Source: Acidimicrobiia bacterium
Lineage (GTDB): Bacteria > Actinomycetota > Acidimicrobiia > Acidimicrobiales > SZUA-35
DNA: 50,587 nucleotides
Assembly (NCBI GenBank): GCA_029863385.1
Contig: JAOTVU010000016.1
Location: forward strand, 1-50,587
Direction of reading: 5' to 3'
The position numbers were made by a program, and so were the translations under genes. This document shows, piece by piece, positions 1 through 50,587 of this stretch. Every line of letters starts with the position of its first letter. Positions within the stretch are counted from its first letter, which is position 1. Below the pieces are notes generated by a model. That model did not search any database, was not told where the DNA came from, and saw nothing but the letters and a program-made list of their open reading frames with translations.

Positions 1-203
1 CCGGCAAGGTCACGGCCATCGAGCAGGATCCGGCCACTGGTCAGCGGCTCGAGACCGGCGATGGCCCGAAGCAGGGTCGACTTTCCCGATCCGCTGGGAC
101 CGACGACGGCCAGTTTCTCGCCCGCGACGACCTCGAGATCGACACCATCGACGACGGTCCGGTCGCCATAGGCAACGCTGACGTCCTCAAGGACGAGCTT
201 CAT
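1..203 (-). CDS. thiQ: Thiamine ABC transporter ATP-binding protein, N-terminal part (runs off the window)
   Basis: Only the first 67 or so codons are inside the window. The protein starts [20 protein letters not shown] and shows a complete Walker A motif (GPSGSGKST) at about residues 34-42. This is the nucleotide-binding end of an ABC ATPase. The signature motif and Walker B lie beyond the left edge. It follows the permease gene by 41 bases on the same strand, and the set is preceded by a TPP riboswitch, so it most likely energises thiamine or thiamine-phosphate import at the inner face of the membrane. The ATPase domain alone would not give the substrate; the assignment rests on context. 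Confidence 0.85.
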
Positions 204-222
204 CGCGCTCTCGATCGCAGTT

Positions 223-250
223 GGGCCGGTCACAGAGGGGCCGGTCACAG
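223..250. repeat. Short direct repeat at the thiP-thiQ junction
   Basis: The 13-base word GGGCCGGTCACAG occurs at 223-235 and again at 238-250, a period of 15. The second copy contains the thiP stop codon (TGA on the minus strand at 247-245). It looks like a small tandem duplication in the spacer. No function is evident. Confidence 0.6.
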
Positions 251-1855
251 CAGTGTCACTCCCGGCGATCGGCGCCGTTCGAGCACCGCGGCCAACAAGG
301 CAACCAGGAGGCCGACGACCACGCTCAACGCCAGCGCCTGGCCGCGCAGAGCCGCCCCCGGGGTCGACAACAACCGGAAGATGGCGAGCGGCGCGGTGAA
401 CGAGGCCTCGCCCCGGGCCAGGAACGACGTCGCACCGAACTCACCCAGGCTGACGGCGGCGGCAAATCCGGCACCGGTGAAGGCGGCCCGGCGGGCGATC
501 GGCCAGTCGATCGTGCGCCACACGACGGTCGGCGACGCCCCCAGGACACCGGCCGCCTCACGAACCCGGGGTCCGATCGCTCGGATCGTCGGCACCATGG
601 CGGCCACCACAAACGGTAGGCCGACCACGGCGTGAGCCAGCGGAACCAGCCAGATCGACTGACGGAGGTCGAAGGCCGCGAAGCCGACCAGATAGCCGAA
701 TCCGAGGGTCACCGCCGACACCCCGAGCGGTACGAATGTCATCGCCTCCAGCACCCGGCCGATCCGCCCACCCGACGTCACGGCGATCGATGCCGACACC
801 CCGACCACCAGCGCAACCACGGCGGCACCGAGTGCGAACAGCAGCGAGTTGCCGAGCGCGGCGAGAGCAGACGTCGGCAGGAGGTCGACCCGTTCGGCCA
901 GAGCCCGGTAGTGGATCAGACTGAAGCGACCGTCGGCGCTCAGCGAACCGGCCACCAGCAAGCCCACCGGGAAACCCTGGACCGCCGCAACCAGAGCAAC
1001 GACAGAAGCCAGGTACCAACGCAGCGGGCCTCGCACCACCGTCGTGGTCGGGACCCGATTCGACGTCACACCGAACCGGCGTTGAAATCGCGACGTCAAA
1101 ACCGAAAGCAGGACGACGACGACGATCTGCAGCCCGGCCAACACCGCAGCGGTGTCGAATTCGGCCCGGGCGATGGCGTAGCGGTAGATCTCCGTCTCGA
1201 TCGTGGCCGTCCGTAGGCCGCCCAGGATCCGGATGACGCCGAAGCTGGTGAAGGAGAACAGGAACACCACGAGAGCGGCCCCGAGGATGGCCGGACGGAG
1301 CTGGCGAAGCGTGATCGATCGCCAGGCCTCCAGGCGGCCGGCGCCGAGGACCCGGGCCGCTTCGACCTGCCGATGGTCGAGCCCGGCCCAGTAGCCGCCG
1401 ACCAGGCGGGCCACGACCGCCAGGTTGAAGAAGCTGTGGGCGTACAGGATGGCGAGTAGCGAGACACCGGAGCCGGTGCTCGTCGCCGGGCGCAGACCGA
1501 ACCGGTCGAACACGGCGTCGATGGCGGCGGCGACCACGACCGTCGGCAGCACGAACGGCACCACGACGGCGGCCCGCAGAACCGCCTTGCCCCGGAATCG
1601 GAAGCGGGCCAACAGATGGGCGACCGGCAGACCCAGTACCACGGTGACGGCCGCCGACAACGCCGCCTGGAGCAACGTGAAGCCGACAACCGACCGCACC
1701 GAGGAGCGGGTCAGAACCCTGACGACATCTGCGGGCCCGACCCCGGCCAGACTCCTGACCAGGACCGCCACCAGCGGCCAGACGACCATCACGGCGATGA
1801 ACAGACCGGCCACGGCCGCAGTTGCGAGGGTCCAGCGAGGACGACGAAGGGCCAC
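245..1855 (-). CDS. thiP: Thiamine ABC transporter permease, fused two-half type
   Basis: A polytopic membrane protein of about 536 residues from the GTG at 1855, close to the usual ThiP length. It is a duplicated permease. Each half carries a cytoplasmic EAA-type loop that docks the ATPase: [16 protein letters not shown] in the first half and [16 protein letters not shown] in the second. About twelve hydrophobic segments can be seen. The open frame extends upstream inside thiB, but that part is not hydrophobic and does not look like a permease, so I start at GTG 1855, about 20 bases after the thiB stop. It lies between the binding-protein and ATPase genes in one transcription unit. Fused iron(III) permeases look similar; the TPP riboswitch makes thiamine the likely substrate. 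Confidence 0.85.
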
Positions 1856-1875
1856 GGTCGACGGCGGTTCGCCCG

Positions 1876-3048
1876 CTACCGAAGAACGATCTCGGCCCAC
1901 TCTTCGGTCCACCGGGATCGGTTCTCCTCGATCTCGGCCGGGCTGAGAATCAACGGATCGTCGACCTCGGTCGCCCACTCCACGAACGAGGGCGGAGGTT
2001 CGAGGGTCGAGTTGGCCGGGAAAACGAACATGTTGAGCGGGATGTCGGCCTGAAACGTCTCGGACAGCATGAAGTCGATGAGCGCGCCTGCCGCCTCGGG
2101 ATTCTCCGTACCGGCCAGCACACCGGCGAACTCGATCTGGCGGAAGCAACTGTCGGCGACAACACCGGTCGGGGGCTCTTCGATGTCGCTGGTGGCGAAG
2201 ACCATCTCCGCCACCGGGCTGGTGGCGTACGAGGTCACGATCGCCTTGTCACCACCGCCGGCCACGAACTCACCATAATAGGCGTCGGTCCAGCCGCTGG
2301 TCACCGTCACCCCGCCGTCGGCCAGCTGCCGCCAGTAGTCCTGCCAGCCGTCGGGACCGTAGGTGGCGATCGTGGCCAGCAGGAAGGCGAAGCCGGGCGA
2401 CGACGCCTCCGGATCCATGGTGACGAAGGTGGAGGCGAACTCCGGCCGGGTCAGGTCGGCCATGCCGGCCGGGGGGTCACCGTCGAGGGCGTCCTTCCAA
2501 TAGTTCAAGCACACGTCGCCGTAGTCGATCGGGGTGACACGGTTCTCCGGGTCGAGTTCGAGATCGTCGGGAACGTCCGCCAGCCCGGCGGACTCGTAGG
2601 CCGTGAAGATATCGGCGTCGAGCGCCCGCTGGAGGAAGGTGTTGTCGACCCCGAACAGCACGTCGGCCTCGGGTTGCCCGGCGGTCAGGATGGCCCGCGA
2701 CACCAGCTCACCGGCGTCACCGGCATTCACCACCTCGACGTCGATACCGGTTTCGAGGGTGAAGTTGTCGAACAGACCGTCGCTCACCGAGAACGAGTCG
2801 TGGGTGAGGAGCCGGACCGTTGCGCCGGGCTCGATCGCCTCGGGCGTCTCGACGTCGGGTTCGGTGGTTTCCGCCTCGTCGGCAGCCTCCGCCGCCTCCG
2901 GGGTCTCGGTCGTCTCGCCGGCCGCTTGATCGACCTCGCTCGAGGTCTCGTCGTCGCCACCGCCGCATCCGGCCACCAGGAACACGAACGCGACCGTCAG
3001 AGCGGTCGCGATGGTCGGAAACAGAGCTCGTCTTGAGGGCTTCATCAT
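1876..3048 (-). CDS. thiB: Thiamine-binding lipoprotein of ABC transporter
   Basis: A 390-residue extracytoplasmic solute-binding protein. It has a charged N-terminus, a hydrophobic segment and a lipobox ending LVAGC (Cys about 28), so it is predicted to be lipid-anchored. An acidic, Glu/Thr-rich linker (about residues 30-70) precedes the binding domain, which begins near RLLTHDSFSVSDGLFDNF, a typical start for the ThiB/iron-binding family. The stretch DVLFGVDNTFLQRAL also fits ThiB. An ATG at 3048 and a second at 3045 are both possible starts; an AGGGAG Shine-Dalgarno lies five bases before the first. Directly upstream is a TPP riboswitch, which points to thiamine or its phosphates as ligand. 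Confidence 0.9.
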   Translation of the reverse strand: MMKPSRRALFPTIATALTVAFVFLVAGCGGGDDETSSEVDQAAGETTETPEAAEAADEAETTEPDVETPEAIEPGATVRLLTHDSFSVSDGLFDNFTLETGIDVEVVNAGDAGELVSRAILTAGQPEADVLFGVDNTFLQRALDADIFTAYESAGLADVPDDLELDPENRVTPIDYGDVCLNYWKDALDGDPPAGMADLTRPEFASTFVTMDPEASSPGFAFLLATIATYGPDGWQDYWRQLADGGVTVTSGWTDAYYGEFVAGGGDKAIVTSYATSPVAEMVFATSDIEEPPTGVVADSCFRQIEFAGVLAGTENPEAAGALIDFMLSETFQADIPLNMFVFPANSTLEPPPSFVEWATEVDDPLILSPAEIEENRSRWTEEWAEIVLR

Positions 3049-3053
3049 GATTG

Positions 3054-3155
3054 CTCCCTTTCGCTGGCATTACCCAGATCAGGTTCTGCGGGTCGACGGC
3101 CGGTGTGCCGTCCTCTCAGCCCGGTCGTATCCGAGCTCCCCGGTATGGTTGTCCA
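3054..3155 (-). promoter_or_regulatory. TPP riboswitch (THI element) in the thiB leader
   Basis: On the minus strand the conserved THI-box blocks appear in order: CCGGGGAG (3143-3136), GGCTGAGAGG (3121-3112), GAACCTGATCTGGGTAATGC and then CCAGCGAAAGGGAG, which runs into the thiB Shine-Dalgarno. The aptamer therefore ends at the ribosome-binding site, 5 bases before the ATG. Known TPP riboswitches turn expression down when thiamine pyrophosphate binds. With no U-rich terminator between aptamer and gene, control here is most likely at translation initiation. The ends are approximate. Confidence 0.93.
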
Positions 3156-3179
3156 CCAGTGTAGGGGCACACTGTTCCC

Positions 3180-3650
3180 ATGACTCCGGCAGTCGTGATG
3201 CTCGAGAAGGCCAACGTCGAGCACGAGGTGCGAGCCTACGAGCACGATCCGACCACCGATTCCTACGGCAAGGAAGCGGTCGAAGCCCTGGGCCTCGATC
3301 CGTCGACCGTTTTCAAGACCCTGCTGGCCGTCGTGGACGGTACCGAAACCGTGGTCGCCGTCGTACCGGTCGCCAGCCGCCTCGACCTCAAGGCCCTGGC
3401 CAAGGCGGCCGGCGGCAAAAAGGGGGCCATGGCCGACCCGGCCGACGCCGAACGCCTCACCGGTTATGTCGTCGGCGGGATCTCACCGCTGGGTCAACGT
3501 CGGCGCCTCCGCACCTTCATCGACACCTCGGCCGAGGCCCAGGACCACATCCACGTGAGCGCCGGCCGGCGCGGACTCGAGGTCAGACTGGCACCGGGTG
3601 AGCTGTGCCGGCTTCTGTCGGCCCGCTTCGTCGCCGTTGCCGCCGATTGA
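3180..3650 (+). CDS. ybaK: YbaK/EbsC-type Cys-tRNA(Pro) deacylase
   Basis: A 156-residue single-domain protein of the YbaK/ProX editing family, which hydrolyses cysteine wrongly attached to tRNA-Pro in the cytoplasm. Family features include the N-terminal HEVRAYEHDP segment, the invariant-type lysine in TVFKTLLAV, the VPVASRLDLKALAKAAGGKK block and the GYVVGGISPLGQRRRL glycine-rich loop. Length is normal for the family. It is transcribed away from the thiB leader and ends 8 bases from the stop of the facing soxR-like gene. Its neighbour across that gap, cysS, also handles cysteine charging, which may be coincidental. Confidence 0.93.
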   Translation: MTPAVVMLEKANVEHEVRAYEHDPTTDSYGKEAVEALGLDPSTVFKTLLAVVDGTETVVAVVPVASRLDLKALAKAAGGKKGAMADPADAERLTGYVVGGISPLGQRRRLRTFIDTSAEAQDHIHVSAGRRGLEVRLAPGELCRLLSARFVAVAAD

Positions 3651-3658
3651 CGTGCTGC

Positions 3659-3991
3659 TCAGTCCCTGAGGAGGTATCGAGCACCCGGGCCCTCGGCGGC
3701 GGCCTCATCGTCAGGATTGAACAGGGCACAGTTCTCGAGGCTGAGACAACCGCAACCGATGCAGGACGCGATCTCGGTGAGGCTGAGCCCGACACTCTGG
3801 GCGGCCCGAATGAACGCCACCCTGCGGAGCACGTCGCGGGCATAACGTCGCTGTCCGCCGTCGGTGCGACGGGACTGGATGAGCCCTTTGTCCTCGTAGA
3901 ACCGGAGGGCGGAGGTTGTGATCCCGATGCGGGCCGCTGCCTCGCCGATCGTCAGCTCATCGGCCAGCGGCTGAGGCTCCGAACCGGCCAT
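3659..3991 (-). CDS. SoxR-like MerR-family regulator missing the dimerisation helix
   Basis: A 110-residue protein. Residues 12-73 are a MerR winged helix-turn-helix (LTIGEAAARIGITTSALRFYE, RRYARDVLRRVAFI). Residues 77-88 are the [2Fe-2S] cluster motif of SoxR, C-x2-C-x-C-x5-C (Cys77, 80, 82, 88), followed by a standard SoxR tail. SoxR proteins are about 140-155 residues, and some 40 residues of helix normally lie between these parts. Here LTEIA runs directly into SCIGCGC near base 3767, in frame. That missing segment is the antiparallel coiled coil MerR proteins use to dimerise. Either it is a functionally altered protein or a deletion. It follows cysS by 12 bases on the same strand. Confidence 0.85.
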   Translation of the reverse strand: MAGSEPQPLADELTIGEAAARIGITTSALRFYEDKGLIQSRRTDGGQRRYARDVLRRVAFIRAAQSVGLSLTEIASCIGCGCLSLENCALFNPDDEAAAEGPGARYLLRD

Positions 3992-4003
3992 CGACGACCC
4001 AGG

Positions 4004-5374
4004 TCAACCGACCAGCGGCCGGATCACGGGACCGTCGGCCGAGTCCTCGACCACCCAGCCGGCCTCCGTGAGCTGTTCGCGTATCGTGTCCGCCCGGTCG
4101 AAGTTGCGAGCCGCCCGCGCCTCCTGACGCTCAGCGGCCAGCGCGACAATCTCGGCCGGAACGGAACCGCCGTCGCGCCTCAGCTCGAGCCCCAGCACTT
4201 CGGCGATAGCGGTCGCGGTTGCGGCCGCGACGGCCGCGACGGTGTCGTCGCCACCGTCGAGGGCGGTGTTGGCCTCCCGAACCTGGCGGAACAACAGGTC
4301 GACGGCCTTGGCGGTGTCGAGATCGTTGCCCATCGCCTCGCCGAAGGCGGCCATGACCGATTCGTCGGGCGTCGCGTCGAGGCCGGCTGTGCGCCGGGCA
4401 AACCCGTCGAGACGGTCGACGGCGGCCGCGGCCTGCTTCAGTGTGGTGTCGGTAACCTCGATCGGCGACCGGTAGTGCGACTGCAGGATGAGGAGCCGGT
4501 ACGCCCGGGCGTCGTACTCGTCGACCAGGTCGAGCAGATTCTTCACATTGCCCAGTGACTTCGACATCTTCTCGCCCTCGAGCTCGACGAAGCCGTTGTG
4601 CATCCAGTGACGGGCGAAGTCGGCCCCCAACGCGACCGCCTGAGCCCGCTCGTTCTCATGATGGGGAAACGTGAGATCCATGCCACCGGTATGCAGATCG
4701 AACCCCTCACCCAGCAGACCGAGGCTCATCACCACGCACTCGGTGTGCCAACCCGGCCGCCCGTCCCCCCACGGCGAGGGCCAGTGAGGTTCGCCGGGCT
4801 TGGCGAACTTCCACAACGCGAAGTCAGCCGGGTGGCGCTTCTCCGTACCGACGATCTCGCGGTCGCCGCCACCGGCCCGCATGTCGTCGAGGTTCTGGTG
4901 GGCCAGCAGGCCGTAACCCTCGACACACTCGACCGACAGGTAGATCCCGTCGGAGGTGACGTACGCCTTGTCATCGGCAATGAGCCGACCGATCAGATCG
5001 ACCATCTCGTCGACGTAGTCGGTGGCATGCGGCGTGTGGTCGGGTCGAAGGACGTTGAGGGCATCCATCGCCTGCCACCAGATGGCCTCGCACTTCACCG
5101 CTATGTCGGCCCAGTCCCGGCCTTCGCGGTTGGCCCGATTGATGATCTGGTCGTCGATGTCGGTGACGTTGGACACGAAGGTCACGTCATAGCTGGCCCA
5201 GATCAGGTACCGGCGGAGGATGTCGAAGGTCAGCGCCATGCGGCCGTGGCCGATGTGGGGCGGCCCGTACACGGTTGGTCCGCACACGTAGATCGACACC
5301 TTTCCCTCGTCCCGCATGTCGAGCGGAACGACCTCCTGGAGCGCAGAGTCGTAGATGCTGACCATGGAGGACAC
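4004..5374 (-). CDS. cysS: Cysteinyl-tRNA synthetase
   Basis: A 456-residue class I aminoacyl-tRNA synthetase that charges tRNA-Cys. Visible motifs are [15 protein letters not shown] with the HIGH signature (residues 40-43), zinc ligand Cys31, the second zinc block WHTECVVMS (Cys213) with PHHENE (His238-His239, Glu240), and KMSKS at 269-273. A DALR-type anticodon-binding region and a C-terminal tail ([14 protein letters not shown]) are present. This full length separates it from MshC, the shorter actinobacterial paralogue of mycothiol synthesis. Two in-frame ATG codons (5374 and 5365) could start it. It is divergent from modA and lies upstream of the soxR-like gene. Confidence 0.95.
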
Positions 5375-5479
5375 ACTACCTTGCCTCCACCGCTGTCACA
5401 GCCAATTCCCAGCCCTCGGGCGGCCCGATCGGTGCCGGGTGCGTGCCCGACCGGAGGTCCCTCTACCCTTGGTCCGGTG

Positions 5480-6277
5480 ATGGGCCGGCGACCGCGACGT
5501 TCCGAGGTTCGGACCGGCCGAACCACGCTGGTCGCGATCTCGATTCTGCTGTCAATCCTCCTGTTGTCGGGGGCTGTCGGTTGCTCAACACACGACGGTC
5601 GACGGTCGATCGATGTGTATGCGGCCTCGTCGTTGGCCGACATCATGGAGTTGGTCGAGGAAGGTTATGAGCGCGACAACCCGGAGGTGGATCTTCGCAT
5701 GAACCTGGCCGGGACCAACGCCCTGGTGCGACAGGTCAACAGCGGTGCCGACGCGGCGATACTCGTCGCGGCCGACGCCTCATTCCTCGACGATCTCCTC
5801 GATCCACCGGCGGCTCCCCCCGTGCCCCTGGCGACGAACGAATTGACCCTCGCGGTGCCGGTCGACAATCCGGCCGGGATCGACGGACCCGAGGATCTCA
5901 GCACCGAGGGAGTTCTGACCGCCCGATGCGCCACCGGGGTTCCCTGCGGTGACGCCACCGACGCCTATCTTGCGACCAACGGCTTCGCCATCTCCCGGTT
6001 CACCGAGGAGGCCAACGTGCGCTCGGTGCTGGCCAAGGTGTCCACCGGTGAGGTCGATGCGGGCTTCGTCTACCGAACCGACACGGAGGCCACCGATGCG
6101 GTCGTCGAGATCCCGCTCTCCGATGCCCCTCGGGTCACGGTGACCATGGCCCGACTCGATGACGGCGAGTCGACCACCGACCTGGCCCGCTATCTCCGCT
6201 CCGACGAGGTGGCGGATCTGTTCGCCCGACTCGGTTTCGGGCCGGTCGACGGCCTTGCGGCCGGTGGCGGCGGTTGA
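5480..6277 (+). CDS. modA: Molybdate-binding lipoprotein of ABC transporter
   Basis: A 265-residue periplasmic-type binding protein. The N-terminus is basic (MGRRPRRSEVR), followed by a hydrophobic segment and a lipobox (GAVGC, Cys about 35). The mature part opens with DVYAASSLADIMELV, the classic ModA opening with the oxyanion-binding serines. The segment NLAGTNALVRQVNSGADAAI and the later TGEVDAGFVYRTD also match ModA. I use ATG 5480; a GTG directly before it is possible, and the open frame upstream lies opposite cysS. It heads a tight modABC operon: the modB start is 4 bases after its stop. Tungstate is an alternative ligand. Confidence 0.92.
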   Translation: MGRRPRRSEVRTGRTTLVAISILLSILLLSGAVGCSTHDGRRSIDVYAASSLADIMELVEEGYERDNPEVDLRMNLAGTNALVRQVNSGADAAILVAADASFLDDLLDPPAAPPVPLATNELTLAVPVDNPAGIDGPEDLSTEGVLTARCATGVPCGDATDAYLATNGFAISRFTEEANVRSVLAKVSTGEVDAGFVYRTDTEATDAVVEIPLSDAPRVTVTMARLDDGESTTDLARYLRSDEVADLFARLGFGPVDGLAAGGGG

Positions 6278-6281
6278 TTCG

Positions 6282-7064
6282 GTGACCGCGCTTCGTCGAC
6301 CGCCGACGGCGGTCCTGGTGGCGGCCGGCGTCGGGGTCCTGCTGTTCGCCATCCCGGTGATCGCGCTCCTGGCCGACGCCCCCTGGTCGACGCTGTTCAC
6401 CCAGTTCACCGCCCCGGAAACACTCACCGCCGGACGAGTGTCGGTCATCGTCAGCCTGGCCGCCACGGCCCTCGCCGTGCTGCTCGGCGTCCCGATGGCC
6501 TTCGCCCTGGCCAACATGGACTTCTGGGGCAAACCGATCGTTCGCACCATCATCACCGTGCCCCTCGTTCTGCCGCCGGTCGTGACCGGCGTGGCCCTCA
6601 CCTCCGCGTTCGGGCGTCGCACGTTGTTCGGCGAGCTCACCGGCATCGGTCTGACGTCGACGATGGCGGGGGCCGTTCTCGCCGCTGCCGTCGTCGCCAC
6701 CCCGTTTCTCGTTCTGACGGTCGAAGGAACGCTGCGCTCGACCGATCCCGGCTACGAACAACTGGCCGCCACACTCGGTGCGGGTCCGCTGGCCCGTTGG
6801 TGGCGGATCAGCCTGCCCCTCGCCCGACCCGGTGTCCTGGCCGGCGCCATCCTGGCCTGGGCCCGGGCCCTCGGCGAGTTCGGCGCCACCATCACGTTCG
6901 CCGGCAACACCGAGGGGTCGACCCAGACCCTGCCACTGGAGATTGCACTCGCTCTCGAAAACCCCGACACCCAGGATCGTGCGGTGGCCGTCAGCATCCT
7001 GATGCTGATCGTGTCGCTCACCGTGCTGATCACGCTGCGCGACCGGTGGATTCCCAGACGATGA
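6282..7064 (+). CDS. modB: Molybdate ABC transporter permease
   Basis: An inner-membrane permease of about 260 residues with some six hydrophobic segments. The coupling loop to the ATPase is visible as EQLAATLGAGPLARWWRISL, followed by LARPGVLAGAILAWARALGE and FGATITFAGN. The latter is typical of ModB/CysT-type permeases. The GTG at 6282 is 4 bases beyond the modA stop and is preferred, since the upstream open frame only overlaps modA. The stop codon overlaps the modC start as ATGA, so the two are translationally coupled. Confidence 0.9.
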   Translation: MTALRRPPTAVLVAAGVGVLLFAIPVIALLADAPWSTLFTQFTAPETLTAGRVSVIVSLAATALAVLLGVPMAFALANMDFWGKPIVRTIITVPLVLPPVVTGVALTSAFGRRTLFGELTGIGLTSTMAGAVLAAAVVATPFLVLTVEGTLRSTDPGYEQLAATLGAGPLARWWRISLPLARPGVLAGAILAWARALGEFGATITFAGNTEGSTQTLPLEIALALENPDTQDRAVAVSILMLIVSLTVLITLRDRWIPRR

Positions 7065-7789
7065 CCTCCGGACTCGCCGCCGATCTCACGGCCGATGTCG
7101 GCGTCTTCTCACTCGCCGCCACAGTGAAGGCGGGGGTCGGGGACACCATCGCCGTCGTCGGGCCCAACGGCTCGGGCAAGACCACGATGTTGAACGTGTT
7201 GGCCGGAATCGTGCCCCTGACCGCCGGCGAGATCGTGCTCAACGGCGCCGTGTGGGACCGCCCCGCTGACGGGATCCGGCTGACACCGGAACAGCGTGAC
7301 CTGGCCCTGGTGCCGCAGAACGCCTTGCTGTTCCCTCACCTGAGCGTCATCGACAATGTGGCCTTCGGCCTTCGCTATCGCAGCCGGGGGCGGTCACGCC
7401 GAGCCCAGCGGAATCAGGCTCACGAGGCACTGGAGGCGGCCGGCCTCGAACAGCTCGCCGATCGCAAACCCCACCAGCTCTCCGGTGGGCAGCGGCAGCG
7501 GGTGGCGATCGCCCGAGCGGTCGTAACCCGTCCGTCACTTTTGCTGCTGGATGAGCCCCTGTCGAACGTCGACGCAGCCAACCGCCATCAGCTTCGGCAC
7601 ACGATCGATCGGCTGCGGCCGCCGGGTCAGATCCAGATCGTCGTCACCCATGGACGGCTCCACGCCATGACCGCGGATCAGGTCGTGGCCCTCGAACACG
7701 GCCGGGTGGTCGCCACCGGAACGGCCGAGGAACTGGGCCGGCAGGAGAAAATCGGATGGCTCCGCGACATGCTCGGACCCGCAGACTAA
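7061..7789 (+). CDS. modC: Molybdate ABC transporter ATP-binding protein, short form
   Basis: A 242-residue ABC ATPase. Walker A is GPNGSGKT (34-41), Q-loop [10 protein letters not shown], signature LSGGQRQR (140-147), Walker B LLLLDEP (about 160-166) and H-loop VVTHGR (His197). It starts within the modB stop (ATGA). The classical ModC of E. coli is about 350 residues and ends in a molybdate-binding MOP/TOBE domain. This protein ends right after the ATPase core, so it lacks that regulatory domain. Assignment to molybdate rests on modA and modB next to it. Confidence 0.9.
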
Positions 7790-7795
7790 AACCGA

Positions 7796-7863
7796 GGAGG
7801 GAATCGCGTTACATTTTCCGCCTGCTCTCCAACAAGTAAGCGGGTCCGAACGCGATCCCCTCC
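7796..7863. repeat. Long imperfect inverted repeat between convergent genes
   Basis: The 15-base arm GGAGGGAATCGCGTT (7796-7810) is matched by AACGCGATCCCCTCC (7849-7863), giving a 15-pair stem with a single A-C mismatch and a 38-base loop. The loop itself holds a short CCGC/GCGG pair. It begins 7 bases after the modC stop and lies between modC and the facing metallo-hydrolase gene. It may terminate or stabilise the modABC transcript. There is no U-run, so a standard intrinsic terminator is not clear. The rest of 7864-7986 shows nothing recognisable. Confidence 0.6.
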
Positions 7864-7986
7864 GGAATGGCAACGGGTTCGAAGCGGCAAGGCTGGAACA
7901 CTGTTGCCGAACAGTCACCCTCTCAGTTCGCCACCCCTGCCGTCAAGGGTCAATCCACCTGGTGTTACGAACGTGCGAACACCGGC

Positions 7987-8997
7987 TCATCCGACAAGCG
8001 ACCAGCGTGACGAGATCGTGCCCTGCCGCCCGTCGCCCTCCGCCCCCTCCGGGTTCGCCGCTGTGACCCGATCGGCCCGTTGCAGCGCCAGGAGGTGGGA
8101 GAACACCGAGTTGGCGGCCGCCCGCCACAGACGCTTGTCGACGTCACGGTACATGTCGGGTACCAGGTCCTTGATAGTGCTCGGCGCCTCGGCCAGGCGA
8201 TCGACGATCTGTCGTTCCCTGCCTCGACGGTGCTCGATGAAGCTGCGGACATAGGCCTGCGGGTTGTCGATGGCCGGACCGTGAGTGGGCCAGTACCGAA
8301 GGTCATCGCGGGCGAGGAGCTTCTCGAGGCTGGCCAGATAGTCGAACAGATCACCGTCCGGCGGCGAGATGACCGACGTCGCCCACCCCATCACGTGATC
8401 CCCGGTGAACAGCAGCGACTCCTCCCGCAACCCGTAGCAGACGTGGTTGGACGTGTGGCCGGGGGTGTGGACCACGTCGATCGTCCAGCCCGGCCCGGAG
8501 ATGACATCACCGTCACCGACCACGACATCGGGCACGAAATCGGGATCGGGGCCCTCTCGTTTCAGCTCGTCGGGCGTGTCGGCCCACGCCTTCTCGAAGG
8601 TCTCCTTCTCCTGCTCGGTGAAGTACTCGTCGAACGAGATCCGATCGAGCGCGTCCGCTTGAGGGATCGGGCCGTGGGGGCCGAACCCGTGAGTCGGGGA
8701 GTCGGTTCGGGACTGCATCGACGGCACGCCGGCGGTGTGATCGGTATGGGTGTGCGTGATGAGCAGATGGCTGACCCGCTCATCGGGCCCGAGGGCGGCC
8801 TCGACGGCGTCGAGATGGGTGTCGAGGTCGGGGCCCGGGTCGATCACCGCCACCTGCCCCCGGCCGACGATGTAGACACCGGTTCCGGTGAAGGTGAACG
8901 GGTTGGGGTTCTCCGCCACCACCCGGCGGACCAGGGGGGACAGCTCGACCACCTCCCGGTAGCGGGGTTCGAAGTCGGTGTTGAACTCGATGGCCAT
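7987..8997 (-). CDS. Metallo-beta-lactamase fold hydrolase (LACTB2-like)
   Basis: A 336-residue cytoplasmic protein with a binuclear zinc site of the metallo-beta-lactamase fold. The metal motif THTHTDHTAG supplies His82, His84, Asp86 and His87. Later ligands are in VVHTPGHTSNH and LFTGDHVMGW. The C-terminal WPTHGPAI histidine and the winged-helix-like tail (IKDLVPDMYRDVDKRLWRAA) resemble the LACTB2/hydroxyacylglutathione hydrolase-like group. An insertion around residues 95-150 (the PHGPIPQADALDRISFDEYF region) sits between the first metal motif and the next ligand. The substrate cannot be told from sequence. It is the last of three minus-strand genes after a thioesterase and a small unknown protein. 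Confidence 0.88.
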   Translation of the reverse strand: MAIEFNTDFEPRYREVVELSPLVRRVVAENPNPFTFTGTGVYIVGRGQVAVIDPGPDLDTHLDAVEAALGPDERVSHLLITHTHTDHTAGVPSMQSRTDSPTHGFGPHGPIPQADALDRISFDEYFTEQEKETFEKAWADTPDELKREGPDPDFVPDVVVGDGDVISGPGWTIDVVHTPGHTSNHVCYGLREESLLFTGDHVMGWATSVISPPDGDLFDYLASLEKLLARDDLRYWPTHGPAIDNPQAYVRSFIEHRRGRERQIVDRLAEAPSTIKDLVPDMYRDVDKRLWRAAANSVFSHLLALQRADRVTAANPEGAEGDGRQGTISSRWSLVG

Positions 8998-9036
8998 GAA
9001 CGCCTTTCCGTGCCTTGAACTCGTCGATCGGGTCGC

Positions 9037-9300
9037 CTACAGCGGACCGTCGGGATCGAGTATTCCAGTGAACAGGAGCCGGCCGGTCCGGTCCACCTCG
9101 GCCCGGTATCGGCGTCGGGCTCCGATGACCGTCACCGATCCGTCGTCGGCGACCTCGATCTCGAACGGCGAGCCGATGGCTGCGGCCACGGCGATCCGGT
9201 TGTCCTCCAGCGACTCGACGAGCCCGGCCACACCACGCCGTTCAACCACATCGATGTCGAGCTCCACCCAGTCCTGGTCGCCGACCCCGAAGAACGACAT
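9037..9300 (-). CDS. Small protein of unknown function (87 aa)
   Basis: I do not recognise a family. The protein is acidic, with alternating hydrophobic and charged residues (VELDIDVVERR, FEIEVADDGSVTVIGARRRY) that suggest a small beta-rich fold, and it has no cysteines or membrane segment. A GGAGAGG sequence lies about ten bases before the ATG. It sits between the thioesterase gene (24 bases upstream) and the metallo-hydrolase gene (39 bases downstream) on the same strand, so it is probably co-transcribed with them. Confidence 0.6.
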   Translation of the reverse strand: MSFFGVGDQDWVELDIDVVERRGVAGLVESLEDNRIAVAAAIGSPFEIEVADDGSVTVIGARRRYRAEVDRTGRLLFTGILDPDGPL

Positions 9301-9324
9301 CGTTTCCGGCCCCTCTCCTGTCGA

Positions 9325-9786
9325 TCAGTTCCGGTGTTCCGGCTCGCCGCCCGGCTCGGCGCCCGGTTCGCCGCCGGACTCGAGCTTGACGAAAGCCTCC
9401 TGGAGCCATGCCGGCGGTCGGGTCGGCCGGCCCCGTTCGTCGGTGACCGCGATCGTGATGTCGCCCTCGACCAGGACCACCTCACCACAGTCGTCGTCGG
9501 GCCGCACCACTCGCTGTCGCCAGATGTGGCTCGCCCGACGGGATTCGCCGAGAAAGGTCACCACCTCGAGATGGTCGCCGGCCGTTGCCGGTCGGATGAA
9601 GCGGACTTCGGCCTTGGTGATCACGAGCTGGATGCCATCGGCGGCGAGCTGCTGGATCGGGATTCCGGCCCGTTCCAGTGCGTCGGTTCGCCCGTACTCG
9701 AAGTAGGTCAGATACACGGCGTGGTTGACGTGCATGTACGGATCGATCTCGTTGAACCGCACCCGCAGCGGTGTTCGGAAGGCCAT
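9325..9786 (-). CDS. Acyl-CoA thioesterase, hotdog fold (4HBT type)
   Basis: A 153-residue protein of the 4-hydroxybenzoyl-CoA thioesterase-like hotdog family, which hydrolyses acyl-CoA thioesters. The active-site region is VRFNEIDPYMHVNHAVYLTY: Asp15 is the likely catalytic residue, and the long helix YFEYGRTDALERAG follows, as in the family. I start at ATG 9786, where the hotdog domain begins; the longer reading adds 20 residues with no family similarity. The C-terminus is a low-complexity Gly/Glu/Pro tail. Chain-length preference cannot be read from the sequence. Confidence 0.88.
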   Translation of the reverse strand: MAFRTPLRVRFNEIDPYMHVNHAVYLTYFEYGRTDALERAGIPIQQLAADGIQLVITKAEVRFIRPATAGDHLEVVTFLGESRRASHIWRQRVVRPDDDCGEVVLVEGDITIAVTDERGRPTRPPAWLQEAFVKLESGGEPGAEPGGEPEHRN

Positions 9787-9905
9787 AGACCACTCACCAT
9801 AGGTGCTGGCCCGACAGCATCGCATCCCTGCGGTGGTTCGAGCCACGGCGCGACGGCCCGGAGTGCAACCTCAGCGCGCGCGACCAAGGCTAAGGTGGGC
9901 CCACC

Positions 9906-10799
9906 GTGACCGACCACATCACCCTCACTTCCCTTGCCCATCGAGGCCGGGACCGGGCGGAACGTGTCATGACGTTCGTGCGGTCCAATTCGTCGGTGAT
10001 CGGGGCGTTCCTCGTTATCGGCGGTCTCTTCCTCGCTCATCGCTACATCGGCGCCTGGTTGACCGACGCGTCGGTCGTCGACGAGTCCGACATCCCGCCT
10101 GTGGCGGCGGCGCCCGCCATCGAAACCGAGGCGACCGGGAGCTGCGAACCTTGGCTGCTCACGTTCTCCGACGAATTCGACGCCGATGGAATCGACGACG
10201 ACCGATGGATCGTCTTCGACAGCCCGGACCGCAACGGCAACGGCGTCCGGCGGCCCGAGGCCATCACGGTCGCGGACGGCCTGCTGGTCATCACGGGCGG
10301 CCTTGTCGAGAACGAGGTCGTCGCCGGTGCGATGGCCTCCCGCCACCAGCAGCTGTACGGGCGCTTCGAGGCCAGGGTCCGCACGGAGACCGACCCGAGC
10401 GAGACCATGAGCGGCCTCGTTGCCACCTGGCCGGCCGGCAACGAGCACCCGGAGGGCGGGGAAAACGTTCTCTACGACACGCTGACCTCATCAAATCGAG
10501 AGCCGTTCTACAGCTACATCCACCATCCCGACTCGACCCGGGAGGAGATCGTGCACAACACCGGTGGCGAGGAGTGGCACGAGCTGGCAATGGAGTGGAC
10601 GCCCGACGCCGTCACGATACTTCGTGACGGGGAGATCGTGGGAACGGTGACCGAGCCCGACGCCATCGCGGGCACGCCCCATGTCGTGACCCTCCAACTG
10701 GTGGCCAACCGGGCCGAGATGGGCGAGAACGTCGTGCGGATGTTCGTCGACTGGGTGAGGGTCTACCGGGCCAACGAGCCGCCGCCGGCCGGCTGCTGA
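9906..10799 (+). CDS. Membrane-anchored GH16-like (concanavalin A-fold) protein with altered active site
   Basis: A 297-residue protein with one N-terminal membrane anchor (residues about 30-46), so the rest is probably outside the cell. Residues 85-290 resemble family 16 glucanases: LTFSDEFDADGIDDDRW, SRHQQLYGRFEARVRT, WHELAMEWTPDAVTILRDG and the final VDWVRVYR strand. The catalytic motif of active GH16 enzymes is E-x-D-x-x-E. Here the aligned segment reads ENVLYD (186-191). The first Glu is kept, the central Asp is Val188 and the last Glu is Asp191. It may have weak or no hydrolase activity and act as a glycan-binding protein. The start is a GTG; Met22 is an alternative. Confidence 0.8.
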   Translation: MTDHITLTSLAHRGRDRAERVMTFVRSNSSVIGAFLVIGGLFLAHRYIGAWLTDASVVDESDIPPVAAAPAIETEATGSCEPWLLTFSDEFDADGIDDDRWIVFDSPDRNGNGVRRPEAITVADGLLVITGGLVENEVVAGAMASRHQQLYGRFEARVRTETDPSETMSGLVATWPAGNEHPEGGENVLYDTLTSSNREPFYSYIHHPDSTREEIVHNTGGEEWHELAMEWTPDAVTILRDGEIVGTVTEPDAIAGTPHVVTLQLVANRAEMGENVVRMFVDWVRVYRANEPPPAGC

Positions 10800-10831
10800 G
10801 TCTCGCCGGCCGACCGTTCGTCGATCAGCCG

Positions 10832-10859
10832 TTGGCGACCGAATCGGCGTGCCTAGACT
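10832..10859 (+). promoter_or_regulatory. Candidate sigma70-type promoter for the peroxiredoxin gene
   Basis: TTGGCG (10832-10837) and TAGACT (10854-10859) are separated by 16 bases. They lie about 95 bases before the peroxiredoxin ATG, in a gap after the GH16-like gene. The match to actinobacterial housekeeping promoters is reasonable but unproven. Confidence 0.4.
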
Positions 10860-10954
10860 CGAATGGGCGACGGACCGCAACGTCGGTCACCGAACCGTCC
10901 ACGGACGAACCACCTAAGCACATTCATCGACACCATCCAAGAACGAGGTACCTC

Positions 10955-11422
10955 ATGACTCTCGCCGTTGGCGATGCCGCCCCCGACTTCACGCTGAAGG
11001 ATCAGGACGGCAACGAACACACCCTTTCCAGCCATCGAGGCGAGCGCCCGGTGGTGCTGGTCTTCGTACCGTTCGCGTTCACCGGTATCTGCCAGGGCGA
11101 GCTGTGCTCACTCAGCGAGGACCTCAACGAGTTCGAGGCCGCCGGAGCGCAGCTCTACGGCCTGACGTGTGATCGTCAGTTCTCGATCAAGGCCTGGACG
11201 GATCAGGCCGGCATCAACTTCCCCGTGCTGTCCGACGGCTGGCCCCACGGGGCCACCGCTCAGGCCTACGAGTGCTTCAACGAGGATCTCGGCTGCGCAA
11301 TGCGCCGCACCATCGTGATCGACAAAGAAGGCAACGTGGCCAAGATCTTCCAGTCCGGTGGCATCGGCGAGCCCCGGGAGAAGGCCGACTACAAGGCTGC
11401 TCTGGCCGAACTCACCGCCTGA
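10955..11422 (+). CDS. Peroxiredoxin (AhpE-like)
   Basis: A 155-residue thiol peroxidase that reduces peroxides in the cytoplasm. The active-site signature P-x3-T-x2-C is present as PFAFTGICQGELC, with peroxidatic Cys46 and a further Cys51. The N-terminal GDAAPDFTLKDQDG block and GCAMRRTIVIDKEG region are typical of the AhpE/BCP branch. Additional cysteines (in LTCDRQF, YECF and LGC) could resolve the sulfenic acid. I start at ATG 10955, with GAGG upstream, because the longer frame lacks similarity. It is a single gene with its own candidate promoter. Confidence 0.92.
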   Translation: MTLAVGDAAPDFTLKDQDGNEHTLSSHRGERPVVLVFVPFAFTGICQGELCSLSEDLNEFEAAGAQLYGLTCDRQFSIKAWTDQAGINFPVLSDGWPHGATAQAYECFNEDLGCAMRRTIVIDKEGNVAKIFQSGGIGEPREKADYKAALAELTA

Positions 11423-11501
11423 CCTCAGTCGCTTCCGTACCTTCCTCGTTTCTGTGCGGCCCACGTCCAGCTTGGCGGGCGGTGGGCGCACAGGAGTGGT
11501 G

Positions 11502-12989
11502 CTAGGCGTAGCCGGGGCGTTGTTCCTCGCGGATCACCTGCACGTCGTGGGGGTGACTTTCCCGGAGACCGGCGCCCGTGATCTTCGTCAGCCGGGTCTT
11601 GGTCCGGAGATCCTCGAGGTCGGCCGCTCCCGCATAACCCATGCCGGAGCGGAGGCCGCCGATGAGCTGGCCGATGAGTTCGGACAGTGATCCGGCATAC
11701 CGGACCCGGGCCTCGATGCCCTCGGCCACGTGTTTACCCGGGGCCTGCCCGGAGCCGTATCGATCGGCCGCCCGGCCTCGCATCGCGCCGGCCGAGCCCA
11801 TGCCCCGGTAGGTCTTCCACATGGCGCCGTCGACCAGTTCCAGCTCGCCCGGCGCTTCGTCGACGCCGGCCAGGGCGTTGCCGAGCATGACGGCGTCGGC
11901 GCCGGCGACGAACGCTTTCACGATGTCGCCCGAGGTCACGATCCCGCCGTCGGCGATGATCGGCACGCCCTTCGGGCGGGCGACCATGGCGCACTCGTAC
12001 ACCGCCGAGAGCTGAGGCATACCGGCCCCCGCCACCACCCGGGTGGTGCAGATCGAACCGGCGCCGACACCGACCTTGATCACGTCGGCCCCGGCATCGA
12101 TCAGAGCCTCGGCTCCCTCGGCGGTGACCACGTTGCCGCCGATGACCAGGACCTCCGGCCATTTCTGTTTGATCGACGAGACCGTGTCGACGACGCCTCG
12201 GGTGTGACCGTGGGCCGTGTCGATGACGAGAACGTCGACACCGGCATCCACCAGGGCGGCCGAACGGTCGATGGCGTCGACCACACCGATGGCGGCGCCG
12301 ACCCGCAGCCGGCCGTTGGCGTCGAGCGAGGCGTTCGGCTTCTCGATCCGCTTGCTGATGTCCTTCACCGTGATCAGACCGGTGAGGCGACCGTAACCGT
12401 CGACCAGAGGAAGTTTCTCGATGCGATGTTCGTGGAGGATGTCGACGGCCTCCTCGAGTGACGTTCCTGTCGGTGCGGTGACCAGCGGGGCCGGGGTCAT
12501 GAATTCGGTGACCGATCGCCCGTAGTCGGCCTCGGTGCAGAAGCGCACGTCGCGGTTCGTGAGGATGCCGACGAGGTGGTCGTCCCCGTCGACGATCGGG
12601 ACGCCGGAGATCTTGTGCAGCGCCATGAGCTGCTCGGCCTCACCCAACGTGGCCGTCGGACCCAGGCTCAACGGCGAGGTGATCATGCCGGCCTGCGCCC
12701 GCTTGACCCGCTCGACGTGGGCCGCCTGATCGGCGATCGACAGGTTCCGGTGGAGAATACCGATGCCGCCCTCACGGGCCATGGCAATGGCCAGCGGAGC
12801 CTCGGTCACGGTGTCCATCGCCGCCGACAGCAGCGGAACCTCGAGGGTCATCCCGGCCAGATCGGCCCTGGTGGACACCTCCGTGGGCAGCACTTCGCTC
12901 CAGCCCGGAACCACGAGGACATCGTCGAAGGTGAGCGATTCGAAACCGGCGAGGAGTTCGTGGTTTCGTCCAACCGGTTGTTCGGTCAT
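11502..12989 (-). CDS. guaB: IMP dehydrogenase
   Basis: A 495-residue enzyme that oxidises IMP to XMP with NAD, the committed step to guanine nucleotides. The TIM-barrel opening [14 protein letters not shown] is followed by two CBS domains (about residues 100-215). The catalytic loop [11 protein letters not shown] contains nucleophile Cys314, and the flap includes [10 protein letters not shown]. Length is normal. It lies about 60 bases after purN on the same strand, at the end of the purine run, so branch-point and pathway genes may be co-expressed. Confidence 0.96.
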
Positions 12990-13052
12990 GGGGTACTCCG
13001 TTCGGGGTTTGCGGCGACGGGCGGCGGCGGCCCGGCACAGGTAGCTCTGCAG

Positions 13053-13667
13053 TCAGCGTAGGGGTTGGCGGGCGGCCAAAGCGATCACCTTGTCGATAGC
13101 TTTGACCACGACTCGATGTTCCGTTGCATGGACCCGCTCGGTGAAGGTCTCGAGCGTGTCATCGGGTTCGAACGGGACCTCCTCGGTCTCGATGACAGGC
13201 CCGTCGTCGACACCTTCGTCGGGTACGAAGTGGACCATCACGCCACCAGAGGTGACGGTGCCGTCGAGCCATCCGGAGAAGGCCTTCTCGATCGCCCCCA
13301 GGCCGGGAAAGACGCCCGGTTTCGCTGGATGCAGATTGACCACCGTGTGGTGGGTGACGAAGGCCTCCGACAGCAGTCGATCCCAGCCGGCCAGAACGAC
13401 CAGGTCGACCCCGACGGTTGCCACCGCCCGGGCCAACTCGCTGTCGTAGACCCGCCGTGGTTGATCGCCCTGCTCGATCACCAGCGTGGGAACACCGGCA
13501 TCGGCGGCCCTGGTGAGGGCGTACGCATCGGGACGATTGGAGATGACGACTTTGACCTCGGCGCCCAGTGTGCCATCGGCGCAGGCGTCGATGATCGCCT
13601 GGAGGTTGGAACCGTTGCCGGAGACCAGCACGGCGAGGCCGAACAGGTCAGCTGAGCGAGACGTCAC
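13053..13667 (-). CDS. purN: Phosphoribosylglycinamide formyltransferase
   Basis: A 204-residue folate-dependent GAR transformylase (10-formyl-THF to GAR, third step of purine synthesis). The opening LAVLVSGNGSNLQAII holds the phosphate-binding loop. The catalytic triad can be read as Asn111 and His113 in VVNLHPAKPGVFPG and Asp154 in EGVDDGPVI. The start overlaps the end of the purD-purM fusion gene by 20 bases in another frame, so translation is probably coupled. The order PurD-PurM-PurN along the operon matches the domain order of the animal GART protein. Confidence 0.95.
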   Translation of the reverse strand: MTSRSADLFGLAVLVSGNGSNLQAIIDACADGTLGAEVKVVISNRPDAYALTRAADAGVPTLVIEQGDQPRRVYDSELARAVATVGVDLVVLAGWDRLLSEAFVTHHTVVNLHPAKPGVFPGLGAIEKAFSGWLDGTVTSGGVMVHFVPDEGVDDGPVIETEEVPFEPDDTLETFTERVHATEHRVVVKAIDKVIALAARQPLR

Positions 13668-15957
13668 GACCAGAGACCACCCGTCCGATCACAGCGGTCG
13701 GTTCCGGTATGCGTGCCCGAACGTCGTCGACCTTGTCGGCGGCGACGACGGCGACCATCCCGATGCCAAGGTTGAGGATCTGGTGGGCTTCCACCCTGTT
13801 CAGGCCTCCCTGGGCGACCAGCATGCGAAACAGTGGCGGCCAGGTCCACGAGGACGTGTCGATGACGGCACCGCACCCGTCCGGAAGGACCCGCGGGATG
13901 TTGTCGATCAGCCCGCCACCGGTGATGTGGGCCAGACCGTCGATGAGGTCGGCCTCGAGAGCCGGGAGCAGCGGGTACAGGTAGCTCCGGTGCGGTTCCA
14001 CCAGGGCCCGGCCGATCGATCGTTGATCGCCGTCGTGGTCGGCGCCGATCCATCCGCCATCGGTGTCGACCGGCAGCGGTTCGGTGAGGTCGGCGCCGGA
14101 GAACACCTTGCGGGCCAGGGAGTAGCCGTTGGTGTGGAGACCCGAGGATCGAAGGCCGATGAGGCGATGACCGGGTCCGATCGAGGAACGGGGCAGAAGT
14201 CGTGCCCGCTCGACGACGCCCACCATGGTGCCCGAGACGTCAACGGCGCCCGAGGCGAGCACGTCGGGCATCTCGGCCGTCTCGCCCCCGAGCAGCACGC
14301 AGTCGGCGGCCCGGCAGGCGGCCGACATGCCGTCGACGATCCGGCCGACCACTTCCGGGTCGAGTGTCGCGGCGGCCACCGTGTCGAGGAAGAACAGCGG
14401 TCTGGCTCCCTGAACGAGCACGTCGTTGATGCCGTGGTTGACGATGTCGGCGCCGATCGACTCCCACGAGTCGAGCTGATCGGCCAGGATGGTCTTGGTG
14501 CCGACGCCGTCGGTCGACGCCACCAGAAGTGGATCGTCGAGGCCCCGCAGCGAACCGAGGTCGAACACGCCGCCGAAGGACCCCAGACCGGAGACGACCC
14601 GGCGGTCGTGGGTGTCGACGACAGACTGGGCGATTCGGCGGTTGACCTCGGCCGCGGCATCGAACGACACCCCGGCCCGGGCATACGCGTCACGGGGCAC
14701 GTAACGCCAGCCGATATCGGTTCGGGCGAACAGCTGATCGCCCACCAGTTGGGAGACCACCCGGTACACCTTCGTCAAGGCGTCGGTGAGGTCACCACCG
14801 GTGGCGGTGACCGAGAGGACCCGACCGCCGGAGCTGACGACGCTTCCGTCGTCGGCGATCCTGGTGCCGGCATGGATGATCGACACGTCGGGCGGGCAGT
14901 CGAGGTCGGGAATCGGAATGTCGGTGGCGGGCGACGCCGGGTAACCGCGGGCCGCCACCACCACGGTGGCCGCCGTCTGGCCGCTCTGGCGTTCGACCCG
15001 GACCTCATCGAGACGGCCCGACGCCGCCGCGTCGAGCAGATCGAGGACGTCGCCCTTGATCAGGGGAAGGAGGACCTGGGCTTCGGGATCGCCGAACCGG
15101 CAGTTGTACTCGATCAGCTTCGGGCCGCGGTCGGTGAGCATGATGCCGGCGTAGATGATGCCGACGTAGGGCGTGCCCTCGGCGATCATGCCGTCGACGA
15201 CGGGTTGGAGGAAGGTCTTGGCCAGTTCGTCCTCGATCGCCGCCTTGTCGGGGACCGGGGCGAAGGCGCCCATCCCGCCGGTGTTGGGGCCGGTGTCGCC
15301 CTCCCCCACCCGTTTGTGATCCTGGGCCGAGCCGAGCAGGATGAACTGGCGGCCATCGGCGATGCCGAACAGGCTGAGCTCCTCGCCCTCGAGGCGCTCC
15401 TCGAGCAGGACCGTGGCGCCGGCCTCCCCCATCGTCCGCTCGGCCAGCAGATCGTAGATGGCTCGCTCGGTCTCGACCCGATCCTCAGGCACCATCACGC
15501 CTTTGCCGGAGGCCAACCCGTCGGCTTTGACCACCACCGGTTTGCCGAACTCGTCGACCCAGTCGACCGCCTCCGACACGTTCGTGAACGGGGCGCAGAC
15601 CGGACCGGGGATGCCGTAGCGGGCCGCGAACGCCCGGGCGAACGACTTCGAACCCTCCAGTTGGGCGGCGGCCGCCGACGGCCCGAAACAGCGGAGGCCG
15701 GCCCCGGTCAGCGCGTCGGCGATCCCAGCCACGAGGGGCACCTCGGGCCCGACCACCACCAGGTCGACACCCCGATCACGGCAGAAGTCGATCACCGCGG
15801 CGTGGTTGTCAACATCGAGGTCGACGTTGTGCTCGGCGGTGCCCGCATTGCCGGGGGCCACGTAGAGGCGGTCGAGGACTGGCGAGGCCAGAACGGCCCG
15901 GCTGAGCGCATGCTCTCGACCGCCCGACCCGATGACCAGCACGGAGATCTTGTTCAC
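13648..15957 (-). CDS. purDM: Fused phosphoribosylamine-glycine ligase and AIR synthetase (PurD-PurM)
   Basis: One uninterrupted 769-residue frame. Residues 1-420 are PurD (GAR synthetase). It opens VLVIGSGGREHALSRA, has an ATP-grasp core (KADGLASGKGV, KLIEYNCRFGDPEAQ, NTGGMGAF) and ends at RTDIGWR, where PurD normally stops. Residues 423-769 are PurM (AIR synthetase), opening YARAGVSFDAAAEVNRRI, with STDGVGTK, GGETAEMPD and HITGGGLIDNIPRV. The linker is only a few residues. PurD-PurM fusions are known from yeast ADE5,7 and animal GART; in most bacteria the two are separate genes. Both domains keep their motifs, so both activities are expected. purN overlaps the 3' end. Confidence 0.94.
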   Translation of the reverse strand: MNKISVLVIGSGGREHALSRAVLASPVLDRLYVAPGNAGTAEHNVDLDVDNHAAVIDFCRDRGVDLVVVGPEVPLVAGIADALTGAGLRCFGPSAAAAQLEGSKSFARAFAARYGIPGPVCAPFTNVSEAVDWVDEFGKPVVVKADGLASGKGVMVPEDRVETERAIYDLLAERTMGEAGATVLLEERLEGEELSLFGIADGRQFILLGSAQDHKRVGEGDTGPNTGGMGAFAPVPDKAAIEDELAKTFLQPVVDGMIAEGTPYVGIIYAGIMLTDRGPKLIEYNCRFGDPEAQVLLPLIKGDVLDLLDAAASGRLDEVRVERQSGQTAATVVVAARGYPASPATDIPIPDLDCPPDVSIIHAGTRIADDGSVVSSGGRVLSVTATGGDLTDALTKVYRVVSQLVGDQLFARTDIGWRYVPRDAYARAGVSFDAAAEVNRRIAQSVVDTHDRRVVSGLGSFGGVFDLGSLRGLDDPLLVASTDGVGTKTILADQLDSWESIGADIVNHGINDVLVQGARPLFFLDTVAAATLDPEVVGRIVDGMSAACRAADCVLLGGETAEMPDVLASGAVDVSGTMVGVVERARLLPRSSIGPGHRLIGLRSSGLHTNGYSLARKVFSGADLTEPLPVDTDGGWIGADHDGDQRSIGRALVEPHRSYLYPLLPALEADLIDGLAHITGGGLIDNIPRVLPDGCGAVIDTSSWTWPPLFRMLVAQGGLNRVEAHQILNLGIGMVAVVAADKVDDVRARIPEPTAVIGRVVSGRDVSLS

Positions 15958-16068
15958 GAATCTTCCCTTCGTTTCGCCGCCGCGCCGAAAGGTCTATCAG
16001 CGAAATCTGCAGCCCGGATGACAATCAGCGTCACGTCAGCCGCGAATTTCGGGGTTTGAGATGCGGCA

Positions 16069-17499
16069 TCATCCGATGACGCCGTCGAATCGTTTCTTGC
16101 TACTGGTGAGCGCGAGCTGGATCGGCATCGGGTACTCCCCGGTGAAGCAGGCGTTGCAGTAGCCGTCATCGCGCCCGAGCGCCTTCATCATGCGACCGAC
16201 CGACAGGAAGCCCAGGCTGTCGGCGCCGATGTGGTCGCAGATCTCGGGAACGCCGAGTTGGTGGGCGATCAGCTCGTCGTAGGAGCCCATGTCGACCCCG
16301 AAGAAGCAGGGATGGGCGATCGGCGGGCAGGTGACCCGCATGTGAACCTCGGTGGCCCCGGCCTCCCGGATCAACCGCACCAGCGGACCGGAGGTCGTGC
16401 CACGAACGATCGAATCGTCGACCACCACCACCCGCCGACCCTCGATGTTGGATGGCAAGGTGTTGAACTTGAGCGCCACACCCTGGCGGCGCAGCTCGTC
16501 GGTGGGCTCGATGAAGGTGCGACCGATGTAGCGGTTCTTGACGAAACCCTCGTTGTAGGGGATGCCCGACACGTTGGCGAAGCCGATCGCCGCCGGCATC
16601 GACGAATCGGGGACGGGGATGACGACGTCGGCGTCGGCCGGATGTTCCCGGGCCAACTCCTCACCGAGGTTCTGGCGAGCCTGGTGCACCGAGAGGCCGT
16701 CCCAGGTGGCGTCGGGGCGGGAGAAGTAGATGTGCTCGAACGTGCAGCGGGCCTGGTTGGTCTTCGGCGCCATCGCCCGATACGACCGGGCGATCCCGCT
16801 CTGCAGCACGACGATCTCGCCCGGCTTGACCTCGCGGATGTCGGTACAGCCAACGGTCTGTAGGGCGCCCGTCTCGGAGGCGGCCACGTACCCGCCGGTC
16901 GGCAGCTTCCCTACCGACAGCGGCCGGAACCCCCAGGGATCGCGGGCCACCACGACCTTCGTCCCCGACAGAACGACCAGGCAGTACGCGCCCTCCCATT
17001 GGGGCATGATGCGGGCCAGCCGGTCCTCCCAGCTGTCACCCTCGGCGGCGGCCAGCATGAGGGCCAGCACCTCGGAATCCGATGAGGACTGCAGGCCGGC
17101 GCCCCGCTCCAACAGTTTCTGTCGCAGACGGTCGGCGTTGGTCAGGTTGCCGTTGTGGGCGAGTGCCAGCGGACCGTGCATCGTCTCCACCACATAGGGC
17201 TGCACGTTGCGCTCGCTGTTGGAGCCCGTGGTCGAGTAGCGGGTGTGCCCGATCGCGAGCGAACCCACCAGCGGATCGAGGGTGCCCGGCTTGAACACCT
17301 GGCTGACGAGGCCCTGGTCCTTGTGCATCCGCACGGCCCGGCCGTCGGAGACCGCGATGCCGGCCGCCTCCTGACCCCGATGCTGGAGGGCGTAGAGTCC
17401 GAAGAAAGCCAGTCGGGCGGCGTCGCCACTCTGGGTGGCGACGGCGAGGACACCACACTCCTCGTTTGGGCGGTCCTCCCCGACCGTGTGGAGGCTCAT
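16069..17499 (-). CDS. purF: Amidophosphoribosyltransferase
   Basis: A 476-residue enzyme for the first purine step (PRPP + Gln to phosphoribosylamine). The N-terminal glutaminase has its nucleophile in EECGVLAVA (Cys15, exposed after removal of a short propeptide), with ALQHRGQEAAGIAV, GHTRYSTTGS and NGNLTNA. The C-terminal phosphoribosyltransferase has the PRPP loop VVVVDDSIVRGTTS. Cysteines typical of the iron-sulfur type are near the end (GYCNACFTGEYP). The start is set by an ATGA overlap with the purE stop; the frame upstream of it is antisense to nothing but lies inside purE. The gap to purDM is about 110 bases. Confidence 0.95.
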   Translation of the reverse strand: MSLHTVGEDRPNEECGVLAVATQSGDAARLAFFGLYALQHRGQEAAGIAVSDGRAVRMHKDQGLVSQVFKPGTLDPLVGSLAIGHTRYSTTGSNSERNVQPYVVETMHGPLALAHNGNLTNADRLRQKLLERGAGLQSSSDSEVLALMLAAAEGDSWEDRLARIMPQWEGAYCLVVLSGTKVVVARDPWGFRPLSVGKLPTGGYVAASETGALQTVGCTDIREVKPGEIVVLQSGIARSYRAMAPKTNQARCTFEHIYFSRPDATWDGLSVHQARQNLGEELAREHPADADVVIPVPDSSMPAAIGFANVSGIPYNEGFVKNRYIGRTFIEPTDELRRQGVALKFNTLPSNIEGRRVVVVDDSIVRGTTSGPLVRLIREAGATEVHMRVTCPPIAHPCFFGVDMGSYDELIAHQLGVPEICDHIGADSLGFLSVGRMMKALGRDDGYCNACFTGEYPMPIQLALTSSKKRFDGVIG

Positions 17500-17966
17500 C
17501 GAATATCGGCGTCGCCGTCGAGTACCCGCTTGGCCGCCGCTTCCTGATGGGCCACGACACGTTTTCGCAGGGCGTCGTCGTGGGTGGCCAGTATCTTGGC
17601 CGCGGCCAGTGCCGCATTGGCCGGCTCCAGAGCCACCAGCGGCGCCACACCCGGGGGTGTCCGCAGGCTCGAGAGGACGTCGAGGCCGGCGAAGGAATCG
17701 GAGCGGGGCGGGCAGGCGATGACGGGAGCGGCGACGTTCGCATCGCTCAGCCCGGAAAGGGCGTCGCTCATGCCGGCGACCGTGATGAACACGGTTGGTT
17801 CGCCGTCGCCGTCGTAGCCGGCCAGAAGGGACAGAACATGTTCGGGTACCCGATGGGCAGATCCGACCCGACGAATCGTCGGAACCTCGAGCTTGTCGAG
17901 GACGGCCGCGATCTTGTCGACCCATTCGGAGTCACGCGGCGACCCCGACAGAATGACAACCTTCAT
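17496..17966 (-). CDS. purE: AIR carboxylase, class II PurE-like
   Basis: A 156-residue PurE. The first half has the family pattern (ILSGSPRDSEWVDKIA, VGSAHRVPEHV). The usual class I block AGGAAHLPGM is absent. Instead ITVAGMSDALSGLSDANVA and PVIACPPRSD are seen, with DVLSSLRTPPGV after them. That resembles the animal-type class II enzyme, which carboxylates AIR with CO2 directly and needs no PurK. No purK is visible in the window, which fits. It follows purC and overlaps purF by four bases. Confidence 0.88.
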   Translation of the reverse strand: MKVVILSGSPRDSEWVDKIAAVLDKLEVPTIRRVGSAHRVPEHVLSLLAGYDGDGEPTVFITVAGMSDALSGLSDANVAAPVIACPPRSDSFAGLDVLSSLRTPPGVAPLVALEPANAALAAAKILATHDDALRKRVVAHQEAAAKRVLDGDADIR

Positions 17967-18013
17967 GATGTGTGACTAACCCCCATGTTCTGCTCCCAGG
18001 CTTGGTTTGCTCG

Positions 18014-18988
18014 TTACCCCGTCAGGGGGTCGGACGAAGGGTGGTCGTTCAGATATCGGGCGATATTGGCTTCGACCCGGGGCGCAATGGGGCGCTCGCC
18101 GGGCTCGAAGGCCAGGCCTGTCAGGTCCTGATAGAGATCGACATAGCGGTCGGTGGTGGCTTGCCACACCTCGGCGGCGAGCTCCGGCGGAGGACCGTCG
18201 CCGCGGTAGCCGGTGGCCTTGAGCGCCAGACGGACGGGCTCCTTGTCGAAGCTCTCCGGGCCTTTGCCTTCGGCGAGACGTTGTTCCAGGGACTCGACAT
18301 CCCAGAACCGGGACGAGTCGGGGGTGTGCACCTCGTCGATAAGGACGAGCGACCCGTCGGGGGCGAGGCCGAACTCGTACTTCGTGTCGGCCAGCACGAA
18401 TCCGGCGTCGGCGGCGACGCTCGTGCCTCGCTCGAACACGGCCAGGGCCACTTTCTGCACCTCGGCCCACAGTCCGGCTTCGACCAATCCCCGCTCGATG
18501 ACCTCGTCGCAGGTGATCGGCTCGTCGTGCTGGCCTTTCTCGGCCTTTGTGGTCGGGGTGATCAACGGCTCCGGAAGCGGGCCGTGATCGCTGAGGCCGT
18601 CGGGCAGCGTGTAGCCGTAGAGCAGGCGTTCGCCCTGCTGATAGCGGGGCAACAGGGATGTCGATGTACTGCCGGTGAGCCTGCCTCGCACCACCACCTC
18701 GACGGGAAGTGGGGTGGCGTCGACGACAACCATCGCCTGCGGATCGGGCACGGCGATGACGTGATTGGCCACGATGTCGCGTGTCTTGTCGAACCACCAG
18801 GCCGACAGCTGATTCAGAACCTGGCCCTTGTTCTCGACCAGACCGACCACTCGGTCGAAGGCGCTGAGCCGGTCGGTTGTGACCAGCAGACGGCGGTGGT
18901 CGCCGATCTCCCAGGCTTCTCGCACCTTGCCCGACGTGTGGCCCGGCAGGCGTAAATCCAGAGCTTCCAACGTTGCTCCTGCACCCAT
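18014..18988 (-). CDS. purC: SAICAR synthetase
   Basis: A 324-residue enzyme that joins aspartate to CAIR using ATP. Motifs include SGKVREAWEIGD, TTDRLSAFDRVV, the substrate loop EVVVRGRLTGSTSTS and DTKYEFGL, followed by LIDEVHTPDSSRFW. At over 300 residues it is the longer, yeast-like type rather than the about 240-residue E. coli type. I use ATG 18988; an upstream TTG (19045) and an in-frame GTG between are less likely. It lies 91 bases after purQ and about 50 before purE. Confidence 0.94.
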   Translation of the reverse strand: MGAGATLEALDLRLPGHTSGKVREAWEIGDHRRLLVTTDRLSAFDRVVGLVENKGQVLNQLSAWWFDKTRDIVANHVIAVPDPQAMVVVDATPLPVEVVVRGRLTGSTSTSLLPRYQQGERLLYGYTLPDGLSDHGPLPEPLITPTTKAEKGQHDEPITCDEVIERGLVEAGLWAEVQKVALAVFERGTSVAADAGFVLADTKYEFGLAPDGSLVLIDEVHTPDSSRFWDVESLEQRLAEGKGPESFDKEPVRLALKATGYRGDGPPPELAAEVWQATTDRYVDLYQDLTGLAFEPGERPIAPRVEANIARYLNDHPSSDPLTG

Positions 18989-19079
18989 GAATTCATCATG
19001 GCCCACACCCGGGGCAATCACAGCGATGGCCCGCGATTTGAACAAAAAGTCAAGGTCTGTTCCGGTGGGGGTGAGTCGA

Positions 19080-19835
19080 TCAGGACGAGACGGCCCGCAC
19101 CCCGGCCTCGAACAGCGCCAGGCATCGGTTGCCGTTGGCCCGGCGGCGATGGGGGCTCTGCCGAGCGAACACGTGATCCTCGGGATGGGGCATCATGCCG
19201 AGCACCAGTCCGGTGGGGTCGGTCACTCCGGCGATGTCGTCGATCGAGCCGTTGGGATTGAGCGGGTAGACGGCATGCGCCTGCTGGCCGTCGGCGTCGC
19301 TGTAGCGGAAGGCGACCTGGTCGCTCTCGACCAGCGGCTCGACGTCGTCGACGACGAAGCGCCCCTCGCCGTGGGCGACGGGGCACCACAGCGGTTCGGA
19401 CAACTCGCCGGTCCACACCGAACGCTTTGACGCAGACTGGAGCCAGACCCAGCGGCACTCGAAGCGGCCGTGGTCGTTGTCGGCCAGCGAGGCGGCGATG
19501 TCGGCTCCCGGAAGCAGACCGGCGTGGACAAGGGCCTGGAATCCGTTGCAGATACCGATGATCGGCATTCCGGCCTGCAACCCCTGGTGCAGTTGATCAT
19601 GGAACCATCCGGTGAGGTCGAGCCCCAGCAGCCGGCCGGCACCCAGAGCATCGCCGTAGGAGAACCCTCCGGGCAACGCCAGGATCTGGTGATCGGCGAG
19701 CGTGGTTTCCCCGCTCCGCAAGGCCTCGAGTGGCACCTGCGCCGCTCGAGCGCCGGCGGCCTCGAAGGCGACGGCCAGCTCATCGTTACGGTTCGTGCCC
19801 GGAGCGATCGGAATGAGGACCGATGGTCGGGTCAC
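19080..19835 (-). CDS. purQ: FGAM synthase glutaminase subunit
   Basis: A 251-residue class I glutamine amidotransferase that supplies ammonia to PurL. The nucleophile elbow is IIGICNGFQALV, the oxyanion part is LPGGFSYGDALGAG, and the catalytic His-Glu pair is in MMPHPEDHVF. The GTG start (19835) overlaps the purL stop as GTGA, so the two are translationally coupled. The longer open frame upstream runs antisense-like through purL and is not coding. It is slightly longer than the usual 225-residue PurQ. Confidence 0.94.
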   Translation of the reverse strand: MTRPSVLIPIAPGTNRNDELAVAFEAAGARAAQVPLEALRSGETTLADHQILALPGGFSYGDALGAGRLLGLDLTGWFHDQLHQGLQAGMPIIGICNGFQALVHAGLLPGADIAASLADNDHGRFECRWVWLQSASKRSVWTGELSEPLWCPVAHGEGRFVVDDVEPLVESDQVAFRYSDADGQQAHAVYPLNPNGSIDDIAGVTDPTGLVLGMMPHPEDHVFARQSPHRRRANGNRCLALFEAGVRAVSS

Positions 19836-22795
19836 GGCTGTTCGTCTCCGTTGTCGTCGGGATCGGCCCCGATCGCATCCGGTGCTCCATCGGGTGCCGG
19901 AGCCCGGGCGATCAGATTGGCAGCAACCGGGTGATAGTCGGGCCCGATGAAGGCAGCGCCGATCTCGTCGAGGGACACGTCGACCTCCACACCGATCCGC
20001 AGGCGCCCGTCGTCGGTGACCCAGCCGATGCGAGTGGCCGAGGGCACCAGTTCGGCGAACATGTCGGCGTCGTCGGGTGCGACCTCGACCAGGTAGCGGC
20101 CGGCACCCTCGCCGAACAGCTCGGCCGGACCGTGGGAGGAGGCAACCGACAGGGTCATGCCCAGCCGACCGGCGAACGCCCACTCTGCGGCGGCCACCGC
20201 CAGCCCGCCCTCCGACAGATCGTGGGCGCTCGGCACCAATCCCGAGGCGATGGCTCGATGTAGCTGCCGATGGCGCAACACCGCTCCCGGGTCCGGGGGC
20301 GGGACGTCGCCTCCCCGATCGCCGCCGGTGACCTCGTCGAGATACGAGCCACCCAGATGACCCGACGGCGGACCGACGAGCCAGATGTCGTTGCCGTTGG
20401 CAACGACACCGGTGCTGGGAATCCGGCTGACGTCCTCGGCGATACCGACGGCGGTGATGATCAGGGTCGGGGTCACCGGGTCGGGCGAGCCGTGCTCGTA
20501 GACGAACTCGTTGAACAGCGAGTCCTTGCCGGAGACGAACGGCGCGCCATGGGCGATGGCGGCATCGTGGCAACCTCGGCAGGCCGCCACCAGGCCCGCC
20601 AGGGCCTCGGGGCGGTGCGGGTTGCCCCAGGCGAAGTTGTCGAGCAACGACAGTTGACGGGGGTCTGCTCCGCCGACGACCGCGTTGCGGACGGCCTCGT
20701 CGATCGCGGCCCACGCCATGGCCTCCGGATCGTGGCGGCCGACCAGGATGGCGGCGCCGATGCCGACCACGGCCGCTCGAACCGGGCGCGGACCGTCGAC
20801 CTGTTCGAGAACCGTGTGTTCGGACGGCCCCGTTCCCGGTGGAATGATCGCCGTACCGTCGGCCGGTCCGTCGAGGGCCGCGCCTCCGTAGGGCCTGACC
20901 ACGGTTCCGCCCAGGACCTCGTGATCGTATCCCCGGATCACGGCCTCGTTGGAGCGAATCGACGGGTGGGACAGCAGCGCCAGCAGGGCCTCGTTGGCGG
21001 TCACACCCTCGGGTAGCGAACCCGGATCGGTGCGGGGCGGGCGCGTGGTGTCGACCATCCCGGCAGCCAACCGCAGCGGTGGCCGCCCGTTGTGCAGGAA
21101 CTCGGTGTCGATGTCGACGACGGCCTCGCCACCGTCGACAACGGTCAGCCGACCGTCGCCGGTGAAATGGCCGATCACGTGGGCCTCGACCTGCCAGCGA
21201 CGGGCCAGCGCCAGAAGCGGGTCCGGGTCGGTACAGGCCACGACCATCCGCTCCTGCGCCTCCGACAGCCAGACCTCCCACGGGGCGAGGCCGGCGTACT
21301 TGAGGGGAACAGCGGCCAGATCGACTCGGGCTCCCAGCTCGTCGGCCATTTCACCGACGGCCGACGACAGACCACCGGCCCCGCAGTCGGTGATGGCGTT
21401 GTAGAGACCCCGGTCGCGAGCTGCGACCACGACGTCGATCAGGCCCTTCTCGACGACCGGGTCACCGATCTGGACCGACGAGCCGGCCACCTCTGCGGTG
21501 GTGTTGCTCATCGTCTGCGACGAGAACGTCGCCCCGCCGACACCGTCTCGTCCGACCTTGCCGCCGAGCACGACCACATAGTCACCGACCTGGGGCCTGG
21601 TGGGATTCGAACCCCGGGGCAGCAGCCCGATGCACCCGGCGAAGACCAGCGGCGTGGTGGTGTAGGACGGGTCGTGGAAGACGGCACCGGCGATGTTCGG
21701 GACACCGATCTTGTTGCCGTAGTCGGCAATCCCGGCGATCACGCCGGAGCGGATCCGCCGTGGGTGCAGCACGCCCGGTGGCAGCGTCCGGCTGTCGACG
21801 TCCTCGGGACCGAAACACAGGATGTCGGTGATGGCGATGGGCTTGGCCGAAACACCCAGAATGTCGCGGACCACGCCCCCGACGCCGGTGTTGGCGCCGC
21901 CGAACGGTTCAAGCGCTGAGGGGTGGTTGTGGGTCTCGGCCTTGAGCGCCAGATCGTGTGTTTCGTCGAACCGGACGATGCCGGCGTTGTCGACGAAGGC
22001 GCTCTCCACCCAGGGCGCCGAGATCGCCTCGGTCGCCCCGCGCAGGAAAGTCTTGAGCAGGCCGTCGACCACCCCATCGGGTGTGTCGATGGTTGCCCGG
22101 AACGTCTTGTGCGAGCAGTGCTCACTCCAGGTCTGGGCCAGTGTTTCCAGCTCGGCGTCGGTCGGTCTCCGGCCGTGCGAGTTGAACCACTTCTGGATGG
22201 CCTCGAGCTCGTCGACGGTCAGGCCGAGGCGTCGGGTCGAACTGAGTTCGGCCAGTCCGTCGCGATCGAGGGCGCCTATGTCGATGTGCTCGGTGAGCGG
22301 CGCAGTGGCGGTGTCGTCGGTGAAGCCCGGGGCCAGCTGGTTGAAGTTCCAGCGTTCGATGACCTCGTTGTGGAGGACCCGGCTCACCAACTCGTAGATC
22401 TGAGCCTGACCAACCTGGCCGTAGACGAAAAAGCGGCGGCCGATCGTGGCCGCCGTCACATCAAAGCCCAGGCTCTCCGCCGCCCGGACCAGCTCGGCCC
22501 CCTCCCGATCCGTGACGCCGGGCCGCAGACCCACCTCGATCGCGGTGACCTCGCCGAGGCCGTCGGGAGTCAGGTGTTCGTCGCGCAGCATCCACCACTG
22601 TCCGACCCGATCGATGAGCAACCGGTCGGCCAGGGCCTCGAGTTCGGACTGCTCCAAACGGCCGCGCAGATGAACGAGCCGGTAGCCGACGATCTGATCG
22701 ACCTCGATGCCGAACAGCTTCGCCTTCTCGACCGCTCCCTCCGCACCAATCTCGGTGATGCCGGGACCGATTACAATGGCGTAGTTGGACTCCAT
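19832..22795 (-). CDS. purL: FGAM synthase, PurS-PurL fusion
   Basis: About 987 residues, against about 740 for the usual small PurL. Residues 2-68 (YAIVIGPGITEIGAEGAVEK...) and 82-155 (TAIEVGLRPGVTDREGAELV...) are two PurS-like units, each with the GPGI/RPGV-type opening and an E-A-A-E-type helix. The PurL core follows: LAQTWSEHCSHKTF, KAETHNHPSALEPFGGANTG and DCGAGGLSSAVGEMADELGA. The separate PurQ encoded next supplies the glutaminase. The arrangement lies between the three-part bacterial PurS/PurL/PurQ complex and the single long E. coli PurL. Start is ATG 22795 or GTG 22801; neither has a strong Shine-Dalgarno. It heads the purine run. Confidence 0.93.
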   Translation of the reverse strand: MESNYAIVIGPGITEIGAEGAVEKAKLFGIEVDQIVGYRLVHLRGRLEQSELEALADRLLIDRVGQWWMLRDEHLTPDGLGEVTAIEVGLRPGVTDREGAELVRAAESLGFDVTAATIGRRFFVYGQVGQAQIYELVSRVLHNEVIERWNFNQLAPGFTDDTATAPLTEHIDIGALDRDGLAELSSTRRLGLTVDELEAIQKWFNSHGRRPTDAELETLAQTWSEHCSHKTFRATIDTPDGVVDGLLKTFLRGATEAISAPWVESAFVDNAGIVRFDETHDLALKAETHNHPSALEPFGGANTGVGGVVRDILGVSAKPIAITDILCFGPEDVDSRTLPPGVLHPRRIRSGVIAGIADYGNKIGVPNIAGAVFHDPSYTTTPLVFAGCIGLLPRGSNPTRPQVGDYVVVLGGKVGRDGVGGATFSSQTMSNTTAEVAGSSVQIGDPVVEKGLIDVVVAARDRGLYNAITDCGAGGLSSAVGEMADELGARVDLAAVPLKYAGLAPWEVWLSEAQERMVVACTDPDPLLALARRWQVEAHVIGHFTGDGRLTVVDGGEAVVDIDTEFLHNGRPPLRLAAGMVDTTRPPRTDPGSLPEGVTANEALLALLSHPSIRSNEAVIRGYDHEVLGGTVVRPYGGAALDGPADGTAIIPPGTGPSEHTVLEQVDGPRPVRAAVVGIGAAILVGRHDPEAMAWAAIDEAVRNAVVGGADPRQLSLLDNFAWGNPHRPEALAGLVAACRGCHDAAIAHGAPFVSGKDSLFNEFVYEHGSPDPVTPTLIITAVGIAEDVSRIPSTGVVANGNDIWLVGPPSGHLGGSYLDEVTGGDRGGDVPPPDPGAVLRHRQLHRAIASGLVPSAHDLSEGGLAVAAAEWAFAGRLGMTLSVASSHGPAELFGEGAGRYLVEVAPDDADMFAELVPSATRIGWVTDDGRLRIGVEVDVSLDEIGAAFIGPDYHPVAANLIARAPAPDGAPDAIGADPDDNGDEQP

Positions 22796-23028
22796 TCCCA
22801 CTGCTTTCAGGATGTCGGGTGTTGCCTCCCGGGCCGACGCCGAACCCGGGAATTTTTACCCAAATGTCTTTTACCACCCCGGGAGTGCCACACGGCGCTG
22901 CTCGCACTGCCCCCTGCCAAGGTAGTGCCGATCGTGTCGAGCGCTACATTTGGTCCGGTAATGAATGGGGCAATGGATGGCATGGTATCGAGCGGCACAG
23001 GCGTGAGTCTCGGCCCGGGCGAAGCGGC
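22796..23028. other. Divergent intergenic region of the purine run
   Basis: This 233-base gap separates the purine run (minus) from the nucleotidase gene (plus) and must hold both promoters. An AT-rich patch near 22850-22885 (GGGAATTTTTACCCAAATG) stands out against the GC-rich background and is a plausible start region for the purine operon, but I could not match a clear -35/-10 pair. No purine riboswitch motif is seen. Confidence 0.4.
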
Positions 23029-23679
23029 ATGAGCGGCGAGTTCGTCTTCGGCGTGGACCTGGACGGCGTCTGCGCCGACTACCACCTCGGATTCCGCGAC
23101 GTCGTGGCCACCGAACTCGGCGTCGATCCGGAGTCGTTGAGCCGACCGACGGAATGGGGTTACGAGCACTGGGGCATCGAGGCCGACGATTTCAGCCGGC
23201 TCCACAAACTGGCCGTCACCGAGAAGCGGATGCTCCGAAACCTGCCCGTGATGGACGGCTGTCCCGATGCCCTCTGGCGACTCTCCGATCTGGGAGTCTG
23301 GATCCGGATCATCACCCATCGGCTGTACGTCAACTGGGGCCACGCCGTCACGGTCTCGGACACCGTGGAATGGCTCGACGAGCACCGAATCCCCTACCGC
23401 GACATCTGCTTCCTCGGTGACAAGCCCCAGGTCGGGGCCGACGCCTACATCGACGACGCCCCCCACAACATCGACGCGCTCCGCCGTGCGGGGCACACGG
23501 TCATCGTCTTCGACCAACCCTACAACAGGGAATTCGAAGGACTTCGGGCCGCGAGCTGGTGGGAGGTGGAGGAGATAATCAGCGATCTGGCCGCCCGGAC
23601 CGCGGCCCGTCAACCACAGTTGCCGGGGCTCGACGCCGGAGCCGATCGACTCAACCGGTTCCAGTCCGGTCAGAGCTGA
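23029..23679 (+). CDS. HAD-superfamily 5'-nucleotidase (NT5C-like)
   Basis: A 216-residue HAD phosphatase. Motif I is FGVDLDGVCADY with the nucleophile and acid/base aspartates, motif II is IRIITHRLY, and motifs III/IV are FLGDKPQ (Lys) and YIDDAPHNI. This pattern fits the 5'(3')-deoxyribonucleotidase group, which removes phosphate from nucleoside monophosphates. Its position facing the purine operon is compatible with nucleotide balance, but the substrate is inferred. The ATG at 23029 is directly followed by motif I; the longer upstream frame has no similarity. Its 3' end overlaps the facing small gene by 10 bases. Confidence 0.85.
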   Translation: MSGEFVFGVDLDGVCADYHLGFRDVVATELGVDPESLSRPTEWGYEHWGIEADDFSRLHKLAVTEKRMLRNLPVMDGCPDALWRLSDLGVWIRIITHRLYVNWGHAVTVSDTVEWLDEHRIPYRDICFLGDKPQVGADAYIDDAPHNIDALRRAGHTVIVFDQPYNREFEGLRAASWWEVEEIISDLAARTAARQPQLPGLDAGADRLNRFQSGQS

Positions 23680-23969
23680 GGGCGCCGCCTCGGTAGCGGT
23701 GCAGCGCCGGTACCGGGTTGTTGGGAAGCGGGCGCCGTAGCGTTCGTCTGGGCCGCGGCGGCCATGCCCGATCGGTGCGTCCGCTCGATCTCCACCAGGG
23801 CTTCCAGCCACCAGGCGTTGGCCACGGTCGTCCGACCGGGCAACTCACCCAGCAACCGATCGATGACCGCCAGGGTCGCAACGTTGTCCCGACAGGCCAG
23901 CCGCAGGTCAAGGAGATGATCGACGATCTGATTACGGCCGGAGAGTTCCCCGTGAACGGAGGTCCTCAT
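23670..23969 (-). CDS. Hypothetical protein (about 99 aa)
   Basis: I do not recognise it. The central part (LACRDNVATLAVIDRLLGEL, then NAWWLEALVEIERTH) reads as amphipathic helices and looks coding. The last 30 residues are low-complexity Ala/Thr/Pro ending in an Arg/Pro stretch. The start is uncertain: the ATG at 23969 or upstream codons to 24035 would serve. It converges with the nucleotidase gene and overlaps its end. It could be a chance frame. Confidence 0.4.
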   Translation of the reverse strand: MRTSVHGELSGRNQIVDHLLDLRLACRDNVATLAVIDRLLGELPGRTTVANAWWLEALVEIERTHRSGMAAAAQTNATAPASQQPGTGAAPLPRRRPQL

Positions 23970-24173
23970 GTCCACTACGAGTGCTTCCACCAGAGATTCA
24001 ATCACGAGACCATGGTGCACCATGGCGACAGGCAAGTGGTGGCGTTTGGGTGAAGTGGCTCAGATCAAGGGGCCGAGGGACCTCGCACCGGGCGTCAGAA
24101 TGGCCGATCGACGGCGACCGGGCGTGGCCGCTCCGGATCGCTGATGGACCGTTCGCCTGGCTAGCCTGCTGCC

Positions 24174-24614
24174 GTGATCGATTGGGTTCGAGGTTCCGGT
24201 GCCATCATCGCAGCTCTGCTACTCGGTGCCGTCATGGTCCGGGCTGCGGTGGCCAAACTCGGCTCTCGTCGACAAACCGAGGAGGACTTCGCCTCGCTCG
24301 GCTTGGTCGCCGCCGGTTCCCTGGCCGTCGCCGTACCGATCGTCGAGTTGGCTGTCGCCGCGCTCCTGGTCACGGCCCCGGGCTGGGGCGGCGTGGTGGC
24401 CGCGGCGTTGCTCACGGCGTTCACCGCCGTCCTCGTCCGGGTTCTGCGTCGACCCGACGGCCTGGTGCCGAGCTGCGCCTGTTTCGGCGGGTCGAGCCGT
24501 TCGCCGATTTCGTGGCGGCACCTGGCCCGCAACGGGGTGCTGCTGGCGCTGGCCCTCGCGGCCGCGTCCTTCGACGGTCTCTTCAGTCCTCTGCTCGCTT
24601 TTGTGCTCTACTGA
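24174..24614 (+). CDS. MauE/DoxX-like membrane protein
   Basis: A 146-residue integral membrane protein with four hydrophobic segments. It begins with GTG. The motif SCACFGGSSRSPISWRHLAR, a C-x-C-F-G-G loop before the last helix pair, is typical of MauE-like proteins, which in methylamine dehydrogenase clusters act with the thioredoxin-like MauD. No MauD or methylamine genes are present here. The stop lies 5 bases before the metY-like gene, so the two are co-transcribed. The role is unknown; transfer of reducing power to a partner via the two cysteines is possible. Confidence 0.75.
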   Translation: MIDWVRGSGAIIAALLLGAVMVRAAVAKLGSRRQTEEDFASLGLVAAGSLAVAVPIVELAVAALLVTAPGWGGVVAAALLTAFTAVLVRVLRRPDGLVPSCACFGGSSRSPISWRHLARNGVLLALALAAASFDGLFSPLLAFVLY

Positions 24615-24619
24615 TTTCG

Positions 24620-25945
24620 ATGAACACTGAACCCACGGGTATCGAGTCGACGACTCCCGATGATCGGCAGTGGGGATTTCGAACCAGGGCGCTCCACGCC
24701 GGCGGGCGGCCCGACAGCGCGACCGGGGCTCGAGCGGTGCCGATCTATCAGTCGACCAGTTTCGTCTTCGAGGACACAGCCGACGCCGCGGATCTCTTCG
24801 CCCTGCAGAAGTACGGGACGATCTACACCCGCATCTCCAACCCGACCACGGCCGCGTTCGAGGAGCGGATGGCCAGCCTCGAGGGCGGCATCGGGTCGGT
24901 GGCCACCGCATCGGGGCAGGCGGCCGAGTTCCTGACCTTCACCACCCTGGCCGGGGCGGGTGATCACGTGGTGGCGGGATCCAGCCTCTACGGCGGTTCC
25001 TACACACTGCTCGCCACAACCCTCAAACGGCTCGGGATCGACACCACCTTCGTGGCCAACGACAAGCCCGAGGAGTTCGCCGCGGCCATCGAGGAGAGAA
25101 CCAAGATCGTCTACACCGAGATCATCGGCAACCCGTCGGGAGCGGTGGCCGACGTCGCAACGCTGGCCGACATCGCCCACGAACACGGCCTGCCCCTGGT
25201 CATCGACGCCACCTTCGCCACCCCGTATCTGTGCCGCCCAATCGAATTCGGCGCCGACATCGTCGTTCACTCGGCCACCAAGTTCATCGGGGGCCACGGC
25301 ACCAGCATCGGTGGAGTCGTCACCGAGGCCGGCAGGTTCGACTGGGGAGCGTCCGGTCGGTTCGACCGCCTCACCGAACCGATCGACACCTACAACGGCC
25401 TCCGGTGGTGGGACAACTTCGGCGAGTACGCCTTCTGCACCGCCCTGCGGGCCGAGCAGCTGCGTGACGTCGGAGCCTGCCTCTCGCCCTTCAACGCCTT
25501 CCTGCTCCTCCAGGGACTCGAGACGCTCCCCCAGCGGATGGATGGCCACGTCGCCAACGCCCGGGCCGTTGCCGCCTGGCTCGCCGGCGATTCGCGGGTG
25601 TCCTGGGTGGCCCATGCCGACCTGGCCGACTCGCCGTACCACGACCTGGCCTCCCGCTACCTCCCGAAGGGCGCGGGGGCGATCTTCACGTTCGGGATCG
25701 AGGGCGGCCGCAAGGCCGGTCGACGGTTCATCGAATCGCTGCAGATGGTGAGCCATTTGGCCAATGTGGGCGACGCCCGAACCCTGGTCATCCATCCGGC
25801 GTCGACCACCCACCAGCAGATGAGCGACGCCGAGCTGGAGCGGGCCGGTGTCGGCGCCGACATGGTCCGGTTGTCGGTCGGTCTCGAGGATCTCGACGAC
25901 ATCATCTGGGATCTCGATCAGGCGCTCACGGTGGCGACATCATGA
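24620..25945 (+). CDS. metY: O-acetylhomoserine sulfhydrylase-like PLP enzyme
   Basis: A 441-residue member of the Cys/Met metabolism PLP family. The pattern RALHAGGRPDSATGARAVPI with IYQSTSFVFED and YTRISNPT is the family opening; the PLP lysine is in HSATKFIGGHG. The length, and the long insertion after that lysine (the WGASGRFDRLTEP region), fit O-acetylhomoserine aminocarboxypropyltransferase rather than cystathionine gamma-synthase (about 380). It would make homocysteine from O-acetylhomoserine and sulfide for methionine synthesis. It sits between the MauE-like gene and a CoA-binding protein gene in one run. Confidence 0.9.
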   Translation: MNTEPTGIESTTPDDRQWGFRTRALHAGGRPDSATGARAVPIYQSTSFVFEDTADAADLFALQKYGTIYTRISNPTTAAFEERMASLEGGIGSVATASGQAAEFLTFTTLAGAGDHVVAGSSLYGGSYTLLATTLKRLGIDTTFVANDKPEEFAAAIEERTKIVYTEIIGNPSGAVADVATLADIAHEHGLPLVIDATFATPYLCRPIEFGADIVVHSATKFIGGHGTSIGGVVTEAGRFDWGASGRFDRLTEPIDTYNGLRWWDNFGEYAFCTALRAEQLRDVGACLSPFNAFLLLQGLETLPQRMDGHVANARAVAAWLAGDSRVSWVAHADLADSPYHDLASRYLPKGAGAIFTFGIEGGRKAGRRFIESLQMVSHLANVGDARTLVIHPASTTHQQMSDAELERAGVGADMVRLSVGLEDLDDIIWDLDQALTVATS

Positions 25946-25955
25946 AGGTGCGGTC

Positions 25956-26492
25956 ATGACGAACACACCGGCCACGGCGATCGGGACGGCGCAGCCGCCG
26001 GTCCCCGGATGGACACCGCCGTCGCCACTTCGGCGCAAGGCGATTCTCGATCGCGCCCGCTCGATCGCCATCGTTGGAGCGTCCTCGAGCCCGGCCCGGG
26101 CCAGCAACTTCGTGATGACCTATCTGAAGTCGTCGTCCTGTGACTTCGACCTCTATCCGGTGCACCCCACCGAAACCGAGATCCTCGGCCTGCCGGTGTT
26201 CCCATCGCTCGCCGCGGTCAGCGACGCCATCGGCGGCCCGATCGACATCGTCGACGTGTTCCGAAGGGTTGAGGACTGCCCGACCGTGGCGGCGGAAGCC
26301 GTGGGGGTCGGGGCAAGAACCCTGTGGCTGCAGCTCGGCCTCTGGAGCGTGGAGGCCGCCGAGATCGCGCTGGCCGGTGGACTCGAGGTGGTGATGAACC
26401 GTTGCACCAAGATCGAACACGCCCGCTTCGCCGGCGGGCTGCACCTGGCCGGCTTCGACACCGGTGTGATCTCGAGTAAACGGCCCGGCTAA
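25956..26492 (+). CDS. CoA-binding domain protein (YccU-like)
   Basis: A 178-residue single Rossmann-type CoA-binding domain, as in the N-terminal part of succinyl-CoA synthetase alpha. The phosphate-binding region is IAIVGASSSPARASN; later blocks are YPVHPTETEILGLPVFPSL, DIVDVFRRVEDCP and LWLQLGLWSVEA, and it ends VMNRCTKIEHARF. It has no catalytic module. A GAAGGTG lies before the ATG at 25956, 10 bases after the metY stop. It may bind acyl-CoA or CoA to sense or channel acetyl groups linked to O-acetylhomoserine use, but this is inference. Confidence 0.87.
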   Translation: MTNTPATAIGTAQPPVPGWTPPSPLRRKAILDRARSIAIVGASSSPARASNFVMTYLKSSSCDFDLYPVHPTETEILGLPVFPSLAAVSDAIGGPIDIVDVFRRVEDCPTVAAEAVGVGARTLWLQLGLWSVEAAEIALAGGLEVVMNRCTKIEHARFAGGLHLAGFDTGVISSKRPG

Positions 26493-26521
26493 TGTGACAG
26501 AAAACATTGGAGGCACAGAAC

Positions 26522-27727
26522 ATGGCTGAAGCCGTCATCGTATCCACCGCCCGCAGCCCCATCGGCCGGGCGTTCAAAGGCTCACTCAAAGACGAGCGCC
26601 CTGACGACATCACGGCTCAGATCGTGAACGCCGCACTCGACAAGGTGCCAGAACTCGATCGCTCCGAGATCGAGGACCTGATGCTCGGAACCGGCTCGCC
26701 CGCGGGTGAACAGGGCTTCAACGCCGCCCGCGTCGTCGCTGTTCTGGCCGGTCTCGACGACGTGCCGGGCGTTACCGTGAATCGTTACTGCTCGTCGTCG
26801 CTGCAGACCATCCGCATGGCCGCCCACGCCATCAAGGCCGGTGAGGGTGACGCCTTCGTGGCCGCAGGTGTCGAGTTCGTGAGCCGCTACGGCAACGGGG
26901 CGTCCGACAACGGCGACGCCCGCAATGAGCGGTTCGATGACGCCATGCTCCGGACGCTCAAGCGGTCCGAAGGTATGGCCGAGCCGTGGACGCCGCCCGA
27001 GGGTCTGCCCGACATCTACATCGCCATGGGCCAGACCGCGGAGAACGTCGCCCAGCAGGAGAACGTGAGCCGTGAGGAGCAGGACGCCTGGGGTGTGCGA
27101 AGCCAGAACCGGGCCGAGGACGCCATCAAGCGGGGATTCTTCGAGATCGACATCACGCCGGTGACCCTGTCCGACGGCTCGGTCCTCTCGGCCGACGACG
27201 GTCCTCGCCCGGGCACCACACTCGAGGGTGTCAGCCAGCTGAGGCCGGTCTTCCGGCCAGATGGAACCGTGACTGCGGGCAACGCCTGCCCCCTCAACGA
27301 CGGCGCCGCCGCTGTCGTCGTTATGAGCGACGAGAAGGCCAAACAGCTCGGCATCAAGCCGCTGGCTCGTATCATCTCCTCCGGCGTGACCGGCCTGAAC
27401 CCGGAGATCATGGGACTCGGCCCGATCGAGGCGTCGCGCCAGGCCCTGGCCCGGGCCGGCATGACGATCGACGACATCGACCTGGTCGAGATCAACGAAG
27501 CGTTCGCCGCCCAGGTGCTCCCGTCGGCCGAACACCTCGGCATCGATCACGACAAACTCAACGTCAACGGCGGCGCCATCGCCCTCGGCCACCCGTTCGG
27601 CATGACCGGCGCCCGCATCATGACCACGCTGATCAACGGCCTGGTCGACGCCGACAAGACCATCGGCCTCGAGACCATGTGTGTCGGTGGCGGCCAGGGT
27701 ATGGCCATGATCATCGAGCGTCTGTGA
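26522..27727 (+). CDS. Acetyl-CoA acetyltransferase (thiolase)
   Basis: A 401-residue thiolase that joins or cleaves acyl-CoA units. The nucleophilic cysteine is in VNRYCSSSLQTI, the catalytic histidine in GGAIALGHPFGMTG and the second cysteine in ETMCVGGGQGM. The opening VIVSTARSPIGRAFKGSL is typical. GGAGG lies 8 bases before ATG 26522, a strong ribosome-binding site that sets the start. Whether it is degradative (FadA-like) or biosynthetic cannot be settled; no fadB partner is in the window. Confidence 0.93.
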   Translation: MAEAVIVSTARSPIGRAFKGSLKDERPDDITAQIVNAALDKVPELDRSEIEDLMLGTGSPAGEQGFNAARVVAVLAGLDDVPGVTVNRYCSSSLQTIRMAAHAIKAGEGDAFVAAGVEFVSRYGNGASDNGDARNERFDDAMLRTLKRSEGMAEPWTPPEGLPDIYIAMGQTAENVAQQENVSREEQDAWGVRSQNRAEDAIKRGFFEIDITPVTLSDGSVLSADDGPRPGTTLEGVSQLRPVFRPDGTVTAGNACPLNDGAAAVVVMSDEKAKQLGIKPLARIISSGVTGLNPEIMGLGPIEASRQALARAGMTIDDIDLVEINEAFAAQVLPSAEHLGIDHDKLNVNGGAIALGHPFGMTGARIMTTLINGLVDADKTIGLETMCVGGGQGMAMIIERL

Positions 27728-27794
27728 CGTTGCCGTTGAGATTCTGTAACCAAACGGCGGGCTGAAGCGTCTAAGTCCACGAACACTCTCCCCT

Positions 27795-27828
27795 GAAGCC
27801 CCGGCCCCGATACGGCGGTCGGGGCTTC
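27795..27828. terminator. Hairpin terminator between convergent genes
   Basis: GAAGCCCCG (27795-27803) pairs with CGGGGCTTC (27820-27828), a 9-base perfect stem around a 16-base GC-rich loop. It lies about 70 bases after the thiolase stop and about 85 before the stop of the facing lipoprotein gene, where a shared terminator would be expected. No run of T follows on either strand, so termination may be weak or protein-aided. Confidence 0.55.
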
Positions 27829-27913
27829 GTGGTCCAGGCCGAAACATCATGCGGCATCGCGTTTCCACTTGTTGTGCGACCGTCGCCCGTGTTTGGCGTG
27901 CGAGCTGTGGACG

Positions 27914-28300
27914 CTAATCGCCGGCGGAGGGGCCGATGGCGGTGCAGTCGGTGACGGTCGTCTCGAAGAACTCGTCGAAGCCCTCGACGCCGTCGGGCCC
28001 CAACAGATAGTCGTAGGATTCGGCGGCCGAGATCTTCTGGAGGGCGTTGCCGTCCTCGCCGTAGCGTTCGAAGACGGCGTCGGCGATGCACTCGGCCTCG
28101 TTCACGGCGAAGTTGTCGTCGCGGGTCAACACGTCGACGAGGTCGTCGCGATCTCCCGGCCCACCGGTGCAGCCGGTGGCGACGAGCGCGAGCGCGACGA
28201 GCACGGCCATCAGGCCGCTGCGTCGGCGGGCAGACGGCGTGGTGCGAGATGATGGCTCGGGGCGGCTGGTGATGGGGCGGGGGATGATGTGGTTGGTCAT
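27914..28300 (-). CDS. Small putative lipoprotein
   Basis: A 128-residue protein. After a basic N-terminal region there is a hydrophobic segment ending in a lipobox (LVATGC, Cys about 44). The exported part is acidic and short (DDLVDVLTRDDNFAVNEAEC, VFERYGEDGNAL), with three cysteines in all counting the lipobox one; the other two could form a disulfide. The pattern resembles small actinobacterial secreted proteins with conserved E-C-I-A motifs. GCGAAGG precedes ATG 28300. Function is unknown. Confidence 0.7.
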   Translation of the reverse strand: MTNHIIPRPITSRPEPSSRTTPSARRRSGLMAVLVALALVATGCTGGPGDRDDLVDVLTRDDNFAVNEAECIADAVFERYGEDGNALQKISAAESYDYLLGPDGVEGFDEFFETTVTDCTAIGPSAGD

Positions 28301-28381
28301 GGCCTTCGCTTTCGGCGCTCAGGCTACTTCACCGGACCGCGGTTACCACCCCGTCGGGCAACGGCGGATGGGTGCCACGAT

Positions 28382-29290
28382 TCACGCTGTGGCGGGTTCG
28401 TCGATCTCGGCCGCCCACGGTGGGTCTGCGCCAAGGCGACCAACGGTGATCGAGGCGGCCTTCACACCGAACGAGACGATGTCCCGCCAGGTTTCCGGTG
28501 AGATGGCGGCGATGGCGTCGACCGTGGTCAGATTCCGACGGTGGAGCTGTGCCAGCACCGCACCGCAGAAGGAATCGCCGGCGCCGACCGTGTCGGCCAC
28601 CTCACCCCGCACCGAGGGAACGGTGAACGGCTCGTGTCCCTTGACGTGGACGTCGACGCCGTGGGGCCCGGCGGTCCGCAGCACCACCGTGGCCCCCCGA
28701 TGCAGCAGATCGTCGATGGTCATGCCCATCCAGTCGAGATCCTCGTCGCTGGCCTTGATGACCGACGCCCGGTCGAGCCAGGGCTCGGCCAGCCCCAGCC
28801 ACTCGGTCACCGACGGAAAGACCTGGGGACGGATGTTGGGGTCGAACGAGACGGCGCCGTGGAAGTCGTCGAGCATACGGTGGAGCGCCCGGGCCGTGTC
28901 GCCCCGGAAGACACCGAGGGTTCCGGCGTGCACGATGTGCGGACCCGAGCCGAGCGGTGAGAGATCGATGGAGGTCATCGTGGCGTCGGCCGTGTTGTCG
29001 CCCTCGAAACGGAACGACTGGACGGGACGGACCGTGACGATGGCCCTGGCGGTCGGTTCAGGCCCCCGCTCGGCGGCCCGCAGATCGACGCCGGACGCCT
29101 CCAGGTGCCGCCAGATGAGGTCGCCGTAGGCGTCGGTCGAGATCCGTCCGACGAAGGCGGTCGGTACGCCGAGCCGGGCGGTGGCCACCGCGGCGTTCAT
29201 CGGCCCACCGCCGGGCACGGCCCGCTCGGGATCCCCCTCGGTTTCCCCGGGAATCACATCGACCAACGATTCGCCTACGCAGATGATCAT
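28382..29290 (-). CDS. PfkB-family sugar kinase (fructokinase-like)
   Basis: A 302-residue ribokinase-fold kinase. The opening MIICVGESLVDVIPG, the substrate glycines GGGPMNAAVATARLG, and the PfkB signature DTVGAGDSFCGA (anion hole GAGD at 236-239 with catalytic Asp239) are all present. A fructose- or related sugar-phosphorylating role is likely, but the exact sugar is uncertain. The longer open frame upstream is not similar to kinases; ATG 29290 fits the family start. It is divergent from the amidase gene. Confidence 0.9.
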   Translation of the reverse strand: MIICVGESLVDVIPGETEGDPERAVPGGGPMNAAVATARLGVPTAFVGRISTDAYGDLIWRHLEASGVDLRAAERGPEPTARAIVTVRPVQSFRFEGDNTADATMTSIDLSPLGSGPHIVHAGTLGVFRGDTARALHRMLDDFHGAVSFDPNIRPQVFPSVTEWLGLAEPWLDRASVIKASDEDLDWMGMTIDDLLHRGATVVLRTAGPHGVDVHVKGHEPFTVPSVRGEVADTVGAGDSFCGAVLAQLHRRNLTTVDAIAAISPETWRDIVSFGVKAASITVGRLGADPPWAAEIDEPATA

Positions 29291-29381
29291 GATCGCACAA
29301 GCATAATGGGTCGCACCGCTCCGTCGACGGGCCGTGAACCCGATCCGTCGGGCGGTGTCGAGCCCCGTAGACTGACCGTCG

Positions 29382-30308
29382 ATGACCGAGGCGACGGCCG
29401 AAGCGACTCCGGATTTCGACCAGCTTCCCGAGCTGGACCAGGCGGTTGAGTCACGGCTCCGCCCGGAGATCAGACTCCGTTCGACCTGGGACGACCAACG
29501 ATCCCCCACCGGTCCGCTGGAGCGGGAGGACGACGTCCGCTTCCTGCTCATCCACCACACTGCGTCGACCAACGACTACGGGCCCGACGAGGTGATCGAA
29601 CAGATCCACGATTTCTACGCCCTCCATGTCGGCCCCGAGCGAGGCTGGCCCGATCTGGCCTACAACTTCCTCATCGACCGATTCGGCGGCATCTGGGAGG
29701 CCCGCCAGGGTTCGCTCACCGAGCCGATCCGTGGTGACGCCACCGGTGGCTCCCAGGGGTTCGCTCAGTTGGTCGGCCTCATCGGCAATCATCTGGAGGC
29801 ACCACCAACGGCCGAGGCGGTCGACAGCCTCACCCGGCTGCTGGCGTGGATGGCCCACCGCTACCGGATCGACACGACACCCGGGGCGACAGCCGTGTTT
29901 TCTTCGCGGGGGTCGAATCGTTGGCCGGCCGGGACCGAGGTCACGGCCGCCACGATCTCCGGACACCGGGACATGTCGCTGACCACCTGCCCCGGCGACG
30001 CTGTCCACGAGCTGCTCGACCGCTCCATACCGCAGGAAGTCGAACGGCTCCGTCAGGCCGCGCTCGTCGAAGCGAACGCCGAACTCGACCTCGAGATGAC
30101 CCCGTCAGCGGTCGCGCCGGACACGATGCCGCCGAAGATCGGCTCGGAGTCGGTTGCGCTCGACGAGCCGCGTGCGGACGAGGCGGCGCCGCCTGTCGCC
30201 GGCGACACGGGCGACGCAGATCGCCATGCGGTCTCGGCCGGGGCGACCATGGTCATCGCCGGGCTGGCCGGATTGATCGCGTTGCGACGACGACGAATCG
30301 AAGGCTGA
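29382..30308 (+). CDS. PGRP/amidase_2-type peptidoglycan amidase with C-terminal membrane segment
   Basis: A 308-residue protein whose residues 50-215 form an N-acetylmuramoyl-L-alanine amidase domain (PGRP-like). Zinc ligands can be seen as His58 in FLLIHHTAS, His195 in SGHRDMS and Cys203 in TTCPGD; LAYNFLIDRFGGIWEAR is the central block. No N-terminal signal peptide is present, and an in-frame stop two codons before the ATG rules out a longer N-terminus. A single C-terminal hydrophobic segment (about 286-301) ends in four arginines, like a cell-wall sorting tail but with no LPXTG. How the domain reaches the cell wall is unclear. Confidence 0.85.
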   Translation: MTEATAEATPDFDQLPELDQAVESRLRPEIRLRSTWDDQRSPTGPLEREDDVRFLLIHHTASTNDYGPDEVIEQIHDFYALHVGPERGWPDLAYNFLIDRFGGIWEARQGSLTEPIRGDATGGSQGFAQLVGLIGNHLEAPPTAEAVDSLTRLLAWMAHRYRIDTTPGATAVFSSRGSNRWPAGTEVTAATISGHRDMSLTTCPGDAVHELLDRSIPQEVERLRQAALVEANAELDLEMTPSAVAPDTMPPKIGSESVALDEPRADEAAPPVAGDTGDADRHAVSAGATMVIAGLAGLIALRRRRIEG

Positions 30309-30353
30309 CCGTTCCGGGGTCAACGGCGAACGGTCATCGGCCGATGGGAACCC

Positions 30354-30917
30354 GTGACCTCAACCGACGACACCCTGCTCGACCCGGCGGCCGAGGCCCG
30401 ATTCAACGCCGTCGTGGCCAGGCGCCGGGCCGAGGACGAACGGTATTCGGCCGACCGCAGGGCCCGCCGCCTCCTCTGGCTCTCCCATCACTGGCCCGAG
30501 CACTACGGCGACCGCTGCATGACGATCGGCCGATGGCCGGTGTGCCGCCGCTGCAGCGCACTCTACGGCGTCGGCTTCCTGGTCGCCGTGGCGACGACGG
30601 TCGGGATCGACCCCTGGCCCACCGGTTGGGATCCGGCGGCGATCTGGCTTCTGTGCCTACCGGCGACTGTGGCCTTCGTCGGCGAGGCGCTCGAGCGGTT
30701 CCGGTACTCGGTTCGCTGGCAGGTGGCGACCACGCTGGTGGCCGGGCTGGCGTTCGGCAGAGCCCTCGGCTACGAGCTGGAGCAGCGGTGGTCACCGGAG
30801 TTCTGGGGACCGATCGCGGTCTTCGGTGGGCTCTGGTTCTTCGCCAGCCTCATCGGGCACCGGCGCCGTGCCGATCGGAGCGTCGGCGATGACCCGGACA
30901 CCGCCGAAGATCAGTAG
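30354..30917 (+). CDS. DUF2085 membrane protein
   Basis: A 187-residue protein with about three transmembrane segments and a charged N-terminal region. It carries the family's conserved cysteine/histidine block: HHWPEHYGDRCMTIG and then WPVCRRCSALYG (Cys55, Cys64, Cys67). This cluster before the first membrane helix may bind metal. The start is GTG. The last 7 bases overlap the end of the convergent cobO gene. Function of the family is not known. Confidence 0.82.
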   Translation: MTSTDDTLLDPAAEARFNAVVARRRAEDERYSADRRARRLLWLSHHWPEHYGDRCMTIGRWPVCRRCSALYGVGFLVAVATTVGIDPWPTGWDPAAIWLLCLPATVAFVGEALERFRYSVRWQVATTLVAGLAFGRALGYELEQRWSPEFWGPIAVFGGLWFFASLIGHRRRADRSVGDDPDTAEDQ

Positions 30918-31483
30918 TCGATTCCCTTCTTGGCCACGATCCCGGCGTCGAAGGCATGTTTGACGTTGCGCATCTCGGTGACCGTGTCGGCCACCTCGAC
31001 GATCTCGTCGATCATGTCCCGGCCGGTGAGGATGACGCTCGTGGTCTCCGGACGGTTGCGGATGGCGGCCACGACATCGGCCCGGTCGATCCAGTCCCAC
31101 GTCAGTGCGTAGCTGATCTCGTCGAGGACGATGAGCCGGTGTTTGCCGCCCGTGATCAACTCCTTGGCCCGGTCCCAGGCCGCGTTGGCCAGAGCTGCGC
31201 TCTCGTCGAGATCGGTCGAGTCCCAGGTGAAGCCGTCGCCCTCGGCGTACCAGTCGACGCCGAGATCGCGGCAGATCTTCTCCTCGCCGACATGCCACCC
31301 GCCGCTCTTCAGGAACTGGACGACGGCCACGTTCCAACCCTGGGCCACGGCCCGCAACACGGTGCCGAATGCCGCCGTCGACTTGCCCTTCCCGTCGCCG
31401 GTGTTGACGAGCACGAGTGACGGCACGGTTCTCGCCGTGCTGGTATCGGGCTTGTCCTGGGGTGGTTCGTCGGGGGTGGTCAT
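30911..31483 (-). CDS. cobO: Cob(I)alamin adenosyltransferase (CobA/CobO type)
   Basis: A 190-residue P-loop enzyme that transfers the adenosyl group of ATP to the cobalt of reduced corrinoids. The P-loop is NTGDGKGKST (about 27-36), followed by RAVAQGWNVAVVQFLKSG, with LIVLDEISYAL as the later acidic block and EMRNVKHAFDAGI as the family C-terminus. Its start overlaps the btuD stop by four bases (ATGA). Lying last in a B12-import operon under a cobalamin riboswitch, it probably converts imported B12 to coenzyme form. Confidence 0.94.
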   Translation of the reverse strand: MTTPDEPPQDKPDTSTARTVPSLVLVNTGDGKGKSTAAFGTVLRAVAQGWNVAVVQFLKSGGWHVGEEKICRDLGVDWYAEGDGFTWDSTDLDESAALANAAWDRAKELITGGKHRLIVLDEISYALTWDWIDRADVVAAIRNRPETTSVILTGRDMIDEIVEVADTVTEMRNVKHAFDAGIVAKKGIDY

Positions 31484-32409
31484 GATGGCTTGTCTCCCTC
31501 GCTGGGATCGGAGTGGTCGAGATGGATGACCGGATGGACGGACGGATCGCCGACGATGCCGGTGGTCGGCTTCGAACGGTTCCCGACGGGTACGACGATG
31601 ACGCCACCGTTGGGATCGGGAAGCACGGACACCTCGACACCGTAGTGATCCGACAAGATGTCGGCGGTCAACACGTCGGGAGGTCGTCCCTGCACCGCCG
31701 GCCTGCCGTGGTCGAGGAGGAGCACCTGAGCGGCGTGACGGCTGGCGATAGTCAGGTCGTGCATCGACGAGACCACGATGAGGCCGTAGCGCTCCCTCAG
31801 TTCGTCGACCAACTCGAGAACGGCGATCTGGTGGGCGAGGTCGAGGGCGCTCGTCGGCTCGTCGAGGACGAGGACCGACGCCTGTTGGACGATCGCCCGG
31901 GCCAGCGCCACCCGCTGTGACTCGCCGCCCGACAGCTCGGCCACGGGTCGGGCGGCCATGTCGGACAGGTCGAGGTCGGCCAGGGTCCGGCCGACCATGT
32001 CCCGGTCGCGCCCGGATTCGAACTGGAACCAGCGCAGATGCGAGGTCCGGCCCATCAGCACGTATTCGGCGGTCGTCATGCCCGGTGGCAGCATCGGATT
32101 CTGGGGGACGTACGCCACCAGCCGGCTGGTGCGGGGCAACGTACCTCGACGCGATCCCGTCGCGGGCTGATCGTCGAACCGAATGTCGATCGTGCCCCGA
32201 TGATCGACGATGCCGGCGATCGCTTTGAGCAGGGTCGACTTGCCGGCCCCGTTCGGGCCGATGACGGCCAACCACTCCCCGGCCGCGATGGTGAGCGAAA
32301 CGCCGTCGAGCACCGTCGCGTGGCGGTACTGCACGGACACGTCGTGGAGGACGAGGCTCCGAACGGACGAATCGCGGCGAGCGATGGCGGTTGGGGCCGG
32401 AGCGATCAC
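31480..32409 (-). CDS. btuD: Vitamin B12 ABC transporter ATP-binding protein
   Basis: A 309-residue ABC ATPase of the iron/cobalamin (FecE/BtuD) class. Walker A is GPNGAGKST (51-59), signature LSGGESQR (about 159-166), Walker B VLVLDEPTSALD, and H-loop SSMHDLTIA. Length includes a C-terminal extension (about 60 residues with VHPVIHLDHS) beyond the usual 250. The GTG start at 32409 overlaps the btuC stop as GTGA. The riboswitch upstream of btuF makes corrinoid the likely cargo. Confidence 0.9.
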   Translation of the reverse strand: MIAPAPTAIARRDSSVRSLVLHDVSVQYRHATVLDGVSLTIAAGEWLAVIGPNGAGKSTLLKAIAGIVDHRGTIDIRFDDQPATGSRRGTLPRTSRLVAYVPQNPMLPPGMTTAEYVLMGRTSHLRWFQFESGRDRDMVGRTLADLDLSDMAARPVAELSGGESQRVALARAIVQQASVLVLDEPTSALDLAHQIAVLELVDELRERYGLIVVSSMHDLTIASRHAAQVLLLDHGRPAVQGRPPDVLTADILSDHYGVEVSVLPDPNGGVIVVPVGNRSKPTTGIVGDPSVHPVIHLDHSDPSEGDKPS

Positions 32410-33560
32410 GTCCACGACCCCTTCCGCGACCACAGGAGGACGGCAAAGAAGGGGGCGCCGAAGAACGCCGTGACCACCCCGATCGGCAACTCGGCCCCGG
32501 TCACGAGATTGCGGGCACCGATGTCGGCCAGGACCAGAAACGCAGCCCCGGCCACTGCGGAAAGCGGCACCACGACCCGGTAGCTGGCCCCCACGACAAG
32601 CCGTATCACGTGAGGCACGATGATGCCGACGAAGGCGATCAGACCGCTCACCGAAACGGCGGCGGCCGCCAGCAGCGACGCGACGATCACCAGAACAGCC
32701 CGTACCACGGTGACGTTGATGCCGAGTGCGGTGGCTTCGTCGTCGCCCAGCTGCATCACGTCGAGGTGGCGGGCCAAGCCGACGGCGATCAGACCGCAGA
32801 CCACCACGTAGGGGGCCACCAGGCCGACATCGGACCAGCCGAACGTGCCGAGGCGACCGAGGATCCAGGCGTACACCTCGTTCAGGATCTCGGAGTTCCG
32901 TTGCATCACGTACGTTTGGCAGGCGGTGAAGAACGAAGCCACCGCCACGCCGGACAGCAGCAGCGACGCCGCAGAGCGGGAGGAGCCAAAACCGAGGATC
33001 GCAGCGATCCCGACCGCCAGCAGGCCGCCCAGAAACGCAGCGGCCGGCACCGCCTGGAACGGACCCCACCCGTGGCGGGCGCCCGTCACGATCGCAAGCG
33101 TCGCCCCCAGGCCGGCCCCGGCCGCCACACCGAGCAGATAGGGGTCGGCAAGCGGGTTGCGGAACACCCCCTGGAACACGGCGCCGCTCATCGCCAGCGA
33201 GGCTCCGACCAGTGCGCCGAGCACGGCCCGAGGCAGCCGCCATTGCCACAGGATCGACTCCTGGGTCGAGGTGAGCCCCGAATCGATCGTGATGCCGGGC
33301 AGGCCGTCGACCAGTCCCGAAACCACCTGCCCGAACCCGAGATCGCTGGAGCCGATCGAAACCGACAGCAGCAACCCGAGGGCCAGGCTCAGCAGCGATA
33401 CCAGCCACGCCGTTCGGGGCACCCTGAAGGCCCCGGCCACCGCCCGTCGCACCTCGGCCGCCGGCTCGATCGACGTCACCGAAGGCCGCTGGGGCGTATC
33501 GGGCATCGGCGTCGCCGAGACGGCCCTGGTCAGCCGGGCGGAGGCGCCGGGGGAGGTCAT
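32406..33560 (-). CDS. btuC: Vitamin B12 ABC transporter permease (FecCD family)
   Basis: A 384-residue polytopic permease with about ten hydrophobic segments. Family motifs include LPRAVLGALVGASLAMSGAV and FQGVFRNPLADPYLLG, with GINVTVVRAVLVI and VSGLIAFVGIIVPHVIRLVV near the ATPase-coupling loop. The N-terminal 45 residues are hydrophilic and longer than in E. coli BtuC. Its ATG shares a base with the btuF stop (TGATG). Confidence 0.91.
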   Translation of the reverse strand: MTSPGASARLTRAVSATPMPDTPQRPSVTSIEPAAEVRRAVAGAFRVPRTAWLVSLLSLALGLLLSVSIGSSDLGFGQVVSGLVDGLPGITIDSGLTSTQESILWQWRLPRAVLGALVGASLAMSGAVFQGVFRNPLADPYLLGVAAGAGLGATLAIVTGARHGWGPFQAVPAAAFLGGLLAVGIAAILGFGSSRSAASLLLSGVAVASFFTACQTYVMQRNSEILNEVYAWILGRLGTFGWSDVGLVAPYVVVCGLIAVGLARHLDVMQLGDDEATALGINVTVVRAVLVIVASLLAAAAVSVSGLIAFVGIIVPHVIRLVVGASYRVVVPLSAVAGAAFLVLADIGARNLVTGAELPIGVVTAFFGAPFFAVLLWSRKGSWT

Positions 33561-34537
33561 CAGGCCACGGATTCGGCGATGGCTTCCATGAACTCCACGA
33601 TACGGGGCCCCCAGCGGGAGGCGATATCGGCGTCGACCTCGACGATGCGGCCGTTGGCCACTGCGCTGATGGAATCCCAGCCGGGGCGGTCGGCGATGGC
33701 CTCTGCGTCGTAGGGGACCTGTGAGGTGTAGACGATGACGTCGGGGTTGGCGGCGATGATGGTCTCCCCGTCGATCAGCGGGTAGCCGGTGCCGTCGTCG
33801 TGGGGATCGGCGATGTTCTTGAGTCCCATCGCCGTGTAGACCTGCCCGATGAACGTGTTCGACGTCGCCGTGTAGAACGACTCGTCGATCTCGTGGAACA
33901 CGGTCAGCGGTTCGTCCCGTTCGGGAAGCCCGGACAGAACAGCATCGACCCCGGCCCGGATCTCGGCGTTGGTGTCGGCGGCGCCGTCCATCTGCCCGGT
34001 GGCAACCCCGAGGTCGGCGATCTGGGCGTAGACGTCGTCGAGGCTCGCGGCGGCCGGTTGGGTCAGCACGGTGATGCCGAGCTCGGTGAGTCCGGTCTCG
34101 ACGTCGGCCGGCAGACCCTGGGTCACGACCAGGTCGGGTTCGGTGGCCACGATGGCCTCGAGATCCGGTACGAAACCGTCGAGGGTACCGTCGGGCGCTT
34201 CAGCCGGGTAGTTCGAATAGAGATCGACGGCGACAACCTGTTCGCCTGCGCCGATGGCGTACAGCATCTCCGTCGCAGTCGGTGACAGCGACACGATCCG
34301 GCTCGGAGACTCCTTGGAGGCGGCGGCCGCAGCTGGATCCTCTGACTCGGAGGATTCCTCGCCGGCCGCGTCCGCGTCATCGGGCTCATCGGCGGCACCG
34401 GAGTCGTCGGACTCGACGACGGCAGCGTCGGCTGCGCCGGACACCGTGTCGGCGTCGGATCCGCAGCCTGTGGCCACACCGAGGACCAGCAGTAGGACGA
34501 CCCACATCCGAGCGAGCGCCTTCATGGTTGGTTTCAC
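33560..34537 (-). CDS. btuF: Vitamin B12-binding lipoprotein (BtuF-like)
   Basis: A 325-residue binding protein of the cobalamin/siderophore type. A signal segment and lipobox (GVATGC, Cys about 25) are followed by an acidic linker rich in Asp/Glu/Ala (residues about 27-67). The binding domain begins with RIVSLSPTATEMLYAIGAGEQ, the characteristic BtuF opening. I choose the GTG at 34537 because AGGAGG (34553-34548) lies 10 bases upstream; the ATG at 34525 would be about 22 bases away. That ribosome-binding site is in a hairpin downstream of the cobalamin riboswitch. Confidence 0.9.
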   Translation of the reverse strand: MKPTMKALARMWVVLLLVLGVATGCGSDADTVSGAADAAVVESDDSGAADEPDDADAAGEESSESEDPAAAAASKESPSRIVSLSPTATEMLYAIGAGEQVVAVDLYSNYPAEAPDGTLDGFVPDLEAIVATEPDLVVTQGLPADVETGLTELGITVLTQPAAASLDDVYAQIADLGVATGQMDGAADTNAEIRAGVDAVLSGLPERDEPLTVFHEIDESFYTATSNTFIGQVYTAMGLKNIADPHDDGTGYPLIDGETIIAANPDVIVYTSQVPYDAEAIADRPGWDSISAVANGRIVEVDADIASRWGPRIVEFMEAIAESVA

Positions 34538-34572
34538 GAGATTCAAACCTCCTGTAGCTCGGAGGTTTCTCG
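34537..34572 (-). promoter_or_regulatory. Shine-Dalgarno-sequestering hairpin of the btuF riboswitch
   Basis: In the RNA, AAACCTCC (34568-34561) pairs perfectly with GGAGGTTT (34552-34545), and outer CGAG (34572-34569) pairs with CTCG (34540-34537). The right arm contains most of the btuF Shine-Dalgarno AGGAGG, and the GTG start touches the base of the stem. It is the expected OFF structure of a translational riboswitch: when cobalamin fixes the aptamer, this hairpin hides the ribosome-binding site. Confidence 0.85.
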
Positions 34573-34740
34573 TGTCGGGTGGCGACAACGAGATCCTTGC
34601 TCCGAGGACCTTCGTTACAACCTCACCGGCTAGGCGACCTGGCTTACATCACCTGAACGTGATGATCACAGTTGCGGCACAGCACCGGATTCGCACCGGA
34701 TTTCGCTAGTTGGTTCGGGGGCGGACCGTCACGGCTACAG
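34573..34740 (-). promoter_or_regulatory. Cobalamin riboswitch (B12 element)
   Basis: On the minus strand the core reads GCGAAATCCGGTGCGAATCC, then GGTGCTGTGCCGCAACTGTG, a small hairpin around CATCAC/GTGATG, and GTAAGCCAGGTCGCC. This is the conserved B12-box arrangement (GGTG-x-GAATCC, GCTGTGCCGCAACTGT, AGCCAGG). It lies directly upstream of btuF-btuC-btuD-cobO. Binding of adenosyl- or other cobalamin is expected to lower expression. Outer helices, and so the exact ends, are uncertain. Confidence 0.93.
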
Positions 34741-34797
34741 CCGATCGAGTACCGCCGTGGGCCAAGCATAAGCCCGGCCCGCCAACAACCGACGTCA

Positions 34798-34871
34798 CCG
34801 ACCGAATCACCGGTCGGAAAACTGAAAACGATGGGGCCAGCCATTGGAGGGAAGTAATGGCTGGCCCCATC
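34798..34871 (-). repeat. 16-pair perfect hairpin and a smaller hairpin in the btu leader
   Basis: GATGGGGCCAGCCATT (34830-34845) is matched exactly by AATGGCTGGCCCCATC (34856-34871) around a 10-base loop. A 7-pair hairpin, CCGACCG/CGGTCGG, lies at 34798-34817. Read on the minus strand the large hairpin falls just after the predicted transcription start and is followed by GTTTTCAGTTTTCC. It could stabilise the 5' end of the btu transcript, or act as a weak attenuator. The rest of the stretch to 35013 holds a promoter and nothing else recognisable. Confidence 0.75.
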
Positions 34872-34881
34872 TGCCTGACAG

Positions 34882-34910
34882 TGTATAGCATTCATCCGTT
34901 TTGCAAACAA
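34882..34910 (-). promoter_or_regulatory. Candidate promoter of the btu operon
   Basis: On the minus strand TTGTTT (34910-34905) and TATACA (34887-34882) are spaced by exactly 17 bases, with TGC just before the -10 (an extended -10). The surrounding AT-rich patch is unusual here. A start near 34875 would place the 16-pair hairpin at the very 5' end of the mRNA. Confidence 0.6.
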
Positions 34911-35013
34911 TCATCGGCCTAGGTTGTTTTCCTGTCCATTCGACCCTTCAACCGGGGTGAAAACGTCGGGGAACGGGCCGGCCCTTGCCGGGTCACAGTA
35001 CGATCGGGGGGCC

Positions 35014-36300
35014 ATGGCCGAACGCCAGCATCGCCCATCGTCGCCTCCGGCCGGTCTCCGGGTCGAACGGGTGGACATCCGCAGACTCCGTCTGCCGTTG
35101 CTCGAGTCCCTGGACGCCGCTCACGGCCCAACCACCGGCTCCCATCGGGAACTCACCGTTGTCGCCCTCACTGGCGACAGCGGCGTGTCCGGATGGGGAG
35201 AATGTGCGGCCCTCGCCACCCCCGGCTACTGGCACGAAACGGCCTCGTCGACGTTCACAACGTTGGCCGGACTCGCCGCCGGCCTGCCCGGACGGAGGGT
35301 TCTGGATCTGACCGACCCGTCGACCGTCGACGGCCTCGACCCGGCACAGCGGCCGATGGCTGCGGCGACGTTGGAGATGGCGGCCCTCGACCTGCTCCTG
35401 AAGGTCGAGGACCAATCGCTCGCCGACTGGCTGGGCTGCTCCCGGAGCGTGGTACCCGCCGGCGCCACGGTCGGTTTGGGCCCTGCGGCCGCGGTGTCCG
35501 AACGGGTCGCCGAGCTGGCCACCGCCGGCTACCGGCGGGTCAAGGTGAAGATCGTGCCGGACACCGCCCTGACCGTGGTGACCGCCGTGACCGAGCGACT
35601 TGCGACCATGTTCGGGGTGGACGCACGAGGCCGGCTCCAAGGATTCGAGCTTCACGTCGACGGCAACGGCGGATATGCGGGCCGAACCGGTGACAAAGGG
35701 GTCGCCAGCAGAGCGATCGACAGCAGAGCGATCGAAGGCGGTGCGGTGGACGCTGCGGCGGTTGCGGCTCTCGTCGGGATGGCCCGGCTCGGCGTCCAGG
35801 TGATCGAGCAGCCCTTTGCACCCGGCGACGAGGTGGCGGCCGCGGCGTTGCGGTCCGCGTTGATCGAGGCCGATCTCACGACGCTGGTGATGGCCGACGA
35901 GGCGGCCACGTCGATCGCTTGCGCTCGGGACGTCTTCGCCGCCGGGGCGGCCGACGGGATGGTGGTCAAGCCGTCCCGGCTGGGCGGCCTCGAGTCGGCC
36001 CGTCGGGCGATCGCGAACCTGGCGGCCGACGGAGCGGCTGTGGCCGTCGGAGGAATGGTCGAATCGGCGCTGGGCCGTCACAGCCTGGCCGCCGTTGCCG
36101 CGCTGGAGGGGGTGACGGTGACCGGCGACCTCTCCCCCGCCCGACGGTGGCTGCGTGACGACCCGTGGCCCGACGTCGACACGATCGAGATCGACGGGGT
36201 GCTGCATGTCGTCGTTCCCACGGGCCCGGGCGTCGCCCCACCGCCGGATCCGGACAAGATCGCCGCCTACACGATCGAGCACCAGTCGACCTCACGCTGA
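35014..36300 (+). CDS. menC: o-Succinylbenzoate synthase
   Basis: A 428-residue enolase-superfamily enzyme that dehydrates SHCHC in menaquinone synthesis. Catalytic residues are visible: Lys177/Lys179 in RRVKVKIVP, metal ligands Asp216 in HVDGNG, Glu265 in VIEQPF and Asp295 in MADEAA, and Lys319 in VVKPSRLGG. The GTTG-like opening RRLRLPLLESL and WGECAAL are also typical. It is longer than usual (320-370), in part from an insert at about 222-250 holding SRAID-SRAIE, encoded by a tandem 15-base repeat. ATG 35014 has GGGGGG just upstream. It converges with menH, overlapping by 9 bases. Confidence 0.92.
   Translation: MAERQHRPSSPPAGLRVERVDIRRLRLPLLESLDAAHGPTTGSHRELTVVALTGDSGVSGWGECAALATPGYWHETASSTFTTLAGLAAGLPGRRVLDLTDPSTVDGLDPAQRPMAAATLEMAALDLLLKVEDQSLADWLGCSRSVVPAGATVGLGPAAAVSERVAELATAGYRRVKVKIVPDTALTVVTAVTERLATMFGVDARGRLQGFELHVDGNGGYAGRTGDKGVASRAIDSRAIEGGAVDAAAVAALVGMARLGVQVIEQPFAPGDEVAAAALRSALIEADLTTLVMADEAATSIACARDVFAAGAADGMVVKPSRLGGLESARRAIANLAADGAAVAVGGMVESALGRHSLAAVAALEGVTVTGDLSPARRWLRDDPWPDVDTIEIDGVLHVVVPTGPGVAPPPDPDKIAAYTIEHQSTSR
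35706..35735 (+). repeat. Perfect tandem 15-base repeat inside menC
   Basis: CAGCAGAGCGATCGA occurs twice back to back (35706-35720 and 35721-35735). Being a multiple of three it keeps the frame and duplicates five residues in a loop between metal ligands Asp216 and Glu265. Copy-number variation here would not disrupt the gene. Confidence 0.85.
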
Positions 36301-37107
36301 CCTCGACCACACGCCGAGGGCGTCCGCCAGCCAGGCGGAGATCGCCGTCGCCGTCGCTGTCGGCCGCTCGAGGTGCACGGCGTGGGTCCCGTCGATTGCG
36401 GTCACCTGCACCGGCGCGGCGGGCATGGCGCCGGCCAGACGCTCGGCCAGGGCCGTGAACTTGACATCATCCCGACCGGCGATCACCAGCACCGGCATCG
36501 TCAGCTCCTCCAGCCGGTCCCAGAGAGGTTCCTGTGTTCCGGTTCCGCAGTGGCGGAGGCTGGCCGCCAGGCCATCCGGGCGGTTCGTGAGGCGGGCCTC
36601 CCGGCACGCGGTCTCGGCGCTGAGCCCGGCGAACAGCGGGTTGGCCAGCCAGGCGTCGATGAACTCGGGGAGGGGTTCTGCTTCGACGCGTGTCGCCAGG
36701 CGTTCGTCGGCGGCCCGCCGTTCGGCTCGCTCGGAGTTGCCGTCGATACCCGCCGTTGCGCCGATCAACACCAGCCCGGCGACCAACGATGGGTGGGAGA
36801 GGGCGAGATGGAGCGCAGTGCGGCCACCCATCGAGTAGCCGACGACCACCACCGGGTCAGTGGTCGATCCGGTCACGGTGGCGGCGACCAGATCGGCCGA
36901 AGTCCACAGATCGGCGTTGTCGTGATCGGAGCGGCCGTGGCCCGGCGCATCGATTGCGATCACCGTATGAGCGGCGGCCAGCTCGTCGGCGAACGGGCCC
37001 CAGCATTCGACGTTCTGGGTGAAGCCGTGAAGGAGTACGACCGTCGGCTTCGATTCCTTCGGTTCCCAGGTTCTGACGTGGAGGGGCGGTGAAGCGCTCG
37101 CGGTCAC
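36292..37107 (-). CDS. menH: SHCHC synthase-like alpha/beta hydrolase
   Basis: A 271-residue alpha/beta hydrolase. The nucleophile elbow GYSMGGRTAL, the oxyanion region LLHGFTQNVECW, the acidic residue in VIAGRDDVKF and the final His in DGTHAVHLERP are in order. This combination, next to menC and menD, fits MenH, which expels pyruvate from SEPHCHC. The GTG at 37107 is chosen; a TTG 14 codons upstream is possible. Other hydrolases share the fold, so context carries weight. It is oriented opposite to menC and menD. Confidence 0.85.
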   Translation of the reverse strand: MTASASPPLHVRTWEPKESKPTVVLLHGFTQNVECWGPFADELAAAHTVIAIDAPGHGRSDHDNADLWTSADLVAATVTGSTTDPVVVVGYSMGGRTALHLALSHPSLVAGLVLIGATAGIDGNSERAERRAADERLATRVEAEPLPEFIDAWLANPLFAGLSAETACREARLTNRPDGLAASLRHCGTGTQEPLWDRLEELTMPVLVIAGRDDVKFTALAERLAGAMPAAPVQVTAIDGTHAVHLERPTATATAISAWLADALGVWSRSA

Positions 37108-37216
37108 GAGGGCTCCGTGACGTCGGCTTCGTCCTGTGGCCTGCGCCAAGTGGGCAGCGTCATGTGGGTGGCGTCATCGTGGGCGAGGTTGCCATGATGG
37201 GCTAGTTTGGCTGGCA

Positions 37217-38920
37217 ATGACGATCGCCGCCACCTTTTGCGCCACCCTGGTCGACGAATGGGTCCGAGCCGGAGTGACCGACGCCTTTGTCGCCCCCGGA
37301 TCCCGTTCGACGCCGCTCGCACTCGCCCTCGCCCGGGAGCCCCGACTGAGGATCCATGTGTTTCACGATGAACGCTCGGCGTCGTTCGCCGCGCTCGGCC
37401 ACGGGTTGGCCACCGGCACCCCGGCGGTGGTGACCTGCACCAGCGGGACGGCGGCCGCCCACCTGCACGCGGCGGTCATCGAGGCGTCGCTGTCGTCGGT
37501 CCCGCTGTTGGTGTGCACCACCGATCGGCCGCCGGAGCTACAGGGTGTCGGCGCACCCCAGACCGTCGACCAGACCAAGCTCTTCGGTGACGTCGTTCGC
37601 CACTACGAGGCGCCCGGGGTGGCGGTCGACGAGATGACCGGCGCATGGCGATCGATCGCCTCCCGCCTGGTGGCCGAGGCTCGGGGCGCGTCCGGTCAAC
37701 CCGGTCCTGTACACATGAACCTCGGCTTCCGTGATCCTCTCGTCGGCGACCCTGACGACCTTCCCCCCGGCCGGCCGGGCGGGGCGCCGTGGCATGTCGA
37801 CGCCCGCGGTCCGCTCTACGGCTCGGAGTGTTCGCAGGGCGAGATCACCGAGGTGTGGAATCGGATTCGGGGCCTCGAAGGCGCCATCGTCGCCGGAGCC
37901 GGCACCACCGAACCCTCGGCCGTCCTGACCCTCGGTCAGAAGTTGGGCTGGCCGGTTCTGGCCGATCACCGGTCGGGTTGCCGGGCCGAGGGCCGGTCGA
38001 TCGTGCACGCCGACTCGCTGCTCCGGGTCGAAGCGTTCACCGAGGCCAACCCCGTCGATGTGATCCTGCGCTTCGGGCGGCCGCTGGCCGGCAAGGCCCT
38101 CAGCCAGTGGCTGACCGCCTCGAACCCCGACCTGATCGTCGCCTCGGAGCCCGGCCGCTGGGACGACCCGGAACGCCTGGCCGCCCTGACGGTGACCGAG
38201 GAGGGCCTCGCCCGGGGACTGGTCAGTCACATTCCGTCCGACTACACGCCCTCCGACAGCGGTCGCCGGTGGCTCCACGCCGACGTGACGGCCCAGCAGA
38301 TCGTGGCCGAGTTGATCGACGGGGCGGGACCGGGCAAGCCGCTCGAGGGCGTGACCGAGATCGGGGTGGCCCGACATGTCGTCAGCACGATGAAACCCGG
38401 CGGGGCGCTGGTGGTCGCCTCCTCCATGCCCGTTCGGGATGTCGAGTGGTTCGCACCGAATCGTCGCAACATCCGGGTGCTGGCCAACCGGGGGGCGAAC
38501 GGCATCGACGGCCTGATCGCCACTGCGGTGGGCGTTGCCCTCACCGGGGCATCGACCACGCTGTTGATCGGCGACGTCGCCTTCCTCCACGACTCCCCGG
38601 CCCTGGTGGCGCTGGCCCGCCGCCGCATCGACCTGACGATCGTCGTCATCGACAACGACGGCGGCGGCATCTTCTCGTTCCTCCCCCAGGCCGACCAGGT
38701 CGACACCGACACGTTCGAGAAACTGTTCGGAACGCCGCACGGCACCGATCTCGTGGCCCTGTGCTCGGCCCACGGCATCCCGGCCATCAACTGGTCGCCG
38801 GGCGACGACACGCCGGGGGAGGTCGGCGTGCGGGTGCTGGTGGCCCGGACCGACCGGGCGGAGAACGTGCGGGTCCACGACAAGGTCAACGCCGCCATCG
38901 CCAAGGGACTTGCCGGATAG
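37217..38920 (+). CDS. menD: SEPHCHC synthase
   Basis: A 567-residue thiamine diphosphate enzyme that adds the 2-oxoglutarate-derived unit to isochorismate. The start region holds DAFVAPGSRSTPLALAL and FHDERSASFAALG (activating Glu), with TSGTAAAHLHAAVIEA next. The ThDP/Mg motif is GDVAFLHD...NDGGGIFSFL. RPPELQGVGAPQTVDQ is typical of MenD. Its dependence on ThDP links it to the thiamine importer elsewhere in the window. ATG 37217 fits; menB follows after 42 bases. Confidence 0.95.
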   Translation: MTIAATFCATLVDEWVRAGVTDAFVAPGSRSTPLALALAREPRLRIHVFHDERSASFAALGHGLATGTPAVVTCTSGTAAAHLHAAVIEASLSSVPLLVCTTDRPPELQGVGAPQTVDQTKLFGDVVRHYEAPGVAVDEMTGAWRSIASRLVAEARGASGQPGPVHMNLGFRDPLVGDPDDLPPGRPGGAPWHVDARGPLYGSECSQGEITEVWNRIRGLEGAIVAGAGTTEPSAVLTLGQKLGWPVLADHRSGCRAEGRSIVHADSLLRVEAFTEANPVDVILRFGRPLAGKALSQWLTASNPDLIVASEPGRWDDPERLAALTVTEEGLARGLVSHIPSDYTPSDSGRRWLHADVTAQQIVAELIDGAGPGKPLEGVTEIGVARHVVSTMKPGGALVVASSMPVRDVEWFAPNRRNIRVLANRGANGIDGLIATAVGVALTGASTTLLIGDVAFLHDSPALVALARRRIDLTIVVIDNDGGGIFSFLPQADQVDTDTFEKLFGTPHGTDLVALCSAHGIPAINWSPGDDTPGEVGVRVLVARTDRAENVRVHDKVNAAIAKGLAG

Positions 38921-38962
38921 GGCCGGGTAGGGTCCCGCCGGCACCCATTAGGCTGGCCTGCT

Positions 38963-39871
38963 ATGACCAAGCAGGTTTCCGAGATCTTCGACCCGTCGCT
39001 GTGGAACGAGGTGGAGGGTTTCGACTTCACCGACATCACCTATCACCGGTCCAACGACGTGGGCGCCGTCCGCATCGCCTTCGACCGGCCCGAGATTCGC
39101 AACGCCTTCCGACCCCACACGGTCGACGAGTTGTACCGGGCCCTCGATCACGCCCGCATGTCCTCCGACGTCGGCGCCGTGATCCTCACCGGCAACGGCC
39201 CGTCACCGAAAGACGGCGGCTGGGCATTCTGCTCCGGTGGCGACCAGCGCATCCGGGGTCGTGACGGCTACCGCTACGCCGAGGGGGAGACGGCCGACAC
39301 GATCGACCCGGCCCGTAGCGGACGGCTCCACATCCTGGAATGCCAGCGACTCATCCGGATGATGCCCAAAGTAGTGCTCTGTGTTGTCCCGGGTTGGGCC
39401 GCCGGCGGAGGCCACAGCCTGCACGTGGTGTCGGATCTGACGCTGGCCAGCCGCCAGCACGCCCGGTTCAAGCAGACCGACACCGACGTGGCCAGCTTCG
39501 ACGGCGGGTTCGGCTCGGCCTATCTCGCCCGCCAGGTCGGCCAGAAGTTCGCCCGCGAGATCTTCTTCCTCGGCCGGACCTACACGGCCGAGGAAGCCCA
39601 CCGGCAGGGCGCCGTCAACGCCGTCGTCGACCACGCCGACCTGGAGAACGAAGCGCTGCGGTGGGCCGCCGAGATCTGCGGTAAGAGCCCAACCGCCCAG
39701 CGCATGGCCAAGTTCGCCTTCAACCTGATCGACGACGGCCTGGTCGGCCAGCAGGTGTTCGCCGGCGAGGCCACCCGCCTGGCCTACATGACCGACGAGG
39801 CCCGCGAGGGCCGCGACGCCTTCCTGGAAAAGCGCGACCCAGACTGGTCGGGCTTCCCCTACCACTACTAG
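38963..39871 (+). CDS. menB: 1,4-Dihydroxy-2-naphthoyl-CoA synthase
   Basis: A 302-residue crotonase-fold enzyme that closes the naphthoate ring of o-succinylbenzoyl-CoA. Family blocks include FCSGGDQRIRGRDGY, PGWAAGGGHSLHVVSDLTLA and DVASFDGGFGSAYLARQVG; it ends FPYHY. The residue pattern FKQTD matches the mycobacterial type of MenB, which uses an aspartate side chain where others need bicarbonate. Its stop is only 4 bases from the stop of the convergent menF. Confidence 0.96.
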   Translation: MTKQVSEIFDPSLWNEVEGFDFTDITYHRSNDVGAVRIAFDRPEIRNAFRPHTVDELYRALDHARMSSDVGAVILTGNGPSPKDGGWAFCSGGDQRIRGRDGYRYAEGETADTIDPARSGRLHILECQRLIRMMPKVVLCVVPGWAAGGGHSLHVVSDLTLASRQHARFKQTDTDVASFDGGFGSAYLARQVGQKFAREIFFLGRTYTAEEAHRQGAVNAVVDHADLENEALRWAAEICGKSPTAQRMAKFAFNLIDDGLVGQQVFAGEATRLAYMTDEAREGRDAFLEKRDPDWSGFPYHY

Positions 39872-39875
39872 CACG

Positions 39876-41159
39876 TCAGGGCTGGATGAGGGCGCCCAGG
39901 ATGGCTTTGAACTTGGCTCGGGTCTCGTCGAGTTCGGCCTGTGGATCGCTGTCACCGACGACTCCGACCCCGGCGAACAGCCGGACACGGTCGGGGTCGA
40001 CGAACTGGGCCGAGCGCACGCTGACCGCGAATTCGCCGTTGCCGTTGCCGTCGACCCAGCCGGTCGGACCGGCGTAACGGCCGCGATCGGCCCGCTCGAG
40101 ATCGGCGATCAGATCGAGCGCCGCCTTCTGCGGATCACCGCCGACGGCCGGCGTCGGGTGGAGTGCATCGACGAGTTCGAGCACCGAGGCCGCCGGTGAC
40201 GACAGGCGTCCCTCGACCCGGGTGCCGAGATGATGGACGTTGGCCAGCGAGACGATCGAGGGCTCGGGCTCGGCGTCGACATAGGAGCAGAACGGCAACA
40301 GCGTGTCGAGCAGCCAGTCGATGGTGATTCGATGCTCCCAGCGATTCTTGTCCGATGCCAGCAGCTCGGCGGCGAGCGTACGGTCGCGGTCGGGATCGGT
40401 GGAGCGGGGCAACGTGCCGGCCAGCGGGTGGGCCCGCACCACATCGCCGAGCCTCGACACCAGCAGTTCGGGTGAGGCGCCGAAGAAGCCGTCGACCAGG
40501 AAGAGGTTGGCGGTCGGGAACGTCTGGTCGAGGCGGGGCATGATGATCGCCGGGTCGAACGGGGCATCCGCCGTGACCACCAGCTCCCGGGCCAGCACGC
40601 ACTTGTCGAGTTCGCCCGACCGGATGAGATCACGGGCCCGGCCGACGATCTCGTCACGCCACAGCTCCGGCGTCAGCATCGACAACAGCGTCATCGTCGT
40701 CGGCTCGTTGCCCGGTTCGGACCGAGGGAGGCGAGCCAGCGCCTCGGTGATCAATGCGTCGTCTTCGACGGTCGATCCGGCAGCGGCCGAGTCACGTAGC
40801 GCCGTCAGCCACAGCGCACCGTTCGGAGCCCGGCACAGCACGTGGTCGGGAACGATCAGCTCGCCGTTGGACGCCGGGTCGAAGTCGAACGCACCGAAAG
40901 CGACCGGACCGGTGCCGGGTTCGCCGCCGGCCGCGGACCCGGCCTCGTCGGTCCATTCGCCCGCCAGCCGAGCCTGGGCGTGGGCGAACCCGCCGGGACG
41001 TTCGATCGGGATCCTCAGCATCTCGCCGACACCGGCCAGCGTGCGGCCGTTGCCCTTCCACAGCAGCCCCGAGCGGATTCCCACGCGGAACGGATCAAGA
41101 TCGGAACGCACCTCCGCCGGTAGGTGATCGATCCGGATCGTGTGTGCCGTCAGTGCCAC
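39876..41159 (-). CDS. menF: Isochorismate synthase
   Basis: A 427-residue chorismate-binding enzyme. The catalytic Lys lies in ELDKCVLARELVV, the substrate region is GASPELLVSRLGDVVRAHPL, the Glu block is HHLGTRVEGRL with LHPTPAVGGDPQKAAL, and the C-terminus reads FAGVGVVGDSDPQAELDETR. This fits MenF/EntC/DhbC, which make isochorismate; the other men genes nearby make menaquinone the destination. The start is GTG 41159; the frame upstream has no family similarity and overlaps the divergent SRPBCC gene. Confidence 0.92.
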   Translation of the reverse strand: MALTAHTIRIDHLPAEVRSDLDPFRVGIRSGLLWKGNGRTLAGVGEMLRIPIERPGGFAHAQARLAGEWTDEAGSAAGGEPGTGPVAFGAFDFDPASNGELIVPDHVLCRAPNGALWLTALRDSAAAGSTVEDDALITEALARLPRSEPGNEPTTMTLLSMLTPELWRDEIVGRARDLIRSGELDKCVLARELVVTADAPFDPAIIMPRLDQTFPTANLFLVDGFFGASPELLVSRLGDVVRAHPLAGTLPRSTDPDRDRTLAAELLASDKNRWEHRITIDWLLDTLLPFCSYVDAEPEPSIVSLANVHHLGTRVEGRLSSPAASVLELVDALHPTPAVGGDPQKAALDLIADLERADRGRYAGPTGWVDGNGNGEFAVSVRSAQFVDPDRVRLFAGVGVVGDSDPQAELDETRAKFKAILGALIQP

Positions 41160-41189
41160 ACGGGCAAGGATACCGGGCACACTGGGGCG

Positions 41190-41678
41190 GTGGAGAAGGT
41201 GTTCCAGGCCGAGACCGTGGCAACCGCCGATGAACTGTTCATCGTCGTCAGCGACCTGACGACATTCCCCGATTGGATCGAGCTGGTTCACCGGGTCGAG
41301 CCGATACCGGCCGGTGAAGCACTCGCCGAGGACCGCCCGGAGTGGTGGGTGACGTTGCGGGCGCAGATCGGGCCGCTGGCCCGCTCAAAACGGCTGCGGA
41401 TGGCCAGAACCGTTCACCGTCCGCCAGGATCGGGATACGGTCAGCGCGGGCAGGTCCGCTTCGATCGATCGGAAACAGACGGCCGCGATCATGCCCCGTG
41501 GACCATGGAGGTCACCGTCATCGGCATCGACAGCGGGCCTCACCGCAGCCGGGCCGACTGCCGGCTGCACTACGGTGGCTCGATGTGGACCGGGCTGCTC
41601 GACGGACAGCTCGACGCCACCGCCCGCCGCTCCTCCGAAGCGCTGCGCAGGATCGCCGGCGCCCACTCCGGCCGCTGA
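41190..41678 (+). CDS. SRPBCC (START-like) family protein
   Basis: A 162-residue protein with a polyketide-cyclase/START-like fold. The opening VFQAETVATADELFIVVSDLTTF and PDWIELVHRVEP are typical; WTMEVTVIGID and MWTGLLDGQLD follow. Such proteins bind hydrophobic ligands in a central cavity. GTG 41190 is the start, since the family domain begins at once. It is divergent from menF, with only 30 bases between. A role in handling a quinone or other hydrophobic ligand is possible but unproven. Confidence 0.75.
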   Translation: MEKVFQAETVATADELFIVVSDLTTFPDWIELVHRVEPIPAGEALAEDRPEWWVTLRAQIGPLARSKRLRMARTVHRPPGSGYGQRGQVRFDRSETDGRDHAPWTMEVTVIGIDSGPHRSRADCRLHYGGSMWTGLLDGQLDATARRSSEALRRIAGAHSGR

Positions 41679-41694
41679 CACCGCGACGACGGGA

Positions 41695-42693
41695 TCAGTC
41701 GCCCGCCAGGGGCGCCAGCGGCGTCATCCACCGCCGATCGAGTGGGTGCTCACCGGTCAGCATCCGGCCCATACCCTCGGCCAGGGCCGTCGTGACCGGC
41801 CCGGGCGCGTCGAGAACGCGGTCGTCGAGGCGCCCGACCGGCAACACCATGCGGATCGACGAGGACAGGAACAGCTCATCGGCCGTCTCGACCTCGGCCC
41901 AGGCCACCGCCCGCACCGTGTAGGGAACGCCGAGGTGCTCGGCGACATCGAGCACGGCCCGCCGCGTGATGCCGTCGAGCACGGTGTCGACCGGAGGAAC
42001 GGCGATCCGGCCGTCGGCGACGGTGAAGACGCTGGAGGTGACCGATTCGGCCAGATCACCGCCGTCGATCGTTCGGAACACCACCTGGTCGAACCCCTCG
42101 TCGGCCGCCATCAGATGGTGGCGGAGACCCGGGGTGTAGCCGGCCGCCACCTTCATCGACGGCGGCAGCACCGAGGCCGGCACCTTCGGCATCGCCGCCG
42201 TCTTCACCGCAATCGGGCTCGGCACCTTGGTGAATTGTTCCATGGCTTCGCCGCCGGATCCGAGCGGGGTCACGGTGATGTAGACCGTCGGTCGTCGGCT
42301 GGCCGGCACGACGGTGTGCGACGGGGCGTCCCACGAGGCGATCAGCTTGACCACCAGCGGTCCGGTCCGGGTGACGTCGGTCGTTGCTTCGGCCAGGTTG
42401 GTCATCACGGTCCGGGCCACGGCCCGTTCCAGGCGGCTGATGTCGGGCAGCTCGTCCATGCCCATGGTCTCGGCCGATCGAACGAAGCGGGTCACGTGCT
42501 CCCGCAGGCCGAGCGCCGTCGGGCTCTCGGCGTCACCGACCACGAGGAGAACATCGAAGATCTGCGATCCGCGGGCCGACATGTGGGAAAGGACGTGGGT
42601 GGTTGCACTGGCGAACGGGATCAAGGTGCCATCGCGCCAGACCGTCGTCGGCTCGAAGGTCGTCGAGTTCTCATCCGGGCTCTTGCTGGTCAT
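41695..42693 (-). CDS. PLP-dependent class IV aminotransferase-fold enzyme
   Basis: A 332-residue fold-type IV PLP enzyme (branched-chain aminotransferase, D-amino acid aminotransferase or aminodeoxychorismate lyase). Family features are VWRDGTLIPFASATTHVLSH, SMKVAAGYTPGLRHHLMAAD (likely PLP Lys in MKVAAGY), and GGDLAESVTSSVFTVADGRI with LDGITRRAVLDVAEHLG. Length fits BCAT; substrate cannot be set. The chorismate-using neighbours menF and menE make a PabC-like role conceivable. ATG 42693 is chosen; the longer frame upstream is antisense to menE. Confidence 0.85.
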   Translation of the reverse strand: MTSKSPDENSTTFEPTTVWRDGTLIPFASATTHVLSHMSARGSQIFDVLLVVGDAESPTALGLREHVTRFVRSAETMGMDELPDISRLERAVARTVMTNLAEATTDVTRTGPLVVKLIASWDAPSHTVVPASRRPTVYITVTPLGSGGEAMEQFTKVPSPIAVKTAAMPKVPASVLPPSMKVAAGYTPGLRHHLMAADEGFDQVVFRTIDGGDLAESVTSSVFTVADGRIAVPPVDTVLDGITRRAVLDVAEHLGVPYTVRAVAWAEVETADELFLSSSIRMVLPVGRLDDRVLDAPGPVTTALAEGMGRMLTGEHPLDRRWMTPLAPLAGD

Positions 42694-42804
42694 CGCGTCG
42701 AGGGTAGTGGCATTCCTCCACCGGTTCGCTCCGGGCCGTTTCGGCCGTGCCGGCGGCCGGAACCGGCGGGTCGCAAACCGCACCACCGATCGTAGGATCG
42801 GACC

Positions 42805-43974
42805 GTGCCCGACCTGATCGCCATCGACGGACCTGCCGGCGACGCATTCGTGGAACTGATCGTGTCGAGCTGGAATGCCGGCGACGCCATCGCCCCCGTC
42901 GATCCTCGTCTTCCCGAGGGGCCTCGTCAGGCCGTCATCGAGGCGCTCCGGCCAACGGTCCTCGTTCGGTTGGGAGCCGACGGCTCCGTCGAGCGCAAAC
43001 GGCTTCGCGGCGGCTCCCCGGTGGTCGACGGTGACGCCCTCGTTGTCGCCACCAGCGGCACGTCGGGCGCCCCCAAGGCGGTCGTCCACACTCACGCTTC
43101 CGTCGCCGCGTCGGCTCGGGCCACCAGCGCCGAGCTGGCGGTCGATCCGGCTTCCGATCGTTGGCTGGCCTGTCTCCCGCTGGCCCACATCGGCGGTCTG
43201 TCGGTGGTGCTGCGGGCCCTCGTCACCGACACGCCGCTCACCGTTCACCCGACGTTCGACGCCGTGGCCGTTGTCGAAGCCGCCACCACCGGCGGGGCCA
43301 CCCTGGTCTCGCTCGTCACCCGGGCCCTCAATCAGGTGCCGGCCGAGCTCTTCCGCACCGTGCTCATCGGCGGTGCCGCCCCGCCCGACGAACTGCCGTC
43401 GAACGTAATCCCCACCTACGGGATGACCGAGACGGGATCGGGCGTTGTCTACGGCCGCCGGATCCTCGACGGCTGCGAGATCACGCTGGTCGACGATCAC
43501 GGCCATCGGATCGATCCGCCCGGCGGCGAAGCCGGGGTCATCCACGTCCGGGGGCCGATGCTGTTCCGGGGCTATCGCGACGGTCCGTCACCCTTCGTCG
43601 ACGGCGGTTGGTTCCCGACCGGTGATCTCGGCCGTTGGCGGTCCGACGGGAGCCTTGCGGTCGAGGGGCGGGCGGCCGATGTCATCGTGTCCGGCGGTGA
43701 AAAGGTGTGGCCCGGCCCGATCGAAGTTCTGTTGAGCGAGCGACCCGATGTCGTCGAGGCGGCAGTCATCGGTCGACCGGACCCGGACTGGGGGCACCGG
43801 GTGGTGGCCGTCATCGTGCCCAGCGACCCGTCCAACCCGCCGACGCTCGACGACCTCCGGGCCGAGGTGACAGCTCGACTGCCGGCATGGTGCGCCCCGA
43901 AGGAACTGGTACTGCAAACCGATCCGCTGCCCCGAACCGCCCTGGGCAAGCTGCGGCGAACCGCTCTCGACTGA
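42805..43974 (+). CDS. menE: o-Succinylbenzoate-CoA ligase
   Basis: A 389-residue adenylate-forming enzyme that activates o-succinylbenzoate with ATP and CoA. The AMP-binding loop is VATSGTSGAPKAVVHTH, with LACLPLAHIGGLSVVLRAL, the adenine motif YGMTETGSG, the hinge-region GWFPTGDLG and the C-terminal lysine in TALGKLRR. At under 400 residues it is shorter than usual (450-480), mainly at the N-terminus, as in other actinobacterial MenE. It starts with GTG. Its stop is 2 bases from the facing nucleotidyltransferase stop. Confidence 0.93.
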   Translation: MPDLIAIDGPAGDAFVELIVSSWNAGDAIAPVDPRLPEGPRQAVIEALRPTVLVRLGADGSVERKRLRGGSPVVDGDALVVATSGTSGAPKAVVHTHASVAASARATSAELAVDPASDRWLACLPLAHIGGLSVVLRALVTDTPLTVHPTFDAVAVVEAATTGGATLVSLVTRALNQVPAELFRTVLIGGAAPPDELPSNVIPTYGMTETGSGVVYGRRILDGCEITLVDDHGHRIDPPGGEAGVIHVRGPMLFRGYRDGPSPFVDGGWFPTGDLGRWRSDGSLAVEGRAADVIVSGGEKVWPGPIEVLLSERPDVVEAAVIGRPDPDWGHRVVAVIVPSDPSNPPTLDDLRAEVTARLPAWCAPKELVLQTDPLPRTALGKLRRTALD

Positions 43975-43976
43975 GC

Positions 43977-44816
43977 TCAGCCCGCCAGCGCCTCGCGGGC
44001 CAGCTCGTAGTCCTCGGGGTTGGTGATGCCGATCCAGCGTTCGGGCGACCGGACCACATCGACGAGTATCCGATCGTGCGCCATCAGCTCGCCGATGATG
44101 GTCGGCAGTTGAGCCTCCGCTTCGGGATCGTCGGCGTGGGCGGCGTGGAAGGTGTCCCAGCGTTCGGTGAAGTCGGCGAGTACCGCGGCGTCGAAACACC
44201 ACATGTTCATCGACACCGGCGTCGTCGCCGGCACCTCGAGACCGCCGGCCGAGAACGTCCCGTCCATGTTCCGACGGCAGTCCTCCGTCTCGACGATGGA
44301 CGTCAACCGACCGTCCTCCACCGCACAGACCGCCCGGGTCACCGAGCCCGACGGCGGAACGGTCTTGCCGATCTCGAAGGCCACATTGGCCGATCGGCCC
44401 GGCTCGATGTCGTGCAGGTAGTCGGCCGCCAGATCGAACGAGCGGGCCCCGTAGTAGTCATCGGCGTTGATGACCGCAAACGGGCGGTCGATGAGATGGG
44501 CGGCGCTCAGCACCGCGTGCAGGGTGCCCCACGGCTTGTCGCGGGGCGGACCGAGGTCGTCCTGGCAAGTGTACACCACCGGCAGATCACAGCCGTGTTG
44601 AGCGACGAGGTGTTCGCGGACGTCGGCTTCGATGTCGCTCCGGACGATCATCACCACCGATCCGAATCCGGCCGCGATCGCCTGCTTGATCGAGAAGTCG
44701 AGAAACGCCTCGCCGTTCGGTCCGACGCGGGCCAATTGCTTGACTCCGCCGAAACGGCTGCCCAGACCGGCGGCCATGATGACGAGTTGTGGGCTCGGGT
44801 TGGAGACGTCGTTCAC
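43977..44816 (-). CDS. Sugar nucleotidyltransferase-like protein
   Basis: A 279-residue protein with the nucleotide-binding signature VIMAAGLGSRFGGVKQL and the metal-binding region PFAVINADDYYGARSF. Together they place it in the NTP-transferase family (sugar-phosphate nucleotidylyltransferases and LicC-like cytidylyltransferases). It ends RWIGITNPEDYELAREAL, as in such proteins. The sugar and nucleotide are not predictable, and no polysaccharide genes are adjacent. Confidence 0.85.
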   Translation of the reverse strand: MNDVSNPSPQLVIMAAGLGSRFGGVKQLARVGPNGEAFLDFSIKQAIAAGFGSVVMIVRSDIEADVREHLVAQHGCDLPVVYTCQDDLGPPRDKPWGTLHAVLSAAHLIDRPFAVINADDYYGARSFDLAADYLHDIEPGRSANVAFEIGKTVPPSGSVTRAVCAVEDGRLTSIVETEDCRRNMDGTFSAGGLEVPATTPVSMNMWCFDAAVLADFTERWDTFHAAHADDPEAEAQLPTIIGELMAHDRILVDVVRSPERWIGITNPEDYELAREALAG

Positions 44817-45042
44817 GTCCTTCTGTCTAGCGGCTTCGGCGTGGAGCGCCTCATTCGGCCACGGTCGTCCAGGGGCGAACGGATTCGCTCAAACGTCGGG
44901 ATGCCGCGGCCGATGCGCGTCCCGAGACCCTGGATTCAGTACGCTGTCCGATCACCGTGGCCATGACCGTCCGCCTGCCACCGGCACGCCGCCGACCCAC
45001 CCGTCAGCACCCCGCCGCCGTCTCGCCGGCTGCGGTTCCGAC
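44817..45042. other. Divergent intergenic region
   Basis: A 226-base gap between the nucleotidyltransferase gene (minus) and the SulP transporter gene (plus). It must contain both promoters. An open frame crosses it into the transporter, but the translated part (with PTHPSAPRRRLAG) is not hydrophobic and looks non-coding. I see no riboswitch or clear hairpin. Confidence 0.4.
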
Positions 45043-46545
45043 ATGATCACGGCCCGACCGCGGCCGCAGTTCGCCGACGCGCTGGCCGGCTTCAGTGTGG
45101 CCCTGCTGCTGATCCCTCAGTCGCTGGCCTACGCCCAGATCGCCGGCATGCCGCCGGTCACCGGCCTGTTTGCATCGGCGCTGCCGCTGATCGTGTTCGC
45201 CCCGTTCGCCTCATCGCCCTACCTGCAGACGGGACCGGTGACCCTCACCAGCCTGCTGACCTTCGCCACGCTGCACGGAGCCGGATTCGTATCGGGGAAC
45301 CCGGACTACATCGCGATGGGCGGATTGCTGGCCGTGCTGGTCGGGGTTTTCCGGCTGGTTCTCGGTTTGCTTCGGGCCGGCTGGGTCGCCTACCTGATCG
45401 TCCAACCGGTGCTGTTGGGGTTCACTTCGGCCGCCGCCATGCTGATCCTGTTCTCGCAGTTGCCCACGGCGCTCGGGAACTCCCGGCGTGTCCCCGGCAC
45501 CTCGACCCTCGGTGACGCCGTATGGTCCGTCAGTCATCCGGGAACCTGGCATCCCTCGGCCGTGTTCCTGTCGATCGCCACCGTGGTGGTGATGATCGGC
45601 GGCAGGCGGATACACCAGTTGTTTCCCGGTGTCGCCCTGGCCGTCGTCATCGGGCTGGTCTACTCGGCGGTGGTGCCCGATCCCGGTCTGATCGTCGGCG
45701 ATCCGACCGGTCTGCCCGAGGGCTTCCCATCGCTCAGCCTCGATCTGCCTTGGGGTTCGATCGGAACCCTGTGGGTCGGAGCGCTCATCATCGCGCTGGT
45801 CGGCTTCGCCGAGCCGGCGGCGATCGCCAGGGTCTTCGCGGCCGAGGACAAGACGACCTGGGACGCCAACAGGGAACTGGTCAGCCAGGGTCTGGCCAAC
45901 ATCACCGCCGGTTTCTCCGGAGCCTTTCCGGTCGGGGGTTCGTTCTCCCGCAGCTCGGTGAATCGGATGTCCGGGGCACGGACCCGCTGGAGTGGTGGGG
46001 CAACGGGGCTCGTCGTGGTCGCGTTCCTCCCGTTCGCCGCCGTGCTCGACCCGCTTCCCCAGGCGGTTCTCGGCGCTGTGGTCATCGCAGCCGTACTCGG
46101 CCTGCTGAACCTGCGGGGGCTGTTCGGCCTGCACCGGAAGTCGCCGACCGATGCCGCCCTCGGTTGGTCGACCTGGGGGGCCACGCTCCTGCTGGCCCCC
46201 AACGTTCAGTGGGGTGTGCTGATCGGTCTGGCCGCCACCGTCGCCGCGCAGCTGGTCCGCCCCGTCCGGGTCGGCCGGAGGATCCACCGGTCCGAACCGC
46301 CGATGCGATCCGGCGAGGAGCGGATCGTGGTCGACGGGCTCCTGTGGCTCGGCAGCCACGGCCGGTTCGAACGGCACATGAGCAAGGTCGTGGCCGACAA
46401 TCCGGGTTGTCGGATCGTCGTCGACCTCGGTCCTTTATCGGTCACGGAACCTCGTCTCGAGGAACTCGTCGAGCGACTCCACACCCGGGCCGAAACCGAT
46501 GGTGGCTCAGTGGTGCTGGCGACCGAGGCCCCAGCCGTCCCCTGA
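45043..46545 (+). CDS. SulP-family anion transporter
   Basis: A 500-residue transporter with about eleven hydrophobic segments, starting at ATG 45043. The SulP signature region is FADALAGFSVALLLIPQSLA and YAQIAGMPPVTGLFASALP; later QTGPVTLTSLLTF and GSFSRSSVNRMSGARTRWSG match the family. The C-terminal 90 residues (IVVDGLLWLGSHGRFERH, IVVDLGPLSVTEPRLEELV) resemble a short STAS domain. Sulfate is the default substrate, but some members carry bicarbonate or other anions. It would suit sulfur supply for the MetY-type enzyme. Its end is 16 bases from the facing ProA-like gene. Confidence 0.88.
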   Translation: MITARPRPQFADALAGFSVALLLIPQSLAYAQIAGMPPVTGLFASALPLIVFAPFASSPYLQTGPVTLTSLLTFATLHGAGFVSGNPDYIAMGGLLAVLVGVFRLVLGLLRAGWVAYLIVQPVLLGFTSAAAMLILFSQLPTALGNSRRVPGTSTLGDAVWSVSHPGTWHPSAVFLSIATVVVMIGGRRIHQLFPGVALAVVIGLVYSAVVPDPGLIVGDPTGLPEGFPSLSLDLPWGSIGTLWVGALIIALVGFAEPAAIARVFAAEDKTTWDANRELVSQGLANITAGFSGAFPVGGSFSRSSVNRMSGARTRWSGGATGLVVVAFLPFAAVLDPLPQAVLGAVVIAAVLGLLNLRGLFGLHRKSPTDAALGWSTWGATLLLAPNVQWGVLIGLAATVAAQLVRPVRVGRRIHRSEPPMRSGEERIVVDGLLWLGSHGRFERHMSKVVADNPGCRIVVDLGPLSVTEPRLEELVERLHTRAETDGGSVVLATEAPAVP

Positions 46546-46561
46546 CGGCGTCGGGTCGGCC

Positions 46562-48085
46562 CTAGCGGCGCACGTCGGAGCGGGCCTGCCGAACCCGGCT
46601 GCGGACCGTGTAGACGCTGTCACCGGACAGCACACCGCCCCGCCCGAAAAGGCGGCCGAACTGCCAGTTCGAGAGACCGAGCTCCGGCCGGTTGAGTGCG
46701 TACTGCCCGTCGACCCACCGGGTGAAGCCGTCACCGACGAACGGCGCATCGATCGCCGACCAGAACCAGTCCTGTTGCTCGTCGTCATCGGCGATCAGGC
46801 TGGCCACGAAGCGGGGCGACTGACGATTGAACAGGTCGACCGCGTCGGCAACGTCGTCGACGACCGTGAGCGTGATCTCCGGCGACGACTCCCATTCCCA
46901 CTCCCGGCCGAGCTCGCTGCCGTCGATCAGCTCGGCCCTGGCCTCCGTCGACGGTCCGTCCGCCCGCCCGATCTCGACCTTGGTCTCGAACCAGTCGGGA
47001 TCGACGAACGGCTGGGCCTCGGGTGTGACGTGCAGTTTGGGATTGACGCCCAACCGGTCCGCCTCGTCGCTCAGGCCGGCCAGCACCCGCGGGATCAGCG
47101 TTGCGGCGTCGGCCCGGCGAACGCACACGGTGTTGAGGGTGTTGCACACCTTGCGGTCGAGCGAGGCGGCGACGACGGTCTGGAGACGCTCGGGGTCGCA
47201 GCGCTCACCGGTGATCATCCACGCCCCACCGGTCCCGTGAAGGCTGACCGCGACACCGGCCTGGCGGGCCACCGAGCCGAGCTGAGCCACCGCGGGCCCG
47301 CTTCCCCGGGCCACGGCAAGGGCGAGCCGGGCGTCGCTGAACATCGCCCACCCGGCGGCATGGGCCGAGCTGTCGACGAGGCTGGCTGAACCCGGCGGGA
47401 GCCCGGCCGCCTCGAGCGCCGGGTCGAGCGCATACTCGACGATGGCCCGCGCCGTTCCGAGGGCGTCGGATCCGATACGAAAGACGACGGTGTTGCCGGA
47501 TCGAAGCACGCCGCACGCATCGGCGAACACGTTCGGCCTGCCCTCGAAGACGAACCCGACCACGCCAAGGCCGGCCACCCGCTGTTCGAGCCGCCAGCCG
47601 TCGTGGTCGATGGTTTCCAGCACCTGGTCGCGCCCCGAGGCGGCGTCGCGCCACATCCGCAGACCGCTGATCATGTCGGCTCGCATCGATTCGGAGAGCC
47701 GGAGCCGGGTGGTCGAACGGCCACGGGACTCTGCCCGTGCCACGTCATCGGCGTTGGCGGCCGCGATCGGGGCGAACCGTTCGTCGTCGGCGAGCCGGGC
47801 CGCGAACTGTTCGAAGAAGGCGCTGATGGCCTCGTCCGACACCGGCCCGAGCCGGGTGAACGCTTGGTGGGCCCGGCCGACCGCATCGGACGCGATCTCC
47901 CATTCGGCGGCGGGGATGTGCAGCAGATCGCCGGTGTCGTTGACCACCAGCAGCCGGTCTCCGGCCGAAAACGCCCCGGCGAGCTCCGGCGACACGTGGC
48001 TCACCCGGTTGCCGTCGTACACGATCGGCTGGCCGGGCTCGAGGCTGCTCAGGGTTGCGGATCCGGTCGACGGGGCGTCGCTCAT
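46562..48085 (-). CDS. ProA-like aldehyde dehydrogenase with N-terminal extension
   Basis: A 507-residue protein. Residues about 80-500 are a glutamyl-phosphate reductase-like aldehyde dehydrogenase: GVVGFVFEGRPNVFADACGV and LRSGNTVVFRIGSDA form the cofactor region, and DRKVCNTLNTVCV holds the likely catalytic cysteine. Normal ProA is about 415-420. The first 80 residues (LEPGQPIVYDGNRVSHV, FSAGDRLLVVNDTGDLLHI) are an extra beta-rich module. The C-terminal stretch FTRWVDGQYALNRPELGLSN differs from the usual ProA ending. So it may act on a substrate other than glutamyl-5-phosphate. No proB is adjacent. Confidence 0.75.
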   Translation of the reverse strand: MSDAPSTGSATLSSLEPGQPIVYDGNRVSHVSPELAGAFSAGDRLLVVNDTGDLLHIPAAEWEIASDAVGRAHQAFTRLGPVSDEAISAFFEQFAARLADDERFAPIAAANADDVARAESRGRSTTRLRLSESMRADMISGLRMWRDAASGRDQVLETIDHDGWRLEQRVAGLGVVGFVFEGRPNVFADACGVLRSGNTVVFRIGSDALGTARAIVEYALDPALEAAGLPPGSASLVDSSAHAAGWAMFSDARLALAVARGSGPAVAQLGSVARQAGVAVSLHGTGGAWMITGERCDPERLQTVVAASLDRKVCNTLNTVCVRRADAATLIPRVLAGLSDEADRLGVNPKLHVTPEAQPFVDPDWFETKVEIGRADGPSTEARAELIDGSELGREWEWESSPEITLTVVDDVADAVDLFNRQSPRFVASLIADDDEQQDWFWSAIDAPFVGDGFTRWVDGQYALNRPELGLSNWQFGRLFGRGGVLSGDSVYTVRSRVRQARSDVRR

Positions 48086-48188
48086 TCGGTCAGTCTATCC
48101 GGGCCGGTTACGCCCATTCCGGGGGACCCCTGGACCGGCTCGGGAGCCTCTGTTGGTGCCAGTGGAAACCACAGGCATCCTTGAGGTC

Positions 48189-49115
48189 ATGCCGGTCGGA
48201 CGTTTCGCTCCCTCGCCAACGGGACGTCTCCACCTCGGTAATCTGCGGACGGCTGTCCTGGCCTGGCTCTATGCCCGCAGCGACGAGTCGCCATTCCTGC
48301 TGCGGTTCGAGGATCTCGACACCGCCGCCGTTCGGGCCGAGCACTACCGCACCCAGGCCGACGATCTGGCTGCGCTCGGTCTCGACTGGGACGAACCGAC
48401 CATTAGCCAGTCGGATCACCTCGACCGCTACCGGGACGCCCTCGACCGGCTCCGGTCGGCCGACCTCGTCTACCCCTGCTTCTGTTCCCGCCGGGAGATC
48501 CGCGAGGCGGCCAGCGCCCCCAACCGCTCCCACGCCGGGCACCACTACCCCGGCACCTGCGCCGACCTCGACACGGCGCAGCGAGCGCGCCGTTCCGAGG
48601 ATCGGCCGGCGGCGTTACGGGTGCGGGCCGACGGGATTCGCGTCGGGGTCATCGACGAGCTGCTCGGACCGATCGCGATCGAACTCGACGACTTCGTCGT
48701 GCAGCGCAACGACGGGACACCGGCCTACCATCTGGCGGTTGTTGTCGACGACGCGGCCCAGAGCGTCGAGGAGGTCGTGCGCGGCGCCGATCTGGCCGAG
48801 TCGGCCTGCCGGCAACTGCTCCTCTACGAGCTCCTCGATCTGACCCCGCGACCCCGGTACGTGCACGTGCCGTTGATGCTGGCCGCCAACGGCGACCGGC
48901 TGGCCAAGCGGCACGGCGCCGTCAGCCTCGACGACCGGCGACGCCGCGGGGAGACGGCGGCCGAGGTGTTGGCCTTTCTGGCCTCGACCATCGGATTGGC
49001 CGACCCCGGCGAACCCATCACCACGGCCGAGCTGAGGGCCCGGTTCGACCGTGACCGGTTCCGTGAGCAAGTCGACCGCTCCCCCACTCTTCTGCCCGAT
49101 GACTTCCTCACCTAG
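48189..49115 (+). CDS. gluQ: Glutamyl-Q tRNA(Asp) synthetase-like enzyme
   Basis: A 308-residue class I synthetase catalytic core without an anticodon-binding domain, as in GluQ-RS, which attaches glutamate to queuosine in tRNA-Asp. The HIGH-like motif is FAPSPTGRLHLGNLRTAV, the zinc site is CFCSRRE with YPGTC, and the KMSKS-like motif is GDRLAKRHGAVSL. ATG 48189 begins at the domain start; the long frame upstream is antisense to the ProA-like gene. Queuosine synthesis genes are not in the window, so the substrate is by family. Confidence 0.9.
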   Translation: MPVGRFAPSPTGRLHLGNLRTAVLAWLYARSDESPFLLRFEDLDTAAVRAEHYRTQADDLAALGLDWDEPTISQSDHLDRYRDALDRLRSADLVYPCFCSRREIREAASAPNRSHAGHHYPGTCADLDTAQRARRSEDRPAALRVRADGIRVGVIDELLGPIAIELDDFVVQRNDGTPAYHLAVVVDDAAQSVEEVVRGADLAESACRQLLLYELLDLTPRPRYVHVPLMLAANGDRLAKRHGAVSLDDRRRRGETAAEVLAFLASTIGLADPGEPITTAELRARFDRDRFREQVDRSPTLLPDDFLT

Positions 49116-49156
49116 ACGGACGGGGCCCGGCCGGCCAAAGGACGGGAACCGGACCG

Positions 49157-50473
49157 TCAGGTCAGGAGGAGCTCGGATACGGCGTGGATGACGAACCCGG
49201 CGGCACCGCCGACCAGGGTTCCGTTGATCCGGATGAACTGGAGGTCGCGCCCGACCTGCAGCTCGAGCCGCTCCGCCGTCTCCGCCGTGTCCCACCGTTG
49301 CACGGTGGTGGCGATGAGATCGGCCACTTCTCCCCGGAACTGATCGGCGACATACCCGACCGCCTCGACGATCCAGGTGTCGATCTTGGCTCGGAGTTCC
49401 GGGTCGTCGGACAGCGACCGTCCGGCTTCGGTCAGCGCCTCCTCCAGACGCCGCCGCAGCTCCGAGTCAGGTGACTCGGCCGCGTCGAGCAGACCGGACT
49501 TGATGCGCTCCCACAGGGTGGCCGACCAGGCACGGACCTCGGGGTGGTCGAGGAACTCCTCCTTGAGCGCTTCACCCCGCTCGATCATGGCGGGCGAGGT
49601 CCGCAGCTCTTCGGCCAAACGAGCGGTGCGGCGATCGATGTCCACCCGCATCTCGTGGTTGCGGTCATTGCCGATGTCGGTGACAAACCGGCGGACGCCG
49701 GTGTAGATCTTGTCGAACACGGCGTCGTCGATCGGTTCGGGCACCCACCACGGCGATTCCTGGGTCAGCCGGTGACGAAAACTCTCACGGTTGTCCTCCA
49801 TGAACGCACCCAGGCCGGTGAGGACCCCCTCGAGCAGCGTTTGATGATGGTCACCGAGAATGGCGGCGTCGACCACCCGGCTCATGATCGGTGCCACCTT
49901 CACCGACTTGGCCCGTTCGACCACGACGGCCTCGATGCCGCTCTGGATGACCTCGTCCTGCAGCACCTCGGTCACACCTCGGACGACGGCCGCGCTCTGC
50001 TCCCCCACGAGCGTGGCGTTGTCGGGTTCGGCCAGCCAGTGGCCGAGGCGCTCGGCCAGGTTGGCCTCTCGAAGCCGTTCGGTGATCACCGGTCGGGTGA
50101 GGAAGTTGTCCTGGACGAACGAACCGAGACTGGCGCCAATCTCGTCCTTCCGCTTCTGGATGATCGCCGTGTGCGGGATCGGGATATTCAGGGGGTGCTT
50201 GAACAGGGCGGTCACGGCGAACCAGTCGGCCAGGGCGCCGATCATGGCCGCTTCGGCGGTCGCCCGGACGTACCCCCAGGCGTTGCCGTCGACCTCCAGC
50301 CGCCCGGCGATCACGAAGACAACCGCTGCGATCACGAGGAGCGAGGTGGCCATCGTCTTCATCCGACGAAGATCCGCCGCCCTGATCGCATCGGCGACGA
50401 AAGGACTGGGCGCAGCCGTTGCGCCCGGCGGCGCCACGGCGGTCTCCTCGGTCTGGGTATCGGTTCTGTTCAC
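49157..50473 (-). CDS. DUF445 membrane protein (YjiN-like)
   Basis: A 438-residue protein. Near the N-terminus are two hydrophobic segments (MATSLLVIAAVVFVIAG and ATAEAAMIGALADWFAVTAL), the second leading into FKHPLNIPIPHTAIIQKRKD, which is the DUF445 signature. A long, charged, helical region (about 120-410) follows, and one hydrophobic segment lies at the very C-terminus (VGGAAGFVIHAVSELL). The family is of unknown function. The gene stands alone between gluQ and the truncated gene at the right edge. Confidence 0.88.
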   Translation of the reverse strand: MNRTDTQTEETAVAPPGATAAPSPFVADAIRAADLRRMKTMATSLLVIAAVVFVIAGRLEVDGNAWGYVRATAEAAMIGALADWFAVTALFKHPLNIPIPHTAIIQKRKDEIGASLGSFVQDNFLTRPVITERLREANLAERLGHWLAEPDNATLVGEQSAAVVRGVTEVLQDEVIQSGIEAVVVERAKSVKVAPIMSRVVDAAILGDHHQTLLEGVLTGLGAFMEDNRESFRHRLTQESPWWVPEPIDDAVFDKIYTGVRRFVTDIGNDRNHEMRVDIDRRTARLAEELRTSPAMIERGEALKEEFLDHPEVRAWSATLWERIKSGLLDAAESPDSELRRRLEEALTEAGRSLSDDPELRAKIDTWIVEAVGYVADQFRGEVADLIATTVQRWDTAETAERLELQVGRDLQFIRINGTLVGGAAGFVIHAVSELLLT

Positions 50474-50528
50474 CGCCTATCAGGATGCCGTCGACGGTGG
50501 AAAAACACCCCGGGATCCGACGGGCGAT

Positions 50529-50549
50529 ACCGGCCTGCTAGAGGCCGGT
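50529..50549. repeat. Short perfect hairpin over the stop codon of the edge gene
   Basis: ACCGGCCT and AGGCCGGT form an 8-pair stem around GCTAG, which includes the TAG (minus) stop of the partial gene at the right edge. It could slow RNA decay or end transcription, but no T-run follows. Confidence 0.45.
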
Positions 50550-50587
50550 CGCCACCAGTTGGGCCGTCAGTGCGACCACCGTGACCA
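50538..50587 (-). CDS. C-terminal tail of a gene running off the right edge
   Basis: Only about 15 codons are inside: the frame reads VTVVALTAQLVATGL and then TAG at 50540-50538. This is a hydrophobic end that would suit a membrane protein. The family cannot be recognised, and the frame could be accidental. Confidence 0.35.
   Translation of the reverse strand, partial: VTVVALTAQLVATGL

Follow-up and report, generated by a model that had tools for sequence, protein, structure and literature searches.

The purine operon and the fused purDM gene

The window, by which we mean the whole 50,587-nt stretch of DNA analyzed from an Acidimicrobiia bacterium (contig JAOTVU010000016.1), carries a run of purine biosynthesis genes on its minus strand in the order purSL-purQ-purC-purE-purF-purDM-purN-guaB (Table 1). 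Within this run, purDM is an uninterrupted frame of 769 codons plus stop, with no stop codon at the junction of its two halves and with AAGGGAAG ahead of its GTG start. The Pfam domains follow one another as GARS_N, GARS_A and GARS_C, then AIRS and AIRS_C. The NCBIfam model TIGR00877 (purD) matches residues 5–419 with 463 bits (E 8.5e-139; model positions 2–423 of 425; cut-off 288), and TIGR00878 (purM) matches residues 424–761 with 303.5 bits (E 1.8e-90; model positions 2–330 of 332; cut-off 236.35). At these scores and E values, the domain matches are not due to chance. An earlier sequence-only reading of this DNA had described one 769-residue frame with a complete PurD (1–420) and PurM (423–769) and almost no linker, and this description holds, both halves scoring above the NCBIfam cut-offs. 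A PurD domain followed by a PurM domain within one chain is also the arrangement of Ade5,7-type proteins.

Table 1. Coordinates of the purine genes and of the parts of purDM in the window.
Feature	Position	Strand	Remarks
purL with N-terminal PurS domain (purSL)	19832..22801	(-)	
purQ	19080..19850	(-)	start approximate; within longer mechanical ORF
purC	18014..19045	(-)	start codon uncertain; domain begins at residue 32
purE, class II AIR-carboxylase-like	17496..17966	(-)	
purF	16069..17499	(-)	predicted ATG at 17499; ATGA, 4-nt overlap with purE stop
purDM, fused phosphoribosylamine--glycine ligase / phosphoribosylformylglycinamidine cyclo-ligase	13648..15957	(-)	769 aa, GTG start
PurD half, residues 1-420 (GARS_N, GARS_A, GARS_C)	14698..15957	(-)	Pfam, NCBIfam
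Junction PR, two residues between PurD and PurM query halves	14692..14697	(-)	
PurM half, residues 423-769 (AIRS, AIRS_C)	13651..14691	(-)	Pfam, NCBIfam
purDM/purN overlap, 20 nt	13648..13667	(-)	
purN	13053..13667	(-)	204 aa, predicted GTG start; TIGR00639 184 bits, cut-off 150.1
guaB, downstream of purN	11502..12989	(-)	

The PurD half contains RFGDPEAQ at residues 287–294, a match to R[LF]GDPEx[EQIM], which the available text of one paper gives as a PurD motif (PMC3261824). Across an alignment of 53 fused proteins, R287 and G289–E292 are invariant and F288 nearly so. The assembly, 92% complete and in 293 contigs, yielded no second purM, nor a second purD above the cut-off. An 857-codon open frame runs antisense over purDM (13486–16059, plus strand), and is in all likelihood a shadow frame that reflects high G+C.

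Upstream, purF and purDM are separated by 111 nt. The PurL of the same operon (989 aa) has an N-terminal PurS domain and is itself a purS-purL fusion. The predicted purE product is by sequence nearer to known class II than to class I enzymes, with 130.8 bits to 3rg8 (which we take to be the Treponema denticola class II enzyme), 83.3 to 2h31 (presumably human PAICS) and 58.9 to 1d7a (presumably the class I enzyme of Escherichia coli), and the assembly holds no other purE-like match of comparable strength. A class II PurE should not require PurK. The absence of purK as support for this assignment failed, given that a purK match above the cut-off is present in the assembly (329.8 bits, cut-off 318.4; positions 844–1905 of C24, a contig of 6.4 kb), where it adjoins a phosphoribosyltransferase-like ORF; this contig is possibly contamination, which is estimated at 5.6% for the assembly. 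Between positions 11300 and 16200, we noted no promoter-like sites and a single terminator-like site, on the other strand, both results being within chance.

Occurrence of the fusion among relatives

Some relatives of the window genome carry purD and purM as separate, overlapping genes, and a single indel could therefore imitate a fusion by joining two genes through an assembly or sequencing error. The chance of this is so small as to be negligible. The nearest matches (92, 89 and 88% identity) are proteins of 769, 765 and 769 aa with the same join, and with the purDM protein as query both the GARS and the AIRS domains are present in all 120 of the best matches listed (of 7996). In the family of the window genome, 39 genomes were searched and the joint was read in 31, of which 28 are fused and three split (G249, G261 and G283). 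Since the best 120 of 7996 matches and 28 of the 31 family genomes read are fused, a sequencing error is excluded. The false join of two frames, which the sequence-only reading had named as the result that would undo it, is contradicted by fused proteins of near-identical length in other records.

The same count indicates that the fusion is no rarity of the window genome, and a PurD-PurM fusion is ordinary for its clade. The sequence-only reading had suggested a survey of the Actinobacteria, and the fusion was encountered there in three places. The class was covered by 247 genomes, 206 of them with a match, and at least 15 match both halves in one frame among the matches listed: two of the own family, 11 of a further family of the order (f2), and two of a genus of another order (g117). 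A sixteenth fused genome of the class lacks most of PurD (G031). Elsewhere in the Actinomycetota, the survey found nothing comparable, with 0 of 358 genomes outside the class showing a match over both halves among the matches listed (396 genomes of the phylum searched), a listing in which fused matches rank first.

The fusion recurs in the Chloroflexota, at two loci (L004 and L005) among the 80 loci retained. With the L004 protein as query, 120 fused proteins were listed as the best of 7978 matches, two of them animal, and all eight bacterial rows among these 120 that bear an organism name are Chloroflexota. The Chloroflexota PurDM resembles that of the window in its fusion, with purE-purF upstream at L005 and purN downstream at L004, but shares 45–50% identity with the window protein and has different linkers.

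We did note that all 20 listed genomes of the class without a PurDM match belong to one family (f27, genus g53) with genomes of ~1 Mb, and that five f2 genomes of 95–98% completeness (G039, G071, G202, G217 and G238) have very weak PurDM matches only. These are possible purine auxotrophs.

Lineage of the purF-D-M-N operon

The purD and purM loci fall into two types. In type A, the genes are ordered purF-D-M-N, with purC and a class II-like purE before and guaB after in many of the loci of sufficient length. In type B, purM lies away from purD, which stands next to purC or purQ or by itself; no purM was seen near an unfused purD of this type in 20 stretches of 6.9–9.3 kb. In the PurM tree, type A (fused and split) and the Chloroflexota-type rows form one clade (100/100) apart from type B and other Actinomycetota, and in the PurD tree they again form one clade, with animals inside it (87/87) and one Rhodothermales PurD adjoining it (95/94). 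The purDM lineage thus stands apart from the usual purD and purM of the phylum, being a separate clade in both trees. Of the separate PurD and PurM trees that the sequence-only reading had recommended, the type A clade is common ground, and the placement of animals is where the two halves disagree.

From these trees we infer transfer of the type A operon between Chloroflexota and Acidimicrobiia. A purF-D-M-N operon lineage shared with Chloroflexota would have entered the Acidimicrobiia, after which its D/M joint would have alternated between fusion in one frame and separation into two genes with an overlap of a few bases. Two genomes of the other order (G207 and G245, loci L086 and L085, genus g117) carry a fused purDM together with a separate purD (41%), and this extra purD may mean that the type A operon was gained. 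The split locus of an f2 genome (G051, L096) groups among the Chloroflexota-type rows in both halves, and the fused locus of its mate in genus g6 (G019, L087) groups with its family; the type A genes of G051 are possibly a replacement or contamination.

Of the 11 split type A loci, seven have 4 nt in common between the purD stop and the closest purM start, two have 8 nt, one has 1 nt and the last has no overlap; purD and purM are adjacent in all 11, adjacency also being used to recognize them. The nine split Acidimicrobiia loci with a 4- or 8-nt overlap (e.g., L097, L176, L177 and L179) share gene order, junction and lineage with purDM, and differ from it in encoding two chains, with a stop/start overlap of ATGA, GTGA, ATGAGTAA or ATGAGTGA.

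A tree of 79 type A rows, made after removal of five identical rows and without L005 and L101 (too short), requires at least five changes between the fused and split states and rejects the placing of every split row in a single clade (p 3e-54). The split L177 is sister to the fused L178 (100/99 in PurM, 100/100 in PurD), and the split L179 to the fused L082 (100/97 in PurM, only 93/48 in PurD). At the joint, the in-frame ATGACA of L178 corresponds in L177 to ATGAGC, read there as stop and start, with two more bases in front (a reading by hand, the aligner having placed its gaps otherwise). The basal rows are fused, and parsimony would favor fission of an ancestral fusion. However, the Chloroflexota-type rows came from a search favoring fused proteins, and with this sampling either direction of change is possible.

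The purN overlap

The GTG assigned to purN is the sole ATG, GTG or TTG upstream of the conserved domain in the purN frame, and inspection by eye of the sequence before it found no clear Shine-Dalgarno site comparable to AAGGGAAG. The sequence-only reading had purN starting inside the last 20 bases of purDM, which is confirmed. Across 51 loci, 33 have a start codon giving a 4-nt overlap between the purM stop and purN, fused and split alike (some of these have further candidate starts), and the remainder comprise five other overlaps, including the 20 nt of the window, and 13 gaps; the spacing ranges from this 20-nt overlap to a gap of 920 nt. With a 4-nt overlap start in 33 of 51 loci of both states, the purN overlap is nothing special to purDM; it is a frequent trait of the purF-D-M-N operon and not a mark of fusion. 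At L092, the purN match starts ~920 nt past the purDM stop, and something has therefore been inserted in the operon.

PurN is a separate frame in the window and does not share the chain of PurDM, as the corresponding domain does in GART. A single PurD-PurM-PurN chain was considered for three family loci (L114, L119 and L121), where purN lies in the purM frame, one stop codon and 24–48 nt (counted as far as the beginning of the PurN match) short of a triple frame; the stop codon precedes PurN in each, and they are unfused. In a search for triple fusions among proteins of ~880–2800 residues, scored on PurM, the matches with a PurN domain that bear an organism name are animals (among the best 120 of 974). 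Four PurDM proteins of 971–994 aa (P0237, P0238, P0308 and P0352) have an extra PF13366 domain; P0237 and P0238 (~50% identity) contain this domain and no PurN domain.

Comparison with eukaryotic GARS-AIRS proteins

The nearest architecture to that of purDM is the GARS-AIRS protein of the yeast Ade5,7 type, in which PurD and then PurM lie in one chain with PurN separate. The window gene differs in being bacterial, operon-borne and joined by a two-residue junction. The yeast protein has been termed PurDM (PMC10912719, in its available part). The animal trifunctional GARS-AIRS-GART protein (adenosine-3) has the D-M-N order in common with the window, and the listed animal sequences show ~34–46% identity across the PurM half. 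It differs in that PurN is a separate gene in the window and the PurM halves are not sisters.

The sequence-only reading had called the locus a bacterial version of the GART order. This stands insofar as D-M-N is present as a fused chain plus an overlapping gene; the arrangement is, however, common in the family, and the placing of the animal PurM half in the bacterial lineage is rejected. Descent of the bacterial PurDM and the animal GARS-AIRS from one fusion event is accordingly a proposal we consider decidedly improbable. The domain order is identical, and the PurD half leans toward such descent: in its trees the animal GARS nests within type A, at 97/92 when 12 bacterial rows serve as outgroup and at 87/87 when 20 do, type A held apart from it giving p 0.071 and 0.038, respectively. 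The animal AIRS, in contrast, groups with four Proteobacteria (98/89), and the tree that forces it into type A has an lnL 32.8 lower and is rejected (p 0.015). These tests are exploratory, with four animal rows each, no fungi and few bacterial outgroups. Given that the PurM and PurD halves disagree, a single fusion shared with GART is unsupported, and GART is possibly of mixed origin.

Predicted function of PurDM and the state of its joint

The AlphaFold2 model of PurDM, built with the alignment of 53 fused proteins, has a mean pLDDT of 92.2 and a pTM of 0.68, with a dip around residues 421–430. As modeled, the protein is two sound domains on a loose joint with no firm D-M arrangement, the whole-model pTM of 0.68 leaving that arrangement unfixed. 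Foldseek led from one half to GAR synthetases and from the other to AIR synthetases, solved human and Cryptococcus structures included, and none of the best 50 of 1654 matches was a solved chain holding both enzymes. Based on its sequence, PurDM is likely a bifunctional enzyme of steps 2 (GAR) and 5 (AIR), predicted to be co-translated with PurN from one purine-operon message, a reading to which we assign a probability of roughly 85%. Both halves would be active. PurM is known to dimerize, and the PurM half would, in doing so, tether two PurD units. The gain of the fusion would be equal dosage and co-assembly rather than channelling between two sites, and purN, with no clear Shine-Dalgarno site, would be read by re-initiation.

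The sequence-only reading had instead inferred that the overlap could make a physical or cotranslational unit channelling phosphoribosylamine (PRA) and FGAR, which we find unsupported. PurD catalyzes step 2 and PurM step 5, with PurN (step 3) and PurL (step 4) intervening, and PRA is made by PurF and consumed by PurD (PMC10912719, accessible text). The fusion alone therefore cannot pass a product from site to site. A wider form of the idea, in which fusion and purN overlap together bring PurF and PurN into a channelling complex that shields PRA and hands on GAR and FGAR, seems to us quite improbable. The genes purF, purDM and purN are neighbors in the operon, kinetics in E. coli support PurF-PurD transfer (PMC10912719, available part), and split-YFP assays show weak clustering of PurD and PurM, with PurN at its margin (PMC12583656, available part). 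However, the two fused enzymes are non-consecutive, purF is set off from purDM by the 111-nt gap, the purM-purN spacing varies from overlap to a gap of 920 nt, the model (pTM 0.68) lacks a firm D-M arrangement, and work in E. coli saw no stable binding of PurF to PurD, according to the available text of PMC10912719. Contacts of PurDM with PurF or PurN are possible, and in E. coli weak contacts among these enzymes are supported (PMC12583656 and PMC10912719, both in their accessible portions).

A stronger competitor to a gain from fusion is near-neutrality of the fused state, with indels letting the joint drift between fused and overlapping forms to little functional effect; we rate this somewhat below even odds. 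It would account for the five or more switches on the 79-row tree, for the sister pair L177 and L178 being in different states, and for the split relatives retaining the gene order and joint of the fused loci. Yet the fusion is kept in 28 of the 31 family genomes read, more than free flip-flop suggests, and purD and purM stay neighbors in every split locus, though adjacency is also how these were recognized. More speculative, and in our view unlikely, is an account in which the joint is a genetic toggle and the type A operon lineage also supplied animal GART with its GARS half. At the joint, a quadruplet ATGA or GTGA would, in frame, be read as Met/Val-Xaa within one bifunctional chain and, when shifted, as stop and restart of two overlapping genes, such that an indel of one or two bases would switch the gene from a fused to a translationally coupled state or back. 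Fused genes keeping the quadruplet may also yield free PurM through internal starts, and the type A lineage would have given animals the GARS half, later joined to an AIRS of other origin. Fossil start codons in the fused linkers were a candidate sign of such a toggle, and were not borne out: 7 of 36 linkers contain an in-frame [AG]TG with A as the next base (the 36 include the repeats L002/L163 and L003/L180, and the seven include one repeat), which per codon is no enrichment (7/737 in linkers vs. 233/26141 elsewhere in these genes; odds ratio 1.07, p 0.84). Given that start-like quadruplets are not enriched, the toggle draws on the split junctions and the L177/L178 pair.

Implications of a bacterial PurD-PurM fusion

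The JGI product name of PurDM is already that of a phosphoribosylamine--glycine ligase/phosphoribosylformylglycinamidine cyclo-ligase. The sequence-only reading had allowed that the fusion might be common in all relatives and already described; it is indeed common in the family and occurs in Chloroflexota, and our literature search, with most subscription journals outside its scope and other papers represented by their accessible text, returned no paper naming a bacterial PurD-PurM fusion. In the available part of a review, GART is replaced in bacteria by three separate enzymes (PMC10912719), and a gut survey, as far as its text was accessible, lists bacterial homologues of human GART with 0 counted as full-length and 200 as split (PMC12547972). 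The lasting point of the locus is that GARS-AIRS has a counterpart in bacteria, fused in some species and split in their sisters. Two bacterial groups carry the first two thirds of GART as one chain, with close relatives split at that very joint, and these sister species provide a natural experiment on the fusing of non-consecutive pathway enzymes.
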